From Traorella massiliensis (lineage in GTDB: Bacteria; Bacillota_I; Bacilli_A; Erysipelotrichales; Erysipelotrichaceae), in assembly GCF_900104665.1 (NCBI RefSeq), contig NZ_LT629967.1:214242-278241 (forward strand): a stretch of DNA of 64,000 nt. The letters are read 5' to 3'. The notes under the pieces were generated by a model. The model worked only from the letters and a program-made list of their open reading frames with translations. It did no database searches and was not told where the DNA came from. How positions within the stretch are numbered: the first letter of the stretch is position 1; every line of letters begins with the position of its first letter. The translations under genes were made by a program, and so were the position numbers. Below are positions 1 to 64,000 of this stretch, piece after piece.

Positions 1-231
1 AAGCAGCATTGGTGTTCCTCTTATCAGTTCTACATAGCAGTTTCCTAAAAAGCGAAGAAATTTATTCTTATTCAATTTAAGGGAAGCCCCAATAATTCCT
101 AAGACGATTCCCATCAACCATGCAATTGAAGCTACGATCAATGAATAAACTGCCCCAATCAACAGTGTCTTATAATTTTCGGGATTACTGGCAATTTCCA
201 GACACTTTCCAAAGTATTCCTGTATATCCAT
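1..231 (-). CDS. Amino-acid ABC transporter permease (partial, 3' end beyond window)
   Basis: Only the first 77 codons are inside the window; the gene runs off the left edge. Translation from the ATG at 231 gives a short amphipathic lead, a hydrophobic segment (about residues 24-48, LLIGAVYSLIVASIAWLMG) and then the ELIRGTPMLL block that is typical of HisM/GlnP-type polar amino-acid permeases just before the second membrane span. It lies 26 bp behind the binding-protein gene in the same direction, so the two are almost certainly co-transcribed from the T-box leader. The ATPase subunit is presumably further left. Substrate: basic amino acid, probably arginine, inferred only from the leader region. 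Confidence 0.85.
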   Translation of the reverse strand, partial: MDIQEYFGKCLEIASNPENYKTLLIGAVYSLIVASIAWLMGIVLGIIGASLKLNKNKFLRFLGNCYVELIRGTPMLL

Positions 232-257
232 ATTTTTTCCTCTCTTATCTTATTTGC

Positions 258-1010
258 TTACATCCCCCATTTTGTTTTTAATTCTTCATATGCATCACTG
301 TCTTTAAATTGTGCAATCGCATCATTTAAAGCTTCCATCAATAGTTCATTGCTTGTTGAACAAATGATACCATTTTCTTCATCAATCAATGGCTCTTCCA
401 GAACAACCAATGATGAATCACTCGCTTCATAATTCTGAGCTACCAAAATATCAATGACAACTGCATCCATCTGGCCTGCCTTTAATGCTTCAACTAAAAT
501 ATTCGCATCCTGATTCAATTCTACTGTCGCTCCTTCAATTTCTGCGGCTGCATCTGCCCCTGTTGTTCCTAACTGAGCTCCTACCACTTTGCCATTTAAA
601 TCTGCCGCTGATTCAATACCTGAATCATTTTTTGTTAAAATGACCTGAGCAGATTCTAAATAAGGATCTGAAAACAATACCTGTCTTTCTGGATCATAGG
701 TAAAACCAGAAACACCCACATCTACCTGACCCAGATTCACTGCATCAACAATCGTAGAAAAAGTCATCTGTTCGAATTCAACTTCAACACCTAAATATTT
801 TTCTAATTCTGCCATCATATCAACATCAAAGCCAACCATTTCTCCGTTTTCCAAACTTTCATAAGGCGGATAATCCGGTGAGATACCTACAATAAGTTTA
901 TTTTCTTCAATCAGCTGATCTTCCCAAGTAGTTTCTTCTTGTGTATTTGAACACGCACTACATCCTAATACCATTGCTGCTACAGCAGCTATTTTAAACA
1001 TTTTTTTCAT
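258..1010 (-). CDS. Amino-acid ABC transporter substrate-binding lipoprotein (probable arginine)
   Basis: A 250-residue periplasmic-binding-protein-like (SBP_bac_3) lipoprotein. The N-terminus is a signal peptide with lipobox cysteine at residue 17 or 20, so the mature protein would sit on the outer face of the membrane. Seen motifs are GISPDYPPYE, the VGFDVDMMAELEKYLG segment and FSDPYLESAQVIL, all characteristic of polar amino-acid binders. It is the first full gene of an operon with the permease at 1-231. Its ATG overlaps the TGA of an upstream 27-codon arginine-rich ORF, suggesting translational coupling. Arginine as ligand is inferred from the CGA-type T-box and that leader; the protein alone cannot distinguish arginine from other polar amino acids. 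Confidence 0.92.
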   Translation of the reverse strand: MKKMFKIAAVAAMVLGCSACSNTQEETTWEDQLIEENKLIVGISPDYPPYESLENGEMVGFDVDMMAELEKYLGVEVEFEQMTFSTIVDAVNLGQVDVGVSGFTYDPERQVLFSDPYLESAQVILTKNDSGIESAADLNGKVVGAQLGTTGADAAAEIEGATVELNQDANILVEALKAGQMDAVVIDILVAQNYEASDSSLVVLEEPLIDEENGIICSTSNELLMEALNDAIAQFKDSDAYEELKTKWGM

Positions 1011-1090
1011 TTTTCTTTACCTCTTTCTTTCCTTTCATAAAATAATATATTTTCTACAGTCAACAAAAAATATCGTCGTCGTTTCCTCAT
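1007..1090 (-). CDS. Putative arginine-rich leader peptide (27 aa)
   Basis: A short ORF too small for routine calling. It has an AGGAGG site 5 nt before ATG 1090, starts MRKRRRYFLLTVENILF and ends with TGA at 1007-1009, which overlaps the ATG of the binding-protein gene (ATGA). Codons 2 to 6 are AGG AAA CGA CGA CGA, so three consecutive CGA arginine codons, matching the codon I read as the T-box specifier. It lies directly after the T-box terminator. It may be a translated sensor of charged tRNA-Arg(CGA) or simply a coupling ORF that loads ribosomes for the next gene. Function is inference; the ORF, its ribosome site and overlap are seen. Confidence 0.6.
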   Translation of the reverse strand: MRKRRRYFLLTVENILFYERKERGKEK

Positions 1091-1102
1091 AATTACCTCC
1101 TA

Positions 1103-1325
1103 AAATAAAAAAGCGTCTTCATTATGAAGACGCTTATAGCGCGGTGCCACCTCATTTGCCGACAAATTGGTCGACCTCTCAACTCTTAATGCGAGTACAC
1201 AGTTGCCTTACTTTCATACAGCAACATCTCCAAAGCTCGTTTCATTTCCTTCCAGTATCAGTTTTCACCAGCCACTGACTCTCTATAACTTTCCAAAAAC
1301 TACTACTCTTTTTCATCGATGTTGA
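1103..1325 (-). promoter_or_regulatory. T-box leader, probable specifier CGA (Arg)
   Basis: On the minus strand the leader carries the T-box core AGGTGGCACCGCG (1140-1152), an AGAGAG element and GTTATAGAG start of stem I near 1285, and the TTTGGAG block that follows the specifier loop (about 1222-1228). A perfect 10-bp terminator AAGCGTCTTC/GAAGACGCTT (1111-1135) is followed by a T-rich tail. Aligning the specifier region with the methionine T-box in this window (ATG then 3 nt then TTGGAG) puts CGA in the specifier position; ACG (Thr) one frame earlier is the alternative. T-boxes sense uncharged tRNA and antiterminate, so transport would be induced on arginine starvation. Confidence 0.88.
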
Positions 1326-1329
1326 CAAC

Positions 1330-1358
1330 ATATTAATCGAATAAAAACCAATTGTCAA
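1330..1358 (-). promoter_or_regulatory. Promoter of the T-box/ABC operon
   Basis: Minus-strand -35 TTGACA (1353-1358), 17-nt spacer, -10 TAATAT (1330-1335), just upstream of the T-box leader. Confidence 0.75.
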
Positions 1359-1427
1359 GAAAAAAATAATTTTTTTACACATTTTTGTAAATTTATGTCA
1401 TTTTGTTTCATTTTATTTCATAATAAA

Positions 1428-1445
1428 AGCACTCTTTCAAGTGCT
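1428..1445 (-). terminator. Rho-independent terminator after DUF1622 gene
   Basis: Minus-strand stem AGCACT/AGTGCT with a short loop and TTTTATT tail, overlapping the stop codon of the DUF1622 gene. Confidence 0.6.
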
Positions 1446-1842
1446 AATATTCAATATCGGTTATATCTTGATTATGTTCTTTTTCATTTTTTACTTCATA
1501 ATGAATCAAAACTGAAAGAAGAGCTCTAAGAACGATAATCGCCCCTAAAATCATGATTTCATCAATTGTACGAATCGTCACAGTTTTTAAAATTTCCGCT
1601 CCCATCTTAAACTCCAAACCTAATGCCAATGAGTTTCCTAGAGAAAGTTTGATAGGATAATGCACATGTTTCAAAATACTTCGTCCATACATATAAAATG
1701 ATTTTATCGAACCTACGATGATGACTATAATCCCCATCAATTCAATGATTCCTGTAATTTCAGGCACGATAATCTGTACGATGTGCTCAAAGAAAGCAAC
1801 ACTTTCCTGACTCGTTTCAGCTAATAATAGCAAGCTTATCAT
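1444..1842 (-). CDS. DUF1622 family membrane protein
   Basis: A 132-residue integral membrane protein. Hydrophobic segments are seen around residues 28-48 and 92-113. The block LGLEFKMGAEILKTV followed by ILGAIIVLRALLSVLIHYE matches the DUF1622 family as I remember it (function unknown, small membrane proteins of bacteria). Its ATG overlaps the stop of prs by 4 nt, so it is translationally coupled to and last in the prs transcript, which ends at the terminator at 1428-1445. No function can be assigned; the link to prs is positional only. Confidence 0.8.
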   Translation of the reverse strand: MISLLLLAETSQESVAFFEHIVQIIVPEITGIIELMGIIVIIVGSIKSFYMYGRSILKHVHYPIKLSLGNSLALGLEFKMGAEILKTVTIRTIDEIMILGAIIVLRALLSVLIHYEVKNEKEHNQDITDIEY

Positions 1843-2798
1843 GATTTACTGTTATAGGATTGAAGAACTTCACTTACTGAACGGTTCTCCTCCATTCCCT
1901 TAATAATCAAACCTAAAAGTTTACCAACTGATAAAACTGTCATTTTTTCTAACTGAGCTTTCTTTGCTGCCTGAGGAATCGTATTTGTACAAACAAATTC
2001 CACGATATTTGAATTTTTCAATCTCTCGATTGCCGGTCCCGATAAAACACCATGTGTACAGCAAGCATAAACCTCTTTTGCACCTTGTTTATATAATAAA
2101 TCTATACCAGCAATCAGTGTTCCTGCTGTATCTACGATATCATCAATAATAATAACAGATTTTCCTTCCACATCACCAATGATATTCATTGCTTCCGCTA
2201 CATTTGGGCGTGGACGACGCTTATCAATAATAGCCAATGGTGCATGAAGACGTTCTGCAAGTGCCCTTGCACGTGTAGTACCGCCATGATCCGGTGAAAC
2301 AACAACGATCTGATCCAAATTCTTATTTTGGAAATACTCTGCGATAATCGGCAAACATGCGATATCATCTGCTGGAATATCAAAGAATCCTTGGATTTGC
2401 GTTGCATGAAGATCCATCGTAATAACACGATTTGCACCTGCTCTTTCTAAAAGAGAAGCAACAAGCTTACTAGTAATCGGCTGGCGTGGACGTGCTTTGC
2501 GATCCTGACGAGCATAGCCAAAATAAGGTATAACAGCTGTAATAAAAGCAGCACTAGCTCGTTTACATGCATCAATAGCTATTAAAAGTTCCATTAAATT
2601 ACTACTAACCGGATTGCATGTAGATTGAACAATATAAACTCTCTTACCACGTACAGATTCACCAAGCTGCACGAGAATTTCGCCGTCCGCAAAGTGACGA
2701 ACATCACAATTACCCAGAGGGATGCCCAATTGCTGAGCAATTTCGTTCGCTAAATCAACGCTGGAAGTTAAAGCAAAAATAACTGTATCCTTTATCAT
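1839..2798 (-). CDS. prs: Ribose-phosphate pyrophosphokinase
   Basis: A full-length 319-residue PRPP synthetase, making 5-phosphoribosyl-1-pyrophosphate from ribose 5-phosphate and ATP in the cytosol for purine, pyrimidine, His and Trp synthesis. Seen motifs: FGYARQDRKARPRQPITSK (ATP/regulatory region, residues about 97-115), DLHATQIQGFFDIP (PRPP site), VVSPDHGGTTRARALAERL and the PRPP-binding loop VIIIDDIVDTAGTL near residue 215. It follows the GlmU-like gene by 13 bp in the same direction, reproducing the glmU-prs neighbourhood known in Bacillus. Start ATG at 2798 fits the family N-terminus. Confidence 0.98.
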   Translation of the reverse strand: MIKDTVIFALTSSVDLANEIAQQLGIPLGNCDVRHFADGEILVQLGESVRGKRVYIVQSTCNPVSSNLMELLIAIDACKRASAAFITAVIPYFGYARQDRKARPRQPITSKLVASLLERAGANRVITMDLHATQIQGFFDIPADDIACLPIIAEYFQNKNLDQIVVVSPDHGGTTRARALAERLHAPLAIIDKRRPRPNVAEAMNIIGDVEGKSVIIIDDIVDTAGTLIAGIDLLYKQGAKEVYACCTHGVLSGPAIERLKNSNIVEFVCTNTIPQAAKKAQLEKMTVLSVGKLLGLIIKGMEENRSVSEVLQSYNSKS

Positions 2799-2811
2799 AA
2801 ATGAGTCCCCC

Positions 2812-3465
2812 TTATTTATTTAAATATTTTGTGCCAAAATTTTCTTTATTCGTCTGACGGCTTCTGGCAATTCCCATTGCGCCATCTTCAACATCTTCAG
2901 TAATCGTAGAACCTGCCGCCAATAACGCATGATGACCAATCGTTACAGGTGCGATAATATTAACATTACTGCCAATAAAAGCATGATCGCCAATTTTAGT
3001 TCTAAATTTATTTTTCCCATCATAATTGACCGTTACAACACCACAGCCAATATTAACATGTTCACCTACTTCACAATCCCCAAGATACGTCAAATGAGCA
3101 CATTTACTGCCGTTGCCAAAGTCGCAGTTTTTAAATTCTACGAAATTTCCAATACGGCAATTCTCATGTACTACTGTGTGATTTCTTAGATGAGCAAATG
3201 GTCCTACAGTAGAATTTTCCATTACTTCACTGTCTGAAATTTTTGTAGAATCAATGGTAACGTTGTCGCCAATGGTTGCATTTTCAAAAAAACAATTAGG
3301 AAGAATCTTGCAATTTTTTCCAATTTTCGTATGACCTAATAAAGTCACATTAGGATAAATAACGCTTCCCTCTCCGATTTCAACATCTTCACCAATGCTT
3401 ACTCTTTGTGCATCGATGAACTCTACTTTCTGATCGATAAGCCGCTGAATATCTGCACTTGCCAT
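2812..3465 (-). CDS. GlmU-like acetyltransferase, C-terminal half only (left-handed beta-helix)
   Basis: A 217-residue protein made almost wholly of hexapeptide repeats (from about residue 18, IGEDVEIGEGSVIYPNVTL, to about 200), matching the acetyltransferase half of GlmU, which makes UDP-GlcNAc precursor by acetylating glucosamine 1-phosphate. The block GPFAHLRNHT, the VEFKN stretch, AHLTYLGD and NYDGKNKFRTKIGD correspond to catalytic and acetyl-CoA regions of GlmU. The usual N-terminal uridylyltransferase half (about 230 residues) is absent: a good ribosome site (AAAGGAG) precedes the ATG, and no pyrophosphorylase remnant lies upstream. So this looks like a natural split form, not a truncated pseudogene. 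It sits just before prs, the normal glmU position. Confidence 0.85.
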   Translation of the reverse strand: MASADIQRLIDQKVEFIDAQRVSIGEDVEIGEGSVIYPNVTLLGHTKIGKNCKILPNCFFENATIGDNVTIDSTKISDSEVMENSTVGPFAHLRNHTVVHENCRIGNFVEFKNCDFGNGSKCAHLTYLGDCEVGEHVNIGCGVVTVNYDGKNKFRTKIGDHAFIGSNVNIIAPVTIGHHALLAAGSTITEDVEDGAMGIARSRQTNKENFGTKYLNK

Positions 3466-3554
3466 TTTAATTTTTTCTCCTTTTTTTATATCACTTCTAT
3501 TTTACCCAAATTTCACTCTCTTTTAAAGTCTTTTCATGATATAATTTCAACATC

Positions 3555-4391
3555 TTATCCTAAAACCTTACATTTATACCGAAACCAGCCATTATAATTT
3601 GTATCACGCATAACTTGATCAATTAAATCAGGTTTTCTTGTTAAAGCAAATACAGTAGATCCACTGCCAGACATACAAACAACTTCAAAGCCTTTTTTCT
3701 GTAAATATTCTCTTGCATATCCAATTTCTTTAACTAATTGACTTGCAGGCTGTTCAAGGGTGTTGGCAACGCACGAAGAAAGCGCATCAAAATCATTTTC
3801 AATAAGACAGCGTTTCACTTTATCAATGTCCGGATGGATACAAGTATTAAAATCAATTGATGCAAAGCATTCTTTTGTGGAAACACCCTTATAAGGTTTT
3901 AAAAGCAAAACATCAAAATCACAATTCATCTTAAATGGTTCAATAATTTCACCAATACCCTTTACAACACTTGGCTGACACATAACACAAAAAGGTACAT
4001 CAGCACCCACTTGCTTTGATAATTGTGCTATTTCCTCATTATCAGCATCAATATGACATAGATCACGAATCGCCAGCATAATTGCTGCAGCATCAGCACT
4101 TCCACCAGCTAACCCTGCCTGTGTAGGAATACGTTTGTGCACATGAATACGAAAATGTTCTTGAATGCCATATGCTTCTCTCATGCAATTCACCGCTTTT
4201 ACGATCGTATTTTTACCATTGATGCGATACTTCAGATTCCATGTATACCAGTCTGCTTTCGCAAAACGTATCGAAATATCGTCACAAAGCGTTAATGGCA
4301 GCATGATCATTTCCAATTCATGGTAACCATCTTCTCTTTTGCCAACGACATTTAGACAAGCATTAATTTTCGCATAAGCAAATGTCCTCAT
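3555..4391 (-). CDS. ispE: 4-diphosphocytidyl-2-C-methyl-D-erythritol kinase
   Basis: A GHMP-family kinase of 279 residues catalysing the ATP-dependent step of the MEP isoprenoid pathway. Seen motifs: AYAKINACLNVVGKREDGYHEL at the N-terminus and the GHMP ATP loop PTQAGLAGGSADAAA (about residues 90-104), with the C-terminal MSGSGSTVFAL glycine-rich block. I place the start at ATG 4391 (AGGAGG 7 nt upstream) rather than the TTG two codons earlier. It overlaps the 3' end of rsmA by 29 nt, so the rnmV-rsmA-ispE set forms one tightly coupled transcript, the same order as in many Bacillota. Its presence shows the organism uses the MEP route. Confidence 0.95.
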   Translation of the reverse strand: MRTFAYAKINACLNVVGKREDGYHELEMIMLPLTLCDDISIRFAKADWYTWNLKYRINGKNTIVKAVNCMREAYGIQEHFRIHVHKRIPTQAGLAGGSADAAAIMLAIRDLCHIDADNEEIAQLSKQVGADVPFCVMCQPSVVKGIGEIIEPFKMNCDFDVLLLKPYKGVSTKECFASIDFNTCIHPDIDKVKRCLIENDFDALSSCVANTLEQPASQLVKEIGYAREYLQKKGFEVVCMSGSGSTVFALTRKPDLIDQVMRDTNYNGWFRYKCKVLG

Positions 4392-5229
4392 GTTCAATCC
4401 TCCTGTACAATCTCAAAAAATCATCTAAAGAACAGCTTTCTGCTCGTTGACTCTCAGATATACCAGCATCATTCAAATATTCTTTAGCCTTTTCTTTATC
4501 TTTTAGCCATTCACCAAAATTATTTAAGATCGTTTTCCGGCGTTGTTTAAAACAAGCCTTGACCATTGCGAAAAATAGTTTTTCATTCACAGAAAGATCT
4601 TTCTTCTTGAATTCAAACTGTAAGACGCTGCTATCTACATTGGGCTTTGGATTAAACACATTACGTGGTACCTTCACCACTTGTTTTACATGAGTCAAAT
4701 ACTGTGTAATGACACTTAATGCATTATAATCTTTCGTATTGACATTAGCAGCAAAACGATCAGCTACCTCTTTCTGCATCATAACTGTAATTCTTTTGAT
4801 ATCTGCTTCTGATTCAAATATCTTAAAAAGGATCGGTGTTGTAATGTAATAAGGAAGATTTGCCGCAATGACGACATCATCATTTGGATATTGCTTTACA
4901 AGGTTTTGTAGATCAACCTGCATAAAATCCTGAAGGACAACTTCGACATTATCACAATCTTCAAGTGAATATGCCAATACTTCAGGCAACCTTTCATCAA
5001 TTTCATAAGCAATGACCTTTTTCGCAAACTGGCTTAACATCTGTGTCAAAGCACCAATACCCGGACCAATTTCAATAACTACAGTATGATCGCTAATTAC
5101 TGCATTACGGGCTATTTTAGAAACGATGCCTGGTTCTACAAGAAAATTCTGTCCATAATTTTTCTTCGCATATAAATCAAATTTATCTAATATTTCTTTT
5201 GTCCTTGATGGTGTAGCTATTACTTTCAT
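4363..5229 (-). CDS. rsmA: 16S rRNA (adenine1518/1519-N6)-dimethyltransferase
   Basis: KsgA/RsmA of 288 residues; dimethylates two adjacent adenines in the 3' end helix 45 of 16S rRNA using S-adenosylmethionine. Seen motifs are the NYGQNFLVEPGIV start block, the SAM-binding IEIGPGIGALTQML and the catalytic NLPYYITTPI. I choose ATG 5229 because it overlaps the rnmV stop (ATGA) and begins MKVIATPSRTKEIL, a normal N-terminus; the longer frame adds nine unlikely residues from inside rnmV. Middle gene of rnmV-rsmA-ispE. Confidence 0.96.
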   Translation of the reverse strand: MKVIATPSRTKEILDKFDLYAKKNYGQNFLVEPGIVSKIARNAVISDHTVVIEIGPGIGALTQMLSQFAKKVIAYEIDERLPEVLAYSLEDCDNVEVVLQDFMQVDLQNLVKQYPNDDVVIAANLPYYITTPILFKIFESEADIKRITVMMQKEVADRFAANVNTKDYNALSVITQYLTHVKQVVKVPRNVFNPKPNVDSSVLQFEFKKKDLSVNEKLFFAMVKACFKQRRKTILNNFGEWLKDKEKAKEYLNDAGISESQRAESCSLDDFLRLYRRIEHEDICLCEN

Positions 5230-5762
5230 TCTTCTTCCTCTAATATTTTTAAGCATTCCTGCTGATTTAACTGAAGCATATTTAAACGCTTATAAAGTGT
5301 CTTGCCATTACTTTTCCCAATATGAAGATATTCTTCCAGCTTCCTTCTTTTCTGTGAACTGTCTGCCCTTCCTGTACATCCCAATTCAAGAAATTCGCTC
5401 CATGACAAAGTAGGCTGTAAATTCTCTGAATAAGTTAAAAGATGTTCCAGCGATTCTTTTAAATCTTCCTCAGTTGCATGTTCAATACCTACTTTTTTAG
5501 ATGTCCTTGCTTTCTTCTTATCAATAAAAGCATTCTTACATCCTTCTACATGCTGATTGATCTTCATGCGAATTTTCTCTCCAGGTGCATCAGGATCTGT
5601 AAAGATGATCACACCTCTTTTATTCTGAGCCTGTTGAATCATTTCCAACGTCTTTTTTGAAAGATGCATGCCATGAGTTTCAATCGTATCACAGTCAAAA
5701 TAGCGTTTTAATTTTTGAGTATCATTTTTTCCTTCAACGATAATAATTTCCTTTATTTTCAT
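5226..5762 (-). CDS. rnmV: Ribonuclease M5
   Basis: A 178-residue Toprim-domain RNase that matures the ends of 5S rRNA. The Toprim core is clear: IIVEGKNDTQKLKRYF near the N-terminus, and IFTDPDAPGEKIR around residues 53-65 with acidic metal ligands. Directly upstream of rsmA with a 4-nt overlap, and behind a 3D-domain lipoprotein gene, the same neighbourhood as yabE-rnmV-ksgA in Bacillus subtilis. Normal family length. Confidence 0.95.
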   Translation of the reverse strand: MKIKEIIIVEGKNDTQKLKRYFDCDTIETHGMHLSKKTLEMIQQAQNKRGVIIFTDPDAPGEKIRMKINQHVEGCKNAFIDKKKARTSKKVGIEHATEEDLKESLEHLLTYSENLQPTLSWSEFLELGCTGRADSSQKRRKLEEYLHIGKSNGKTLYKRLNMLQLNQQECLKILEEEE

Positions 5763-5798
5763 ATCTCTATTTTAACAAATTTCTATCCTAATAAAAAT

Positions 5799-5816
5799 AG
5801 AAAGCGTACGCTTTCT
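5799..5816 (-). terminator. Terminator of 3D-domain lipoprotein gene
   Basis: Palindrome AGAAAGCGTACGCTTTCT followed on the minus strand by ATTTTTATT; it overlaps the stop codon of the gene at 5815 and separates it from rnmV. Confidence 0.7.
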
Positions 5817-6633
5817 AATATTTACAGGCATTCGAACCGCTTCTGCCGCCTACTCGTTCAATAACGACCTTGGTATTGGCACTGCGGTCATTGCTGATAT
5901 TTGTATTTCCTTGACTACCCTTAAATAAATCTAAAATACTTCCCTTGATCGCACCGCCACGATCTAATACGATTGCCTGAAACGGTACTCCTGGTGTCAA
6001 TCCTTCTCCTGAAAAACCATGGTCATAAACCGTCAATACTGAACAAAGAGGTATGCTTGGATCAGCAGCAACAATATAGTAATCACCATACTTAATTCCC
6101 TCTCTCATTTCACCATTGGCCTGTCTGACTGAATGATATCCAACAGTAACACCTGCACTCGTTCCACCTGTTCCTTCTGGTGATACATAACAGCCTGCAC
6201 AGTCGATACCATAAGTTACCATCGTTGGATAAAATTCACTACCCACGCTAACACTTCCGCCAAATTGCATCTTAGGTGCTACCGCTTCTGTTTCCTGACG
6301 GCTGCCTATGATAGCAGTCTTAGAAATCACGTTGCCTTCACTGTCATAAGTAACAACATAATCCTCGCTAACTGTGGCTTTTTTTCCCTCTACATAAGAA
6401 GCGATCCAGCTGATACCTCCCATGCCTTCTTCATATTCTGCATATACCATCTCTGGCATTTCACCGACTTCCCATACTTCATTGATGGTTTCCATCGATA
6501 ATTCCAGTGTCTGGTCTTCTGTTTCTATTTGCTTTAATACTAGAGTTTCTGAATGAAACGCTGAAGTTGATGAGCATCCACATAATAATGATGCAACAAC
6601 TAATATTTTAATCAATTGGTTTCTTTTAACCAT
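5815..6633 (-). CDS. 3D-domain lipoprotein (YabE/Rpf-like cell-wall protein)
   Basis: A 272-residue secreted protein with an N-terminal signal ending in lipobox LLCGCSS (Cys about residue 20). The middle segment (60-120) resembles a short G5-like/beta spacer. The C-terminus is a 3D domain: TYGIDCAGC, AADPSIPLCSVLTVYDHG and the aspartate-containing VLDRGGAIKGSILDLFKGS. 3D domains are named for three conserved aspartates and occur in MltA-like lytic enzymes and in YabE/Sps relatives; the expected role is peptidoglycan cleavage during growth or germination. Next to rnmV, as yabE is in Bacillus. Catalytic function is inferred from family. Confidence 0.85.
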   Translation of the reverse strand: MVKRNQLIKILVVASLLCGCSSTSAFHSETLVLKQIETEDQTLELSMETINEVWEVGEMPEMVYAEYEEGMGGISWIASYVEGKKATVSEDYVVTYDSEGNVISKTAIIGSRQETEAVAPKMQFGGSVSVGSEFYPTMVTYGIDCAGCYVSPEGTGGTSAGVTVGYHSVRQANGEMREGIKYGDYYIVAADPSIPLCSVLTVYDHGFSGEGLTPGVPFQAIVLDRGGAIKGSILDLFKGSQGNTNISNDRSANTKVVIERVGGRSGSNACKY

Positions 6634-6833
6634 AAAACCTCCTTTTTAAAACGTTAGACAGTATAACATACATTTAATGCTTTTTCCCACTTTTTCCAAT
6701 TTTTCATCCCTTTTATTGCTAGTATTCCCTCATGAAAGGGCTTTTAATCAAGCAATTCATGGGATTTTTTCATTCACAAAACTTATTGTACTCCTTTTTT
6801 TATATTTTGGCAAATTTCCAGGTACATAAAAAA

Positions 6834-6851
6834 AGGAGCTTTACCGCTCCT
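6834..6851 (-). terminator. Terminator of DUF362 gene
   Basis: Minus-strand stem AGGAGC/GCTCCT followed by a run of seven T, 11 bp past the stop of the DUF362 gene. The 200 bp to its left (6634-6833) contain only the upstream region of the lipoprotein gene and no other ORF that I can support. Confidence 0.8.
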
Positions 6852-6861
6852 CTTCTATCCT

Positions 6862-7734
6862 TTAATCAACATTGATTAACTCATATTCACGAGTACCTGT
6901 ACCATTTTCTTCAGCTACTCGAATGATATTTACACCTAATTTTTCTTCAATACGAGCTATTAATTGTTCCTTGCCCTTATCTTCACTATTATAGATAATA
7001 TCGATACAAGCCTGATCAATGGCTACTGGATCCGTACTTGAAAGAATACCGATATTCTCCATACATGGTGGAGCAGCATTGCCATCACAGTCACAGTCAA
7101 CAGAAATGTTCACCATAGCTGTAACATAAACGATCTTACCATCAAAATATTTATGAACACTGCTGGCAGCATCTCCCATTGAAGTAACAAACTGTAACTG
7201 ATCAGTCTTCCACATATCTTTTTCAGGATCACCAGCACCATGAATATAAGCTTTACCATAAGAAGAAGCACAGCCAATCGATAACTGTTTTAAAGCTCCT
7301 CCAAAGCCTCCCATGGCATGTCCTTTAAAATGAGATAAGACTAACATAGAATCATAATTTGCTAAATGTTTGCCCACATAGTTTTTCTTGATCTGATGTC
7401 CATTAGGAATATCTAATACCATATCAGGCCCTTCGCTATCCATGATATCTACATCAAAATACTTCGTCCATTCATGCTCATCCATCAAATGACGATGCTT
7501 CTCTGTTGTATCTCTTTCTCCCGGATAAGCCGTATTACATTCAACAACAGTTCCATTAACTCGTTTCACCAATGCCTCTACAAACTCTGGCTTTAAATAA
7601 TTTTTATTTCCATGTTCTCCAGAATGTAATTTTACCGCTACTTTTCCCGGTAATTCTACACCCAATGCTTCATACATCTTTACCAGACTATCTTTAGATA
7701 CTTCACTTGTAAAATAAACCTTTGCTTTTTCCAT
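6862..7734 (-). CDS. DUF362 domain protein
   Basis: A 290-residue cytosolic protein of the DUF362 family, often annotated as an iron-sulfur or electron-transfer protein of unknown role. Seen signatures: VAVKLHSGEHGNKNYLKPE near the N-terminus, LVLSHFKGHAMGGFGGALKQ (about residues 140-160) and CDCDGNAAPPCMENIGIL with STDPVAIDQACIDII after it. The separate 4Fe-4S ferredoxin domain found on longer relatives is absent. Start chosen at ATG 7734, behind AAAGGAAG; the longer frame starts inside the upstream kinase gene. It follows that kinase by 17 bp and shares its promoter. No specific function claimed. Confidence 0.82.
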   Translation of the reverse strand: MEKAKVYFTSEVSKDSLVKMYEALGVELPGKVAVKLHSGEHGNKNYLKPEFVEALVKRVNGTVVECNTAYPGERDTTEKHRHLMDEHEWTKYFDVDIMDSEGPDMVLDIPNGHQIKKNYVGKHLANYDSMLVLSHFKGHAMGGFGGALKQLSIGCASSYGKAYIHGAGDPEKDMWKTDQLQFVTSMGDAASSVHKYFDGKIVYVTAMVNISVDCDCDGNAAPPCMENIGILSSTDPVAIDQACIDIIYNSEDKGKEQLIARIEEKLGVNIIRVAEENGTGTREYELINVD

Positions 7735-7751
7735 TTTACATCTTCCTTTCT

Positions 7752-8348
7752 TTACAACTGAAAACAAAGCTCACATTTTTCTTTGATCTGACAAACACTA
7801 AAATATTTCTCTTCAAGCGGAATCCAAGTCGAAAGAAAAATTTCAAGCCTATCTTCCCCATTCCTTTTTCTAATTCTATCCATCTGTTTCTTTTTATCAA
7901 TATCTAAAAATATCTTTAAATCATAATAAGAATATAGGCATGGATGAAGACTATAAGAACCTTCTACGATGATAACAGACTGAGCATCAATGCTCACTTC
8001 CTCACTTAGCCTTTGCAAAGAACAGTCATAACGCTGAAAGGTACATGCCCCACATTTTCTCAATGGTATCAGCACTTCCTTTTCAAAACGTTCATGATCC
8101 ACATTACCTCCAGCTTCTTGATAACGCTTAGCTGTTCTTTGATATGGCTGTAAGAAAAAATCATCCATATGAATTACCTCACAGCCTATCTTTTTACTTA
8201 AAGCGGCAGCTAACGTTGTCTTGCCCGAAGCACATCTTCCATCAATCGCAATGATCAGCAATGAATTTTCTTTCTTTTGACGTTCGATTTCATGTTGAAT
8301 CATCACTACCGATTCATCTAATGAACTCATGATCTCTGCATCAGCCAT
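7752..8348 (-). CDS. Uridine-kinase-like P-loop phosphotransferase
   Basis: A 198-residue P-loop kinase. The Walker A motif is DGRCASGKTT (about residues 35-45), followed by a VIHMDDFFLQPYQR segment of uridine/panthothenate kinase type and VIIVEGSYSLHP, where the Glu-Gly-Ser block replaces the usual Walker B tail; DRIRKRNG supplies lid arginines. Substrate cannot be read from sequence; nucleoside or a related small metabolite is likely. It is first in a two-gene unit with the DUF362 protein and is preceded by a promoter with a 19-bp spacer typical of MerR-type control. Confidence 0.75.
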   Translation of the reverse strand: MADAEIMSSLDESVVMIQHEIERQKKENSLLIIAIDGRCASGKTTLAAALSKKIGCEVIHMDDFFLQPYQRTAKRYQEAGGNVDHERFEKEVLIPLRKCGACTFQRYDCSLQRLSEEVSIDAQSVIIVEGSYSLHPCLYSYYDLKIFLDIDKKKQMDRIRKRNGEDRLEIFLSTWIPLEEKYFSVCQIKEKCELCFQL

Positions 8349-8364
8349 GACATCACCTCTAAAT

Positions 8365-8395
8365 AATATAAAACCTAAAGTTCACTTCAAGTCAA
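8365..8395 (-). promoter_or_regulatory. MerR-type promoter with 19-bp spacer
   Basis: Minus strand: -35 TTGACT (8390-8395), spacer of exactly 19 nt, -10 TATATT (8365-8370). The spacer holds a dyad ACTTGAAGTGAACTTTAGGT in which 7 or 8 of 10 positions pair, the arrangement used by MerR-family activators that untwist long spacers. No merR gene is in the window. Confidence 0.5.
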
Positions 8396-8555
8396 GTATT
8401 TTTACAATAAATTTATATAACTTTTTATTTCATTCGTTATTCAGATTTTTTTAATAGACGATCAATATAAATCAGCTATAGATAAATAAAATCATTAACC
8501 ATTTCACTCTTTTTACCATAAAAAAAGAATCATTTATATCTCAAATGAAACTTTT

Positions 8556-9125
8556 TTAATTCTTATTGATATTCGCCAATGGCTTTCTTAATGCCATATA
8601 AAGCAGTACTGCTACAAAAATGCAGATTATGGCATTAAAAGCTGTAACACCGCCACTCCATGTCAAGAAAATGGCTGCTGCATCCGCTTCAAGGCCTAAA
8701 ATGAAACGCTGAAACAGATAACCAATGATTGGGTCAAAGATAACATTGAATCCAAGTCCGGCAGCAGCACATAAAGCTGTATTCAAAACAGCTTTTTTTG
8801 TATCCTTTTCTTTAGAAACATGCATCTTTTTAGCCAATGTTCCTGAAATCCATCCGATGCAGAATTTTAAGAGAAAAGTTTTGGGAGCCGATGTGACATA
8901 ACGGGGATCTAAAAGATCAGCAATTGAAAGTCCGACAGCTCCGGCAATACCACCTTCTACGGGTCCTAAAAGCAGCGCTGAAACAACAACCACTGCATTG
9001 GCAACATGAATGGCCACCGATGAACCGCCAGTCAATGGAATATCAATTTTTCCATAGCTGAATACCGCATAATTCAATGCTGCGAAAATAGCGATATGAG
9101 CTAATGTTTTAGTGTTTTTTTTCAT
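8556..9125 (-). CDS. ECF transporter S component (substrate unknown)
   Basis: A 189-residue membrane protein with about five or six hydrophobic segments. The block GGSSVAIHVANAVVVVSALLLGPVEGGIAGAVG followed by DLLDPRYVTSAPKTFLLKF is the layout of energy-coupling-factor S components, vitamin-binding membrane subunits that borrow a shared EcfA/A'/T module encoded elsewhere. The substrate cannot be told; no riboswitch was seen ahead of it. It lies 7 bp after the DUF5662 gene and follows the inositol-phosphatase gene in the same direction, so these three may be one transcript. The 200 bp between its stop and the kinase at 8348 contain only AT-rich sequence and a weak hairpin. Confidence 0.85.
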   Translation of the reverse strand: MKKNTKTLAHIAIFAALNYAVFSYGKIDIPLTGGSSVAIHVANAVVVVSALLLGPVEGGIAGAVGLSIADLLDPRYVTSAPKTFLLKFCIGWISGTLAKKMHVSKEKDTKKAVLNTALCAAAGLGFNVIFDPIIGYLFQRFILGLEADAAAIFLTWSGGVTAFNAIICIFVAVLLYMALRKPLANINKN

Positions 9126-9132
9126 ATTTTCC

Positions 9133-9654
9133 TCATTTCAATATTTCTTTTTTAATATAGGCAACCGTTTCATCAAGTCCTTTTTGCGCATACATCTCAA
9201 GCATATTTCTTAACGTCTGCTTACTTTCTTCATTCATACAGTAGTTATGCTGATTCAACATAAAATACTCAAGTGGTTTGCTTGTCGTATAGTTATTTGG
9301 ATAATAAATCATACTGGCTGCAACCCGATCACAAAACATCTCCACAATATATTTATTAGGTATCTTTGTACCAAATACCCCTTCCCCATTGCAATCGATC
9401 CAATATTCCCAATGATGCTTATTTCTTCCTTTATGATGTAACCACCCTTTAGAATAACCGACTACCTCTTTTTCTTTATCGATAGGTGAACGATTTCCCT
9501 GAAAATATTTAACTCCTGCGGAAAATTCAACCCATGAATATTTTGATAGATCATGCAGAAGACCTTGTTTATATAAACCACATTTAAAGCATAGCTTGCC
9601 CACTTTTATCTTATGACGTGTAATCGTTGTTAAATGTCCGATAAAGCGATTCAT
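9133..9654 (-). CDS. DUF5662 family protein
   Basis: A 173-residue soluble protein rich in His, Trp and Tyr. The sequence HDLSKYSWVEF and then GWLHHKGRNKHHWEYW, with several histidines spaced like a metal-binding HD-type site, agrees with the DUF5662 family as I know it, which has no established function. Starts MNRFIGHLTTITRHK. It lies 2 bp after the inositol-phosphatase gene, hence co-transcribed with it. A hydrolase acting on a phosphorylated or nucleotide compound would be a guess. Confidence 0.75.
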   Translation of the reverse strand: MNRFIGHLTTITRHKIKVGKLCFKCGLYKQGLLHDLSKYSWVEFSAGVKYFQGNRSPIDKEKEVVGYSKGWLHHKGRNKHHWEYWIDCNGEGVFGTKIPNKYIVEMFCDRVAASMIYYPNNYTTSKPLEYFMLNQHNYCMNEESKQTLRNMLEMYAQKGLDETVAYIKKEILK

Positions 9655-9656
9655 CT

Positions 9657-10430
9657 TTACTCACCTATCATCTTTCTAATATCTTTAAAACAGCTTGGAC
9701 TGGCAAATAAAACACCGATAGGTTTAGTAAAATCAAGTTCTTCATTTCTAAGTCCCATCATCTCTACCTGTGCTTGTTTCGCAATGACATATCCTGCTGC
9801 ATAGTCCCATGGAGAAAGACGTTCCTCATAATAAGCATCTACCCTGCCACAGGCAACATAACAGATATCTAAAGCAGCACTGCCGCTTCTACGTACATCA
9901 CGACAGTTTAAATACAGCTTTTTCGCATTGTCAAACGTAATATCCGCAAGTTCTTTATTATAAGGAGCACTGCCAAATAAAACAAGTGCATGAGCAGCAT
10001 CATGATCTGCCACTTGAATCGACACTCCATTACAAGTACTTTGCTTCCCTTCTATTCCAACAAAGCATTCATCTAAATAAGGATCATAGATCACTCCTAT
10101 GATTCCTTTTTTCTTATACAATAAAGCAATCGATATACAGGAATGTTTATAGTCATACGCATAATTAGTCGTACCATCAATGGGATCAATGACCCAGGTA
10201 TATTCTTCACCAAGTTCACGCTGATCCTCTTCTTCTGCATAAAAACAGCTCGATGGAATCAATTTCGTACATTCCTCTATGATATAATGCTGACTCGCAA
10301 TATCCATATTCGTTACGATATTGGCGGCATCACTTTTTTCTTTAATTTCAAGTTCTTCTTTATGAAGGATGAGTTGCCCTGCATTTCTGGCAATTTTCTC
10401 TATTTCATTTGCAATTTTTAAAATATCCAT
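9657..10430 (-). CDS. Inositol monophosphatase family protein
   Basis: A 257-residue Mg-dependent, Li-sensitive-type phosphatase of the SuhB/IMPase family. Clear motifs: the metal-binding EEED (about residue 70) and WVIDPIDGTTNY (about residues 85-96), then SGSAALDICYVACGRVDAYYE and LSPWDYAAG, which supplies the third metal aspartate. Substrate may be inositol phosphate, a sugar phosphate or PAP. Start taken as ATG 10430, with GGAGG immediately upstream; the in-frame GTG four codons earlier overlaps that site. First gene of the unit with DUF5662 and the ECF S component. Confidence 0.92.
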   Translation of the reverse strand: MDILKIANEIEKIARNAGQLILHKEELEIKEKSDAANIVTNMDIASQHYIIEECTKLIPSSCFYAEEEDQRELGEEYTWVIDPIDGTTNYAYDYKHSCISIALLYKKKGIIGVIYDPYLDECFVGIEGKQSTCNGVSIQVADHDAAHALVLFGSAPYNKELADITFDNAKKLYLNCRDVRRSGSAALDICYVACGRVDAYYEERLSPWDYAAGYVIAKQAQVEMMGLRNEELDFTKPIGVLFASPSCFKDIRKMIGE

Positions 10431-10492
10431 ATCTACCTCCACATACAGATAATTTTAATAGTTTTTTATAGTTTTTCAAGTTATATTTATCA

Positions 10493-10521
10493 TTGACAAG
10501 TTTTCAAATTCATTGAATAAT
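10493..10521 (+). promoter_or_regulatory. Promoter of the nucleotidase gene
   Basis: Plus strand -35 TTGACA (10493-10498), 17-nt spacer, -10 AATAAT (10516-10521); transcript start would fall a few bases before the AGGAG site of the gene at 10544. Confidence 0.7.
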
Positions 10522-10543
10522 GATACTTGTTAGGAGAATCAGG

Positions 10544-12058
10544 ATGAAAATTAAGATTTATGCGACAAGTGATACTCACGGTACGATTACCCCATATCGT
10601 TACAGTGATCATAAAGAAATGAACATGGGACTGATGAAATTATCTTCTTTGATCCACAAAGATGAGCATACGTTATTGATAGATAATGGTGATGTCTTAG
10701 AAGGATCTCCACTTGATTATGTTCATCATTTAAAATTTGAAGATCAAATTCATCCAATGGCTAAATGTTTCAATGCTATGAATTATGATTATATTAATCT
10801 TGGTAACCATGAATTTAATTTTGGAAAAGAGAATGTATGGAAATATATCCATGATACAAATGCCATTTGTCTGACAAGTAATTTATTTGATAAGGGTGTT
10901 TGTTTTGGGAAAGAATATGTGATTCATGAATTTGATGAAAACAATCGTATTGCTATCGTAGGACTTACGACTCAATATATTCCCAATTGGGAACAGCCTA
11001 AAAATATCGTTGATATGACTTTTGAGAATGTTTTTGATAAACTGAAACAAACGGCTGATAAGATCAAGAAGAATGAAGATGTAAAAGGTATCTTAGTGGT
11101 ATATCACGGTGGTTTTGAAAAAGATTTAGAAAGTGGCATGCCTACTGAAAATCTTACAGGTGAAAATCTTGGTTATAAGATGTGTAGTGAGATTGAAGGA
11201 ATCGATGTCATGATCAGCGGTCATCAGCATCGTTCAATTGCTCAGTTTTGTCACGATACCTGTGTGACCCAGACCGCTTTTAACGCAAAGGAATTGGCTT
11301 ATATAGAATGGGACTTAGATACGAATGAAAAAGTTGCGAAATTAATTAGTGCTGATTGTGAAGCGGATGAAACACTTTATCCTCTGATCGAAGAGGAAGA
11401 AAAGGCAACACAAATCTATCTGGATCAGCCTTTAGGTAAGCTGGCAAGTGGTGATCTTTTGGTTCATGATGCATTTGAAGCCCGTCTTCATAAACATCCG
11501 CTAGTATCTTTTCTTAACAGGGTACAGCTTGATTTCACAAAAGCTGATTTATCTAGTGTTGCGCTATTTAATGATGCGACAGGCTTTAATTCAACCATTA
11601 CGATGCGTGATTTAGTATCTACTTATGTATACCCAAATACTTTATGTGTTGTTCGTATGAATGGCAAGACACTCAAAGAATACTTAGAAAAATGTGCGGA
11701 ATATTTTGAACTCACAGATGGTAAGATCGGCGTGGCCCCTCGTTTTCTTGCACCTAAACCTGCCCATTATAATTATGATATGGTCGATGGCGTGGAATAT
11801 ACGATTCAAGTATCCAAGCCTGTTGGTTCCCGTATCATTTCACTTACCCGTCATGGAATTCCTGTAAAAGATGAAGATTCCTTTACGATGGTCATGAGCA
11901 ATTATCGAGCTGCCTGTGGTGGTGATTTCTTTATGGTCAAGGATTGTGAACCTTTGATGGCATATCAGGAAGATATGGTGGAATGTCTTCGTCAATATAT
12001 TGAAAAACATCCTGTAATTGAAATCAATCATCAAAATAATATTAAAATTATTCCATAA
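10544..12058 (+). CDS. Metallophosphatase / 5'-nucleotidase family protein (cytosolic)
   Basis: A 504-residue two-domain enzyme of the 2',3'-cyclic nucleotide 2'-phosphodiesterase/5'-nucleotidase family. The N-terminal calcineurin-type metallophosphatase domain shows SDTHG, IDNGDVLEGSP, NLGNHEFNFG and GHQHRS (dinuclear metal ligands); the C-terminal domain (about 330-504) includes LFNDATGFNSTI and VYPNTLCVVRMNG. Unlike most relatives there is no signal peptide, so it probably acts inside the cell. Start ATG 10544 (AGGAG 7 nt before) is preferred to the ATG eight codons earlier. Single gene with own promoter and terminator. Confidence 0.9.
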   Translation: MKIKIYATSDTHGTITPYRYSDHKEMNMGLMKLSSLIHKDEHTLLIDNGDVLEGSPLDYVHHLKFEDQIHPMAKCFNAMNYDYINLGNHEFNFGKENVWKYIHDTNAICLTSNLFDKGVCFGKEYVIHEFDENNRIAIVGLTTQYIPNWEQPKNIVDMTFENVFDKLKQTADKIKKNEDVKGILVVYHGGFEKDLESGMPTENLTGENLGYKMCSEIEGIDVMISGHQHRSIAQFCHDTCVTQTAFNAKELAYIEWDLDTNEKVAKLISADCEADETLYPLIEEEEKATQIYLDQPLGKLASGDLLVHDAFEARLHKHPLVSFLNRVQLDFTKADLSSVALFNDATGFNSTITMRDLVSTYVYPNTLCVVRMNGKTLKEYLEKCAEYFELTDGKIGVAPRFLAPKPAHYNYDMVDGVEYTIQVSKPVGSRIISLTRHGIPVKDEDSFTMVMSNYRAACGGDFFMVKDCEPLMAYQEDMVECLRQYIEKHPVIEINHQNNIKIIP

Positions 12059-12089
12059 TCACTGTTTTCATGCAGTGATTATATTTTTA
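12055..12089 (+). terminator. Terminator of the nucleotidase gene
   Basis: Perfect 10-bp stem ATAATCACTG/CAGTGATTAT (12055-12082) followed by ATTTTTAT. A possible -10 TACAAT for mnmE lies just after it. Confidence 0.8.
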
Positions 12090-12115
12090 TGCTACAATAT
12101 CATGGAGGTGATATT

Positions 12116-13444
12116 ATGCTGAATGATACAATAGCGGCAATTTCTACCGCATTAAGTGAGGGGGCCATTTCCATTGTACGTGTAAGTGGTGATGATGCGA
12201 TTGAAATCGTGAATCAATGCTGTAGTATCGATCTAACCAAAAGTCCTTCCCATACGATCCGCTATGCTACATTTCAAGATCCTCATACACATGAAATTCT
12301 TGATGAAGTACTTATTAGTGTTTTTAAAGCACCTAAAACATATACTCGTGAAGATCTAGTAGAAATCAATTGTCATGGAGGCGTTTATATCACTCGTAAG
12401 ATTTTATCGATTCTTTTAGCCTGTGGTGCTCGCCTTGCGAATCCAGGTGAATTTACCCAGCGAGCCTTTTTAAATGGGCGTATTGATCTTACACAAGCGG
12501 AAGCTGTCAATGACATGATTCGTGCTAATAGTTCTACGAATGCAAAGATGGCCATTTCCGGTATCCGTGGCAGTGTAAAAAAACTGCTGGATCCACTCAT
12601 TGAAGATTTATTAAATATTATTGCTGTGATCGAAGTGAATATTGATTATCCGGAATATGATGATGTAGAGATGCTCACAAATGAACGTGTTTTACCGATG
12701 AGTCTTTCATGGCTGAATCAAATTAATGAAATCTTAAAGAAAAGTGAAAGTGGCCAGCTCTTAAAGGCCGGTATTAAAACCGCTATCGTAGGTAAGCCAA
12801 ATGTTGGCAAAAGTTCTTTGTTGAATGCCTTATTAGAAGAAGATAAAGCAATCGTTAGTGATATTGCCGGAACGACTCGAGACCTTGTGGAAGGACACAT
12901 TCAATTAGGTCAGATCCATCTTAATCTGATTGATACAGCCGGTATTCGTGATACTCTTGATACGGTTGAGAAAATTGGTATTGAGAGATCAAAAAAAGCT
13001 ATTGAGGAAGCAGAATTAGTCATTGTTGTCTTAGATGCAACAAGTGAGATCGATGAACAGGATCAATTATTATTAGACATGACGGCTGATAAAAAACGTA
13101 TCATCGTTTATAACAAAAGTGATCTTGCTGAAAAAGAGGGATTATCCATCAGTGCTGCCAAAGGTGAATTAGATGATCTGATTCATGAAATTGAATCCTA
13201 TTATGAACAGGAACTCATTTCAATACAAAATCCTATCTTAAACAATGAACGCCAGATCGGTTGTCTTATGAAAGCCCGTAATTCGATGAATGCTGCCATT
13301 GAATCATTAGAAAATGGCATCGAACTTGATATGGTAACAATTGATTTACAGGACGCTTATACACAATTAAAAGAAATATTAGGAGAAGTTTCAAGAGATG
13401 ATTTATTGGATACGCTCTTCTCTAACTTCTGTTTGGGGAAATAA
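12116..13444 (+). CDS. mnmE: tRNA uridine-5-carboxymethylaminomethyl GTPase
   Basis: A 442-residue MnmE (TrmE). Works with MnmG to modify the wobble uridine 34 of certain tRNAs using methylenetetrahydrofolate. N-terminal folate-binding domain, then GTPase domain with G1 GKPNVGKSSLL (about 220-230), G2 GTTRD, G3 DTAGIRD, G4 NKSD, and the invariant C-terminal FCLGK. Start at ATG 12116, behind GGAGGTGATATT; an upstream in-frame ATG nine codons earlier is ignored. tatD follows after 2 bp. Confidence 0.97.
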   Translation: MLNDTIAAISTALSEGAISIVRVSGDDAIEIVNQCCSIDLTKSPSHTIRYATFQDPHTHEILDEVLISVFKAPKTYTREDLVEINCHGGVYITRKILSILLACGARLANPGEFTQRAFLNGRIDLTQAEAVNDMIRANSSTNAKMAISGIRGSVKKLLDPLIEDLLNIIAVIEVNIDYPEYDDVEMLTNERVLPMSLSWLNQINEILKKSESGQLLKAGIKTAIVGKPNVGKSSLLNALLEEDKAIVSDIAGTTRDLVEGHIQLGQIHLNLIDTAGIRDTLDTVEKIGIERSKKAIEEAELVIVVLDATSEIDEQDQLLLDMTADKKRIIVYNKSDLAEKEGLSISAAKGELDDLIHEIESYYEQELISIQNPILNNERQIGCLMKARNSMNAAIESLENGIELDMVTIDLQDAYTQLKEILGEVSRDDLLDTLFSNFCLGK

Positions 13445-13446
13445 CT

Positions 13447-14214
13447 ATGGGAATTATTGATACACACGCACACGTAACTTATAAAGGCCTTGCAGATCGC
13501 ATAGATGAAATTGTCGCAAATGCCTTAAAGCATGATGTAACAAAGATCTTATGTGTTTGTTGTACAAAAGAAGAAGCTTTAAAGGCCATTGAAATTGCCA
13601 ATCAATATGATATATTTGATTGTGCTTTTGGTTATCATCCGGAAGATGTCGATCGTCTTGAAGATTCTGATTTATCAGAATTAAGAAAAATTCTTAACGA
13701 TCCACATATGATTGCCTTAGGTGAAATTGGTTTAGATTATCACTATACTAAAGACAACAAAGAAGCCCAAAAAGATTTATTTATTCGTCAAATACAATTG
13801 GCCAATGAACTTGACTTACCCATACTGATTCATATGCGTGATGCTACATTGGATACTCTTGAAATACTCAAAAAATACCCTTGTACCGGTATCATGCACT
13901 GTTTTTCAGGAAGTCTTGAAACAGCAAAAATCTGTGTAAATCTTGGCTATTACATTTCTTTTGCCGGTCCATTGACCTTTAAAAACGCAAAAGATGCACC
14001 ACAGGTATGTGAATGGGTTCCTTTAGATAAAATCTTTGTGGAAACTGATTCACCATTTCTAACACCTCATCCATTCCGTGGGAAACCAAATGAACCTGCA
14101 TATACTCATATTACCTTTGAAAAGGTATGTGAAATCAAACAGATAGATGCTGATATGCTCATGAAACAGATGGAAAAGAATTACTATACCTTATTTAAAA
14201 AAGCAAAAAAATAG
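13447..14214 (+). CDS. TatD family metal-dependent hydrolase (DNase)
   Basis: A 255-residue TatD-type TIM-barrel hydrolase. Metal ligands and motifs seen: THAHVTY at the N-terminus, ALGEIGLDYHY, PILIHMRDA, IMHCFSGS and VETDSPFLTPHP. Family members have 3'-5' exonuclease activity in vitro. Cytosolic. It begins 2 bp after mnmE and is the last gene of that transcript. Subfamily (TatD versus YcfH) is not resolved, so no gene symbol is given. Confidence 0.93.
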   Translation: MGIIDTHAHVTYKGLADRIDEIVANALKHDVTKILCVCCTKEEALKAIEIANQYDIFDCAFGYHPEDVDRLEDSDLSELRKILNDPHMIALGEIGLDYHYTKDNKEAQKDLFIRQIQLANELDLPILIHMRDATLDTLEILKKYPCTGIMHCFSGSLETAKICVNLGYYISFAGPLTFKNAKDAPQVCEWVPLDKIFVETDSPFLTPHPFRGKPNEPAYTHITFEKVCEIKQIDADMLMKQMEKNYYTLFKKAKK

Positions 14215-14242
14215 CAAGTCAATCCAAAATGACTCGCTTTTT
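14211..14242 (+). terminator. Terminator of mnmE-tatD
   Basis: Stem AGCAAGTCA/TGACTCGCT (one mismatch) followed by TTTTTAT; it also lies at the 3' end of the convergent ATPase pseudogene. Confidence 0.75.
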
Positions 14243-15048
14243 ATAAATCTAAACTATTCTCATCTAATAAGAATTGTTCTACACCAATATAAACGATTCC
14301 ATACTGATCTCTACGAACGGGACCTGATTCTCGAGTAATAATTATTTTTTTAAATGAATCATGTATGTGAATCAATGATTTTCTTTCTTGTTCTTCTTTT
14401 TCTATTGTATCCATTTTATAAGCAGACTGGATATAGTAGTATTGACTACCTAAAAATACTACAAAGTCTGTCTCTAAAATTGAACGTACTGTTTTATTCT
14501 CATTGTTTTTAGAAAACACCTCAACAACACCAATTTGTACAGAATAACCTCTTCTTATCAGCTCATTATAAATAATATTTTCCATCACATGCCCATCATC
14601 TCGATGCAAGAAATCAAGTCGTGCATTTCTTAACCCTGGATCAGCAAAATAATATTTATATGTAGCTCCTATATGTTTTCTTCTTCGCACATCCACTCGG
14701 TCTACTTTCGTAATAATAAATGCATCTTCCAGATATTTTAGATATGAATAAACAGTATCTTTACTAATATTTGCTTTCATTTTCGTTCTAAAAGTATCAG
14801 CTATAATATTGGGATTGGTTAAATTTCCAACATTGCTTGCCATTACTTTGGTTAATAATACTATCATAAACATAAATAACACTTAACTTTTTCATTTTCT
14901 TTTATCATCTTTCTATCAATCAAAAAATGAAATTTCCTAATATATAAAAAAGATTTTCCACACCTTCTTATTCCCGTAATAATCTTAACTCTTCCATTGT
15001 TCATTAAACTTATCATTTTTTTATATATAAATCTCGATTAATTATCAT
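14241..15048 (-). pseudogene. DUF4143-type AAA ATPase, internally deleted and frameshifted
   Basis: The 3' part (14241 to about 14870) still encodes the C-terminal DUF4143 domain: IADTFRTKMKANISKDTVYSYLKYLEDAF, FADPGLRNARLDF and a terminal YIGVEQFLLDENSL. The 5' end is recognisable but broken. An ATG at 15048 behind GGAGAAC begins MIINRDLYIKK and then meets a stop; one frame over, the sequence continues as SLMNNGRVKIITGIRRCGKS, an intact Walker A. After that the middle of the ATPase (about 150 residues, Walker B and the rest) is missing. So the gene is a decayed remnant with one frameshift and a large deletion. These proteins are common, function uncertain (some thought toxin/antitoxin-like or mobile). 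Confidence 0.8.
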
Positions 15049-15171
15049 TTTGTTCTCCTTTTTTGTGTATGCACACATTTTTTTCTAATAAATTCTTAGA
15101 GTATTATTCATAAATATAAATCTACATTCATGATTTATCTCTTTTGTTTCATACTATTCATGAGGTGAGTC

Positions 15172-16602
15172 ATGAAACTAAAAGAAGCTTATCAGCTGAA
15201 TGTTGAGTATTTAAATCATAAGCTAGATGTTGAAAACAATTTTGATGTATGTAATCGCAGTTTTATTCTAGGCAATAGGGAGTGTACTTTTTATTTTATT
15301 GATGGATTTGTGAAAGATGAGATTTTTGAAAAAATATTTGAATTTCTTTTAAAACTTACTCCTGATGATTTTCCTTTTAGAATGAATGTATTTGAAAAGA
15401 AAGCTATTCCTTATACTGAAGTTGAATTAATCAATGATTTTGAAACGATCATTACCCAGATTCTTTCAGGAAGCATCCTCTGTCTGATAGATGGTTATGA
15501 CTATGCCATCAGCATTGATGGAAGAACCTATCCTAACCGTTCTATTAGTGAGCCTGAAGATGACCGTGTATTAAGAGGTAGTCGTGATTCATTTGTGGAA
15601 ACGCTGGTTTTTAATACCGCACTCATACGGAGAAGAATACGAGATGAGCATTTAAAAACAGAAATACATTCTGTTGGTACGAAATCAAAAACCGATGTAG
15701 TACTTTGTTATATGAAGAATGTAGCTGATCCAAAAAACATATCAGATCTTAAAGCACAGATTACATCGATTGATATTCCATCATTATCATTAGCACAGGA
15801 ATCATTAGCAGAATGTCTCATTCAAAAAAACTGGTGGAATCCTTTTCCTAGAATACGCTATACTGAACGTCCAGATGTCGCAAGTGCAAATATTTATGAA
15901 GGAAAAATAGTAATTCTTGTAGATAATTCTCCGGCTGCAATGATTCTTCCAACTTCTTTTTTTGATTTTCTACAGGAAGCTAATGATTTCTATTTTCCTC
16001 CGCTTATTGGTACTTACTTACGTTGGGTACGTTTGATCATTTTTGCTTGTACTCTATTTTTAACCCCTCTTTGGTATCTTTATATTCAAAATCCACAGTT
16101 ATTTCCCGAATGGCTTAGCTTTCTTCAGGTTCAGGAAATGAATGCCGTCCCTATCATTATTCAGCTTTTGATCGTTGAATTTTTAATTGATGCGATCAAA
16201 CTGGCTTCTTTAAATACCCCTAGTGCTCTTAGCGGTTCTTTTGGAGTCATTGGAGCTCTTGTATTAGGAGAGTTTGCTATTAAAGCACATTGGTTTGTAC
16301 CGGAAGTTCTTTTATATATGGCTTTTGTTTCTCTTGCGAACTTTACCCAGCCTTCCTATGAATTAAGCTATGCTTTTAAACTTTGGAGAATATTGCTTTT
16401 AATATTTACTTGGGCATTTAATATTATTGGTTTTATAAGTGGTCTTGTCTTAATAGTTTTGACACTTTATTTTACACCTGCGATCCTTCATCATAATTAT
16501 CTCTTTCCACTGATCCCTTTAAATATGAAAAAATTAAAGGAACTCCTGATAAGAGTTCCTATTGATAAAAATAATGGTATATTAAATTATCGTGGGAAAT
16601 GA
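15172..16602 (+). CDS. GerA-family spore membrane protein, SpoVAF-like
   Basis: A 476-residue member of the GerA family (spore germination/SpoVA accessory proteins of the spore inner membrane). The N-terminal soluble half contains the family landmark RGSRDSFVETLVFNTALIRRRIR (about residues 143-165) and the EGKIVILVDNSPAAMILPTSF block; the C-terminal half has four or five membrane spans starting about residue 285. The longer spacing and sequence of the first half fit SpoVAF better than GerAA. It is alone here, without spoVA or gerBC partners. An ISL3 element begins directly after the stop codon but leaves the gene intact. Start ATG 15172 behind GAGGTGAG. It shows the organism has, or had, endospores. 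Confidence 0.85.
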   Translation: MKLKEAYQLNVEYLNHKLDVENNFDVCNRSFILGNRECTFYFIDGFVKDEIFEKIFEFLLKLTPDDFPFRMNVFEKKAIPYTEVELINDFETIITQILSGSILCLIDGYDYAISIDGRTYPNRSISEPEDDRVLRGSRDSFVETLVFNTALIRRRIRDEHLKTEIHSVGTKSKTDVVLCYMKNVADPKNISDLKAQITSIDIPSLSLAQESLAECLIQKNWWNPFPRIRYTERPDVASANIYEGKIVILVDNSPAAMILPTSFFDFLQEANDFYFPPLIGTYLRWVRLIIFACTLFLTPLWYLYIQNPQLFPEWLSFLQVQEMNAVPIIIQLLIVEFLIDAIKLASLNTPSALSGSFGVIGALVLGEFAIKAHWFVPEVLLYMAFVSLANFTQPSYELSYAFKLWRILLLIFTWAFNIIGFISGLVLIVLTLYFTPAILHHNYLFPLIPLNMKKLKELLIRVPIDKNNGILNYRGK

Positions 16603-16727
16603 TCCCTGCTTTAAATTTTGAGTGGGATAAGACTTTCCTCGCTTTAAATTTTAGATGGGGTTAAAAAAACTACCTCGCTTTGATAGAATTTTACTGGTCT
16701 ATTTCATTCTTATCAAAGGAGGTAGCT

Positions 16728-18080
16728 ATGAATCATTCTATCATTAATGCTTTAAATTTAAAAGAGGAAGAAATTGATTCCATTGAGTCTGTTTCTTCCT
16801 TTCATAATGAGGATTTCCTCATCACTCTGAATCTCAAAGACCATATCTGTCCGAATTGCGGCTCTCTGACTCGTTCCATCAAGGACTATAAGATCCGCAA
16901 GCTCCACATGAAGATCTTTATTCGCTTCAATTCTATTGTCTATTATAAGCGAAGACGTCTGAAATGCGAACACTGTGGAAAGTCTTTTGTGGAAAACCAT
17001 CCTTTCGGTTCCACCCGCAAGTCGGTGGCTCCTTCCACGATCATCAGCGTGCTGGAAGCTCTGAAGCCTTACAACTCTACGTTTTCCTCTGTTGCGTCCA
17101 CTTACGGACTCTCGGTCGGAACGGTTGTCGATATCTTTGATAAACATGTCCAAATCCCAAGAAAACACTTAACAGATATCCTGTGCTGGGATGAATTCTA
17201 TTTCAACCGGCGCTCACGCTATAAATATGCTTTCATCATGATGGATTTCCATAAGAAAGTCATCCTCGATATTTTTGAATCCAGACATGTCCAACATTTA
17301 AGTGACTATTTCTATTCCATCCCTTTGCAGGAAAGAAAAGCTGTAAAGTATATCATCATCGATATGTACCGCAACTACAGGGATATTGCCTCTGTGTATT
17401 TCCCCGATGCTGCTGTCTGCATCGATCCGTTCCACGCTGCTAAAAGAGTCAATGATGCACTGAACACTCTGAGAAAACGGATCATGCGCAGGAAGAAAGA
17501 AAACGGTGATATGTTTTCCTACAGCCTTCTGAAAAACAGATACGAGCTGTTACTGAAGAATCGAAATGAACTGGAATTCGAAAAGAAGAAAAAGGATATG
17601 ATTCTGGGTTATTCCATCACAGAAAGGGATCTGGCTGATCTGCTTCTTCAAATGGATAGCCATTTAAAAACAGCTTATTTTCTAAAGGAAAGATTTATTC
17701 GCTTCAACAGCAGCGACAGGAAGCGTTTCACCAATCGGAAGACAAAAGAAGAAGAGCTGAATAAACTTTTCAAGGATATGCTCGATTCAGGCATTGAGGA
17801 AATGAAGGGATGTGCGGGGACTCTTCGAAGCTGGAAGGAGGAAATCCTAAATTCATTTGTATGGATTGATGAAAGGCGTTTATCAAACGGACCTATCGAA
17901 GGAAAGAATACTTATATAAAAAAGATCATCAGCAATGCCAACGGATTTACTAATTTTGAGAGAGCAAGGAACAAGTTTCTTTATTCGCAGAACCTATATG
18001 AAACTTACTCTATTACTGAAAAGAAGACAAAAGTCAAAAGAAAAGGCGCCAAAAGAGGCACCTATAGGAAACATAAATAA
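16728..18080 (+). CDS. ISL3-family transposase
   Basis: A 450-residue DDE transposase. An N-terminal zinc finger (CPNCGS... CEHCGKSF at about residues 38-90) is followed by a helix-turn-helix and the DDE core (DEFYFNRRSRYKYAFIMMDF, the DMYRNYRDIASVYFPDAAVCIDPFH stretch with DPFHAAKRV, and a C-terminal SNGPIEGKNTYIKKI with the catalytic Glu). These are characteristic of ISL3. The start ATG 16728 follows a strong AAAGGAGG; a longer frame to 16680 reads through the left end repeat and is not used. No frameshift or stop is seen, so it is probably active. G+C content looks higher than neighbours, consistent with transfer. Confidence 0.93.
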   Translation: MNHSIINALNLKEEEIDSIESVSSFHNEDFLITLNLKDHICPNCGSLTRSIKDYKIRKLHMKIFIRFNSIVYYKRRRLKCEHCGKSFVENHPFGSTRKSVAPSTIISVLEALKPYNSTFSSVASTYGLSVGTVVDIFDKHVQIPRKHLTDILCWDEFYFNRRSRYKYAFIMMDFHKKVILDIFESRHVQHLSDYFYSIPLQERKAVKYIIIDMYRNYRDIASVYFPDAAVCIDPFHAAKRVNDALNTLRKRIMRRKKENGDMFSYSLLKNRYELLLKNRNELEFEKKKKDMILGYSITERDLADLLLQMDSHLKTAYFLKERFIRFNSSDRKRFTNRKTKEEELNKLFKDMLDSGIEEMKGCAGTLRSWKEEILNSFVWIDERRLSNGPIEGKNTYIKKIISNANGFTNFERARNKFLYSQNLYETYSITEKKTKVKRKGAKRGTYRKHK

Positions 18081-18119
18081 CCTTTAATTAATGATTGATT
18101 TTTAGAATGAAAGTAGGCT

Positions 18120-18166
18120 CCTTTAAAATTTCAGCGGGGTAAATTCACCCCGCTAATATTTAAAGG
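18120..18166 (+). terminator. Palindromic end/terminator of the ISL3 element
   Basis: Long near-palindrome centred on AGCGGGGT/ACCCCGCT with T-rich flank, formed by one direct and one inverted copy of the end repeat. It can end the transposase transcript and block readthrough into the IS. Confidence 0.65.
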
Positions 18167-18215
18167 TTTTTTTATTTTTCCCCGCTATTTTTTAAAGCGC
18201 CAAAATAATTCATGA

Positions 18216-18851
18216 TTAAGAAAGCTTTTTATAAAAGAAATTACCAATACTTTGAATAATTTGGACGATGATAATCAAAACAATACTAGTAACTACCATA
18301 TATTCTGTTTTGAATCCCTGATATCCAAAACGAATAGCAACGTCACCTAATCCGCCTGCACCTAAAGTACCAGCTATCGCACTATAACCAATCAATGAAA
18401 TCATCGTTAATACAATACCTGATACAATCGATGGCAAAGCTTCTTTAAAATAGACTCGATAAATAATCTGAAAATTACTGGCACCAAATGAACGGGCCGC
18501 TTCGATCAGTCCATGATCCACTTCTCGAAAAGCTGATTCGATGACTCTTGCGACAAAGGGGATCGCTCCAATCGTCAATGGAACAAGAGCTGCTGTAGGC
18601 TTGATAGTTGTACCAACAATTGCTCTTGTCAAAGGCATTACCAATACTAGAAGAATTACGAAAGGAAAGCTTCTAAAAGTATTTACTAGGAAATCAAAGA
18701 TACCATAGACTACTTTATTAGGACGCAAACCATCACTTGCTGTCAAAGTCATGATAATCGCAGGTATAAAACCAAGTATTACTGAAAAAAACGTTGAACC
18801 AACGATCATATATATCGTATCAAGCGTTGCTTCTATTAAGATTTCACTCAT
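18216..18851 (-). CDS. metI: Methionine ABC transporter permease
   Basis: A 211-residue MetI membrane permease with about five spans. The cytoplasmic coupling loop ESAFREVDHGLIEAARSFGAS (about residues 125-145) is typical. It ends the metQ-msrA-metN-metI operon and overlaps metN by 8 nt. Substrate methionine (and probably methionine sulfoxide) is strongly supported by the Met T-box and the NIL domain of the partner ATPase. An ISL3 IS lies directly beyond its stop. Confidence 0.95.
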   Translation of the reverse strand: MSEILIEATLDTIYMIVGSTFFSVILGFIPAIIMTLTASDGLRPNKVVYGIFDFLVNTFRSFPFVILLVLVMPLTRAIVGTTIKPTAALVPLTIGAIPFVARVIESAFREVDHGLIEAARSFGASNFQIIYRVYFKEALPSIVSGIVLTMISLIGYSAIAGTLGAGGLGDVAIRFGYQGFKTEYMVVTSIVLIIIVQIIQSIGNFFYKKLS

Positions 18852-19818
18852 GCTGTAATTCCTCCCAGATAATATGATGCTCCTTCAAAAAAGCAAAAAC
18901 CTTATCACGATCTTCTTCTTGAATATTAATAATCAAACTTCCTAAAATAGAACCTCGGAAATTCTCCAGTTTTCCTTGGCAGATATCAAAGTCAATATCT
19001 AACTTCCTTGCTAATGTCGTAATCAGATGTGATTCTGAGTTTTCATCCGCAAAGAACAATTTTACATTTACACCGTCTTTTGGAAGTATTTCTACACTTT
19101 CACCAACAAATGCCTGAACTTCAGGATTTGGCGCAACGAATAATTCTTCCGGTTTGCCAACAGTTACCACTTTTCCATTTTTTATAAAAGCTACTTTGGT
19201 ACATATCTGTTTAATTACTTCCATCTGATGAGTCACAACGACAATGGTAATCCCCATCTCTTTATTGATCTTTAAAAGCAGATCTAAGATCTCTTTTGTA
19301 ATAACAGGGTCAAGTGCAGAGGTCGCTTCATCACAAAGCAATACTTTTGGATCAAGAATCAAAGCACGGGCAATGGCAACACGTTGCTGCTGACCCCCGC
19401 TAAGCTGTGCCGGCTTACTGTTAACCTTATCTTCTAAGCCAACAAGACGTAATAAATTCATGATTTTTTCTTTGTTTTCCGGACTATTTTTTCTTTGCCC
19501 CCAAAACTGTAAAGGCAAAGCCACATTGTCATATACATTTAAACGGCTCAACAAGTTAAAATTTTGAAAGACCATTCCCATTTCTTTTTGTACGTGCTGA
19601 AGCTCTTTTTTTGTCAGTGTATTGATGATTTTCCCATCAACAATGATCGATCCGCTATCAAAAGTTTCAAGTCCATTGATACATCTTAAAAGCGTCGATT
19701 TTCCGGCACCACTTTGTCCAATGATCCCATAAATTTCTCCCTTTTCAATTTCAAATGAAATATCATCTAAAACATTCAGAGAACCAAAATTTTTACTCAG
19801 ATTCTTTATCTCTATCAT
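18844..19818 (-). CDS. metN: Methionine ABC transporter ATPase with NIL domain
   Basis: A 324-residue MetN. ABC motifs: Walker A GQSGAGKSTLL (about residues 35-45), Q-loop, signature LSGGQQQRVAIARAL, Walker B LLCDEATSALDP. The C-terminal ~80 residues form a NIL/ACT-like domain (SESHLITTLARKLDIDFDI) that in MetN binds methionine and shuts off transport, so inhibition by internal methionine is expected. Directly follows msrA (4 bp) and overlaps metI. Confidence 0.97.
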   Translation of the reverse strand: MIEIKNLSKNFGSLNVLDDISFEIEKGEIYGIIGQSGAGKSTLLRCINGLETFDSGSIIVDGKIINTLTKKELQHVQKEMGMVFQNFNLLSRLNVYDNVALPLQFWGQRKNSPENKEKIMNLLRLVGLEDKVNSKPAQLSGGQQQRVAIARALILDPKVLLCDEATSALDPVITKEILDLLLKINKEMGITIVVVTHQMEVIKQICTKVAFIKNGKVVTVGKPEELFVAPNPEVQAFVGESVEILPKDGVNVKLFFADENSESHLITTLARKLDIDFDICQGKLENFRGSILGSLIINIQEEDRDKVFAFLKEHHIIWEELQHE

Positions 19819-19822
19819 AAAA

Positions 19823-20314
19823 CTACTCCTTATCCTTAAAAAAACAGGTATCTATATGACAATATCCTTTTGGATTTTTATCCAGATATTTCTGATGATA
19901 ATCTTCTGCTTTGTAAAAAGATATTAAAGGCCTCACTTCCACAACGATCGGATGAGCATATTTTTTCTGTTCATCCTGAATCACTTGAACAATGATATCC
20001 AAATCGTTTTCATCTGTATAATAAATACCGCTTCGATAGGAACTGCCTTCATCTTCACCTTGCTTATTAAGTGAAGTTGGATCAATGACAAGTAAAAACT
20101 TTCTTAGAATTTTTTCTAATGAAAGAACCTGCTCATCATAAACTACTTTCACCGTTTCCGCATGACCACTTTGCTGACTCTTCACATTTTCATAAGATGG
20201 ATTTTTTAAATATCCATTGGCATAGCCGACGACTGTTTCAATAATTCCGTCAAACTGATCCATGTATTTTTGAATTCCCCAAAAACAGCCGCCAGCTAAA
20301 TAAATTGTTTTCAT
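19823..20314 (-). CDS. msrA: Peptide-methionine (S)-S-oxide reductase
   Basis: A 163-residue MsrA with the catalytic GCFWG near the N-terminus and the SYRSGIYY segment later. It reduces methionine-S-sulfoxide, free or in proteins, in the cytosol. I take ATG 20314, which abuts the metQ stop (TAATATG), rather than the TTG five codons earlier; no strong ribosome site is visible, so translation is probably coupled to metQ. Its place inside the methionine-uptake operon suggests that imported methionine sulfoxide is reduced on arrival. This is context inference. Confidence 0.95.
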
Positions 20315-20315
20315 A

Positions 20316-21119
20316 TTAGAATGCTGCAATTACTGAACCATCGTAATTTTCTTCAATATAAGCTTTTACTTCATCACTTGTCATTGCTTCAATAAGAGCT
20401 TTTGTTTTTTCAGTATCTTCATTACCTTCTTTTACAACCAAGTAATTTACATAATCAGCACTTTCTTCTGATGTTGCATCTTCAATAAATAAAGCATCTT
20501 CTAATGGATTTAAATCAGCTTGCAAAGCATAGTTTACATTGATAACAGAAGCATCAACATCTTCTAAGCTTCTTGGAAGCTGGGCAGCTTCTAAAGATAC
20601 GATTTCATAATTGTGTGGATTTTCTTCAATCATTGTCGTATCATATAAACCATCTGTTTCACTTAAAGTAATCAACCCGTTTGCTGCTAATAGCTTCAAG
20701 GCTCTTGACCCATTACTTGCATCATTTGGAATAGAAATGGTCGCACCATCAGGAATTTCATCTACACTGCTGTATTTAGAAGAATAACATCCCATTGGTT
20801 CTAGATGGATACCTGCTACTGATACAAGATGCAAGCCGCTTTCTTCATTTTGTGTTTCCAAATAATCTAATGTCTGATAATAATTCGCATCCAGGCTTCC
20901 TTCTTCTAAAGCTGTATTTGGCTGTACATAATCAGTATATTCAACTACATCTACTGTCCATCCATCTGCTTCTAAAGCTGGTTTTACCACATCATTTAAG
21001 ATTTCCGCATGTGGTACTTGCGTAGCCCCGATCGTAATCGTTTTATCCTCCGTATCTGTTGTGTTTGAGCAGCCGGCTAATAAAGCTCCTGCAACTAATA
21101 AGCTGAGTAATTTTTTCAT
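20316..21119 (-). CDS. metQ: Methionine-binding lipoprotein
   Basis: A 267-residue MetQ/NlpA lipoprotein: signal peptide with LLAGCSN lipobox (Cys about residue 17), then [40 protein letters not shown] and [15 protein letters not shown], all standard for the family. First gene of the operon controlled by the methionine T-box. Anchored outside the membrane, feeding MetI/MetN. Confidence 0.96.
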
Positions 21120-21159
21120 GTCTATTTCCTCCTTTATTTACTCACTACTCAATACAATA

Positions 21160-21432
21160 AAAAACTCGCCCTATATAAGGGCGAGTGTATTCGCGTTACC
21201 ACCTTAGTTTAAAATAATCTCACGATTATTTCCTCATCAAGTACGTCCTATAAGGATTATACTCTATCACTGTAACGGGTGAACCCGTCATAGCCTAACC
21301 ATTTTGGTTCGGTATGCAACTCCAAGGCCATTTTCATTCATCTTCCATCGTTCTTTCACACCAGCCAAGAACTCTCTTTAGACTTTCAATGAATTACTTT
21401 TCTTTTCATCGTCTTTATTGTATTGTTGGTAT
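21160..21432 (-). promoter_or_regulatory. T-box leader, methionine specifier (ATG)
   Basis: Minus-strand leader upstream of metQ. T-box core AAGGTGGTAACGCG (21191-21205), terminator stem ACTCGCCCT/AGGGCGAGT (21164-21186) with a T run, AGAGAG box and GGCTGGTG of stem I near 21365, and specifier region GAAAATGGCCTTGGAG, with ATG three bases before TTGGAG. It should antiterminate when tRNA-Met is uncharged. The methionine operon downstream fits. Confidence 0.93.
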
Positions 21433-21433
21433 C

Positions 21434-21462
21434 ATAATAAAACACAAAATTTTAATTGTCAA
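21434..21462 (-). promoter_or_regulatory. Promoter of the met operon, inside the 3' end of degV
   Basis: Minus strand -35 TTGACA (21457-21462), 17-nt spacer, -10 TATTAT (21434-21439). The -35 overlaps the last codons of degV. Confidence 0.8.
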
Positions 21463-22306
21463 GAATCTTTTTTAATTTTTTCATCTTACCAAATGCCAGT
21501 ACCCCCGGATCTGTATGAGACAGGATTACAGCTCCAAAAGGATGTCTCTCTACTTTTTGATGGGTTCTCTCTTCTAATTTCTGTTTAACTTCATCCACCA
21601 TATCATCACAGTCATCAGAGATGATCATCCAATAATATTGTGAAGCATCTTCTACATTTACTGCTTCATCAATGCCTTTTTCAATTGCTTTTTTCATCGT
21701 TCTGACTTTATCAAAAACATCAATGATACCCTCTTTTAAAGATAATACAGGCACAATTTTTAAAAGACTGGATAAAGCAGTGGCTGCCGGTGTAATTCTT
21801 CCACCTCTTTTAAGATAGTTAAGATCACTTGGGATAATGATTGCTTCCATCATTGAAGGTACTCTTTCAATCGCTTCTTTTATTTCAGAAGGTGTTTTCC
21901 CTTCACAAAGCATTTCTTTTACGTCTAAACATAATTTTGTTAATGGATAGCATACACATTTCGCATCAATGACAGTTATCCTTCCTTCATAATTTTGTGA
22001 CTGTACAAGAGCGGTCTGATACATTCCGCTTAATCCTGAGGATAAAGGAATGTGAATGATTTCATCATATTCCTCTAATAAATGATCATACATTTTTATA
22101 AGTGAACCTAATTGAGCCTGAGAAGTTTTCACTATTTTCCCATCCAGCATTGCTTGCTTAATGCTGGTTAAATCAATATCGACTCCTTCTATAAACTCTT
22201 CCTCATCAATCGTAAGAGGCATTCGAAGAACATAGATTCCTAGCTCTTTTGCTGTTTTATCGTCAATATCACATGATGAATCTGTTAGTATCGCATATTT
22301 TTTCAT
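21452..22306 (-). CDS. DegV family fatty-acid-binding protein
   Basis: A 284-residue DegV protein: N-terminal TDSSCDIDDKTAKELGIYVLRMPL, IPLSSGLSGMYQTA, the GGRITPAATALSSLLKIVPVL block and C-terminal SHTDPGVLAFG. The family binds a single fatty acyl chain and includes FakB subunits, which present fatty acids to FakA for phosphorylation; which sort this one is cannot be decided. Single gene; the met-operon promoter lies in its 3' end. Confidence 0.92.
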   Translation of the reverse strand: MKKYAILTDSSCDIDDKTAKELGIYVLRMPLTIDEEEFIEGVDIDLTSIKQAMLDGKIVKTSQAQLGSLIKMYDHLLEEYDEIIHIPLSSGLSGMYQTALVQSQNYEGRITVIDAKCVCYPLTKLCLDVKEMLCEGKTPSEIKEAIERVPSMMEAIIIPSDLNYLKRGGRITPAATALSSLLKIVPVLSLKEGIIDVFDKVRTMKKAIEKGIDEAVNVEDASQYYWMIISDDCDDMVDEVKQKLEERTHQKVERHPFGAVILSHTDPGVLAFGKMKKLKKILDN

Positions 22307-22397
22307 ATTTTATATGCTAACATATCATCAAACCCTTCTCAATGTTTAGGTATTCACTATTTTATACAATTTTGGATAAATGTTAAAAAAGTGAAAA

Positions 22398-22419
22398 AAA
22401 GATGCAAAATAGCATCTTT
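22398..22419 (-). terminator. Terminator of the orphan membrane-protein gene
   Basis: Minus-strand stem AAAGATGC/GCATCTTT with a seven-T tail, overlapping the stop at 22419. Confidence 0.8.
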
Positions 22420-24002
22420 TACTTATTGATTTCTATGATACTGTTAACATCACCTGTCGTATATTTTACCTTTAAAACATCATTTTCTTTGATAAAAGGC
22501 AATAACTTTTCATTAATCGTTATATGACCTTTATAAACATTTCCTTCCTGATCCATAATATAAGCATAAGTATCTCCGGAAATATTAATATAAGAGACAG
22601 ATGAAACTGTAATTTCTTTCTCTTCCAATCTATCTGTATCAACAATATTCATAGCAGCAATATATTGACTCTTTAGATATTCTAAACCTTTATCCTTATC
22701 TACGGTAACTACTTGCTGGTAATCTTCACAATCAATCATAGCATACATCTTTACTAATCCTGCATTATCCTTGAGAGAAACCAAGTAAGTAGGGCGTCCG
22801 CCAACACTGATCAGCAACGGGAACGTAGATGTATAGCCCAAATGCTGGACTTTTCCTTCTGCACTGCTCATAGCTGAAAATTCTTCTGCACCGCTGCTCA
22901 TAATGATTTTTGCTTCTTGAGTACGCTGATTCACTAATACGAAGCCGATATTCGATTCATCACTATTTACTGATGTAATACCCGTATATAACCATATATC
23001 ATCATTTAACACGATATAATTATATCCTTCAGTTGTCTGATAAACATCTCTTTGACCAATGATCGAATTAATGAATCCATGGACATAAGCCCCTGACTGG
23101 TTTACCTGTTCGATGATCAGATCACTGGCATAAACACGATCGATCCATTCTGGAATTTCTCCTATGGCATATTTATTCATACTGCCATCAATCGCATTCA
23201 TCGCAATTACACCTGTAATGGCTGGCTTCTGACCAATACCTTTATACGAAATTGTTGAAGTGATCCAATAAGGAACTCCTTCTTCATCAATTTCAAAATT
23301 TGTTTCATAAAAAATATCAAATGGATATGCCAAACGCATATGACGATCACGATCTTCAAATAAAATAGCATTTTCACTATATTTTATGCCACTTAAGCCT
23401 AAATCTTCTAATTTTACCAGATCGCTTTTTCCCGTAGTCGCATTGACAATGATATATCCAGGTATTCCCTCTGAATGATTAGAAAAATACTTAATAAGAC
23501 CGTTATAATCAAGCGGTGTTACACGTACGATCGTATCCTGATAAGATATCTGTGAATAAATATCACTTACCTCAAACTGGCTTATAAGTTCAGGAAGCTG
23601 ACCTAATGTTCGATCACCTAAAACCATCGTTGAATCACGATCGATGATTGCTGTCTTTGTAAAATCGACTTCATCAATTTCACTAAAATCTGCTTCGACC
23701 AAATCAATACGCTGTGCATATTCATTTGCATTAAAAATCGGACTGCATACAAACATAATTACTAATACTATTGCAATCGAAGCAGCAAAAACACCTAAGA
23801 TTCCCTGCTCCTTTTTCACATTTGTTTTTTTAGTCATATTGGCAATCACTGCAATCAATAATGGAATCAACGATACCCACAAATAAATCCAAAAAGTAAT
23901 ACTTGTCGGATTAATCGGCGGTAGGAAAATAAAAAAAAGTACAGCTGCTAATATCAGCGAACCAGCAATTCCATAAATAAATCTTTTGTTTTTCATATTC
24001 AT
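22419..24002 (-). CDS. Membrane-anchored protein with large outer domain (unknown)
   Basis: A 527-residue protein that I do not recognise. The N-terminus has three hydrophobic spans (about residues 8-27, 35-55 and 66-88), followed by about 430 residues with no further spans, rich in Asp, Tyr and Ile, containing DFTKTAIIDRDSTMVLGDRTLGQLPELISQF. The C-terminal 50 residues look like a small beta domain (KGHITINEKLLPFIKENDVLKVKY). Only two of the three N-terminal segments need to be true spans for the bulk to lie outside or inside. Start ATG 24002 (a second ATG two codons on). Monocistronic. No enzyme motif is seen. Confidence 0.7.
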   Translation of the reverse strand: MNMKNKRFIYGIAGSLILAAVLFFIFLPPINPTSITFWIYLWVSLIPLLIAVIANMTKKTNVKKEQGILGVFAASIAIVLVIMFVCSPIFNANEYAQRIDLVEADFSEIDEVDFTKTAIIDRDSTMVLGDRTLGQLPELISQFEVSDIYSQISYQDTIVRVTPLDYNGLIKYFSNHSEGIPGYIIVNATTGKSDLVKLEDLGLSGIKYSENAILFEDRDRHMRLAYPFDIFYETNFEIDEEGVPYWITSTISYKGIGQKPAITGVIAMNAIDGSMNKYAIGEIPEWIDRVYASDLIIEQVNQSGAYVHGFINSIIGQRDVYQTTEGYNYIVLNDDIWLYTGITSVNSDESNIGFVLVNQRTQEAKIIMSSGAEEFSAMSSAEGKVQHLGYTSTFPLLISVGGRPTYLVSLKDNAGLVKMYAMIDCEDYQQVVTVDKDKGLEYLKSQYIAAMNIVDTDRLEEKEITVSSVSYINISGDTYAYIMDQEGNVYKGHITINEKLLPFIKENDVLKVKYTTGDVNSIIEINK

Positions 24003-24115
24003 AACTCCTCGTATGAGTCCAGTATATCATATGTACAAAAATATTCCATGACACTATAGTCATTCATCTTATTTTTAATTTATTAAATTTTATATATTAA
24101 ATTTAAGTTGAAAGA

Positions 24116-24144
24116 TTGATTTCAGCAGTTATACATCTTATAAT
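24116..24144 (+). promoter_or_regulatory. Promoter of the THF riboswitch-folT unit
   Basis: -35 TTGATT (24116-24121), 17-nt spacer, consensus -10 TATAAT (24139-24144); about 10 bp before the riboswitch. Confidence 0.75.
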
Positions 24145-24153
24145 ACTTTTGTT

Positions 24154-24302
24154 AGCAGAGTAGAGATATATGCGTTAAGTATTAACTGAACGGGGAGTTG
24201 TCAGTTAGGCGAAAAGATTTTCTTGCGATATATATCTCGCATCCCACTGTTGCATGAAAATCGCAGAATGCCTCTTTTTCATGACAATGGTAGAAAAGGA
24301 GG
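24154..24302 (+). promoter_or_regulatory. Tetrahydrofolate riboswitch with Shine-Dalgarno-sequestering stem
   Basis: The aptamer (about 24154-24253) contains GAGTAGA, TGCGTTAAGTAT, GAACGGGGAGTTGTC and the closing CTCGCATCCCACTG, the conserved landmarks of the THF (folT) riboswitch class. Downstream, CCTCTTTTTC (24271-24280) can pair over 10 positions (one G-U) with GAAAAGGAGG (24293-24302), the ribosome site of folT. Regulation is thus probably at translation: one fold hides the SD. Ligand specificity is from family knowledge. Confidence 0.87.
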
Positions 24303-24309
24303 TTTTTAT

Positions 24310-24876
24310 ATGGATAACTTACTGACAGAATTTAAATCAATTCCTCATTTGATCCGTCAAAGCGGACAAGGCATTAAAAACGTTAAAACATTAGTAGGTA
24401 CTTCCTTATTTGTAGCTATGAATGCTGCCTTAGGCTATTTTAAGATCGTTGTCATTCCTAAAATGCTGGAAATCAGTTTTTCTTCATTAGCACTAGCTGC
24501 CTGTGCTTTTACATATGGACCGATCATGGCAGGTTTTGCAGGTATTATTTGTGATAATATCAAATATTTTTTAAACCCCAGCGGACCTTATATGCCTTTA
24601 TTTGGATTAAATGAATTTCTAACAGGTTTTATTTATGGACTCTTCTTTTATAAAAAAGATCTTACTATAAAACGTGTTATTGCGGCTAGACTAACTGTTG
24701 TCTTACTAATTAATATGCTTTTAACACCATTATGGCTACATATGCTTTATGGCAATGCCTTTATCGTTCTTGTACAAGCAAGAATTCTTAAAAATATTTT
24801 AATGTTCCCTATTGATGTATTCTTATTATATACAGTATTAAAAGCAACAAAACGAGCCATTCCAGTATTATCATAG
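24310..24876 (+). CDS. folT: Folate-specific ECF transporter S component
   Basis: A 188-residue FolT membrane protein with about six spans, with the YGPIMAGFAGIICDNIKYFLNPSGPYMPLFGLNEF segment seen in FolT proteins; it captures folate for import through the shared ECF module. The start at ATG 24310 follows AAGGAGG by 7 nt and is downstream of the THF riboswitch; a longer frame runs back into the riboswitch and is not translated as gene. An 8-bp gap leads to the unknown gene at 24885. Confidence 0.95.
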   Translation: MDNLLTEFKSIPHLIRQSGQGIKNVKTLVGTSLFVAMNAALGYFKIVVIPKMLEISFSSLALAACAFTYGPIMAGFAGIICDNIKYFLNPSGPYMPLFGLNEFLTGFIYGLFFYKKDLTIKRVIAARLTVVLLINMLLTPLWLHMLYGNAFIVLVQARILKNILMFPIDVFLLYTVLKATKRAIPVLS

Positions 24877-24884
24877 GAGGATGT

Positions 24885-25313
24885 ATGAAACAAATTGATG
24901 AATATTCTTATCAATGTGGAGTCATGGATTGTTTTAGTGAAATGGTAAAAGCCGGATTAAAGCGAATTGCTTTATCACACCCATCATCTACCAAAGAAAT
25001 CCGGGATCAGTATATTCCTTTCGCAGAAAATATTTGTGTCAAGTATCAGATTCATTATTATTTGGATGATGATCCTTTGATTACTGATTTATTTCCTGCA
25101 TCTATGAATCAGAACACTTACAATATCATTTTTTATAAAGATGAAAATGATATTGAAGAATATAGGACATTAAAAAAATTAAAAGTAAAAGTTATTGAAA
25201 ATAAGGAATATGAAAAGTATCGTTACGAAATTGCTTATCGTTTTGGGAAATTATTAAGTTATAGTGATGAAACGATCCAAAATTATATCCAAAACAATGA
25301 CGAAAAAGAATGA
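24885..25313 (+). CDS. Uncharacterised 142-aa protein co-transcribed with folT
   Basis: A soluble acidic protein that I do not recognise. It begins MKQIDEYSYQCGVMDCFSEMVKAGLKRIALSHP, includes an SHPSSTKEIRDQYIPFAEN stretch and ends in a charged EKE tail. The segment YNIIFYKDENDIEEYRTLKKLK looks like a helical turn. AGGAGG precedes the ATG. Because it follows folT by 8 bp behind the THF riboswitch, it may be folate related, but no domain supports that. Ends with a clear terminator. Confidence 0.7.
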   Translation: MKQIDEYSYQCGVMDCFSEMVKAGLKRIALSHPSSTKEIRDQYIPFAENICVKYQIHYYLDDDPLITDLFPASMNQNTYNIIFYKDENDIEEYRTLKKLKVKVIENKEYEKYRYEIAYRFGKLLSYSDETIQNYIQNNDEKE

Positions 25314-25336
25314 GGCTTTAATAGCCTCAGTTTTTA
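25311..25336 (+). terminator. Terminator of folT unit
   Basis: Perfect 7-bp stem TGAGGCT/AGCCTCA including the stop codon, followed by GTTTTTAT. Confidence 0.85.
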
Positions 25337-25344
25337 TATACAAA

Positions 25345-25590
25345 TTTACTACTTACAATTCTAAACTATCTGCATTTAAAAGAAAATATTTCATCCCCAT
25401 GATTACAAAACCTTCATCATTATGCCATGGTTTCTTATTTCCATTAACGATTATAATTTTTCGAACGAACAGAAATATTACATAAAGAACTAAATTTCTT
25501 TCTCTTCTGAACTCATATCACAACTGCTTTGATAAACATCTCTTTTGATTTCTACGATACACTCCCTTTTTTGCATATGCACACTTTTTA
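25345..25590 (-). pseudogene. Second DUF4143-type ATPase remnant (5' and 3' ends only)
   Basis: Reading the minus strand, about 25355-25475 encodes VRKIIIVNGNKKPWHNDEGF and then VIMGMKYFLLNADSLEL with a stop, matching in order the tail of the pseudogene at 14241 (KKIIITRESG, YIGVEQFLLDENSLDL). Before it come SSEEKEI and a stop (like EKEEQERKS of the other), and upstream VEIKRDVY, resembling the start of such ATPases, after a GGGAG site. The ATPase core is entirely gone, with stops in all parts. It fills most of the 420-bp gap between the folT terminator and the PTS operon. Confidence 0.65.
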
Positions 25591-25688
25591 GTAATCGTTT
25601 CTTGTCTAATATTCATTTAAACATTTTAAGTATTGGAAGTTAACATATCATTGCTTTATAAGCAATATCAATGTAACTGAAAAAAAAT

Positions 25689-25715
25689 GATAGATTTGAA
25701 ATTTTCATATCTACC
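25689..25715 (-). terminator. Terminator of the PTS-aldolase operon
   Basis: Minus-strand stem around GTAGAT/ATCTAT (7 bp, one mismatch) with an eight-T tail, 22 bp after the aldolase stop. Confidence 0.6.
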
Positions 25716-25736
25716 ATCTTTCTATTATATTCTGTC

Positions 25737-26597
25737 CTAATAAAGACCCGCCTTGCCTTTGCAATGAAATAAATCCATTTTATGTGATACGACTCGTCTT
25801 ACTTCTTCCATTCCATGTGGTAAAATCTTAGCCGGATAGAAATCATGTGTTTCATTTAAATAGCTTTCTAATTTACGATAATAAGCTAGTTTGAAATCAC
25901 TAGAGATATTTACTTTTCTTAATCCAAGCCGACATCCTTCCTCTATCTCACTGTCAGGGTTGTTACTTCCACCATGTAAAACCAAAGGAGTTTTTGTTAA
26001 AGAACGTATTTCTTTCAGTAATTCTAAATTTAAATGAGGGGTATAACCCTTTGGATATTGTCCATGTGCAGTTCCTATTGCAATTGCCAAAGCATCAATC
26101 TGTGTTCGACTTATAAAGTCAGCCACATCATTTGGATCAGTATAAGTTATCCCTTCAACACCATCTTCTTCTGAATTTGAATTAGCACCTATCGTACCTA
26201 TTTCTGCTTCTACAGATACATTCACTGCATGTGCCATTTCTACGACTTTTCTGGTCACTTTAATATTTTCTTCATAGCTAAGCAATGACCCATCTATCAT
26301 AACACTTGTAAATCCTGCTTGAATGGCTCTAACACAATCTTCATAACTCTTAGCATGATCTAAATGTAAAACAAAAGGAATCTTGCTTTTCATCAGTCTT
26401 TTTTGTACATATGCATAGAAGTCTTCACCCGCAAATTCAAATTCATTTACAGCTGCTGCAATAATAGCAGGCGATGAATATTCTTCCGCAGTTTTGACCA
26501 CTGCCTCAAACATACTACTTTCTGTTACGTTATAAGCACCTACTGTAAAATCATGCTTCTCAGCTATATCTAATATATCTTTTAAATTCAATAGCAT
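25737..26597 (-). CDS. Class II fructose/tagatose-bisphosphate aldolase family
   Basis: A 286-residue zinc-dependent aldolase of the FbaA/GatY/KbaY family. Motifs: FVLHLDHAKSYEDC (catalytic Asp and a zinc His), AIGTAHGQYPKGY and LVLHGGSNNPDSE. It should split a ketose bisphosphate formed after PTS uptake into DHAP and an aldehyde. Substrate (fructose, tagatose or other) is not distinguishable. It ends the operon behind IIC, 3 bp after it. Confidence 0.93.
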   Translation of the reverse strand: MLLNLKDILDIAEKHDFTVGAYNVTESSMFEAVVKTAEEYSSPAIIAAAVNEFEFAGEDFYAYVQKRLMKSKIPFVLHLDHAKSYEDCVRAIQAGFTSVMIDGSLLSYEENIKVTRKVVEMAHAVNVSVEAEIGTIGANSNSEEDGVEGITYTDPNDVADFISRTQIDALAIAIGTAHGQYPKGYTPHLNLELLKEIRSLTKTPLVLHGGSNNPDSEIEEGCRLGLRKVNISSDFKLAYYRKLESYLNETHDFYPAKILPHGMEEVRRVVSHKMDLFHCKGKAGLY

Positions 26598-26600
26598 ATG

Positions 26601-27698
26601 TTAACCTATCTCTTCAATTTTTATATCATCTAAATTAACTGCAGCTTTTCCGCTGCTCGTTCCCAAACCATCCAGACTATCTTCATCCTCCTTCAAAGGA
26701 CGTTTCAATACAGCCAGTAAAACTCCCATGATCAAAGAACCAACAACCATACAGATAACATAACCTACTGGATTTTGGAAAGTAGGGATAACAAACCATC
26801 CGCCATGTGGCACTGAAGCACCAACGCCCATCAGCATAGATAAACCACCTGCAACACCACAGCCAACAACTGAAGAAAGTACAACTCTCCATAAATCATT
26901 CATTGCCAAAGGAATCACACATTCAGTAATCATACAAATACCCATTGGCAGACAAGCTTTTACAGCTTCTTTTTCAGCTTTTGTAAATTTCTTTCTTGCT
27001 AAAATATAAGCAACGATAATTCCCATCGGTGGAATCATGCATCCCAATAACTTGCATGCTTCAGGTTCTAGAATACCATCTACCATTAATCCATTAGCAA
27101 ATAATGAAACTGATTTATTAATTGGTCCTCCAAAATCTGTTCCTGCAAGTCCTGATACTAAGAAACCAAAGACGAATTTAGATCCGCTTTGCATGCTCAT
27201 TAAGAAATTCGTAAGTGCATCCATAAATGCAACAATAGGCTGGCCTACTACATAGAACATTAACAATCCACAAACAAAAGTTGATATAAGCGGAATAAGT
27301 AAAATAGGTACTAAACCTTTAATAGACTCAGGAACATTGCGTAATAATTTTTTTAGCCAATTTACAAAATATCCTACAAGGAAAGCACCGACAATTCCTC
27401 CAATAAAACCAGCTTTGATTTCAGTACAAATAAGACCGATGATCAATCCCGGAGCAACACCTGGACGATCTGAGATTGAGTAAGCAATAGCTGCTGTAAT
27501 TACCGGAACAACTAATGTCATACCCAAACTTCCAATACGATTGACCGTATAGGCAAACGTTCCTTCTGCTGTAGACACATTTGGGCCTCCGATAATGATA
27601 CTAATTGCCATACATAAACCAGCACCGACAACTAATGGGATCATGAATGAAATACCCGTCATGACGTGCTTTTTAACCATCGTTAACTGTTGTTTCAT
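26601..27698 (-). CDS. PTS fructose-type EIIC
   Basis: A 365-residue membrane permease with about ten hydrophobic stretches, including GGPNVSTAEGTFAYTVNRIG, GFIGGIVGAFLVGYFVNWLKK and the GTDFGGPINKSVSLFANG block that forms the substrate region of the fructose family. It forms the sugar channel, with the separate IIA and IIB proteins phosphorylating the sugar on entry. Inner membrane. Nine base pairs separate it from IIB. Confidence 0.92.
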   Translation of the reverse strand: MKQQLTMVKKHVMTGISFMIPLVVGAGLCMAISIIIGGPNVSTAEGTFAYTVNRIGSLGMTLVVPVITAAIAYSISDRPGVAPGLIIGLICTEIKAGFIGGIVGAFLVGYFVNWLKKLLRNVPESIKGLVPILLIPLISTFVCGLLMFYVVGQPIVAFMDALTNFLMSMQSGSKFVFGFLVSGLAGTDFGGPINKSVSLFANGLMVDGILEPEACKLLGCMIPPMGIIVAYILARKKFTKAEKEAVKACLPMGICMITECVIPLAMNDLWRVVLSSVVGCGVAGGLSMLMGVGASVPHGGWFVIPTFQNPVGYVICMVVGSLIMGVLLAVLKRPLKEDEDSLDGLGTSSGKAAVNLDDIKIEEIG

Positions 27699-27707
27699 AT
27701 TTACCTC

Positions 27708-28022
27708 CTATTTTTTTTGAATAAGACTTTCCACTTTTTGAATCAAACCTAATGCATTCTGCATCACAGTTTCTGTTGTAATACGAATGACCGGTTTCCC
27801 TTTAAATCTTTCTTCACCATGAATTTTCACATCAACTGCTAAAATAACTACATCTGCATCCGCAATTTCCTGTGGTGTCAATTCATCTTCTACACCAATA
27901 GTCCCCTGTGTTTCAATACGACAATGATGTCCTCTTGATTCAGCAGCCTGAATCAATTTCTTTTTTGTAATATATGTATGGGCAATCCCTGTTGGGCAAG
28001 CCGTAATTCCAACTATATTCAT
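27708..28022 (-). CDS. PTS fructose-type EIIB
   Basis: A 104-residue cytoplasmic IIB protein. The active-site cysteine sits in NIVGITACPTGIAHT (Cys about residue 9), followed by the RIETQGTIGVED stretch typical of fructose-type IIB. It relays phosphate from IIA to the incoming sugar at the membrane. Separate polypeptide, where many fructose systems are fused. Confidence 0.92.
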   Translation of the reverse strand: MNIVGITACPTGIAHTYITKKKLIQAAESRGHHCRIETQGTIGVEDELTPQEIADADVVILAVDVKIHGEERFKGKPVIRITTETVMQNALGLIQKVESLIQKK

Positions 28023-28023
28023 A

Positions 28024-28482
28024 TTAATGATCCTTTCTTAATACATTGACAATTTCACTTGATGTCTGTGCAGTGTGCAAAACTTGAATTACATCTTCAT
28101 CAAGCAACAATTCCGCCACATGTGAGAGCAACATGATATGTTGTGACATATCTACATCACGAATAGCAAACATAATGATACATTTGACTGGTTTATTATC
28201 AAATGTCTCCCAGTCACGAATTCCCTCATTAGATCTGCCAACTGCAATCACCGTTTTCTTTACCGTTTTAGAACGACCATGAGGGATTGCAATACCATCA
28301 CCAATACCAGTGATTCCTTCACTCTCGCGTTCGTATATTTCTTTTATAAATGTCTTTTGATCCTCAATAACCTGATTTCGATACAGCATCTTTGTCATTT
28401 CTGAAATAGCTTCATCTTTGGTTGTTGCATTGAGATTCAAACAGACATTTTCGTCAAATAAAACTTCCTTAATATCTAACAT
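28024..28482 (-). CDS. PTS fructose/mannitol-type EIIA
   Basis: A 152-residue IIA. The phosphorylated histidine is in GIGDGIAIPHGRSK (about residue 68). It overlaps the regulator gene by 7 nt at its 5' end, so the two are coupled. Accepts phosphate from HPr. Confidence 0.9.
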   Translation of the reverse strand: MLDIKEVLFDENVCLNLNATTKDEAISEMTKMLYRNQVIEDQKTFIKEIYERESEGITGIGDGIAIPHGRSKTVKKTVIAVGRSNEGIRDWETFDNKPVKCIIMFAIRDVDMSQHIMLLSHVAELLLDEDVIQVLHTAQTSSEIVNVLRKDH

Positions 28483-30011
28483 TCCCTCACCTTTTTCTCA
28501 ATTACAATCGCTTTTTTTACTTCATCAATATCCCTCTGATCCATAAGCACTGAAACTAACACGGATGGACATTGTATTTCTTTTGTGATATTCACCGTTG
28601 TTATAATTAAATCAATATCAGATAAATCTTTCTTTTCTAATTGTCTTAGTGAGATCACATCTGTAATTTCCAAATCAGGGAAGACTTTTTGTACTCTTTT
28701 CTTCAGAATATGAGAAGTTCCCACACCTGTTGAACAGATCAGTAATACTTTTCGAGGGGATTTTCTATCTTCCAATGCTAATTGAAAATACAGACAAAGA
28801 TAACATATTTCATCATCGGATATAAATCCTTCTTTAAAATATTTTTTCTTTAATTCCAGTGTTACCTGCTTCACAGTCGCATACATCTTTGGATATTCTT
28901 TAATTGTTTTCTCTTTTAATAAACAGATAATGCGAACATTATATTTTATTCGTGTTATCATCGAATTTACATGAAGCAGCAATGAATAAAAAAGATTAGA
29001 ATCATTGGCGAAAGAATAGGATGTTTCTTTCTCCATATTTTGGATAAGCTCATTACAAAAGCTTAGCACTTCCCGATTCGATGCCTGAAGCGTCTGAGCA
29101 ATCACTTCTCGGCTAGGCAATTCACCCACGCCGCATCCCATAAAATGCGTGTAGATATAATCAACTTCATTTTCAGGGAAGTAGATGCCTGTCTGATTAG
29201 AAAAGTCAGTTACACACCTTTTTATCTTATGAAAAATGACATCATTACGATCTTTTTCAGAAATAACATTGCTCTCATTAATAAACCTTTTATTTTTCAT
29301 GCGCTCCATTGCAATCAGAATATGGGTCACAATGTTAACATAGTAAGTATCGCTAAGTATTACATCAATGGATTCTTCAATTGAAGAAACACACTGTTCA
29401 ACACTTGCAAGACTGTCACTTCCATAAATACCTTCGAGCACCATCTTAGTCTCTTTATTTAACCGGCTCTGTGCTGTTTGCACATCTGCAACGCCTACTT
29501 GAATCTCATTTAATAAATAGGCAACTTCGTTACGAATCAAGAGTTCATTTCCTTGAAGATAAGTACCTTCACGAGTTTTTTTCATAGTGAGTCCATTCGC
29601 TTGAGCCCGCTGCTCCACTGCAGAGAGATCATTCACAATAGAACTGCTTCCAACGAAATATTTTTCTGAAAGTGAGCGAATACTGGTCGGATTAGGAGAA
29701 TTCAGTAAAAGATCTAGATAGATCCGGTTTCTTCTGTCTTCTACAGAATCATTGCTTCTAAAAGAATCTGTACTAAATACTAATTCATCTAATCGATTTC
29801 GCGCTTCTGAATTACATTCAAGTAAGATTCCTTGACCATTTCGCTTAATTTCAAAAGCTAAATCCTTTCCTGTTTCTTCTATTTTTTTTATATCTCTCTG
29901 AATTGTTTTTGAGGAGCAGCCACAATGCATAGATAATTCACTATAATTAACTGCTTCATTTTTTAATAGAAGATAACGAAGGATCAGAATTTGTCTTTCG
30001 TTCAATCCCAT
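28476..30011 (-). CDS. BglG/MtlR-type PTS regulator (PRD protein)
   Basis: A 511-residue regulator beginning with helix-turn-helix segments (about residues 1-75, with VNYSELSMHCGCSSKTIQRDIKKIEE), then two PTS regulation domains and a C-terminal IIB-like domain (KVLLICSTGVGTSHILKKRVQ, with the Cys). The IIA-like domain present at the C-terminus of longer relatives (about 650 residues) is absent and instead encoded separately next door. Probably activates the operon below when dephosphorylated/phosphorylated by PTS enzymes. First gene of the operon. Confidence 0.88.
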   Translation of the reverse strand: MGLNERQILILRYLLLKNEAVNYSELSMHCGCSSKTIQRDIKKIEETGKDLAFEIKRNGQGILLECNSEARNRLDELVFSTDSFRSNDSVEDRRNRIYLDLLLNSPNPTSIRSLSEKYFVGSSSIVNDLSAVEQRAQANGLTMKKTREGTYLQGNELLIRNEVAYLLNEIQVGVADVQTAQSRLNKETKMVLEGIYGSDSLASVEQCVSSIEESIDVILSDTYYVNIVTHILIAMERMKNKRFINESNVISEKDRNDVIFHKIKRCVTDFSNQTGIYFPENEVDYIYTHFMGCGVGELPSREVIAQTLQASNREVLSFCNELIQNMEKETSYSFANDSNLFYSLLLHVNSMITRIKYNVRIICLLKEKTIKEYPKMYATVKQVTLELKKKYFKEGFISDDEICYLCLYFQLALEDRKSPRKVLLICSTGVGTSHILKKRVQKVFPDLEITDVISLRQLEKKDLSDIDLIITTVNITKEIQCPSVLVSVLMDQRDIDEVKKAIVIEKKVREC

Positions 30012-30035
30012 ATAGGTACTCCTTTCTTCACTATC

Positions 30036-30064
30036 ATTATATTTTTTTATCCTTTTTATGAAAA
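30036..30064 (-). promoter_or_regulatory. Weak promoter of the PTS operon
   Basis: Minus strand -10 TATAAT (30036-30041), 17-nt spacer, -35-like TTTTCA (30059-30064, 4 of 6 consensus). Poor -35 implies an activator; the repeats just upstream would be its sites. Confidence 0.5.
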
Positions 30065-30136
30065 TACCAAACTCTGTCTTGATTTGGTGGACAATTTTAA
30101 AATACCAAACGTGTCCTTTTTAGGTGGACACGTTTG
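30061..30136. repeat. Tandem direct repeats and an 11-bp inverted repeat upstream of the PTS operon
   Basis: Two direct copies, each AAAATACCAAAC then 12-13 nt then GGTGGACA, at 30061-30093 and 30099-30130 (38 bp apart). The right copy also closes into a perfect 11-bp hairpin CAAACGTGTCC/GGACACGTTTG (30106-30136), which could end transcription of the ATPase gene coming from the right. The copies lie directly upstream of the weak -35, consistent with binding sites for the PRD regulator. Remnant IS ends are the alternative. Confidence 0.6.
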
Positions 30137-30150
30137 TATAATATAAGTTT

Positions 30151-31026
30151 TTAATTTTCAGAGGAATTCATGAATTCTTCTTCCTTCTCTTTGAAAAATT
30201 GATAATAGGTTCTAACATTCGGCAATTCTGTCCATTTTCTTGATTTTACAGGTACAGAATCTAAATCATATATTTTCGCATACTCTAAACTTAATAAAAA
30301 TGGAGAATGAGTAGATATAATAAATTGACAATCATAGAAACGAGCAGATTCTTCAATAAAATGTTTTAGTTTTAACTGATTTTCTGCTGATAAACTGTTT
30401 TCTGGTTCATCAATTAAATAAATAGCTTTTTCTTGTATTTCTTTTTGCCAGAAATCAATAGCTGATTCACCATTTGACTGTTGAATCAAATTATTGTTGA
30501 CAAGACGTGAACGTATATATTTAGATTGAGTCATCTTTCTTGCATCTGTTTTTCTTTTTAAAATTTCATACTGCTCTAATGTTTCATCAATATTCTTATC
30601 ATATTTAGATTTAAGATATTCTTCTGATAATTCATCTTTTCTTCGATTTACATTGAAATTGATGGCCCTTAAATCTAATAAATAATCAAAAACATCATCA
30701 CTTGAAATAAATTTGATTTCATTACATATTTCTTTATGATAGAGTTCATAGTCACATTGTAATACATATCGATCAAAAAGCTCTCCTAATTTATTATGAT
30801 TTTTTCTTAATGCTTCTAGTTTATCCGCAATGATATTTAATAGTGTTGTTTTTCCAGAACCATTACCCCCATAAAAAATCGTAATCGTTTCAAAATCAAT
30901 ATCTTCAAATTCTTTTTCGGGAAATATTTTTAAAGGATATAAACTATTAAAGATATTTTTCTTTTGGCATATCATCCAGTATTCTTCCATTTCAGGCAAT
31001 AAATGAAAAGACTTTAAAAAAATCAT
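30151..31026 (-). CDS. Small AAA/ABC-type ATPase (COG3910-like)
   Basis: A 291-residue P-loop ATPase of the SMC/RecF-like kind. Walker A YGGNGSGKTTLLN (about residues 52-64); a helical middle; then IYLIDEPENSLSAENQLKL (signature/Walker B about 210-230) and FIISTHSPFLLSLEYAKIYDLD. Related single-gene ATPases are widely scattered, often annotated as AAA family of unknown function, sometimes with a nuclease partner as in defence systems. No partner is next to it here. Start ATG 31026. Confidence 0.8.
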   Translation of the reverse strand: MIFLKSFHLLPEMEEYWMICQKKNIFNSLYPLKIFPEKEFEDIDFETITIFYGGNGSGKTTLLNIIADKLEALRKNHNKLGELFDRYVLQCDYELYHKEICNEIKFISSDDVFDYLLDLRAINFNVNRRKDELSEEYLKSKYDKNIDETLEQYEILKRKTDARKMTQSKYIRSRLVNNNLIQQSNGESAIDFWQKEIQEKAIYLIDEPENSLSAENQLKLKHFIEESARFYDCQFIISTHSPFLLSLEYAKIYDLDSVPVKSRKWTELPNVRTYYQFFKEKEEEFMNSSEN

Positions 31027-31111
31027 AAAAACTCCTTTTTCTTCTTAAATTTATCTTATTCTACTCTGCTTATTTTTTCAATATGTAAATTTTTACCATT
31101 TTTTATAAAAG

Positions 31112-31139
31112 AAAATCCGTCAGTAGAACCAACGGATTT
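31112..31139 (-). terminator. Terminator of fhs
   Basis: Minus-strand stem AAAATCCGT/ACGGATTTT with T-rich tail 8 bp after the fhs stop. Confidence 0.75.
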
Positions 31140-31146
31140 TTGAATA

Positions 31147-32817
31147 TTAGAATAAACCTACGATATGACCCTCTTCATCAATATCCATATCAAGGGCAGC
31201 CGGATGTTTTGGCAGACCTGGCATGGTCATTACATTTCCTGTAAGAGCAACTATGAAACCAGCACCTATGGATGGACGAAGCTCTCTAACAGTGATCGTG
31301 AAATCTTTAGGTGCACCATAAATCTTGGCATTATCACTTAATGAAGTTTGACATTTGGCCATACAGATTGGCAGTTTATCCCAACCCAGCTCGTTATAAA
31401 TCTGAATTTGTTTTTGAGCTTCCTCTGTAAAGACAACATCTTTGGCTCCATATACCTTTTGAGCTATTGTTTCGATCTTAGACTCAATTGAAGCGCTCGT
31501 ATCATAGATAGGAGCAAAATCATTATCCTGTTCACAGATATCCGCTACTTTTTGAGCTAAATCTAAAGCGCCTTCTCCTCCTTTAGCCCATACTTGTGAT
31601 AAGGACATTGGATGATTATTTTCTTTACACCAATTTTCAAGTGCTTCAATTTCTTTAGGTGTATCACTGGCAAATTCGTTGATCGCAACAATATAAGGTA
31701 AATGAAACTGTTGAATCGTATCAATATGCTTTTCAAGGTTTGCACAACCAGCCAGCATAGCTTCTACATTCTCTTCTTTCAGATTTTCAAACTCTACACC
31801 GCCATGCTGTTTCAATGCACGAATCGTCGCAACGATGACAACAGCATTTGGTTTTAAATTACCAAAACGGCATTTGATATCAAGGAATTTCTCAGCTCCT
31901 AGATCAGCACCAAAACCTGCCTCAGTAACAACATAATCACCAAGCTTTAATGCAAGTTTAGTTGCTAAAAGAGAGTTGCATCCATGAGCAATATTAGCAA
32001 AAGGACCACCATGTACGATTGCCGGATTATTTTCAAGTGTTTGAACAAGGTTTGGTTTAATTGCATCTTTCATGATCAATGCCAAAGCTCCTTCAATTTT
32101 TAAATCTTTGACATAAACAGGTTCCCCATCATAATTATAAGCAATCAGCATCCTGCCAAGTCTTTCTTTAAGATCCATAAGTGAACTGGAAAGACATAAT
32201 ACTGCCATTACTTCGCTGGCAACTGTAATATTGAACCCGTCTTTTCTTTCAATACCATTTGATTTAGGACCTAGACCTATTTCAATTTGACGCAATGTAC
32301 GGTCATTCATATCCAGACATCTTTTCCAGGTAACTCTTTCTGGGTCAATATTCAATTCATTTCCTTGATGCATATGATTATCCAGACAGGCACTAATCAG
32401 ATTGTTACAAGTTGTAATGGCATGCATATCCCCTGTGAAATGCAAATTTAAATCTTCCATTGGCACTACTTGAGCATAGCCGCCTCCAGCAGCTCCACCC
32501 TTTAAACCAAAGACAGGTCCTAAAGATGGTTCTCGTAAAGCAATTACCGTTTTCTTTCCAAGGCGATTTAATCCATCACCCAGCCCTACAGTCGTTGTTG
32601 ATTTTCCTTCACCCGCTTTTGTTGGATTGATGGCAGTTACCAGAATCAGCTTTCCATCTTCTTTTTCTTTATTCTTTTTAAAAAGGTCTAAAGAAAGTTT
32701 TGCCTTATATTTTCCATAATATTCAATATCATCTTCTTGAATGCCCACTTTTTTCGCTACATCCTGAATGGGGAGCATCGTAGCTTCCTGAGCGATTTCT
32801 AAATCTGTCTTAGCCAT
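31147..32817 (-). CDS. fhs: Formate-tetrahydrofolate ligase
   Basis: A full-length (556 residues) formyltetrahydrofolate synthetase, joining formate to tetrahydrofolate with ATP to supply one-carbon units for purines and fMet. The P-loop [17 protein letters not shown] (about residues 60-76) is clear, as are [24 protein letters not shown] and the C-terminal [16 protein letters not shown]. Cytosolic. AGGAGG precedes the ATG at 32817. Same direction as purB upstream. Confidence 0.98.
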
Positions 32818-32878
32818 TTTACCTCCTGTTTTTATTATCTTTTTTTCTTTATTATAATGTCATGAATGATATCATGAT

Positions 32879-34174
32879 CTATTCAATACCGACTCTTTTA
32901 AAAATCGTATCTACATTTTTTAAATGATGCATTGGATCAAAACAGTCATCAATTTCTTCTTGTGTTAATTGAGCTGTTACTTCAGGATTATTTTCCATTA
33001 ATTCTTTGAAACTGATTTTTTCATTCCAAGCCTTCATTGCATTTGGCTGTACTAGATCATATGCCTTTTCTCTTGAGAAACCTTTTTCAATCAGTTTTAA
33101 CATAAATCTTTGGGAATAGATTACCCCATATGTTTTATTGATATTTGCCTTCATATTATCCTCAAACACAGTCAAATTATCTAAGATATTACCAAAACGA
33201 TTCAACATATAATCTAAAAGTTCAGTTGCATCCGGAGCAATGATCCTCTCTGCGGCAGAATGTGAAATATCTCTTTCATGCCACAGTGGCACATCTTCGT
33301 AAGCAGTCATCATATAACCTCTTAGCACTCTTGAACATCCACAAATATTTTCTGAACCGATTGGATTGCGTTTATGAGGCATTGCACTGCTTCCTTTTTG
33401 TCCAGGATTGAAATGCTCTTCTGCTTCACGCACTTCAGTACGCTGTAAATGTCTGACTTCTGTAGCCATTTTTTCAAGTGAAGTACCTATCAAAGCTAAG
33501 GTTGCAAAGTATTCTGCATGGCGATCTCTTTGCAGCGTTTGAGTAGAAATCTTGGCAGACTGTATCCCTAGCTTTTCACATACATAGTCCTGTACAAATG
33601 GCGGTGTGTTGGCAAAAGTTCCTACCGCCCCTGAAATCTTACCTGCTTCTATATCTTCACAGGCAGCTTTGAAACGTTTTAAATTACGTTTCATTTCTTC
33701 ATACCACAAGGCAAACACTAATCCAAACGAAGTAATTTCTGCATGTACACCATGTGTTCTACCCATCATTGGCGTCATTTTATACTGAAGGGCCTTTTTC
33801 TTTAAAATAGCCATGAAACGTTCAATATCCTCTAATAAAATCGCATTGGCCTTCTTATATAAATAACCATATGCTGTATCAACCACATCAGTGCTTGTCA
33901 GACCATAATGAACCCATTTCTTTTCTTCACCTAATGACTCCGAAACACAACGTGTAAATGCCACAACATCATGTCTTGTCTGCTGTTCGATCTCATAGAT
34001 CCGATCAATATCAAACTTTGCATTTTTCCATAGCTTTTCTACATCTTCCTTTGGAATTTCACCTAACTCTGACCACGCTTCACATGCCAGAAGCTCCACT
34101 TTCAGCCAAGCACCGAATTTGCTTTCTTCGCTCCAGATATCACGCATTTCTTTTCTTGAATATCGATTTAACAT
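32879..34174 (-). CDS. purB: Adenylosuccinate lyase
   Basis: A 431-residue PurB of the fumarase/aspartase superfamily, acting twice in purine synthesis. The signature [15 protein letters not shown] is intact (about residues 262-276), as are the [11 protein letters not shown] and [14 protein letters not shown] active-site segments. It precedes fhs, both serving purine supply, with 60 bp between that include a possible promoter. Start [14 protein letters not shown] at 34174. Confidence 0.97.
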
Positions 34175-34267
34175 ATACTCCCACCCTCTTTTATATCTCT
34201 TTTATTTTACTTGATTTTGGATATAAAAACAATGTTAACAGGGCAATTTAGTATCAATATTAATAAA

Positions 34268-34285
34268 GAACAAGTCTCCCTGTTC
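34268..34285 (-). terminator. Terminator of the dap operon
   Basis: Minus-strand stem GAACA/TGTTC with loop GGGAGACT and TTTATT tail, just after the dapH stop. Confidence 0.55.
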
Positions 34286-34287
34286 TC

Positions 34288-34935
34288 TTAAATTTCTCGT
34301 AAATCATTTTCTATAATATTATTTTTTATTTGATTTCTTTTAATTACTTTGGCAGGAATTCCTACTGCAACACAGTTTTCAGGAATATCTTCTGTTACGA
34401 CTGCGTTGGCTCCGATGATTGTATTCTCACCAATATGCACGCCTTCTAAAACAACTGCACCTGCACCTATAAAGCTATTCTTTTCAATGATGACCGGCTG
34501 TTCACAATAAGGCTCGACCATACCCGCAAGCACTGCATTAGCACCGATATGACAGTTTTCTTTGATCACGACACCACCGCCTACAACAACTCCCATATCA
34601 ATCATCGTTCGCTCACCAATGATACAGCCGGAATTAATGATGGCTCCCATTAAAATTACCGCTTCTTTGCCAATTATTACACCTTCTCGTATGATAGCCC
34701 CATATTCAATACGGGCATCGATATCTTTCAGTTCTAAAAGTGATAAAGCACTATTTACACAGATCGTTTCTACTTGATAATCTTTCACCTTATGATTTGT
34801 CAATACCTCTTTAATTTTTCCCCATTCGCCAATAACCGAGTATGAATAACTTTTTAATTCTTTAAATTCTTCATTTAAGTATACTCTAACAAGTGTCTTT
34901 TTTTTACTTTCTTTTATCTTTTGAATAATATTCAT
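34288..34935 (-). CDS. dapH: 2,3,4,5-tetrahydropyridine-2,6-dicarboxylate N-acetyltransferase
   Basis: A 215-residue DapH. N-terminal helical domain ([19 protein letters not shown]), then left-handed beta-helix with repeats [29 protein letters not shown], and a terminal GIPAKVIKR. It acetylates tetrahydrodipicolinate in the acetylase variant of the meso-diaminopimelate/lysine pathway, a cell-wall and lysine route. Start taken as ATG 34935, which overlaps the dapF stop by 4 nt; the frame extending to 34998 lies wholly inside dapF. Confidence 0.94.
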
Positions 34936-35573
34936 ATTTCTTGTACAAAACGGCTCATAGCCTTCATTTCCACATGATCTTTTATTTCTATGAAGCATAC
35001 GCCCCCTTCATTCAAAATATTTACTTGAGCATCACATAATCCATTGACATAACAATAATAACTGCTTGCTATATTGCCACTACCACATGACAGTGTAAAA
35101 CCTACACCTCGTTCATATGTTTTTACTTCAATGCAACTTTGACTAATAATACGTACATAAGAAATATTACAATCAAATCGTTTACACAACTGAGCTGCAT
35201 TTTCTATATTTTCATCCAGTAAGATCATATGCTCATTCCCAACATCTACAAAATTTCGATAAATGACAGGTATCTTGACAGTCACAACACTTATAAATGG
35301 TTCTTTTTGGATTATCTCACACTTGTAGATTTCATTTTGAACTACAAGTGCAAATACATCATATTTCTCATTTTCATCATAGAGATAATGTGCAAAACAA
35401 TGTAACCCATTTACACATAACAAGGCTTCACTGCCATCAGCATTAAAAATGCTCATACGATGAGAAAATATTTTTAAATAACCATCACATCTATATTCCT
35501 CACACATCTTAACAACATCAATTTCTTCACTACCTAAAATAAAACGATTCCCATTAGCTTCATAAATCTTCAT
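34932..35573 (-). CDS. dapF: Diaminopimelate epimerase, short form
   Basis: A 213-residue DapF-like protein, about 60 residues shorter than usual (about 275). Both catalytic cysteines seem present: [13 protein letters not shown] (usual CGNGxRC) and [14 protein letters not shown] (usual CGTGACA). It interconverts LL- and meso-DAP. Located between a PLP aminotransferase and dapH in one operon (4-nt overlaps both sides), which strongly supports the call despite divergence. The variant residues around the first cysteine make activity uncertain. Confidence 0.78.
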
Positions 35574-36652
35574 AACCTTCTCACAAACGCTTCCAAGCGA
35601 TCACATCCTTCTTTACATTTTACTAAGTCTATGCAGCAAGACATACGGATATGATTCTCATAATAAAAATATTTCCCGGGCAATACTGCTACATGTACTT
35701 CTTCAAGCAGACGATCTGCGAATACTTCACTTGATATATGAAAATCTTCGATTGAAAAAAAGACATAATAGGGGCCTTGGGTTTTTACTACTTTTACACC
35801 CATATTTTGTAATCGTTGTATGATATATGTTTTCTGCTCATCATAGTTCATAGAAGGATGATGCAGAGCTTCCAAAGCACTTTTTTGTGTGAAAACGGGC
35901 AAACAGCTTTGTATCAGCTGATGTACTTTTATTATCTCATTTATTTTATTCTGTGGAGCACATACATAACCAACACGAAAACCACACATAAGTGAACTTT
36001 TAGAGAAGCTATGAATCTGAATTATTTTTTCGTGCAGTAATAAACAATATAATGAAAGATAAGAACTACATTCAAAATAAGTAGCATCCCATATCAGTAA
36101 TAAATCATATTCTTTACTGAGACGATGAAGTGTCTGAATGGATTTTCTATCAAGTGCACTGCCGCTAGGATTATGAGGGTGATTAATGAGTATGGCTTTT
36201 GTATTTTCTTGAATTACTGCTCTAATTGAACTTTCACTAATCTGAAATTCATCATCAAATACAAATGTCTGCAAATCCAATTCAAACAATGTACACAAAG
36301 AGATATAAGATGGATAGGCAGGAATTCCTATAAGCAAACCATCTCCTTTTTTTAATAAAGCCATCATAACTTCAAAAAGCCCCTGGGTTGCACCACTTGT
36401 AATACAAATTTCCTGAACATCATAATACATTTCTTTTAAACGAAGCATATCTCGTAATTCATATAAGCCTTGGCTTTCACTATAATGTGTTTCATTATTT
36501 TCAAGTGACTGTATTGCTGCTTCTTTTATTTCATCATTTACATGATCGTTGGAATCACCTAATGTGAAATCTAGTACATTCTCTGTTTTTTTTACTTTTT
36601 CATGAAAATCTCTTATATGACTTTTTTTTATTTTAAATAGCTGCGAATTCAT
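35570..36652 (-). CDS. PLP aminotransferase, probable N-acetyl-DAP aminotransferase
   Basis: A 360-residue class I/II aminotransferase. Cofactor and substrate landmarks: LDFTLGDSNDHV, ITSGATQGLFEVMMALL, NHPHNPSGSALDRK and the Schiff-base lysine in IHSFSKSSLMCGFRVGY. In the DAP operon the expected reaction is transfer of an amino group to N-acetyl-2-amino-6-oxopimelate. Start chosen at ATG 36652 (GAGGTG 3 nt before); the longer frame would cover a terminator. First gene of aminotransferase-dapF-dapH. Confidence 0.85.
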   Translation of the reverse strand: MNSQLFKIKKSHIRDFHEKVKKTENVLDFTLGDSNDHVNDEIKEAAIQSLENNETHYSESQGLYELRDMLRLKEMYYDVQEICITSGATQGLFEVMMALLKKGDGLLIGIPAYPSYISLCTLFELDLQTFVFDDEFQISESSIRAVIQENTKAILINHPHNPSGSALDRKSIQTLHRLSKEYDLLLIWDATYFECSSYLSLYCLLLHEKIIQIHSFSKSSLMCGFRVGYVCAPQNKINEIIKVHQLIQSCLPVFTQKSALEALHHPSMNYDEQKTYIIQRLQNMGVKVVKTQGPYYVFFSIEDFHISSEVFADRLLEEVHVAVLPGKYFYYENHIRMSCCIDLVKCKEGCDRLEAFVRRL

Positions 36653-36688
36653 ATTCACCTCATCTATATTTATGTTTTTATATATTAA

Positions 36689-36711
36689 AAAATGAATAGT
36701 TTTCACTATTC
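36689..36711 (-). terminator. Terminator between the SRAP gene and the dap operon
   Basis: Minus-strand stem GAATAG/CTATTC with loop TGAAAA, then ATTTTTTAA; overlaps the SRAP stop codon. Confidence 0.75.
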
Positions 36712-37236
36712 ACATAATTTAAAATGCAAATTTTCATTATCAACGGAAGGCATATCTTTAAAATGAAGATAATCAATCATTCCTTGATAATTCATAATAA
36801 TAGGAGTTCTTGAATGTATTTGTTTCATCTGATTTTCTGATTCTCCGGTAAGAATCACAAATTCATTATTCTCATTATATAAACCTGCGAAATAAATATA
36901 AGGTTCGTTTTCTTTTGTAATATAGATTTTTTTCTTATGATTCCACTCATAAAAACCATTCGCAATAATAGCACATCGATGATGAAGAATTCTTTTATAA
37001 GTGATTCTTTCTTGTAAAGTTTCTATACGTGCATTAATCAAAAGTGAACGAGCAGAAATTCCCCATTTTTTCACATCAGCCATGATTTCATCATCTTTCA
37101 ATATCAATACGATTGCTTTCTGAGAAGGAAAAACCTCATTTGTAGCATACTCAAATGACTGAGTTCCTTTGAGACTCTCTTTAATTTTCCTGGCAATTTC
37201 TGAATCATCCAGCCTTATAAAAAATCTTCCACACAT
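36706..37236 (-). CDS. SRAP domain protein (HMCES/YedK-like)
   Basis: A 176-residue SRAP protein. It starts MCGRFF, so the catalytic Cys is at residue 2 and would be exposed after Met removal. ARIETL, ANGFYEWNH (with the catalytic Glu) and HSRTPIIM (with the His) fit the family. SRAP proteins form a covalent cross-link to abasic sites in single-stranded DNA to protect them. Shorter than the usual ~220 residues but with all key residues. The second gene of a short transcript, 10 bp behind the small unknown gene. Confidence 0.93.
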   Translation of the reverse strand: MCGRFFIRLDDSEIARKIKESLKGTQSFEYATNEVFPSQKAIVLILKDDEIMADVKKWGISARSLLINARIETLQERITYKRILHHRCAIIANGFYEWNHKKKIYITKENEPYIYFAGLYNENNEFVILTGESENQMKQIHSRTPIIMNYQGMIDYLHFKDMPSVDNENLHFKLCE

Positions 37237-37247
37237 ATCATTTCCTC

Positions 37248-37496
37248 TTATTTTATTCCATACCTTTTTAAGATATTTATGATTACATTATTCGTTACTT
37301 TCTGAGCACTGATTTCACGATAATGATATTGCCTTGTCTGTGCATTTTCCTGCATTTCTTTCATCTGTCTGCTGATTTCTTCTTGCTGACGGATGAGATC
37401 AAAATAAAAATCTTCAAACAACGAAAGTCTTTCCAAGGCTTCTTCTATATTATTTACTTCAATTCCTGTTTCATTCTTTTTTGTTATTCTTTCCAT
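37248..37496 (-). CDS. Small unknown protein, upstream of SRAP gene
   Basis: An 82-residue protein starting MERITKKNETGIEVNNIEEA; the mid part is a helix-rich LFEDFYFDLIRQQEEISRQMKEMQENAQ, likely coiled coil. Start ATG 37496, after GAGGGTGATC. No recognised domain. It may interact with DNA repair because of the SRAP neighbour, but that is only positional. Confidence 0.6.
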   Translation of the reverse strand: MERITKKNETGIEVNNIEEALERLSLFEDFYFDLIRQQEEISRQMKEMQENAQTRQYHYREISAQKVTNNVIINILKRYGIK

Positions 37497-37521
37497 ATGA
37501 TCACCCTCTTCATTATACATG

Positions 37522-37556
37522 AAACAGGCAATGAATCAAAACTCCATTGCCTGTTT
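37522..37556 (-). terminator. Hairpin ending the ABC transporter-DUF624 operon
   Basis: Perfect 12-bp stem AAACAGGCAATG/CATTGCCTGTTT. The stop of the DUF624 gene is inside the hairpin; the T tail is modest (TTTCATG). Confidence 0.75.
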
Positions 37557-38196
37557 ATTTAGAAATTTGTTTTTTATGATATTCTCTATCCGTCTTTTTC
37601 ACCATATATTTCTCAAACATCTTAGGTAATATCTGCCAATTGAGATAACAGATGATTCCCGGCATCATGACAAGAAATTCCGGCAGCAAAAAGAAAGCGG
37701 AAATAGGAAGACCAATCGTTAAAATTGCAATGCACAAAGCCTGCAGAAAACATGTCATGGATAAGTCAAAAGCTTCTGAAATGATTTCTTTCAGCTTAGC
37801 ATGCGGTTTTCTGGACAGTATGATGAATACCATATTAAACTCAAATACGATCAACGTTGATAATGTGGCCAATACAGCTGCTCCCAATACATCAAAGGTT
37901 GAACTGCCTGTCCAGTAATAAATCAGATCGAGAGCAAGCAATAAAAACACCACAAGATGTATCAGCCAGATAATCGTTGCTTTTTTGAAGCACTTTTTAA
38001 ATTCATGAAAATAGTCCTTAAGAATATTTACTTTTATCCCTGTAACATACCTGCCCATTAACATATTCAAGGTCGTGCTGCTGGCACCGATCGTAATAAT
38101 AGGCAGGCTGGTGAGAAGCCAAAGCGTTCCCATCAGGATGATATCCATAAATCTTAATGTCCATTTCCAAAAAAGTGAATCGGCAGTTGTATTCAT
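37555..38196 (-). CDS. DUF624 (YesL-like) membrane protein
   Basis: A 213-residue protein with about five spans, beginning with the typical LFWKWTLRFMDIILMGTLWLLTSLPIITIGAS of DUF624/YesL. YesL proteins are found beside sugar ABC transporters; no biochemical role is known. It overlaps the ATP-binding gene at one base (stop/start) and is thus the last gene of the ABC operon. Confidence 0.85.
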   Translation of the reverse strand: MNTTADSLFWKWTLRFMDIILMGTLWLLTSLPIITIGASSTTLNMLMGRYVTGIKVNILKDYFHEFKKCFKKATIIWLIHLVVFLLLALDLIYYWTGSSTFDVLGAAVLATLSTLIVFEFNMVFIILSRKPHAKLKEIISEAFDLSMTCFLQALCIAILTIGLPISAFFLLPEFLVMMPGIICYLNWQILPKMFEKYMVKKTDREYHKKQISK

Positions 38197-39314
38197 TATA
38201 CGCTCAATACTTCCAGTGAACCCAACGTGATCATCTTTGTTGATTTAGCATCAAACAATACATAGCGATCCCCTGAAAAACCAAAATGAATGATCGAATC
38301 CATCGCAAAGTCAATGCTTCCAAAGGCAACAGCCGAGAATGTCACATCATTCACAGCTAATGAAAGTGTCGTTTCCATACCACTTGGCAATGATGAAATA
38401 ACTCTTCCTTCAATAGAACCTTTCTCATCTACGACGACAAATTCCGGACGAATACCTAAGACATATTCACCGTCACTTAAATCAACCGGATGATTCGGTG
38501 TAAAACGTACTGCAAAGTGTTTACAATTTAAATCAATACCCTTTTCATGTGCTTTTCCATGGCACTGGATAAAATTCATGGAAGGATTACCCATAAAGTC
38601 TGCACAGAAGAGATTTGCCGGTTCGCCATACAATTCCAATGGCGGACAATACTGTTGAACAACACCCTCTTTCATTAGACATACCTTAGAGCTCAAGGTC
38701 ATGGCTTCTGATTGATCATGGGTAACATAAACAAAGGTTGCCTTTGTTGTCATATGCAAACGTTTCAATTCCGCACGCATATCATTACGCAGCTTAGCAT
38801 CCAAATTTGACAATGGTTCATCCATCAATAAAATTCTTGGATTCGGTGCTAAGGTTCTTGCGATAGCGACACGTTGCTGCTGACCTCCGGAAAGCTCAGC
38901 AGGATAACGATTCATATATTCTTTGATACGCATCGTTTCGCAAATTTCATTGACACGGGCATCAATTTTAGCTTTTTCCCATTTCATATTTTCAAGACCG
39001 AATGAAATATTCTTATATACGGTCATATGTGGCCATAAGGCATAATTTTGAAACAAGAAACCGACATTTCTTTTATCCGGTGAAAGATTGACACCTTTTT
39101 CTTCTGAAAAAACCAGTTCACCATCAATATAGATTTCACCCTCTGTCGGCGTTTCCAAACCGGCGATCATACGCAGCGTCGTTGTTTTTCCACAGCCACT
39201 CGGTCCTAATAAAGAAACAAATTCACCGTCTTTGATTTCCAGATCCATCTGATTGACAGCAATCGAATCTTTTCCGAATTTCTTTGTGATATTCTCTAAT
39301 CGTATCGTTGGCAT
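38196..39314 (-). CDS. ABC transporter ATP-binding protein (Fe3+/spermidine/sugar type)
   Basis: A 372-residue CUT/FbpC/PotA-like ATPase: Walker A GPSGCGKTTTLRM, signature LSGGQQQRVAIARTL, Walker B LLMDEPLSNLDAKLR, then a TOBE domain from about residue 250 (LGIRPEFVVV). Energises the import system with the permease at 39316 and binding protein at 41182. Sequence alone suits Fe3+, phosphonate or polyamine/sugar uptake equally well. Confidence 0.93.
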   Translation of the reverse strand: MPTIRLENITKKFGKDSIAVNQMDLEIKDGEFVSLLGPSGCGKTTTLRMIAGLETPTEGEIYIDGELVFSEEKGVNLSPDKRNVGFLFQNYALWPHMTVYKNISFGLENMKWEKAKIDARVNEICETMRIKEYMNRYPAELSGGQQQRVAIARTLAPNPRILLMDEPLSNLDAKLRNDMRAELKRLHMTTKATFVYVTHDQSEAMTLSSKVCLMKEGVVQQYCPPLELYGEPANLFCADFMGNPSMNFIQCHGKAHEKGIDLNCKHFAVRFTPNHPVDLSDGEYVLGIRPEFVVVDEKGSIEGRVISSLPSGMETTLSLAVNDVTFSAVAFGSIDFAMDSIIHFGFSGDRYVLFDAKSTKMITLGSLEVLSV

Positions 39315-39315
39315 A

Positions 39316-41115
39316 TTAGTTACTTCCTCCTACTCCTTTTTCGATTGACGCACCCGTCAGCTTTTCAACACCAAAGTTGACAAGCAGTACAACAAATATA
39401 ATCAAAAGATTGATTGCATTGGAATACTGATCCCATCCTTTTTCATCATACATGAACAAGAGTGTCGTCAGCACACGATTATTTGCTGTAACTAAGATAA
39501 CATATAAGCTTAGTTCACGCATACTTGAAACAAATGGCAATAGATATCCCGAAACGATCGTTGACTTTTCAATAGGAACAATAATACGGGTCATACGCTT
39601 GATCCATGGAATACCTTGGATGATACCGGCTTCTTCGATTTCCGGAGAAAGCTGCAGCATCGAATTGACACCTGATCTGGAAGCCATCGGCAAATACTTC
39701 ACCGTACCGATCAAAGCCAGGATTGCAAATGTTCCATACAATGAAGGAATGATACCGTGGCTCTGGGAGAACATTGACAGATAGATAGCTGCAAATGCCA
39801 TTGATGGAATCAGGTATGGAATAAATGTGAGATTCTCAACAATACGGCTCAGCTTGCTTCCTCTTCTTCTTACGATCGAATATCCTGCAAGGAAGCCGAA
39901 AGTTCCGGCACCGACAGCTACGATCGCTGATAGTTTGATACTATTGAAAAGTGTTTTCCATACATCGCTGTTGATCAGGATACCGGCTTTATCCATGATA
40001 TCATTGCCACCCTTTGAAATACCGATCCAGAAATCCAACGTCATATTTGCAAGCGAATAATCACCTTTCACGATGATCACTGATTGAAGCATGAATGATA
40101 TCATCGGTATGACAGACATACATAATACGACAACTCCTGCCAGAATGGAAATGATATTGCGGGCCTTCTTAAGATGGAACACGGATACATTTGCACTCTT
40201 TCCGGTAACCGTTGCATAAGATTTACGCTTACCGATCAGCAACTGATTACCGATCATGATCAAAACGCTGATAATGATCATCAGGATCGCAATGATATAA
40301 CCAACACCCGGATTCGTTCCCTGTAAAGCCGCATATAATTCTGTCGTCAATACATAATAACGAACCGGAAGACCTAAAAACTGTGGTACGGCAAATGAGC
40401 TCATCGCACTTGAGAATACCAAGATGATCGTACTCATGACTGCCGGCATGACCATTGGGATCGTAATGCGTGCAAACATACGCAAACGATTTGTTTTCAA
40501 GATTACAGCCGCTTCTTCAAGATTGGCATCCATATTTCTTAATACACCGCCAATCAGAATATAGGCAAACGGTGCATAATGCAATCCGGTCACCAAAATG
40601 ATCGGAAATGCTCCATAGGCGAACCAGTTCGCCGTTTCAATTCCGGTAGCGGCCGTAAAGATTCCCATCGCACCGCCAACCGCAGTATTCTTAAAAAAAT
40701 TCTTCCAAGCAAGCGCTAATGTCCAGCTAGGCATGATATAAGGGAAAATGAACAATTTCGTCATGACCTTTTTCCATCTCATATCTGTACGAGTTACCAG
40801 CCAAGCAAAGCCTCCGCCGATCAGCACGGATACGATACATGAGAAAACAGCACATATCAAGCTGTGCATGAGTGGTTCATACAGCAATGAATTACTATAC
40901 TGACTAACAAAAAGCCGATTCCAGTGATAAAGCGTAAAGGATCCTACCGCCTGATGAACACGTGATTTTTCAGCTGAATGGACAATAAACGTGTCTTTAA
41001 CGATAGAAAATAAAGGAACAACCACTAAATAGGCTAATACTACTAAAAATATCAGCAACAGGACATTATAAGGCTTACTGAAAAAAGTTTTTAAATGATT
41101 TAATTTCTTTTTCAT
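39316..41115 (-). CDS. ABC transporter permease, duplicated (FbpB-like)
   Basis: A 599-residue permease of fused FbpB type: two similar halves, each with about six spans and a coupling loop (EEAAVILKTNRLRMFARITIPMVMPAV and EEAGIIQGIPWIKRMTRIIVPIEKS). Both halves in one chain replace a dimer. Part of the ABC operon; a hairpin at 41130-41166 just upstream could reduce readthrough from the binding-protein gene. Confidence 0.92.
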   Translation of the reverse strand: MKKKLNHLKTFFSKPYNVLLLIFLVVLAYLVVVPLFSIVKDTFIVHSAEKSRVHQAVGSFTLYHWNRLFVSQYSNSLLYEPLMHSLICAVFSCIVSVLIGGGFAWLVTRTDMRWKKVMTKLFIFPYIMPSWTLALAWKNFFKNTAVGGAMGIFTAATGIETANWFAYGAFPIILVTGLHYAPFAYILIGGVLRNMDANLEEAAVILKTNRLRMFARITIPMVMPAVMSTIILVFSSAMSSFAVPQFLGLPVRYYVLTTELYAALQGTNPGVGYIIAILMIIISVLIMIGNQLLIGKRKSYATVTGKSANVSVFHLKKARNIISILAGVVVLCMSVIPMISFMLQSVIIVKGDYSLANMTLDFWIGISKGGNDIMDKAGILINSDVWKTLFNSIKLSAIVAVGAGTFGFLAGYSIVRRRGSKLSRIVENLTFIPYLIPSMAFAAIYLSMFSQSHGIIPSLYGTFAILALIGTVKYLPMASRSGVNSMLQLSPEIEEAGIIQGIPWIKRMTRIIVPIEKSTIVSGYLLPFVSSMRELSLYVILVTANNRVLTTLLFMYDEKGWDQYSNAINLLIIFVVLLVNFGVEKLTGASIEKGVGGSN

Positions 41116-41129
41116 ATCTTACCTCTCTA

Positions 41130-41166
41130 AAAAAGACAAGGGCAGCAGTGTATCACCACAGCCCTT
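41130..41166 (-). terminator. Intercistronic hairpin after the binding-protein gene
   Basis: Minus-strand stem AAGGGC...GCCCTT with an inner GTGGTGATACAC stem, then TTGTCTTTTTTA. Probably attenuates permease/ATPase expression relative to the abundant binding protein. Confidence 0.6.
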
Positions 41167-41181
41167 CTCTATGATTCAAAA

Positions 41182-42387
41182 CTACTTGATCAAATTAATA
41201 AAATCTTCTACATCTGCACGATGTTCAGCAGCATATTCAGGATCTTCAACGATTAGGATATCTTTCCAAACAGATAATTCCTGGTCACCATCAGCAACTC
41301 CCAGGCTTGTATTAGCACTGTAGTCACCCTGACGCCCTGTCATACCAACATAAACAGAACCATCGTTCAATGTTGTTTCACCATCACCAAACCAGCCATC
41401 TTCAGTATATAGCCAGCAAAGGAATGCTTTTGCCATTTCAGGATTGTCGGCATTTGATGTCAGCAGTCCATAGATCGGATAAATAAATCCTGCAAATGGA
41501 GTTACATCAGAAGTATATCCTAACTTGTAACCAATCTCTAAGTTCTTTACATATTTATTCAATGTAATCAGACCTGACCATGGTTTTGTCTGTCCTTCAG
41601 CACCGATAGACTGTGCCATATCACCATCAGAAGTACCAACAACCAAACCGTTATTATAAAGCATCTTGATCCACTGATAACCTGCATTCGGACAATCATC
41701 ATCTAATACAAGATCTTCACCATAGTATTCCTTATAAGCTTCTTCAAGCAAAGCTGCATTTTCATCAGAAGTAACTACTGTCAGGAAGTCCATATTAACA
41801 CCTTCGGTAAAAGGATCCTTCATCATGACAGTTCCGGCATATTTCTCATCCGTTACATACCAGATATTATTAATTTCATCTTCAGCTACATTATCAGTAT
41901 TATAAATGAATACTTTATTACAGTAATCCCAAACCAGCAACGGCTCTGCCTGTTCTTCACCTACAGCATCATAGATCTCTTGATTATACCAGTTAACTAC
42001 ATATCCTTCGTCTACTAAGTCAGTAAGAACACGAGCACCATCCTGAATAAAGATGATATCGGCTCCGGCTGCCCCTGTCGAAACCTCAGTTGCTACCTGA
42101 GTGATCTGATCTGTATCCCCGATCTGTGTACATTCAAATTCAACATCCAGATCAAATTTGTTTTTGAATGCTTCACAAGCGCTGACTACAACGGAATGAG
42201 TGGAATAAACCGTAACCTTTTTACCGTTTTCCTTGCCAGCTTCCAACAATTCTTCAAAAGTTGTCTGGTCGATTTCCCCTGTTTCATTCGTATCATCCGT
42301 AGGGGTGTCATCTGTTGTTGAGCTGCATCCTGTTGCCATACCTAAGCATAAGCACAGGCTGCAGAACATTGTAAGAAATTTTTTCAC
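41182..42387 (-). CDS. ABC transporter substrate-binding lipoprotein (FbpA-like)
   Basis: A 401-residue extracellular lipoprotein; signal peptide with lipobox GMATGCSS, then a low-complexity TTDDTPTDDTNE linker and a type-2 binding fold. YSTHSVVV, GAAGADIIFIQDGARV and a Tyr-rich C-terminus (FLCWLYTEDGWFG) suit iron(III)/ferric or related binders, but the classical iron-binding tyrosine pair is not clearly identifiable, so substrate is unknown. First gene of the operon. The 285 bp between this gene and the integrase hold the left side of the mobile element and nothing else. Confidence 0.88.
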   Translation of the reverse strand: MKKFLTMFCSLCLCLGMATGCSSTTDDTPTDDTNETGEIDQTTFEELLEAGKENGKKVTVYSTHSVVVSACEAFKNKFDLDVEFECTQIGDTDQITQVATEVSTGAAGADIIFIQDGARVLTDLVDEGYVVNWYNQEIYDAVGEEQAEPLLVWDYCNKVFIYNTDNVAEDEINNIWYVTDEKYAGTVMMKDPFTEGVNMDFLTVVTSDENAALLEEAYKEYYGEDLVLDDDCPNAGYQWIKMLYNNGLVVGTSDGDMAQSIGAEGQTKPWSGLITLNKYVKNLEIGYKLGYTSDVTPFAGFIYPIYGLLTSNADNPEMAKAFLCWLYTEDGWFGDGETTLNDGSVYVGMTGRQGDYSANTSLGVADGDQELSVWKDILIVEDPEYAAEHRADVEDFINLIK

Positions 42388-42546
42388 TTATATGCCTCCT
42401 TTTTTCTTGTGAAATCCCTTTCATCTAATATAATAACTCATTTTTTTAAATGAAATTAAATTTTTTTACCATATTATTACTTACTTTTTTTATTTATTTT
42501 TTCTTAAATTATATATGTCTTTTTGACTATCTTTTTATATCTTCTT

Positions 42547-42588
42547 AAATGTCCGTAAAGCCTTATTTTATCGGCTCTACGGGCATTT
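42547..42588. terminator. Long bidirectional hairpin near the element's left end
   Basis: Stem AAATGTCCGTAAAGCC/GGCTCTACGGGCATTT, 16 bp with one mismatch and one G-U, loop TTATTTTATC. Downstream of int on the minus strand; would end its transcript. Confidence 0.6.
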
Positions 42589-42647
42589 TGCTTTTGTTGT
42601 AAACCTCACATATCTAGGTCTATCTTCTTATATTTTCGCTATCAAGC

Positions 42648-42670
42648 GTGGTTAAAATCGTGGTAAATAC
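42648..42670 (+). repeat. Tandem GTGGTWAA sites, int end
   Basis: GTGGTTAAAATC directly followed by GTGGTAAATAC (11-12 bp period), just beyond the int stop codon. Same pattern recurs at the other end. Confidence 0.6.
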
Positions 42671-42672
42671 TT

Positions 42673-43866
42673 CTATGCGATTAGACGCTGAACCTCTGAT
42701 TTTGCAGTATCTATGGACGCATGAGCATACCAGTTCATTGTGATACTGATATTTGAATGTCCCATGATATACTGTAAATCTTTTGGGTTCATGTTCTTAC
42801 TTGCCAGCCTTGTGCAGAACGTATGGCGTAGTGTATGCGGTGTGATATGTGGCAAGGGATTGTCCTTATGGTGCTTGTTGTATTTCTCTACCATACGGAC
42901 AAAAAGCATATTGTAATCAATCGCAACTTTGGGCTTGCCTTTATGATTTACAAATAGAAAGTTGCCCCGTCCGTCTATCACAAATGGTTCTGCCTTTGGG
43001 CGTTTCTTCATAACCCGTTGAAATGCTTGTATCGTTTCTCTGCTTAATGGCACTTGCCTTGCTCCGCTTTTTGTCTTAGGCGTTTCAATATAGTAGCCCT
43101 GTTCCTTGCTCTTTAATAACTGGTGGTCGATAATCACAACTTCATTCTTGAAATCAATATCGGCTACTGTCAGTCCGCACAGTTCCGAGATACGAAGTCC
43201 TGTCTTTAACAGTATCAGCACATCATCATAATACTTGTGATACACATTGTCCGCCTTGATGAATGAGAGTAGGGCTTGTTCCTGTTCCTCTGTCAATGCG
43301 ACTTTCTCTTTGGTATCATTTTCTATAACTTCACTTAACTTGAAATCAAAAGGGTTTTTCCTTACACAATCGTCTTGTATGGCGATATAGAATGACGCTT
43401 TTAACGAGCGTTTATGGTTGTTAATGGTGTTATAGGAAAAGCCTTTGTCTTTCATGCGTAACGCCCATTCCTTAGCGTCAGAGGGTTTTATCGTATCAAT
43501 GCTCCTAGCACCTAACTTGTCCTCTTTCAATAACCGCATGAGCTGTTCCCGTTGTTTCTGTGTGCTCTTCTTCACGTTTGCCCTCTGTGTGTTCTGTTTG
43601 GCGTAGAGTTGGCAAAGCGTCATTTTCTTGCCTGTGCTGTCGATACCGTCCTCAATATCCCGTCTTATCTGCTGTTCCAGTTCACGAAGTGAGGGTTTTT
43701 CCCGTTTTCCCTTTGGTGTCGGGTCTGTGGGTGTCAATCTCCAAGCATACACATATTTTGTGTTTCCAAATGCGTCCACATATTTATATAAGTATTTCCC
43801 GTCTGTTCGTTGGCTCTCTCCAGTATGCAGGATACGTCCTTTGCTATCCCGTCTTTTTTCTTTCAT
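42673..43866 (-). CDS. Tyrosine integrase, Tn916/Tn1549 type
   Basis: A 397-residue site-specific recombinase. N-terminal arm-binding domain (about residues 1-75, with YVDAFGNTKYVYAW), a SAM-like core-binding region (80-190), and the catalytic domain with LKTGLRISELCGLT (Arg), HTLRHTFCTRLA (His, Arg), and GHSNISITMNWYAH (His, and the nucleophilic Tyr). Needed with Xis for excision and integration. Located at the left end pointing outwards, as in Tn916-like elements. Confidence 0.96.
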   Translation of the reverse strand: MKEKRRDSKGRILHTGESQRTDGKYLYKYVDAFGNTKYVYAWRLTPTDPTPKGKREKPSLRELEQQIRRDIEDGIDSTGKKMTLCQLYAKQNTQRANVKKSTQKQREQLMRLLKEDKLGARSIDTIKPSDAKEWALRMKDKGFSYNTINNHKRSLKASFYIAIQDDCVRKNPFDFKLSEVIENDTKEKVALTEEQEQALLSFIKADNVYHKYYDDVLILLKTGLRISELCGLTVADIDFKNEVVIIDHQLLKSKEQGYYIETPKTKSGARQVPLSRETIQAFQRVMKKRPKAEPFVIDGRGNFLFVNHKGKPKVAIDYNMLFVRMVEKYNKHHKDNPLPHITPHTLRHTFCTRLASKNMNPKDLQYIMGHSNISITMNWYAHASIDTAKSEVQRLIA

Positions 43867-43944
43867 GGTGTCTGCTCCTTTCCTTGTTGGAAAGAGCCTT
43901 GATATGACTTGTATTCATCATAACACATACAAGGCTCATTTGCA

Positions 43945-44148
43945 TTAGATTGCGTCCAATTTGTCAATGACCTTTTCAAACTGTCGGCGTTTAATCTGTA
44001 TGCGGTTGCCATTCATAATGAGCCAGCCAGCGTCCTTGTTTTCCTCTGCCAATCGTCTTAACTTGTTTTCTCCGATACGGAAATATTTTGACGCTTCTTC
44101 AATGGTAAGGGTGTATTTTTCCCATACGGGAATATCGTTGTTATTCAT
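43945..44148 (-). CDS. xis: Excisionase, Tn916/Tn1549 type
   Basis: A 67-residue small basic protein with a winged-helix HTH, starting [20 protein letters not shown] and containing [17 protein letters not shown], the usual Tn916-family Xis. It helps the neighbouring Int excise the element. Its ATG shares a base with the relaxase stop (TGATG); 78 bp to int. Confidence 0.94.
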
Positions 44149-45158
44149 CAGATACCCCCTTTCCCATGTTTCGTGTTATATTGGATATAGGGGATAAGAT
44201 CGGTGCGGTCTATCCTCTGTAAGTGGGCGGTTAGTTTACTGGAAAGGGAATTGCTGTATCTTGCCTTATCAAGCATAGTTCCCACTTTTTCCAGTCCACC
44301 TAATGCGTCATGTTCTTCCAAGAAGTAAAAACTTTTCACAGCGGAAATCACGCCACCCTCTGTGAGCCATTGCTGTGTTTCCTCAAGAGAATTATGTAGT
44401 TTCGGTACTTGCAGTTTTAAGACTTCCATAGCCCCTAAAAAGCGTTCCCAAAACCGACACGTTTTCCATCTGCTCTTATTACTTTCATTTCTGTTTGGCA
44501 CGACAAAGCGTAGGTTGTTTGCCAATAGCCCGAAAGCCAGTTCCCCAAGTTCCAGCGGTCTGTCTTTGAATGTCATGGCAAAAGCATGAGCCTTATCATC
44601 TCGCAGTTGCATTTCTGTCCGTTTCCAACTGCCGACTTCATCAAGTGTCTTATTATGTTTTGAACAGACTTCCTTATCTTTGTCATAAAAGCGGTAGGAC
44701 AATCCCGATTTACCAGCACCAATATAAACAGTCTTTGCAGTGTCGAAATCATCAAACTTGCTTTCGTCAAAGTGGTAGCCCTCACTATTAGAAATAAATT
44801 CCTCTTTTTCGCATTTCTTCTTTATCTGCTCTATGGTAAAGAATGGCTTTTCGTTCTTATCATCAATGGCAATATCAAGTCTTGTGAAATGGAAATTATC
44901 CAGTCCGTATCTTCGCTCACAGCGTCGGAACATATCCCCAAAGGTATAATTCCTACTGTCGAGAATACGGAAAATATCATCACAACCTCTGCCAGTCATA
45001 ACAAGATAACAGCCTAGCCCCTGTGGGTTGTCCTCTGTCTTTCTTGCGTCCCCCGATACATAAATATCTCCAATCTGCCAGCGTGCCTGATAAGTCTTGA
45101 ATTTTATCGTTGCTGGATAAACATTGAAAATGTCAGTCGGTAAATCTAAAATGTGCAT
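44148..45158 (-). CDS. MobT/Orf20-type relaxase-replication initiator (Rep_trans), 5' end disrupted
   Basis: A 336-codon frame homologous to Tn916 Orf20 and ICEBs1 NicK, the rolling-circle-type relaxases that nick oriT and can also start element replication. Seen: [29 protein letters not shown] and [15 protein letters not shown] (with metal/His-type region), ending with [17 protein letters not shown]. The start at ATG 45158 has no ribosome site. In frame upstream, without any start codon, the sequence reads VKIDYISIVFETATAEDVI, so real homologues begin earlier. A separate ATG at 45246 after GAAAGGAG starts MHYNYTQKFI and would join if one base were removed. The gene may therefore be frameshifted. 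Confidence 0.8.
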
Positions 45159-45259
45159 GATTACATCTTCAGCGGTTGCCGTTTCAAATACAATGCTGAT
45201 GTAATCAATCTTAACGGATAAATTTTTGTGTGTAGTTATAGTGCATTTCTCCTTTCGTA

Positions 45260-45600
45260 TGCCCCGTTTTTTTGCGGGGTAAAAATTGTGTTTTTTCCTT
45301 TATTTATCACAGTTTCTAGGTACTATGACATGTATACGCAGGGCGGTGTTACATATACGCCCTTTACGAACGCCTAAAGGCGTTCCCTTTCTTCCTGTGT
45401 CTGCCCCGTTCTTAACGCTCACGAGCCTTGTAAGGCTCGTGGCTAAACGGAACAGCCCAGTCAGAAACCCGATTTTCAGTCTGATAGTCCATGCCTATTC
45501 ATGCTATCAAAGTGAAAATATCTATTCTATATGCTTACTCAAGCGTGTGATTGACCCTAGCGTGCTTAATCGCTCTATCTAACACGATAATAACGCCATT
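45260..45600. promoter_or_regulatory. Candidate oriT/sso region of the element (hairpin cluster)
   Basis: Between the relaxase and the divergent regulator lie a GCCCCG/CGGGGT hairpin (45261-45280), GGGCG...CGCCC (45341-45362), a perfect GAACGCC/GGCGTTC (45368-45385) and a perfect 10-bp CACGAGCCTT/AAGGCTCGTG (45420-45441), plus TGATAG...CTATCA (45482-45509). Such a group on an MobT element is the expected place for oriT and the single-strand origin. The nick site is not identified. A frame of 98 codons on the plus strand over this area is judged non-coding. Confidence 0.55.
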
Positions 45601-45625
45601 AGAATTACTTGTCAAGAAGTTTTTG

Positions 45626-45654
45626 TTGACTTTTGGATATAGATTAAGTATGAT
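45626..45654 (+). promoter_or_regulatory. Promoter of the element's HTH regulator
   Basis: -35 TTGACT (45626-45631), 17-nt spacer, -10 TATGAT (45649-45654), followed by an AAAGGAG site. Confidence 0.65.
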
Positions 45655-45704
45655 ATGCTTATAAACGTCAAAAAAAGCAACGAAAGGAGCGGTTATACTA
45701 AGTT

Positions 45705-46340
45705 ATGGAGCATTATGAAAAGAAAATCAGTTTCTTAGGAGAGAACATACAAACCATAAGAAAATACAGAGGAATGAAACAACAGGAACTTGCGGACAAA
45801 ATCGGTATCAATATGCAGAGCCTTTCCAAGATTGAACGTGGTGTGAATTATCCTACCTTTGATACATTAGAAAAGATAATGGACGTGCTGGGTGTAACCC
45901 CAAATGAATTACTGTCGGGAGAATGGAAGTATGTTAATCAAGCCGAAAAGGAAGTCTGCCAGTTTTTAAGAATTGAAGAACGACTAAATGCAGAATTAAA
46001 ACATGGGCATTATGACAACTTCTTTGACAGCGAAGAAGAATGGCTGGAATATGAGTTGAAAAAGTTACGGGAATATATTACCGACTACATCAACGGAAAA
46101 AGCATTGTAGCGTCCGACCTTTATCCAATCAAAGAATTTATCCAGCATTTGAAGTTTCAAAAACTGTTAGACCACTATGATGATTTATACAGCATGGATA
46201 TGTTCGGTGAAAGCATAGAGGGACATAAATATAGGACACCTTATCAAGTCGTAAAAATGATAAACCCCAATTCAAAAGAAGATATGGAATTATTACGGGA
46301 AGTATTGAAAAATAACGATTTTGATGATGAGGACGAGTAA
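45705..46340 (+). CDS. XRE-family transcriptional regulator
   Basis: A 211-residue protein with an N-terminal helix-turn-helix (about residues 15-70: IRKYRGMKQQELADKIGINMQSLSKIERGVNYP) and a long acidic C-terminal helical part (WLEYELKKLREYITDYING). It is read away from the relaxase, so probably a regulator of element transfer or excision. The AAAGGAG site lies 15 nt from the ATG, which is a long spacing, but no better in-frame start exists because of a stop upstream. Confidence 0.85.
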   Translation: MEHYEKKISFLGENIQTIRKYRGMKQQELADKIGINMQSLSKIERGVNYPTFDTLEKIMDVLGVTPNELLSGEWKYVNQAEKEVCQFLRIEERLNAELKHGHYDNFFDSEEEWLEYELKKLREYITDYINGKSIVASDLYPIKEFIQHLKFQKLLDHYDDLYSMDMFGESIEGHKYRTPYQVVKMINPNSKEDMELLREVLKNNDFDDEDE

Positions 46341-46373
46341 CCCTTTTCCTCTTTGTAGAAGATACAGCAAACA

Positions 46374-46434
46374 AAAAGCCCAGTAAAGAGTGCAAAGCAC
46401 CACCAATGGTGGCAAGGCTCTTGACAGGGCTTTT
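46374..46434 (+). terminator. Nested hairpin after the XRE gene
   Basis: Outer stem AAAAGCCC/GGGCTTTT and inner CCACC/GGTGG; the outer stem ends in TTTTCC. Probably ends the XRE transcript. Confidence 0.5.
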
Positions 46435-46534
46435 CCTTTACTGTTTGTGGCAGACAAGAGGAAGAAAGGGACAAAATCTGATTTGTAGTAAATTATATAA
46501 AAACGATATGAGATGTATTTGTATCATTTTCTTG

Positions 46535-46563
46535 TTGACACCATTTATATTAAGTGATATATT
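46535..46563 (+). promoter_or_regulatory. Promoter of the DUF3796 gene
   Basis: -35 TTGACA (46535-46540), 17-nt spacer, -10 TATATT (46558-46563). Confidence 0.7.
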
Positions 46564-46609
46564 TGTCTTATAAAGATACAAAAACATCACATTGAAAAGA
46601 GGGATGATT

Positions 46610-47251
46610 ATGACAAAAAAACAAATGAAACAAGTTATCTTTATGGGAGTAGGGTGTGTAATATTACTGATTGCAGGGATAATTTACTCTTTATTATTTA
46701 ACGACGCACGCTGGGTTAAAAACATGGATATGTCTAATTATGTATTTTCCATAAAGGATATACCAATGTTGATAGTCGGTGCTTTGATAGCTATTTATGT
46801 CTTATATGTAACAGTTATCTTCTTTAAAAACGCCTTTTCTAAAAATTTTAAAGACAAAAACTATTCAAGAACAGTATCTTCATATTGGGGACTGTGTGGA
46901 ATATTTGGATTTCTAGGTTTTAGCGGTTTTTGGACTTATTTTGAATATGGGAAAATATATCCTTTTGTATTCTTTATATTTTTTGGCTTTTTCGGCTTTT
47001 TCTTTGAAGGAAAACTTTCTCACACTTTAGAAGATGAACTTTTTTTAGAAAATAAAAGAAAAGCAGAAATAAACGCCTATAAAGTAGGATTTAAACTTCT
47101 CTTTATAGTCATTTGGCTTATGGCAATAGGAATGTTTTCTCGTAATGTGGAATGGTGTGCAATTTTTATGCTCATTTCTGTTTCACTTATCTATGCTTTA
47201 GTCATTTTTCTTAGCAACTATTTATTATACCGCTACGAAAAAGGAGAATAA
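46610..47251 (+). CDS. DUF3796-type membrane protein
   Basis: A 213-residue integral membrane protein with about five spans. It matches the DUF3796 family by length, the FFKNAFSKNFKDKNYSRT loop and the paired small HTH gene downstream; the family has no assigned role. Start at ATG 46610, after AGAGGG. Followed by the regulator at 47255 after 3 bp. Such membrane/HTH pairs are frequent cargo of integrative elements. Confidence 0.7.
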   Translation: MTKKQMKQVIFMGVGCVILLIAGIIYSLLFNDARWVKNMDMSNYVFSIKDIPMLIVGALIAIYVLYVTVIFFKNAFSKNFKDKNYSRTVSSYWGLCGIFGFLGFSGFWTYFEYGKIYPFVFFIFFGFFGFFFEGKLSHTLEDELFLENKRKAEINAYKVGFKLLFIVIWLMAIGMFSRNVEWCAIFMLISVSLIYALVIFLSNYLLYRYEKGE

Positions 47252-47254
47252 GTC

Positions 47255-47458
47255 ATGGTAGAAGATTTCATGTGCAACTTAAAGGTATATCGTGTAGCAC
47301 AAGGTTTAACACAAGAACAACTGGCAGAAAAAGTCGGGGTTCGTAGAGAAACAATTATGAGGTTGGAAAAAGCACAATACAATCCATCTCTAAAACTGGC
47401 GATTGATATTTCACGGGTTCTCAATGCACCGATAGAAGATATTTTCATTTTTAAATAA
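47255..47458 (+). CDS. Small XRE/Cro-like HTH regulator
   Basis: A 67-residue HTH protein: [31 protein letters not shown]. Almost nothing but the DNA-binding domain. It begins 3 bp after the DUF3796 gene, with AAGGAG 8 nt before ATG 47255. Probably autoregulates the pair. Confidence 0.88.
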
Positions 47459-47557
47459 GATAGTGGTAGTAAATTCGGTTCTATGTGATATTGGGAACAA
47501 TAGAATATTAAGTTTTACATCAATATAAGAGTAATGCAACTATAATGTTAATTTGTA

Positions 47558-47815
47558 TTGCTTGGAGGAACAATACCTGATGAAGATGATAATGATGTCA
47601 TCGCAGAACAACTTGCAAAAATCAGTGAACAGATGGCAATTAAGAATAGGCGTAGCAAAAAAATTTGGAAAATTGCTGGGGTTATATTCCTAGTAATTGT
47701 GCTATTGAATATCCTCTTGATAATATTTAATATGTCAGTATCTAAAAACGTTTCAACAGATAGTAGCACCACTTTCATAGAAATAGGTGAAGATGATGTG
47801 ATTGATGTAGAATAA
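47558..47815 (+). CDS. Small membrane protein, possibly incomplete
   Basis: An 85-codon frame with a charged N-terminus, a basic KNRRSKKIWK segment, one membrane span (about residues 39-60: IAGVIFLVIVLLNILLIIF) and an acidic tail. The frame has only a TTG start at 47558, without good ribosome site; a GGAGG lies just downstream of it (47563), and the next in-frame ATG gives MAIKNRRSKK. It may be a decayed or truncated gene near the element's right end. Function unknown. Confidence 0.45.
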   Translation: MLGGTIPDEDDNDVIAEQLAKISEQMAIKNRRSKKIWKIAGVIFLVIVLLNILLIIFNMSVSKNVSTDSSTTFIEIGEDDVIDVE

Positions 47816-47968
47816 TTTCCAACATACAATCCCAGTTTGACAACTTTATATCCATACACACAAAGCAGTTAGTCTTAGGATTGACTGCTTTTTAACAAAA
47901 GACACCACTCAGGTGTAAAGGGTGTCTTTTTAGTGCTATTTTATTGTCATATCAAGGCTCATTCAATT

Positions 47969-47990
47969 GTGGTAAATTCGTGGTAAATTA
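47969..47990 (+). repeat. Tandem GTGGTAAATT sites, right end
   Basis: Two copies of GTGGTAAATT, 11 bp apart, matching the int-end pair. Beyond it (47990-48100) is AT-rich sequence with a CTATACTT/AAGTATAG hairpin at about 48001-48028 and no ORF. Confidence 0.6.
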
Positions 47991-48103
47991 AATAATTTTC
48001 TATACTTCAAAGTGCTTGAAAGTATAGTGTTTATGCGGATAATCGCAAATTAGATATAAAATTTAACATAAACATTACATAAATTTTACATTATAACCAA
48101 AAA

Positions 48104-48126
48104 AAGAAGCCTTTTTTTGGCTTCTT
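48104..48126 (-). terminator. Terminator of guaB
   Basis: Perfect 8-bp stem AAGAAGCC/GGCTTCTT followed on the minus strand by TTTTTTT, 18 bp past the guaB stop. Confidence 0.9.
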
Positions 48127-48143
48127 TAAGACAACTTCTTTAA

Positions 48144-49640
48144 CTATTTAAAATCATCTTTCAGCACGACGTCATGTGCGCTTCCTTCCTGGATAGATAC
48201 ATTGGAAGCTAATGTTAAACGTGCTGTTTCATAAAATTCTTTAATAGTTAATGCGCCACAGTTACACATCGTTGATTTAATTTTATGTAATGTGATCGAT
48301 ACACCATCATCTAATTTACCGGCATAAGGCACATAAGAATCAACACCTTCTTCAAATGTCAGTTCCTGTTTACCTCCAAGGTCATAACGTGCCCAGTTTC
48401 TAGCACGATTACTTCCTTCTCCCCAGTATTCTTTCATATAACCTTTGCTTGTTTTTACTTTAGCTGTTGGCGACTCATCAAATCTAGCAAAATATCTTCC
48501 TAGCATGACAAAGTCTGCACCCATCGCTAATGCTAAAGTAATATGATAATCATGTACGATACCACCATCAGAACAGATAGGTACATAGACACCTGTCTCT
48601 TCAAAATATTCATCTCTCGCTTTCGCAACATCCATAACAGCACTTGCTTGACCACGGCCAATTCCTTTGGCTTCACGAGTAATACAAATGGAACCGCCTC
48701 CGATACCGATCTTTACAAAGTCAGCTCCAGCATCTGCAAGATATCTGAATCCTTCTCCATCAACAACATTTCCGGCACCAATCTTTACAGTATCCCCATA
48801 ATGCTCTCTTACCCATTTAATTGTGTCATACTGCCATTCAGAGAAACCTTCACTTGAATCGATGCAGACAACATCTACCCCTGCTTCAACAAGTGCAGGA
48901 ACACGCTGTGCATAATCTCTTGAATTAATACCAGCACCAACAATATAACGTTTTTCACTATCAAGCAATGCATCTGTATTTTCTTTATCACTTGAATAGT
49001 CTTTTCTGAATACCATATATTTTAAATGCTGTTCTTTATCAACGATCGGCAAAGAATTCAGTTTCTTTTCCCAAATCAAATCATTTGCTTCTGTAAGTGT
49101 CATACCATCATGCCCCACTACCAAATCCTGATATTTTGTCATGAAGTCTTTTACTTTTTTATCCAACGAATCTCGTGTTGTACGATAATCTCGGCTTGTT
49201 ACGATTCCTAACAATTTTCCATTCGGTGTACCATCCTCGGTAACCGCCATTGTTGAATGACCTGTTTTAGCTAACAAATCTAATACATCTTTTAATGTAT
49301 TCTCAGGTGTGATATTAGAATCGCTAATAACAAAACCTGCTTTATAATTCTTAACACGTCGTACCATTTCAGCCTGCTGTTCGATCGTCTGTGAACCATA
49401 GATAAAAGCACAGCCGCCTTTTTTCGCCAAAGCAACAGCCATCTTATCATCTGATACTGACTGCATGATGGCACTTACCATCGGAATGTTTAAACTAAGT
49501 GCTGGTTGTTCTCCTTTTTTAAACTTCACCAGCGGTGTTTTTAAATCCACATTTGCAACGATATTCTTTTTGGTGGTTAAATTGGGAATTAAAAGATATT
49601 CACCAAACGTATGAGATAAACCTTCTAAAACTTTCGCCAT
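48144..49640 (-). CDS. guaB: IMP dehydrogenase
   Basis: A 498-residue IMPDH, converting IMP to XMP with NAD+ in guanine nucleotide synthesis. TIM barrel with a two-CBS insert (about residues 100-220, with [13 protein letters not shown]), catalytic Cys in [27 protein letters not shown] and [14 protein letters not shown]. Start at ATG 49640. Separate transcription unit, next to the right end of the mobile element, which therefore lies between this gene and the ABC operon. Confidence 0.96.
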
Positions 49641-49755
49641 AAAATTGTACCTCTCTTCCTTGTATTATCTGTAAAATTATCACAAATCCCTTTAAAAATC
49701 AATCAAATTTTCTACTTTTACGATAAAGCCTTATATTATTTTTCACCATAAAAGA

Positions 49756-49779
49756 AAAAAGGCATTTTCATGCCTTTTT
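49756..49779 (-). terminator. Terminator of rubrerythrin gene
   Basis: Stem AAAAAGGCAT/ATGCCTTTTT with loop TTTC and T-rich tail on the minus strand. Confidence 0.8.
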
Positions 49780-49783
49780 CATT

Positions 49784-50323
49784 TTAGTAGTTATCGCTTG
49801 CTTTTGCAAATACTGCCTGAGGATATCCACAAACAGGACATACACCAGGAGCAACTTCATTTTCTACACGGTAACCGCAGATACCACACTGCCATACTAC
49901 TTTTTCATCTTTCTTAAACACTTTGCTATTTTCAACATTTGCAAGCAATGCTAAGCATCTTTCTTCATGAGCTTTTTCGATCTTAGCTACTGCTTCAAAC
50001 TGGAATGCTAATTTATTGAAACCTTCTTCTTTAGCTTCTTTAGCAAATTTAGCATACATATCTGTCCACTCATAGTTTTCACCAGCTGCAGCATCTTTTA
50101 AGTTTTCATCAGTTTCAGGAATGTTATCTCCATGTAGTGCTTTAAACCACAATTTAGCATGTTCCTGTTCATTTCTAGCTGTTTCTAAGAATAATTCAGC
50201 AATCTGATTTAAACCTTGTTCTTTTGCTTTTTCGGCATAGTATGTGTATTTATTTCTAGCCTGAGATTCACCAGCAAATGCGCTCATTAAATTTTGTTCT
50301 GTTTTTGATCCTTTTAGTTCCAT
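49784..50323 (-). CDS. Rubrerythrin
   Basis: A 179-residue peroxide-reducing protein. The N-terminal four-helix ferritin-like part (residues 1-135) has the diiron Glu/His residues ([35 protein letters not shown]) and the C-terminal rubredoxin-like domain has [14 protein letters not shown] and CPVCGYP, binding one iron. It protects anaerobes from hydrogen peroxide. It has its own promoter (50365-50393) and, farther upstream, a Fur-type palindrome at 50431-50445. Single gene. Confidence 0.96.
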
Positions 50324-50364
50324 TGTTAACTTCCTTTCTGTAGACTTTTGTCTTATACATCACC

Positions 50365-50393
50365 AGTATAATCTTTTCTTACTTTTTTGTCAA
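50365..50393 (-). promoter_or_regulatory. Promoter of the rubrerythrin gene
   Basis: Minus strand -35 TTGACA (50388-50393), 17-nt spacer, -10 TATACT (50365-50370). Confidence 0.8.
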
Positions 50394-50430
50394 TCAGTAT
50401 TTTATTTTTTCTTTAATAATAGACTCATTT

Positions 50431-50445
50431 TGATAATCATTATCA
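50431..50445. promoter_or_regulatory. Perfect 7-1-7 Fur-type palindrome
   Basis: TGATAATCATTATCA is an exact TGATAATNATTATCA, the core box of Fur (PerR and Zur differ slightly). It overlaps the stop codon of the P-type ATPase and lies about 40 bp upstream of the rubrerythrin -35. Confidence 0.55.
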
Positions 50446-52866
50446 TTTTTTAAGAATTCTCATTGCATTGATGACTGCTATGATGCTCACGCCTACATCA
50501 GCAAATACGCCTAACCACATATTTGCATATCCAAAGATGCTTAACCCTAAAATGATAGCTTTTATACCTAAAATAAAGACAATGTTTTCATTCATGATCT
50601 TCTGCGTAAATCTTGCTAGATCAATTCCCTGACTCAAAGAACTTAAATTATCCTTCATCAATACCAGATCACTGGCTTCTACAGCAGCTTCACTTCCAAG
50701 TCCGCCCATAGCTATACCTAGATCGCTTCTTGCTAATACAGGTGCATCATTGATACCGTCGCCAACATAGGCTACCTTACCAGATGCTGATTTTAAGATC
50801 TTTTCCAGCTCCTCTACCTTATCTGTTGGTAACAGTTCATAGTGAACCTCATCAATACCACACTCATTGGCAATGGCTTGTGCCGTTTTCTGCCGGTCCC
50901 CTGTCAGCATGACAAGTTTTTTAATACCTTTTTCTTTTAAGCTTCTCAAAGATTCGATCGTATTTGGCTTTAATGTATCACTAATTTCAATCGTACCAAC
51001 ATACTTTGAATCATAAGCAATATAGACAAGTGTTCCAGTTGACGCTTCTTCTTTACAAGCAACATGGAAACGATCAATTAACTTTTTATTTCCTGCAAGT
51101 AATATCTTACCCTGATATTCCCCTTTTATACCATGTCCTGCAATTTCTTCAACATTTCTAAATTCATTTTTATCCACTTCTTTTCCATATTCTTTTTGAA
51201 TAGAAAGAGCAATCGGATGCGTTGAATAGCTTTCCGCAATTGCTGCTAAACGTAAACATTCATCAGCTTTTTCACTATAAATATTTGTTACTTCAAAAGA
51301 ACCATTTGTTAATGTTCCTGTCTTATCAAAGACGATCGTATCGATCTGACTTAAAATTTCCAGATAATTTCCACCCTTTACTAATATTCCTTTTTTACTA
51401 GCACTTCCGATACCCGCAAAATATCCTAACGGAATAGAAAGAACAAGGGCACATGGACATGAGATGACAAGGAAGGTACATGCACGAAGCAGCCATTCCT
51501 GCCAGCCGATCTGAGTTTGAAAGAAGTTAGGAACGATTGCTAAAACCAAGGCTGCAATAACAACAATAGGTGTATACACTCTTGCAAAACGAGTCATTTT
51601 CAGCTCTGTTCTTGCTTTTTTACTGGAAGCATTTTCTACCATATCTAAAATTCTGCTGACCGTTGATTCACTTAATTCATGTGTCACTCTCATTTCAATG
51701 ACCCCCTGCAAATTGATGCAGCCTGCCAACACTTCATCTCCTAAGCTAACTTCTCTTGGCAGTGATTCACCTGTCAATGCACTTGTATCTAAGGTTGTTG
51801 TCCCTTGACAAACAACTCCATCTAACGGAACTCTTTCTCCAGGCTGCACGACGATGATATCTTTAATCTTAATTTCTTCAGGGTCTACATCACTTATTTG
51901 TTCATTAGTTTTTAAATGAGCAATTTCTGCTTTGATATTCATTAAATCAGCAATTGAATTTCTTGATCTTTCAACTGCTTTATTTTGAAAATATTCACCC
52001 AGCTGATAAAACAGCATAACGGCTACTGCTTCTAAATATTCACCGACAACAAGGGCACCGATGGTTGCAATCAGCATTAAGAAATTTTCATCAAATATTT
52101 CACCACGCCGAATATTTTTCAACGCCTTTACGATGACGCTATAGCCAACCATAATGTAAGAAAGGATAATTCCTATCTGCCAATCAAATTGTAAACTTAA
52201 AACAAATACGACAATCCCTGTACCCAAAATATAAGCCTGATAATTCTTCTTTTTCTCTTTTTTCTCATTTCCTTCAATGATTTCAACTTCTTCTGCATCA
52301 AGAATTGCTTTTCTGACTTTTTCTTTGATATGATTTTCATCAGCATTTTTTTTCACATAAAACAGTAATGTTTTTGTAGTGAAATTCAACGAAGCGTATG
52401 CAACTCCTTCCACCTCATTTACGGCATCTTCAACTTTCATGGCACAATTAGCACAATCTAACCCTTCAATTTTCCATTTCAATTTTTTTAAGTCTTTACC
52501 TGCCGGCTGAACTCGCATAACTTCTTTACGATGTTCATGATGATCATGATTACAACATTCGTGTTCATGATGATGCTCATGTTTACAGCAACTATGGTCA
52601 TGGTGGTGTTCATGTTCACATGTACAAGCTTTTTCATGATGTATATGACCATCTTTTTTTACGACATGAACTTCTTCTAAATCTTCAATTAAATGAATAA
52701 GTTCTTTTTCTATATCTTCTGTATATGATTTATAGTGAATCGTGCATCCTAATGTTGCAGCATTCACACTGGCATTTTCCACATCTTCATGCTTATTTAA
52801 CGCTCTTTCAATTTTCATAGCACAATTTGGACAATCCAGCCCTTCAAGAATATATTTCTTTTCCAT
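50443..52866 (-). CDS. Zn/Cd-type P1B ATPase with two HMA domains and His-rich linker
   Basis: An 807-residue heavy-metal exporter. Two N-terminal HMA domains with CxxC (EGLDCPNCAMKIE and EGLDCANCAMKVE) flank a very His/Cys-rich insert (about residues 80-115; HHDHSCCKHEHHHEHECC). Core: SCPCALV in the membrane, TGESLP, phosphorylation DKTGTLT, MLTGDRQKTAQAI and VGDGINDAPVLA. Together with a CzrA/CadC-like repressor and the absence of copper motifs (it has CPC plus a later SDLGIAMGG pattern) this suits Zn2+/Cd2+/Pb2+ efflux. Co-transcribed with the ArsR gene 3 bp upstream. Confidence 0.93.
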   Translation of the reverse strand: MEKKYILEGLDCPNCAMKIERALNKHEDVENASVNAATLGCTIHYKSYTEDIEKELIHLIEDLEEVHVVKKDGHIHHEKACTCEHEHHHDHSCCKHEHHHEHECCNHDHHEHRKEVMRVQPAGKDLKKLKWKIEGLDCANCAMKVEDAVNEVEGVAYASLNFTTKTLLFYVKKNADENHIKEKVRKAILDAEEVEIIEGNEKKEKKKNYQAYILGTGIVVFVLSLQFDWQIGIILSYIMVGYSVIVKALKNIRRGEIFDENFLMLIATIGALVVGEYLEAVAVMLFYQLGEYFQNKAVERSRNSIADLMNIKAEIAHLKTNEQISDVDPEEIKIKDIIVVQPGERVPLDGVVCQGTTTLDTSALTGESLPREVSLGDEVLAGCINLQGVIEMRVTHELSESTVSRILDMVENASSKKARTELKMTRFARVYTPIVVIAALVLAIVPNFFQTQIGWQEWLLRACTFLVISCPCALVLSIPLGYFAGIGSASKKGILVKGGNYLEILSQIDTIVFDKTGTLTNGSFEVTNIYSEKADECLRLAAIAESYSTHPIALSIQKEYGKEVDKNEFRNVEEIAGHGIKGEYQGKILLAGNKKLIDRFHVACKEEASTGTLVYIAYDSKYVGTIEISDTLKPNTIESLRSLKEKGIKKLVMLTGDRQKTAQAIANECGIDEVHYELLPTDKVEELEKILKSASGKVAYVGDGINDAPVLARSDLGIAMGGLGSEAAVEASDLVLMKDNLSSLSQGIDLARFTQKIMNENIVFILGIKAIILGLSIFGYANMWLGVFADVGVSIIAVINAMRILKK

Positions 52867-52868
52867 AA

Positions 52869-53222
52869 TTAATCCTCCATCACATGCTCATATCCAGCTT
52901 CAAAAATTCTTCCGATATGATCATCATCTAATGAATAATAGATGACCTTGCCATCTCTGCGATATTTAACAAGACGAGCTTGTTTTAGTGTTTTGAGCTG
53001 ATGAGAAACCGCTGACTGAGACACATCTAATAAAGCAGATAGATCACAAACACACATTTCAGCTTTTAAAAGTGCACAAATGATCTTGATTCTTGTCGGA
53101 TCTCCAAACACTTTCAAAAGTTCTGCCGTTGCGACTAATTTCTCTTCATCCGGCATCTCTTTTTTCACCTTATTTACAACATCCTCATGGATAACTGTTA
53201 TTTCACATTTTTCAATTTCCAT
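52869..53222 (-). CDS. ArsR/SmtB-family metal-sensing repressor
   Basis: A 117-residue winged-helix repressor. LFGDPTRIKIICALLKAEMCVCDLSALL has the CVC-type alpha-3 metal site (CadC-like, Cd/Pb/Zn), followed by SQSAVSHQLKTLKQARLVKYRRDGK, the DNA-reading helix. First gene of the efflux operon, so it represses its own promoter, where the palindrome at 53237-53256 is the expected operator. Confidence 0.93.
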   Translation of the reverse strand: MEIEKCEITVIHEDVVNKVKKEMPDEEKLVATAELLKVFGDPTRIKIICALLKAEMCVCDLSALLDVSQSAVSHQLKTLKQARLVKYRRDGKVIYYSLDDDHIGRIFEAGYEHVMED

Positions 53223-53236
53223 ATTAACACCCTTTC

Positions 53237-53256
53237 ATATGAACATTTGTTCATAT
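53237..53256. promoter_or_regulatory. ArsR operator palindrome
   Basis: Perfect 9-2-9 palindrome ATATGAACATTTGTTCATAT, matching the TGAAC/GTTCA half-sites bound by CadC/CzrA-like repressors, immediately downstream of the -10. Confidence 0.75.
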
Positions 53257-53258
53257 AT

Positions 53259-53287
53259 ATAATATGTAAAGATTCTCATTATGTCAA
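53259..53287 (-). promoter_or_regulatory. Promoter of the metal efflux operon
   Basis: Minus strand -35 TTGACA (53282-53287), 17-nt spacer, -10 TATTAT (53259-53264), overlapped on its downstream side by the ArsR palindrome. Between this and 53420 no ORF is visible. Confidence 0.85.
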
Positions 53288-53420
53288 GTTTTATTTCAAT
53301 GAAAATTTCTGAAATAATGTGAAATTTTATGTAAATTTAACACAGTGTTTGCCCTACAAAAACACTTGATTTTATCAGAAAAACAAAGTGAAAAAAATTT
53401 CAAAAAGTTAAATAAATCCC

Positions 53421-53449
53421 TTGATTTCAGCTTTTTTTCAGTATATTAT
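53421..53449 (+). promoter_or_regulatory. Promoter of the 47-aa peptide gene
   Basis: -35 TTGATT (53421-53426), 17-nt spacer, -10 TATTAT (53444-53449). Confidence 0.7.
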
Positions 53450-53488
53450 ATGGGTGTAAGTTAAGATAAAGAGAAGGAGGATACAAAT

Positions 53489-53632
53489 ATGAAGAACTTA
53501 TTAAAGGCTATCAATTTTGTGAAATTCAACAAGAATCGCACAAACGCTAAACAATCGATTACTTCTCGTGAAGTAGAGCACATTAATGCCGGAAATTCTA
53601 CTTCTGCTTGGGGAATCGTATTCTATCGCTAG
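53489..53632 (+). CDS. Small peptide gene, 47 codons (unknown; possible signal or RiPP precursor)
   Basis: A plus-strand ORF among minus-strand neighbours. It has AAGGAGG 8 nt before the ATG, its own promoter and a perfect terminator, so it is a complete single-gene unit. The peptide begins MKNLLKAINFVKF, has a basic/polar middle and ends NAGNSTSAWGIVFYR. A leader (basic, amphipathic, ending about SREVEHINAG) plus a short hydrophobic tail with Ser/Thr and Trp is the shape of ribosomally made peptide precursors, but no modification, protease or export gene is next to it and I recognise no family. Too short for usual gene callers. Confidence 0.6.
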   Translation: MKNLLKAINFVKFNKNRTNAKQSITSREVEHINAGNSTSAWGIVFYR

Positions 53633-53662
53633 TCGTTCTAGCATTTCACATAATTAAAAAAG

Positions 53663-53695
53663 GAAAAAGATGATTCACATCTTTTTCTTTTTTAT
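53663..53695 (+). terminator. Terminator of the peptide gene
   Basis: Perfect 10-bp stem GAAAAAGATG/CATCTTTTTC followed by TTTTTTAT; overlaps the 3' end of the convergent membrane-protein gene. Confidence 0.9.
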
Positions 53696-54072
53696 TTATT
53701 ATTTATTTTAAATAAACTTTTTAAAAGTAAACCACAGCCTGAAGCAATGAAGCCAAAAACGAGAATATATTCAAACAGTGTCATTCGCATGATTGAAATC
53801 CGCATATTCATAAGCAATGAAACTACAATAAAAATGACACCTAAGATGATAAGAATCTTTGGCCCTAATGATTTTGGATTATAAAAATACCATACAACAC
53901 CTATGATCAAGGGAATTGTAATTATTCCAGATGTGATACTAAAAGAACCAAAGTGTATGACCGACCAGCCATGATGTACATACACCCGTTGAGATAACAT
54001 ATATAAACCTATTGCAAGTAGAACGATGCCCACTAAAAATTGTACTAAACCATTTTCATTTGTATCTTTCAT
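53692..54072 (-). CDS. Small four-span membrane protein (unknown)
   Basis: A 126-residue protein with four hydrophobic segments (about residues 8-26, 46-64, 72-89 and 99-118), including FLVGIVLLAIGLYMLSQRVYVHHGW. No domain known to me. Single gene, convergent with the peptide gene; it ends over the peptide's terminator. Start ATG 54072. Confidence 0.7.
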   Translation of the reverse strand: MKDTNENGLVQFLVGIVLLAIGLYMLSQRVYVHHGWSVIHFGSFSITSGIITIPLIIGVVWYFYNPKSLGPKILIILGVIFIVVSLLMNMRISIMRMTLFEYILVFGFIASGCGLLLKSLFKINNK

Positions 54073-54137
54073 ATTGATCCCCCTAAATTCCTTTTTATTA
54101 TAGCTTTTCTTTTTATCTTCGACAAGTATTATTAAAA

Positions 54138-54159
54138 AGCCAGAGCATTAGCTCTAGCT
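54138..54159 (-). terminator. Terminator of the tmk-holB-ricT-rsmI operon
   Basis: Stem AGCTAGAGC/GCTCTGGCT (one mismatch) with a TTTTT tail on the minus strand; overlaps the rsmI stop. Confidence 0.85.
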
Positions 54160-55005
54160 ACTGTGATATTGTTTATAGATTTCATTTTTGGATAACCCGT
54201 GATCCCGGGCAACTTTTTTTATTGCCTCATTTGTTGAATAACCGCTTTGGATATAACAATGTATTTTTTCATTTAAAATAGAAAAAGGAATATCATCGCC
54301 AATTTCTTCTTCTTTATATCCTTCAAGCACAAGTACCATCTCACCCTTGAGATCATCACATATATCTAACATTTCACTGATCGTTCCACGAAGGAATTCT
54401 TCATGTTTCTTAGTAATTTCTCTTGCCAGACACATCTTACGATTACCAAAAACTTCTAAAAATGTATGCAGCGTCTTTTTAATACGGTGCGGAGCTTCAT
54501 AGAAGATCATCGTTTGTTTGACCTTTGATAATTCTTCACAGCTTTTTCTTCGTTCATTTTCATTGACTTTTAAAAAACCGACAAACATAAATGGCTGAGC
54601 TGAAAGGCCACTAGCTACCAAAGCATTTAGCGCTGCATTGGCTCCTGATACAGGCACTACATTAAAACCGGCTTCTACCACCATATTCACAACTACCTGA
54701 CCGGGGTCACTGACAAGCGGATAGCCGGCATCGCTGACAACGGCAACATTTTTACCTTCCTCCAGCAATGCTACCAATCCTTTGGCACTTTCATATTCAT
54801 TGTGCATATGATGTGCCATACATCTCGTTTTGATATCAAAATGTGACAACAATTTCATCGTATTACGTGTATCTTCCGCTGCAATTACATCTACGCTCTT
54901 TAATATCTCAATCGCCCTTGGTGTCATTTCACTTAGATTACCGATAGGTGTTGCAACCAGATATAACGTTGCTTTTTCATTTTCAAAGCTTTTCTGCCGA
55001 TTCAT
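54154..55005 (-). CDS. rsmI: 16S rRNA 2'-O-ribose C1402 methyltransferase
   Basis: A 283-residue RsmI of the tetrapyrrole-methylase (SAM-binding) fold: LYLVATPIGNLSEMTPRAIEILK, AAEDTRNTMKLLSHFDI, VSDAGYPLVSDPG and SGANAALNALVASGL, plus FLRGTISEML near the C-terminus. Methylates the ribose of C1402 in the decoding centre. Overlaps ricT by 4 nt, in the usual tmk-holB-ricT-rsmI order of Bacillota. Confidence 0.96.
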   Translation of the reverse strand: MNRQKSFENEKATLYLVATPIGNLSEMTPRAIEILKSVDVIAAEDTRNTMKLLSHFDIKTRCMAHHMHNEYESAKGLVALLEEGKNVAVVSDAGYPLVSDPGQVVVNMVVEAGFNVVPVSGANAALNALVASGLSAQPFMFVGFLKVNENERRKSCEELSKVKQTMIFYEAPHRIKKTLHTFLEVFGNRKMCLAREITKKHEEFLRGTISEMLDICDDLKGEMVLVLEGYKEEEIGDDIPFSILNEKIHCYIQSGYSTNEAIKKVARDHGLSKNEIYKQYHSS

Positions 55006-55829
55006 CGTTTTGACCAGTCAATATCTGGCCATAATTCTGAAAAGTCCAGAAATTGAACATCTTCCTTATTTTCTATTTTTGCCTGTTTCAACAGTACATT
55101 CATGCTTGTCACACGATATTTATTACCTTTATATTCAATTTGTGAATTCACTTTTGGTAAACCCGCCCGCATTTCCTTATATTGTGCATCTTCATAGCGG
55201 AGACAACACATTAGCTTGCCACACTGCCCTGAAAGCTTCTGCACATTTAAAGCCAGCATCTGATTTTTAGCCATATTGATTGACACCACATCAAAATCAT
55301 TTAAAAACCTTGAACAACAGGTTTCCATGCCGCAAGTACCTAAGCCACCCACAATTTTTGCTTTATTGCGAGGTCCAATCTGACGAAGTTCGATACGACA
55401 CTTAAATTTTGTCGCTAGATCTTTCAACAACTCCCTAAAATCAACACGATCATCGGCAACGTATACAAAAATGATCTTACTGCGGTCTAATGTATATTCT
55501 GCTTCGATCAAACGCATATCCAGTCCCTGTGCCTGAATGGCTTCTTCACAAATCACCATTGCCTTCTTAGCCGCTTCTTTATTCTCTTCCACATCTTTTA
55601 AATCTTTTTCTGTGGCCTTTCGGATAACTGGTTTGATTTCCAATTCAGTGGAGACATTTTCAAAAAGCTGATTTTCTTTCATGATCGTACCAACTTCTAG
55701 CCCTCGAACCGTTTCAACAACAACTTTATCATGGACCTTCAAGGTATCATCATTTGTCCCAAATGTATAAAGCTTGTTTGATTCCGAAAAACTTACAAAC
55801 GCTATATGTGTATAGTCTTTATTCTCCAT
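55002..55829 (-). CDS. ricT: PSP1-domain protein RicT/YaaT
   Basis: A 275-residue PSP1-domain protein, best matching RicT of the Y-complex, which with RicA and RicF supports mRNA processing by RNase Y and sporulation in Bacillus. Cys-rich blocks CGMETCCSRFLNDF and SGQCGKLMCCLRYE, known to help hold the complex's Fe-S clusters, are seen around residues 168-210. Overlaps holB by 11 nt. Confidence 0.92.
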   Translation of the reverse strand: MENKDYTHIAFVSFSESNKLYTFGTNDDTLKVHDKVVVETVRGLEVGTIMKENQLFENVSTELEIKPVIRKATEKDLKDVEENKEAAKKAMVICEEAIQAQGLDMRLIEAEYTLDRSKIIFVYVADDRVDFRELLKDLATKFKCRIELRQIGPRNKAKIVGGLGTCGMETCCSRFLNDFDVVSINMAKNQMLALNVQKLSGQCGKLMCCLRYEDAQYKEMRAGLPKVNSQIEYKGNKYRVTSMNVLLKQAKIENKEDVQFLDFSELWPDIDWSKR

Positions 55830-56793
55830 CTGCTACCTCCTTCATCCTGATCAGCATCGAATCAACTAACAATTTCACACTAACAGATTTACTGAAACGA
55901 TTTTTTGTACTGACACAAATATTTAAATATTCAACACATTGTTCTTTTGAATATTTGCCTATCATCCTATTCCATATATCATCTTTACATTCACTTTTCT
56001 GCATGATCCCATTTCTAAAAAATATCGTTAATATTTCATTAAAATAAGTAAACTGAATTCGATCATTTCCCTTTTTTTCATTAAATGCCTGAGTCTGAAT
56101 CGTCAACAGTGTCATATATGGATCATCATAAAAATGTTCAATGACCTCCATCGCCCAATCTCTGGCATTTCTATAATTTTCATCTTCACTTAACGCTAGA
56201 ATTTCATCAGCATCTGCCGCTATATGAGAACACAAATAAGCATCCAGTTCGTCAATATCTTCATTTCTGGCAAATTCCAGTCCTTCTTTTACAGGCGGTT
56301 TGCGGAAAGGTATTTTCTGACATCTTGATACGATGGTCGGTAACACTTTATCCAGCTGCTCACTGATAAGGATTGCCGTCACATCACTTGCCGGCTCCTC
56401 TAAAAATTTAAGCAGTGAATTCATTGCATCAGCTGTAGCATTTTCTACTAGATTTAATATATAGATCTTCTTTCCCGTAGCTTCTAATGCCGTCTTATTG
56501 AATTCTTCCTGAATATGCATGATATCTTCTTTTTTTATTGTTTTGATACTGCCGTCAATAATGATCAGATCAGAAAAGTTATTCTCTGCGACACGTCTGC
56601 AAACATCACACTTTTCACATGCAAAGCCTTCTTTTTCACACAGAAGACTTTGAGCCAGTAAAATGGCACTCTTAAATTTGCCACATCCCTTATCTCCAAA
56701 AAACAGATAAGCATGTGCTGAAGTTTTTCCCAGTAAAGCATTTTCTAAGATCCGATAAGCAACTGGCTGTTTTTTTCTAAGCTTTTCTTTCAT
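55819..56793 (-). CDS. holB: DNA polymerase III delta' subunit
   Basis: A 324-residue clamp-loader subunit. AYLFFGDKGCGKFKSAILLAQ is a P-loop-like region, followed by a zinc finger CEKCDVCRR and LNLVENATADAMNSLLKFLEEP. Interacts with other clamp-loader subunits to load the beta clamp. ATG overlaps the tmk stop by 4 nt. Confidence 0.93.
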   Translation of the reverse strand: MKEKLRKKQPVAYRILENALLGKTSAHAYLFFGDKGCGKFKSAILLAQSLLCEKEGFACEKCDVCRRVAENNFSDLIIIDGSIKTIKKEDIMHIQEEFNKTALEATGKKIYILNLVENATADAMNSLLKFLEEPASDVTAILISEQLDKVLPTIVSRCQKIPFRKPPVKEGLEFARNEDIDELDAYLCSHIAADADEILALSEDENYRNARDWAMEVIEHFYDDPYMTLLTIQTQAFNEKKGNDRIQFTYFNEILTIFFRNGIMQKSECKDDIWNRMIGKYSKEQCVEYLNICVSTKNRFSKSVSVKLLVDSMLIRMKEVADGE

Positions 56794-57413
56794 TTTCTAA
56801 TCGTCTCCAAAACGATCTGTAACGCATCTTCTACAACCTTATCTACCTCTTGTGAAGCATCCACCACACGCATACGGTGACGATATTTCGCAAGTACCTG
56901 CCGATAACCTTCACTTACTTCCTGATGGAAATGATTCGTTTCTAAATCAAGACGATCCTTAAAGGCTCTTGTTTCAATACGTTTTAATCCGTCATTGTAA
57001 TCAAGATTTAAAAATATCGTGGTATCTGGAAAATATCCATCTATCGCAAACTGGTTGATCATATACACATTATCAATACCCAGATGACGTGCATAACCCT
57101 GATAAGCTAAAGAAGAATCTACAAAACGATCACATATTACGATTTGTCCCTTTTCTAAAGCTGGAATAACCTTTTCTACTAAATGCTGACGTCGTGACGC
57201 AGCATAAAGCAATGCCTCTGTTTTCGCATCCATGGCTGTATTTTTTGGATCAAGAATCACATTTCGAATCTGTTCCGCAATTTCAATACCACCCGGTTCT
57301 CTTGTATAAATGGCATCATAGCCCATTTCTTTTAATTTTTGCGCAACAATTGTTGAAATTGTCGTCTTTCCGCTCCCATCGGGTCCTTCAAACGTGATAA
57401 AATATCCTCTCAT
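56790..57413 (-). CDS. tmk: Thymidylate kinase
   Basis: A 207-residue kinase: P-loop FEGPDGSGKTTIST, TREPGGIEIAEQIR, and DRFVDSSLAYQGYAR (Asp-Arg catalytic/lid motif). Phosphorylates dTMP to dTDP. First gene of tmk-holB-ricT-rsmI. The ribosome site AGGAG is 6 nt before the ATG at 57413. Confidence 0.97.
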   Translation of the reverse strand: MRGYFITFEGPDGSGKTTISTIVAQKLKEMGYDAIYTREPGGIEIAEQIRNVILDPKNTAMDAKTEALLYAASRRQHLVEKVIPALEKGQIVICDRFVDSSLAYQGYARHLGIDNVYMINQFAIDGYFPDTTIFLNLDYNDGLKRIETRAFKDRLDLETNHFHQEVSEGYRQVLAKYRHRMRVVDASQEVDKVVEDALQIVLETIRK

Positions 57414-57493
57414 AAATATCTCCTGTCAGCTTATAAAATGATTATACCACAATCATCATCAACATAAAAAGCGTTTTATCCTATACCTAATCA

Positions 57494-58060
57494 TCAAAGC
57501 ATTTTAATAATATAAGATTTCAATTGATCATCTGAGACATAATGTCCAATGCCCTTTTCATCAGCACCTCTCATAGGTGTCATCCCAAAACCATTCTTCA
57601 AAGAACGTGCTCCATCTTCTGAAACAGCCTCTGCATAGACTTCACTTACTTCATAACCCTCCTGAATCTTTGTATCAAGCCATCTGGCAAAAGCCTTTCC
57701 CATTAACTTCATACATGCAGTACCACGATAATCTTCTTCCACTGCAAGCGTATATAGATAAAGGATGTTTTTTCCTTTCTTCATTCCTTTATTTAAAAGT
57801 GTTGAAAAATGAGAACCATTTAAATATTCATCTCTTTGCTTTTCATCAAGAAAAATCACCGTAAAATATCCTGCCAGTCTATTTACATCCTCATCTACAC
57901 AAAAAAACAGTCCCTCTTTGACTTGTTTATACAATGAGCGGATATAATCCGGTTCTAAATAGTCATTTCCCTCAGCAGGAAAAATTCTACGATCCATTTC
58001 AAGCATCTTCTCAAACCAGTTTTGATTTATCTTGTCATTCATTAAAACCGATAATTTCAT
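57494..58060 (-). CDS. GNAT-type acetyltransferase (unassigned)
   Basis: A 188-residue protein with a GNAT-like acetyl-CoA-binding segment LYTLAVEEDYRGTACMKLMGKAF and a preceding CVDEDVNRLAGYFTVIF strand pattern. The substrate is unknown. A short hairpin with T tail lies directly upstream (58081-58101). Divergent from the RNA-candidate region to the right. Confidence 0.8.
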   Translation of the reverse strand: MKLSVLMNDKINQNWFEKMLEMDRRIFPAEGNDYLEPDYIRSLYKQVKEGLFFCVDEDVNRLAGYFTVIFLDEKQRDEYLNGSHFSTLLNKGMKKGKNILYLYTLAVEEDYRGTACMKLMGKAFARWLDTKIQEGYEVSEVYAEAVSEDGARSLKNGFGMTPMRGADEKGIGHYVSDDQLKSYIIKML

Positions 58061-58080
58061 TCACTTATTCTCCTATATAA

Positions 58081-58101
58081 GAAAAAGGCATGAATCATGC
58101 C
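58081..58101 (-). terminator. Short hairpin with T tail directly upstream of the GNAT gene
   Basis: Palindrome GGCATGATTCATGCC followed on the minus strand by TTTTTC, about 20 nt before the GNAT start. Acts either as an attenuator or as a terminator for an unseen minus-strand transcript. Confidence 0.4.
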
Positions 58102-58215
58102 CCAACATATTTATTATAACACAAAAAAAAATAAATTATAAGACTGTTTCTATAGCATAAATAAGGTATTATATAAGTGTAAAAAGACAGAACATCTGAA
58201 AGGAGGAAATGTCTT

Positions 58216-58242
58216 ATGAAAGAGGTTTTAAAAGAAATTTAG
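58216..58242 (+). CDS. Nine-codon mini-ORF at the 5' end of the RNA candidate
   Basis: AAGGAGG 9 nt before an ATG that reads MKEVLKEI and stop. The SD lies in the loop of the AAGACA/TGTCTT stem. It may be a genuine leader or only chance purines in the RNA; I cannot tell. Confidence 0.25.
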   Translation: MKEVLKEI

Positions 58243-58992
58243 TTCGTTTCCTATGAAGCCTGACAGAACTTCATGAGGAAACTAAAAATCTTATTTATGT
58301 TTTAAAAAGAAAGTGTTTTCTGTGAGAGGGCAGACCAATGGACAGAGAAGAGGAGAAGAACTAAAACTGAATATATAAAAAGTCTACCGCAGTGTAGAAA
58401 AAATAGATAAATGATCTATTTATAGATACGGCTTATTTATGATTGAAATGTTGTAAGAAATCATTAATTTATAATGATTGAATTCTAACGAATCCCCCTG
58501 TGCTTATAAACAGAAATAGTTAGATATTCAATAAATTATATAAAATGAATAAAATAACTTTCTCATTAAGCCCTAAGGATCTTATAAAAAAATCGATGAT
58601 CCCATCGTTGACAAATCGAAAGAGATTTACATATAGATGGCTTCATACTTGAATTGTCAGAAACAATTCTAAGAAATAAATTATAGAATGTTTTAATGAT
58701 TTAAAATAGAAAAAACGATGATTTGGATATAAATGAGAGTTTAATGTGTCGTTCTTCCTATAGAAATCAAACAAACAAATGTAATTATATTTCCTTCCAA
58801 ATTAAATGATTCCATGTTTATAAAGGAGGCTTTTCAATAGATGGATTCATATAAAGAATGAACAATGAAGATCTAAGTATTTAGAAGATTCAAGACAGAG
58901 TTATCTAAAAACTAGAGACGTTGATTATATGAATTTTATGAATATGGTTCCATCGCTTATAAATTGAAAGTATTCATATAACTGGCTTCGTA

Positions 58993-59024
58993 AAGAGATT
59001 GTCTAAAATGACAATCTCTTTTTT
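58993..59024 (+). terminator. Strong terminator of the RNA candidate
   Basis: Perfect 10-bp stem AGAGATTGTC/GACAATCTCT, loop of about 6 nt, then a run of seven T. Confidence 0.9.
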
Positions 59025-59108
59025 TACGGGAATTTCAATAAAATTTTATGAAATATGATATTTTTTTATGAATTTCTCCTTTATAATATAAGAGTTGAGG
59101 AGGACTTT

Positions 59109-59957
59109 ATGATAAAATTATTTGCATGTGATTTAGATGGAACATTATTAAATGATGATCATGAATTTGATGAAATTATCTTTAATGCAATTGATGCAGT
59201 AATTAAAGAAGGAAAATATTTTTCATTTGCGACAGGCAGACATATGCATGCTCAGCAAATAAAAATATTAAAATATGAAAAACGGGATGTTTTTATGGTT
59301 TGTATGAATGGAGCTTTGATATTAGATCCTTCTCAAAATATAATTTATGACAGAAAAATGGATAAAAAAATTGTCAAAGATTTATTAGAAACTTTTCCTG
59401 AGATTGACTTTGACTGTATTGGCAAAGACCATGTTTTTATCCGTGCGAATCGCCAGGAACATTTGGATCAATTTAGCCGGTCTAGCATTTGGAACAGAGC
59501 TGCAAAAAAATGGAAAATTGAAGATTTTATAAAAGATAGTATTTTTGATCAAAGTATTGATGATATTTTATCTCATGATATTTATAAGATCAACTGTCGT
59601 TTAAGTGATGCGAAAACGATTGAAAAAATGAATTGTTATCTTGATCAGCATAAAGATGAAATCGTAAATGCTCCTTATGATAATGGTGCTTTTGAAATTA
59701 CTGGAAAAAATGTCAATAAGGGAAATGCTGTCGCATGGCTATGTGAATATCTTCATCTTCAGGAAGATGAAGTTGCGGTATATGGCGATGGCGGCAATGA
59801 CATAGAGATGTTAGAAAGATTCAAACATTCTTATGGGATGTCAAATGGTATGGAGTCCGCTAAAAAAGCGGCGAATGAAATTATTGGCTGCTGCAAAGAT
59901 TATGCAGTATCAAAACATATCCTAGAAACACTACAAAAAGAAGAAGATAATAAATAA
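59109..59957 (+). CDS. Cof-type HAD phosphatase
   Basis: A 282-residue HAD-superfamily phosphatase of the Cof/class IIB type: N-terminal KLFACDLDGTLLNDDHEF (nucleophile Asp), FATGRHMHA, and C-terminal VAVYGDGGNDIEMLERF. Substrate likely a sugar phosphate, nucleotide or cofactor. Start at ATG 59109 behind GAGGAGG; the 18 codons before it lie in the ribosome site/promoter. A TATAAT -10 is at about 59091. Confidence 0.93.
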   Translation: MIKLFACDLDGTLLNDDHEFDEIIFNAIDAVIKEGKYFSFATGRHMHAQQIKILKYEKRDVFMVCMNGALILDPSQNIIYDRKMDKKIVKDLLETFPEIDFDCIGKDHVFIRANRQEHLDQFSRSSIWNRAAKKWKIEDFIKDSIFDQSIDDILSHDIYKINCRLSDAKTIEKMNCYLDQHKDEIVNAPYDNGAFEITGKNVNKGNAVAWLCEYLHLQEDEVAVYGDGGNDIEMLERFKHSYGMSNGMESAKKAANEIIGCCKDYAVSKHILETLQKEEDNK

Positions 59958-59978
59958 GCTGGCGATTGCCAGCTTTTA
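59956..59978. terminator. Bidirectional terminator between HAD and alcohol dehydrogenase genes
   Basis: Perfect 8-bp stem AAGCTGGC/GCCAGCTT with T-rich flank on the plus side; serves the convergent genes. Confidence 0.8.
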
Positions 59979-61136
59979 TAATGCCATTTTAAATATTTTC
60001 TTTACATCCTCTGCACTAAGAGCTACAAAACCATTTTGAAGTCCACCATCAGCTGCTTTTTGTGCCATGACATCAAAATGTGTTTCATCAATATCAATTT
60101 CATGTAATGAGCTAGGAAGATTTAATGATTTAAAGAATTCACGAGTTTTTTGAATTGCTGCATGCGCAATATCCATATCGCTTCCTTCATGGATTCCCCA
60201 GACATTCTTCCCATACTCTACAAACTTCCACAATGTGTCTTCATTTAAAACATATTCCATCCAATTTGGTGTCAAAATAGCCAGTCCAACACCATGGGTG
60301 ATATCATAGAAGGCACTTAATTCATGTTCCATCGGATGCACGGACCATGCAGTATTTTCCCCATAGGAACAAATACCATTGATGGCCATAGAACTTGCCC
60401 ACATCAGATTTGCACGAGCTTCATAATTCTTAGGATCTTCTAAAGCAATAGGTGCATACTTGATACAAGTCTTTAAGATACCTTCACAGAAACGAGCTTG
60501 AAGATAAGCACCCTTTTCCTGATTAAAATAGTTTTCAAAAGTATGACTCATGATATCTGCCGTTCCTGCTGCTGTCTGATATGCAGATACAGAATACGTA
60601 TACTCTGGATCCAAAATTGAGAATACCGGTTTTGTCAGATCATTTCCCGATCCCCATTTTTCATTTTTGGTTAAGTCTGAAATAACTGCAAAGCCATCCA
60701 TTTCACTGCCTGTAGCCGCTAATGTCAGAACAGCCGCAACAGGTAAAGCTTTCGTAATCTTGTTTCGATCTAATACCTGATCCCATGGATCACCTTCATA
60801 ACACACGCCACTTGCGATGATCTTTGAACAGTCGATCGTACTGCCGCCACCGACAGCCAAGACGGCTGTCAAACCATGCTGATGACAGATTTCTACGCCT
60901 TTACGTACAGATTCAATACGAGGATTCGGTTCAACTCCTGCAAGTTCCTGCCATTCGATACCTGCCTTTTTTAATTGCTCACACACTTTATCGTATAAAC
61001 CAATCTTTTTAATGCTGCCGCCTCCATATACCAGAAGCACCTTATCAGAAATTTTTTTCAGATTCTCTCCTAAATTCTCAATCTGACCTTTACCAAAATA
61101 AATTTGTGTTGGTATGTTATAATGAAAATTTTGCAT
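59976..61136 (-). CDS. Iron-containing alcohol dehydrogenase
   Basis: A 386-residue group III alcohol dehydrogenase. NAD(P)-binding GGGSTIDCSKI (about residues 96-106), iron ligands in GTADIMSHTFENYF and HPMEHELSAFYDITHGVGLAIL. BdhA/YqhD-like, reducing aldehydes to alcohols (for example butanal). NADPH or NADH preference is not decided. Single gene, AGGAAAGG site before ATG 61136. Confidence 0.93.
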   Translation of the reverse strand: MQNFHYNIPTQIYFGKGQIENLGENLKKISDKVLLVYGGGSIKKIGLYDKVCEQLKKAGIEWQELAGVEPNPRIESVRKGVEICHQHGLTAVLAVGGGSTIDCSKIIASGVCYEGDPWDQVLDRNKITKALPVAAVLTLAATGSEMDGFAVISDLTKNEKWGSGNDLTKPVFSILDPEYTYSVSAYQTAAGTADIMSHTFENYFNQEKGAYLQARFCEGILKTCIKYAPIALEDPKNYEARANLMWASSMAINGICSYGENTAWSVHPMEHELSAFYDITHGVGLAILTPNWMEYVLNEDTLWKFVEYGKNVWGIHEGSDMDIAHAAIQKTREFFKSLNLPSSLHEIDIDETHFDVMAQKAADGGLQNGFVALSAEDVKKIFKMAL

Positions 61137-61203
61137 ATCCTTTCCTCCTAAGTACTTTCATATTAGCACATTTATCAGTGAAATTCTATTTGTTTAAACA
61201 CCT

Positions 61204-62601
61204 TTATTCATCCTTTAAATCAGCTATTTCTCCCATGTCTGGCAGCCAGATGGAAGAGGCATCTACAAAGTTGCTCTTATCTTCCGTTTGCCCTCTTATA
61301 GTTGCAGGTATCGTTCCTTCAAGCTGCCTTCGGATACTTTCTGCACGCAAAAGACAAAACTCTTTGATCGTTTCTACCGCTAATAGAAAATCTTCATGAC
61401 TACAGAAAGCTGTTGGATCTTTTTCTACATAAGGTGAAATCATAGCTTTTGTTTCCTCAACAAATTTCTCAAAATAACCACTCTCAAAATATTCTTTGAT
61501 CAGCTGGTCAAAATAACGATGATATTGTTTAAAATATTCATCGTTTTTCATGAGATTGTGATACAATGGGCGGTTTAACATAATTTCTCCAGAAGCCGGT
61601 GTATTGATTGGATAATTCACATAAAGTGTAGCATCATTAATAGGATCCGGCATACCTAGGGAATAGGTTGCGAATGCCAGATTATAATCCCATGGCAATA
61701 TACTGATAATTCCCTCTTCTTCATATAAGAAATAATTATGTCCGGTCCTTCCTAAATAGCTGTCTAAGTTGACTACAAATACTTGTACTGTAAAATAACG
61801 AAGCACTTCATCCACATCCACTGCAGACTCTAAGTTTTCGCCTGTAGAAAGAATCTTCAATGCCTCAATCACTCTTTCTTTATCACGATTTGTAATATCA
61901 AACTTAGCATTTCTAAATATATTATCGTAGCTTTCAAAAGCATCATCCGTATAGCGTAAAGCTACATCTGCATTTTCATCGTTTAAAGACTTATAATCCG
62001 GCTTGTAAAGCTGTCCATGATTTTTTCCATATACTCGTCGTGCAAAGGCTTCTTCAGGTTCTTCAATAGCTAAAAACAAGCCCCAATCTTCTCCATTCAC
62101 ACGAACATTTGCATAACTGCGCAAAGGTGTGGGTACACCCATATGATCCATCATATCATAGGTAATCCAGTTTTTCATATAACTGTTATCCTGGAAAGAA
62201 GCATCTAAGGAAAATTTGTCGAGTCCATAATAACTGTTATATTCATAATGGTCAAACTCTACTTTAAGACTATAACGCTCAAGACCATATTCATGAACAA
62301 GTCGTCGTGAATTATTTCCTTTTACTCGTAATCCTACATTTGAAAATGCTTCACCATCAATCACGATCGTACATGAGCGATATTCTTCTTCATTCGCTGT
62401 TTCTAAAAACCCTTGCCAGTCATCAATAATAATATCGATCTCATGAATCTTTGATCTTTCAAACAATCTTGTTTCATAACCCATTTGTGACGACATAAAA
62501 GTGATTCCTAAACTTTCTCCATTGATAAATAAGCAAGTAATTAAAAGAGCAGCCGCTATCACAACAATACAAATTTTATCAATATACTTATGTTTCAACA
62601 T
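61204..62601 (-). CDS. CotH-kinase family protein
   Basis: A 465-residue protein with one N-terminal membrane anchor (about residues 11-28, ICIVVIAAALLITCLFI). The CotH domain fills about 55-440: IDIIIDDWQGFLETAN, LRVKGNNSRRLVHEY, the Lys-type FSLDASFQDNSYMKNWITYDMMDHMG, and the metal-binding LPWDYNLAF. CotH proteins are atypical kinases; Bacillus CotH phosphorylates spore-coat proteins. Last gene of the VTC-DUF4956-CotH operon, so the target may be an exported polymer or coat/wall protein instead. Anchored, with the domain probably outside. Confidence 0.88.
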   Translation of the reverse strand: MLKHKYIDKICIVVIAAALLITCLFINGESLGITFMSSQMGYETRLFERSKIHEIDIIIDDWQGFLETANEEEYRSCTIVIDGEAFSNVGLRVKGNNSRRLVHEYGLERYSLKVEFDHYEYNSYYGLDKFSLDASFQDNSYMKNWITYDMMDHMGVPTPLRSYANVRVNGEDWGLFLAIEEPEEAFARRVYGKNHGQLYKPDYKSLNDENADVALRYTDDAFESYDNIFRNAKFDITNRDKERVIEALKILSTGENLESAVDVDEVLRYFTVQVFVVNLDSYLGRTGHNYFLYEEEGIISILPWDYNLAFATYSLGMPDPINDATLYVNYPINTPASGEIMLNRPLYHNLMKNDEYFKQYHRYFDQLIKEYFESGYFEKFVEETKAMISPYVEKDPTAFCSHEDFLLAVETIKEFCLLRAESIRRQLEGTIPATIRGQTEDKSNFVDASSIWLPDMGEIADLKDE

Positions 62602-62606
62602 ATTCT

Positions 62607-63278
62607 TTAGCTCATGTAATCGCCATTATAAGAAACCATGACGGTATGACTGACACCCGGAAACTCTGCCAGTTCATTGATAAAATCTGTATTTTCATCT
62701 TTTAGTCTTATTTCATAATTCAATTCAATACAACCCGGGACTACACTTTTACTCTTAACAGACGTTTTCTTTACTTTTTGTTTTAAATAATCGTACACAT
62801 ATTTTTCTACTGTAGAATCTTCACAATGAACAACAAGAATATAAGGTCTTTCAAATCCCTTGTATCTTGAAAATATCAGTATGATGATACCAATAAAGAA
62901 ACTGCCAAATACCGCTAATGGAATAAATCCTGCAGCAAGAACGATACCTACAGCAATTGACCAAAATAAGAAAGCAATATCTGATGGTTCTTTTATAGCG
63001 GTACGGAAACGAACAATTGACAAGGCACCAACCATACCAAGTGACAATATGACATTACTTGTAACCGCAAGAATAAGAAGAGCTGTGATCATTGTCAAGG
63101 CAATAAGAGTAACCCCAAACGATGCAGAATACATAATTCCTGCATAACTTTTTTTATAAATAAAGAAAATGTATAACCCTAATGCAAAAGAAAGGATCAA
63201 AACAAGAACCATATCTAAAACAGATATTGCAGTAACATTTTCTAAAAATCCTGATTTAAAAATATCTCCAAAACCCAT
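62607..63278 (-). CDS. DUF4956 membrane protein
   Basis: A 223-residue protein with about four spans (residues 22-40, 50-65, 78-95 and 110-140), the signature SLGMVGALSIVRFRTAIKEP that marks DUF4956, and a soluble C-terminus of about 75 residues (LVVHCEDSTVEKYVYDYLKQK). It is the constant companion of VTC-domain polymerases in bacteria. No biochemical role known. Middle gene, 5 bp before the CotH gene and 12 bp after the VTC gene. Confidence 0.9.
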   Translation of the reverse strand: MGFGDIFKSGFLENVTAISVLDMVLVLILSFALGLYIFFIYKKSYAGIMYSASFGVTLIALTMITALLILAVTSNVILSLGMVGALSIVRFRTAIKEPSDIAFLFWSIAVGIVLAAGFIPLAVFGSFFIGIIILIFSRYKGFERPYILVVHCEDSTVEKYVYDYLKQKVKKTSVKSKSVVPGCIELNYEIRLKDENTDFINELAEFPGVSHTVMVSYNGDYMS

Positions 63279-63290
63279 ATTCCCTCCTGT

Positions 63291-63986
63291 TTAGTCATAT
63301 CGACGACAAACTGCATATTTTGAATAAGCTGTTGCTTTTTGATTTATATTGACAGCCATGCGTACAATTTCTGGAAGAAATTCATCATATTTTATTTCTA
63401 AGACAGGTAATTGTTCCGATACATCTGCATGATATAGATCATGATTTAAAAAATCAATGCTTCTCATTCCCGTACGAAGATTACGGTCAATGGTAATCCT
63501 TACATTACCTGGCTCATATAAAAAAGCTTCACGATCATAAGTAACGATTGTCATAGGACGTAGAAGCCGTCCTTGAATCTTACTGTAGAGTTCAATAAAT
63601 AAGGGCTCATCACTTTCAAGAAGAAAGCGAATATCACCTTTGATTAGTCTTTCTGTCTCTTCTGCACTGATTCTGGCACTGTATTTACTACATAATCCGT
63701 TTATTTTTATCTTTTTTTCAAGACGGATGAATGATAGATCAGAATTATAATAACGTATACGAAATTTTTCTCGACGATCTACACCATCTATTTTTTGTCG
63801 TAATGCTGAATCATTCGGTGTATCAAAATACAGACTGCTCACACGGTAGTTCCCGTGTGAGTCAGCATTTTTATCATGTTTAAATAATTTTCTTAAGCGA
63901 TGAGATAATATCCAATCGTTTAACGGATCTATCGTATATTTAATCTCATGACGAAGTTTAAGTGATGGTTTTTCTTTAATCATCAT
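63291..63986 (-). CDS. VTC-domain (polyphosphate-polymerase-like) protein, 5' end near window edge
   Basis: A 231-residue VTC domain: RHEIKYTIDPLNDWIL, VSSLYFDTPNDSALRQKIDG, FRIRYYNSDLSFIRLEKKIK, and LFIELYSKIQGRL, with many basic and acidic tunnel residues as in yeast Vtc4. In Vtc4 the domain makes polyphosphate from ATP; in bacteria this is a family inference. It is first in the operon with DUF4956 and CotH. No clear ribosome site precedes ATG 63986, and the frame stays open to the window edge, so the true start may lie beyond it. Confidence 0.88.
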   Translation of the reverse strand: MMIKEKPSLKLRHEIKYTIDPLNDWILSHRLRKLFKHDKNADSHGNYRVSSLYFDTPNDSALRQKIDGVDRREKFRIRYYNSDLSFIRLEKKIKINGLCSKYSARISAEETERLIKGDIRFLLESDEPLFIELYSKIQGRLLRPMTIVTYDREAFLYEPGNVRITIDRNLRTGMRSIDFLNHDLYHADVSEQLPVLEIKYDEFLPEIVRMAVNINQKATAYSKYAVCRRYD

Positions 63987-64000
63987 AGTCGCTGCTGCCA

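Follow-up and report, generated by a model that had tools for sequence, protein, structure and literature searches.

The window analysed here is a 64-kb stretch of a contig of Traorella massiliensis, in which an RNA gene of approximately 850 nt (58179-59027) lies in an ordinary chromosomal context beside GNAT-like and HAD genes. It is a real, conserved gene in which a folding switch lies between two tiny coding frames, and it is the enlarged member, in the genus Traorella, of an RNA family that apparently has never been described before, since neither the window locus nor ten relatives have an Rfam match at the gathering threshold, and a keyword search of the main text of open-access papers returned no description of the family. 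The same kind of search found four peptides of micro-ORF 1 in no open-access paper, and no open-access paper on small RNA in Traorella. Two T-box leaders and a THF riboswitch elsewhere in the window (1123-1325, minus strand; 21174-21418, minus strand; 24154-24251, plus strand) are ordinary. The predicted transcription unit, from the -10 box to the end of the terminator at about 59027, agrees well with the boundaries given in a preliminary description of the same DNA (58176-59024), which had proposed a structured RNA devoid of ORFs. The structure is borne out by the fold of the 850-nt strand (z -7.4: -191.7 kcal/mol, whereas dinucleotide shuffles give -147.8 ± 6.0 and none of 20 is as good), and the compensatory changes expected in relatives occur in a hairpin, a pseudoknot and the terminator. 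No ORF of at least 60 aa is present in 58176-59024, but two micro-ORFs of eight codons each had been overlooked. The features of the promoter region and the switch are:

58081-58106, minus strand: predicted divergent tiny RNA, with +1 at 58106, a hairpin at 58103-58085, then a U run, and its -10 box at 58118-58113
58141-58145, plus strand: promoter element AGACT, assigned from its sequence, exactly 21 bp on the 5' side of the -10 box
58167-58172, plus strand: -10 box TATTAT, with the transcription start expected near 58179
58184-58215, plus strand: hairpin P0, assigned by folding, 58184-58189 pairing with 58210-58215 and enclosing SD1
58200-58206, plus strand: SD1, AAGGAGG, within P0
58216-58242, plus strand: micro-ORF 1, MKEVLKEI-stop
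58246-58282, plus strand: hairpin P1, with 7 bp, a bulged G at 58275, 6 bp and a 10-nt loop
58263-58268, plus strand: ACAGAA of the P1 loop, one side of the pseudoknot, assigned by comparing cognate with swapped pairs
58318-58323, plus strand: UUCUGU, the other side of the pseudoknot, overlapping the 5' arm of P2
58319-58334, plus strand: hairpin P2 around SD2, UCUGU (58319-58323) pairing with GCAGA (58330-58334)
58324-58329, plus strand: SD2, GAGAGG, closed in the P2 loop
58338-58364, plus strand: micro-ORF 2, MDREEEKN-stop

DNA searches of the window's genome and four congeners (G000-G004), assigned to Traorella by an exact pattern search, identified the first ~190 nt of the RNA as a dispersed module. 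A first covariance model (R1), built from 12 Traorella sequences, matched the module in 19 of 146 genomes of the family; a second (R2), built from 42 sequences, gave matches in 86 genomes of the order (316 searched), which belong to 13 genera that all lie within the window's GTDB family (Erysipelotrichaceae). Six of the 395 genomes in a sample of the class were matched by R2, all from that GTDB family and none from outside it, and a less strict search of 40 genomes of the order gave one borderline match in the sister family (E 0.008). There are up to seven matches per genome, and in g21, g11, g20 and g32 the ORF-hairpin module is arranged in tandem, two to four times per presumed transcript. 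Plasmids searched by blastn had no match to the module, and viral contigs had none to the strict motif pattern.

Two kinds of copy can be distinguished. The module of a free-standing copy opens a gene-less RNA that ends at a terminator (the window, G001, G002, G003 and G004), and that of a leader-type copy (other copies in G000, G002 and G003) lies roughly 190-440 nt upstream of a gene for an exported protein, such as an F5/8 type C domain protein (L004) or a C39-like peptidase (L017); several other genes of this group have no Pfam match and a signal-like sequence at the start. Most copies stand free, in some cases with modules in tandem, and some Traorella copies are secreted-protein leaders; in most genomes outside Traorella, free copies and few leader copies were seen. 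The leader-type copies of Traorella have a weak pseudoknot (3-4 bp) and a differing peptide end (FI, LIIFVSCIG). Between micro-ORF 2 and the main AUG of three copies (L005, L017 and L022), the main ORF has no SD at the normal distance; CCUAAAAUUA/UAAUUUUAGG encloses an AAGGAG in its loop, and between this SD and the main AUG is a smaller hairpin that seems, by eye, to covary (UGCUU/AAGCA, UUUUU/AAAAA). The ORFs of L022 (249-881 and 878-1066, counted from micro-ORF 1) encode a secreted protein whose C-terminal stretch is hydrophobic and rich in glycine, then a 62-aa membrane protein; the two have no Pfam match and resemble bacteriocin and immunity pairs. About 320 nt after micro-ORF 1 of a g3 copy, L117 has a 114-aa ORF with a leader-like start (ENVTGG) and repeated SLT/SLI units, possibly an exported or modified peptide.

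The -10 box is conserved as TATTAT, TATACT or TATATT, followed by a GTAAGTG-like sequence, and its spacing of 21 bp from AGACT is common, by eye, to the inspected copies of all genera. On the other strand, AGACT is 22 bp from a divergent extended -10 box (TGnTATAAT). In all genera, most of the free-standing copies have the pattern TATAAT-N6-GTTGRGG-hairpin-T run, which leader-type copies lack. The divergent transcript is predicted to be an RNA of ~25-30 nt. Examples of the pattern are the window (58106-58081, minus strand), L024, L026, L045, L053, L064, L087, L090, L102 and others. Antisense pairing of this tiny RNA with the large RNA, assessed with 12-nt 5' ends, was overall no better than with shuffles. 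Upstream of two leader-type copies (L029 and L037), on the opposite strand, a divergent transcript has coding potential for a small hydrophobic peptide (ILLYLLQSVILLFIVIFFLRKRVT; ILLYLLWKNIIIF), which is followed by a terminator-like hairpin and resembles type I toxins.

P0, which encloses SD1, pairs better within cognate sequences (12.7) than in non-cognate combinations (10.56 ± 0.20; 0 of 100 permutations as good) in a test that, like those for the pseudoknot and P2, was of our own design; relatedness among the copies is allowed for only in a reduced version of the pseudoknot test. Micro-ORF 1 has eight codons in 80 of 113 copies and nine in 21, with the peptide consensus MK[KE][VI]L[LK]E[YIF]. 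Among 67 unique ORFs, 38 of 45 single-base differences, in pairs that are not independent of one another, are synonymous (20.7% expected); at codon 5 each of the six leucine codons is represented, and the ORFs make use of every stop codon. Because of this pattern, micro-ORF 1 is very probably translated, with its product or nascent form under selection. Branched-chain amino-acid sensing through V/I-L-L was considered and rejected: K replaces L6 and Y or F replaces I8, and therefore micro-ORF 1 carries no clear amino-acid signal.

P1 starts 30 nt after the A of the AUG in the window, where it folds with a z of -4.6, and a bulged purine splits it into 7 and 6 bp. Among 42 sequences (40 distinct) it is 95.7% paired, with two-sided changes in 10 of 13 pairs and a covariation score of 0.475 against 0.142 (0 of 500 shuffles reach the score), and among about 114 sequences all 13 pairs have two-sided changes, in alignments (A2 and A3) fitted to a model that already contained P1 and hence biased towards it. 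The signal is lost on sliding the partner arm. In 72 of 107 predicted folds, P1 starts 30-32 nt downstream of the first base of the AUG, and since this distance is the same for micro-ORFs of 8, 9, 10 or 15 codons, P1 is tied to codon 8 and the AUG, not to the stop codon. With codon 8 in the P site, the usual ribosome footprint would cover about the first seven bases of P1, which are its lower stem.

The loop of P1 forms a pseudoknot with bases adjoining SD2. Cognate pairing scored 13.02 in 75 copies, compared with 10.49 ± 0.23 for swapped pairs, and 15.24 in 16 representatives, the version of the test in which relatedness was reduced, compared with 11.7 ± 0.58 (0 of 2000 permutations as good). 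The partner ends 0-3 nt before the core of SD2 in 15 of the 16 representatives and 11 nt before it in g11. The pairs differ in sequence as follows:

Window: ACAGAA/UUCUGU
g32, g38 and g45: UGCAGA/UCUGCA
g36: CCAGA/UCUGG
g21b: UAACAC/GUGUUG
g18 and g49: UGUAGAU/GUCUACA
g3: UAAUCAGC/GCUGAUUA and UUCUAAGAGU/ACUCUUAGAA

In most copies, the window's among them, the pseudoknot and P2 compete for shared bases and are mutually exclusive. The signal for P2 (cognate 11.8, non-cognate 11.1 ± 0.15; 0 of 100) is weaker than those for P0 and the pseudoknot, and P2 is not a universally conserved helix, being absent in some genera (g21a). A long-range GGU/ACC pairing proposed by RNAalifold showed no covariation and was discarded. 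Downstream, a short ORF occupies the place of micro-ORF 2 in nearly all copies, with five codons in 55 of 103 and mostly an MD start, in counts that include some wrong automatic assignments. Its sequence is weakly conserved; the AUG is argued to be a working start because in L049 it opens a longer reading frame.

The 3' domain of the window comprises:

58365-58375, plus strand: motif AACUGAAUAUA following micro-ORF 2, present in 34 of 84 copies
58383-58421, plus strand: two hairpins (58383-58398 and 58401-58421), fold z -3.9
58596-58646, plus strand: first copy of a repeated module, a compound hairpin kept in G002, G003 and G004
58837-58851, plus strand: partial copy of the repeated module (repeat family D2)
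58949-58991, plus strand: further copy of the repeated module (repeat families D1, D2 and D5)
58992-59027, plus strand: intrinsic terminator, with compensatory changes in G002

The terminator recognized in the preliminary description is confirmed: a 12-bp inverted repeat without mismatch (58992-59003/59010-59021) precedes a T7 run. The long repeated motif described there exists in shorter form, as 34 nt at 71% identity (58630/58975) and a 15-nt core at 58633, 58837 and 58978 (80-93%). The two hairpins have paired changes in G003 and G004, read from the alignment, and both of these genomes have the repeated module once, shortly upstream of the terminator. The 3' domains of the window and G002 are 67% identical, and both partners differ between them in 13 of 113 consensus pairs. 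Because only these two have the longer 3' domain with further repeat copies, the length of 850 nt is a lineage feature, and the repeats were added to the 3' domain in this lineage specifically: the remaining copies in Traorella reach ~450 nt, those of other genera are mostly 250-400 nt long, and from the first AUG to the T run the median is 307 nt (44 copies in which a simple finder located a terminator). The repeats were also considered as further micro-ORFs (an SD and MDSYKE near 58826-58858), which are not kept in relatives.

We consider, with a probability of roughly 0.55, that this is a ribosome-gated switch RNA gene of a family-restricted class, in which a pause near codon 8 would open P1, flip the pseudoknot against P2 and control SD2 and the downstream RNA. 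Comparison of the copies demonstrates micro-ORF 1, P0, P1, the pseudoknot, P2 (in most copies), the promoter and the terminator; we infer the pause, the direction of the switch and the action in trans. A ribosome would load on SD1 within P0 and translate the octapeptide MK[KE][VI]LLE[YIF]; as P1 begins 30-32 nt from the AUG whatever the length of the ORF, a ribosome paused at about codon 8 would open the lower 7-bp stem. The P1 loop may pair just 5' of SD2 in the pseudoknot, or those bases may instead pair 3' of SD2 in P2; because the two compete, the state of P1 would select between an SD2 flanked by the pseudoknot and an SD2 closed off in P2. The state of SD2 would then set the translation of micro-ORF 2 and the folding or fate of the downstream RNA. 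The RNA probably senses how ribosomes move along it. The output of leader-type Traorella copies would be the mRNA of a secreted protein, and for free-standing copies, including the window's, the probable output is a regulatory RNA that works by means of its variable 3' domain.

More tentatively, the free-standing copies may form a regulatory RNA class of their own, in which an octapeptide ORF, a hairpin locked to codon 8 and a loop-to-SD pseudoknot make up a gene-independent, ribosome-driven switch that can be multiplied in tandem, that has a bidirectional promoter with a divergent RNA of ~25 nt, and that has been co-opted as a leader of secreted proteins. If the proposed switch is true, leader-peptide switches are not confined to gene leaders: a whole bacterial family maintains them as RNA genes in their own right, with at most seven module copies per genome. 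They would then be a compact system in which to test how a pseudoknot over a ribosome-binding site is steered by a nascent octapeptide together with a hairpin at fixed distance, and would add a clearly structured RNA family of gut bacteria, coding and structural at once, that is missing from Rfam.

The strongest competitor, although an unlikely one, is a cis-acting transcription attenuator, in which micro-ORF 1 with P1, the pseudoknot and P2 would set read-through of the terminator into the next gene (in the window that of a HAD hydrolase, in g32 and g49 that of aminopeptidase P). Many copies have the terminator, an HAD gene recurs beside the RNA in Traorella and g20, and the aminopeptidase P-like gene that often directly follows the RNA in g32 and g49 (L091, L094, L098, L100, L109, L113, L114 and L123) makes a role in cis possible in those two genera. 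The next gene is on the same strand in 49 of 85 free-standing copies, in keeping with this reading, but on the opposite strand in 36, and such a mixture argues against a fixed attenuator and favours an RNA acting by itself; neighbours vary among genera, and downstream genes often have promoter-like sequences of their own. Next in rank, and improbable, is the octapeptide itself as the product, a signal or effector peptide whose translation the RNA structures merely tune. It would account for the strong conservation of amino acids and the tandem ORF copies in single transcripts, whereas an mRNA for a peptide needs neither a hairpin tied to the AUG rather than the stop codon nor a conserved long-range pseudoknot to SD2, and the peptide has no export signal. 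Ranking after both, and also improbable, is a decoy, in which the 5' module would be the binding site of a factor controlling the leader-type mRNAs and the free-standing copies would titrate that factor. The same module does occur in secreted-protein leaders and free RNAs within one genome, and in tandem, but a binding site need not preserve the amino acids of micro-ORF 1, in which synonymous changes dominate, and most genomes outside Traorella have few leader copies and mostly free ones.

Scarcely credible, in comparison, is a large ornate RNA of the GOLLD, ROOL or OLE kind or an extensively decayed gene, as the preliminary description had suggested from the 850-nt size, strong folding and internal repeats. 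Beyond the window species, such size and repeats occur only in its nearest relative, the RNAs of the relatives being mostly 250-450 nt long, and the conserved core is a two-ORF switch of ~150 nt. Among the Rfam covariance-model matches of the window locus at E ≤ 10 there is no GOLLD, ROOL or OLE. A decayed gene is contradicted by the conserved promoter and micro-ORFs, the covarying hairpin and pseudoknot, the synonymous drift of micro-ORF 1 and the compensated terminator; the free-standing Traorella copies have no longer frame at the locus, and the RNA shows strong structural covariation instead.

GOLLD, ROOL and OLE are long, strongly folded bacterial RNAs of unknown function (PMC12286853), a description that the window RNA shares. 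They are excluded as families: the window RNA has ORFs in its short core and lacks a covariance-model match, and the phage, prophage or tRNA-island context that is a trait of GOLLD and ROOL was not found, there being no tRNA gene in the 64 kb, neighbours that are GNAT-like and HAD genes, and no strict-pattern match in viral contigs. In the GC-IGR surveys, uORF and sORF motifs are described as intergenic, with conserved start and stop codons and RNA structure (PMC11109978, PMC6429828). These attributes are shared by the RNA family described here; unlike it, the uORF motifs, as described there, precede a consistent gene.

The family can also be compared with two better-known systems. Dual-function regulatory RNAs, such as RNAIII/hld and SgrS/SgrT, are of regulatory size and also encode a peptide, as do the RNAs of this family. 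VcdRP is another (PMC8672173). Unlike them, the RNAs described here have two ORFs of 5-10 codons inside a conserved structure, with coding and structure interlocked. The leader-peptide translational attenuators of the erm, cat, cmlA, tnaC and speFL types share with this family a short ORF with a strong SD, a hairpin whose distance is fixed and, further downstream, mutually exclusive structures that involve a second SD. Translation of the short ORF is indicated here by the codon pattern (38 of 45 differences synonymous), and the exclusive structures are the pseudoknot and P2, the latter lacking in g21a. The differences are a loop-to-SD2 pseudoknot, tandem modules, the lack of a known inducer and an output that is another micro-ORF or an RNA domain. 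The device would work like a leader-peptide attenuator, mostly in a free-standing RNA that lacks the defining regulated gene directly downstream (36 of 85 next genes being on the opposite strand), which only the leader-type copies possess.
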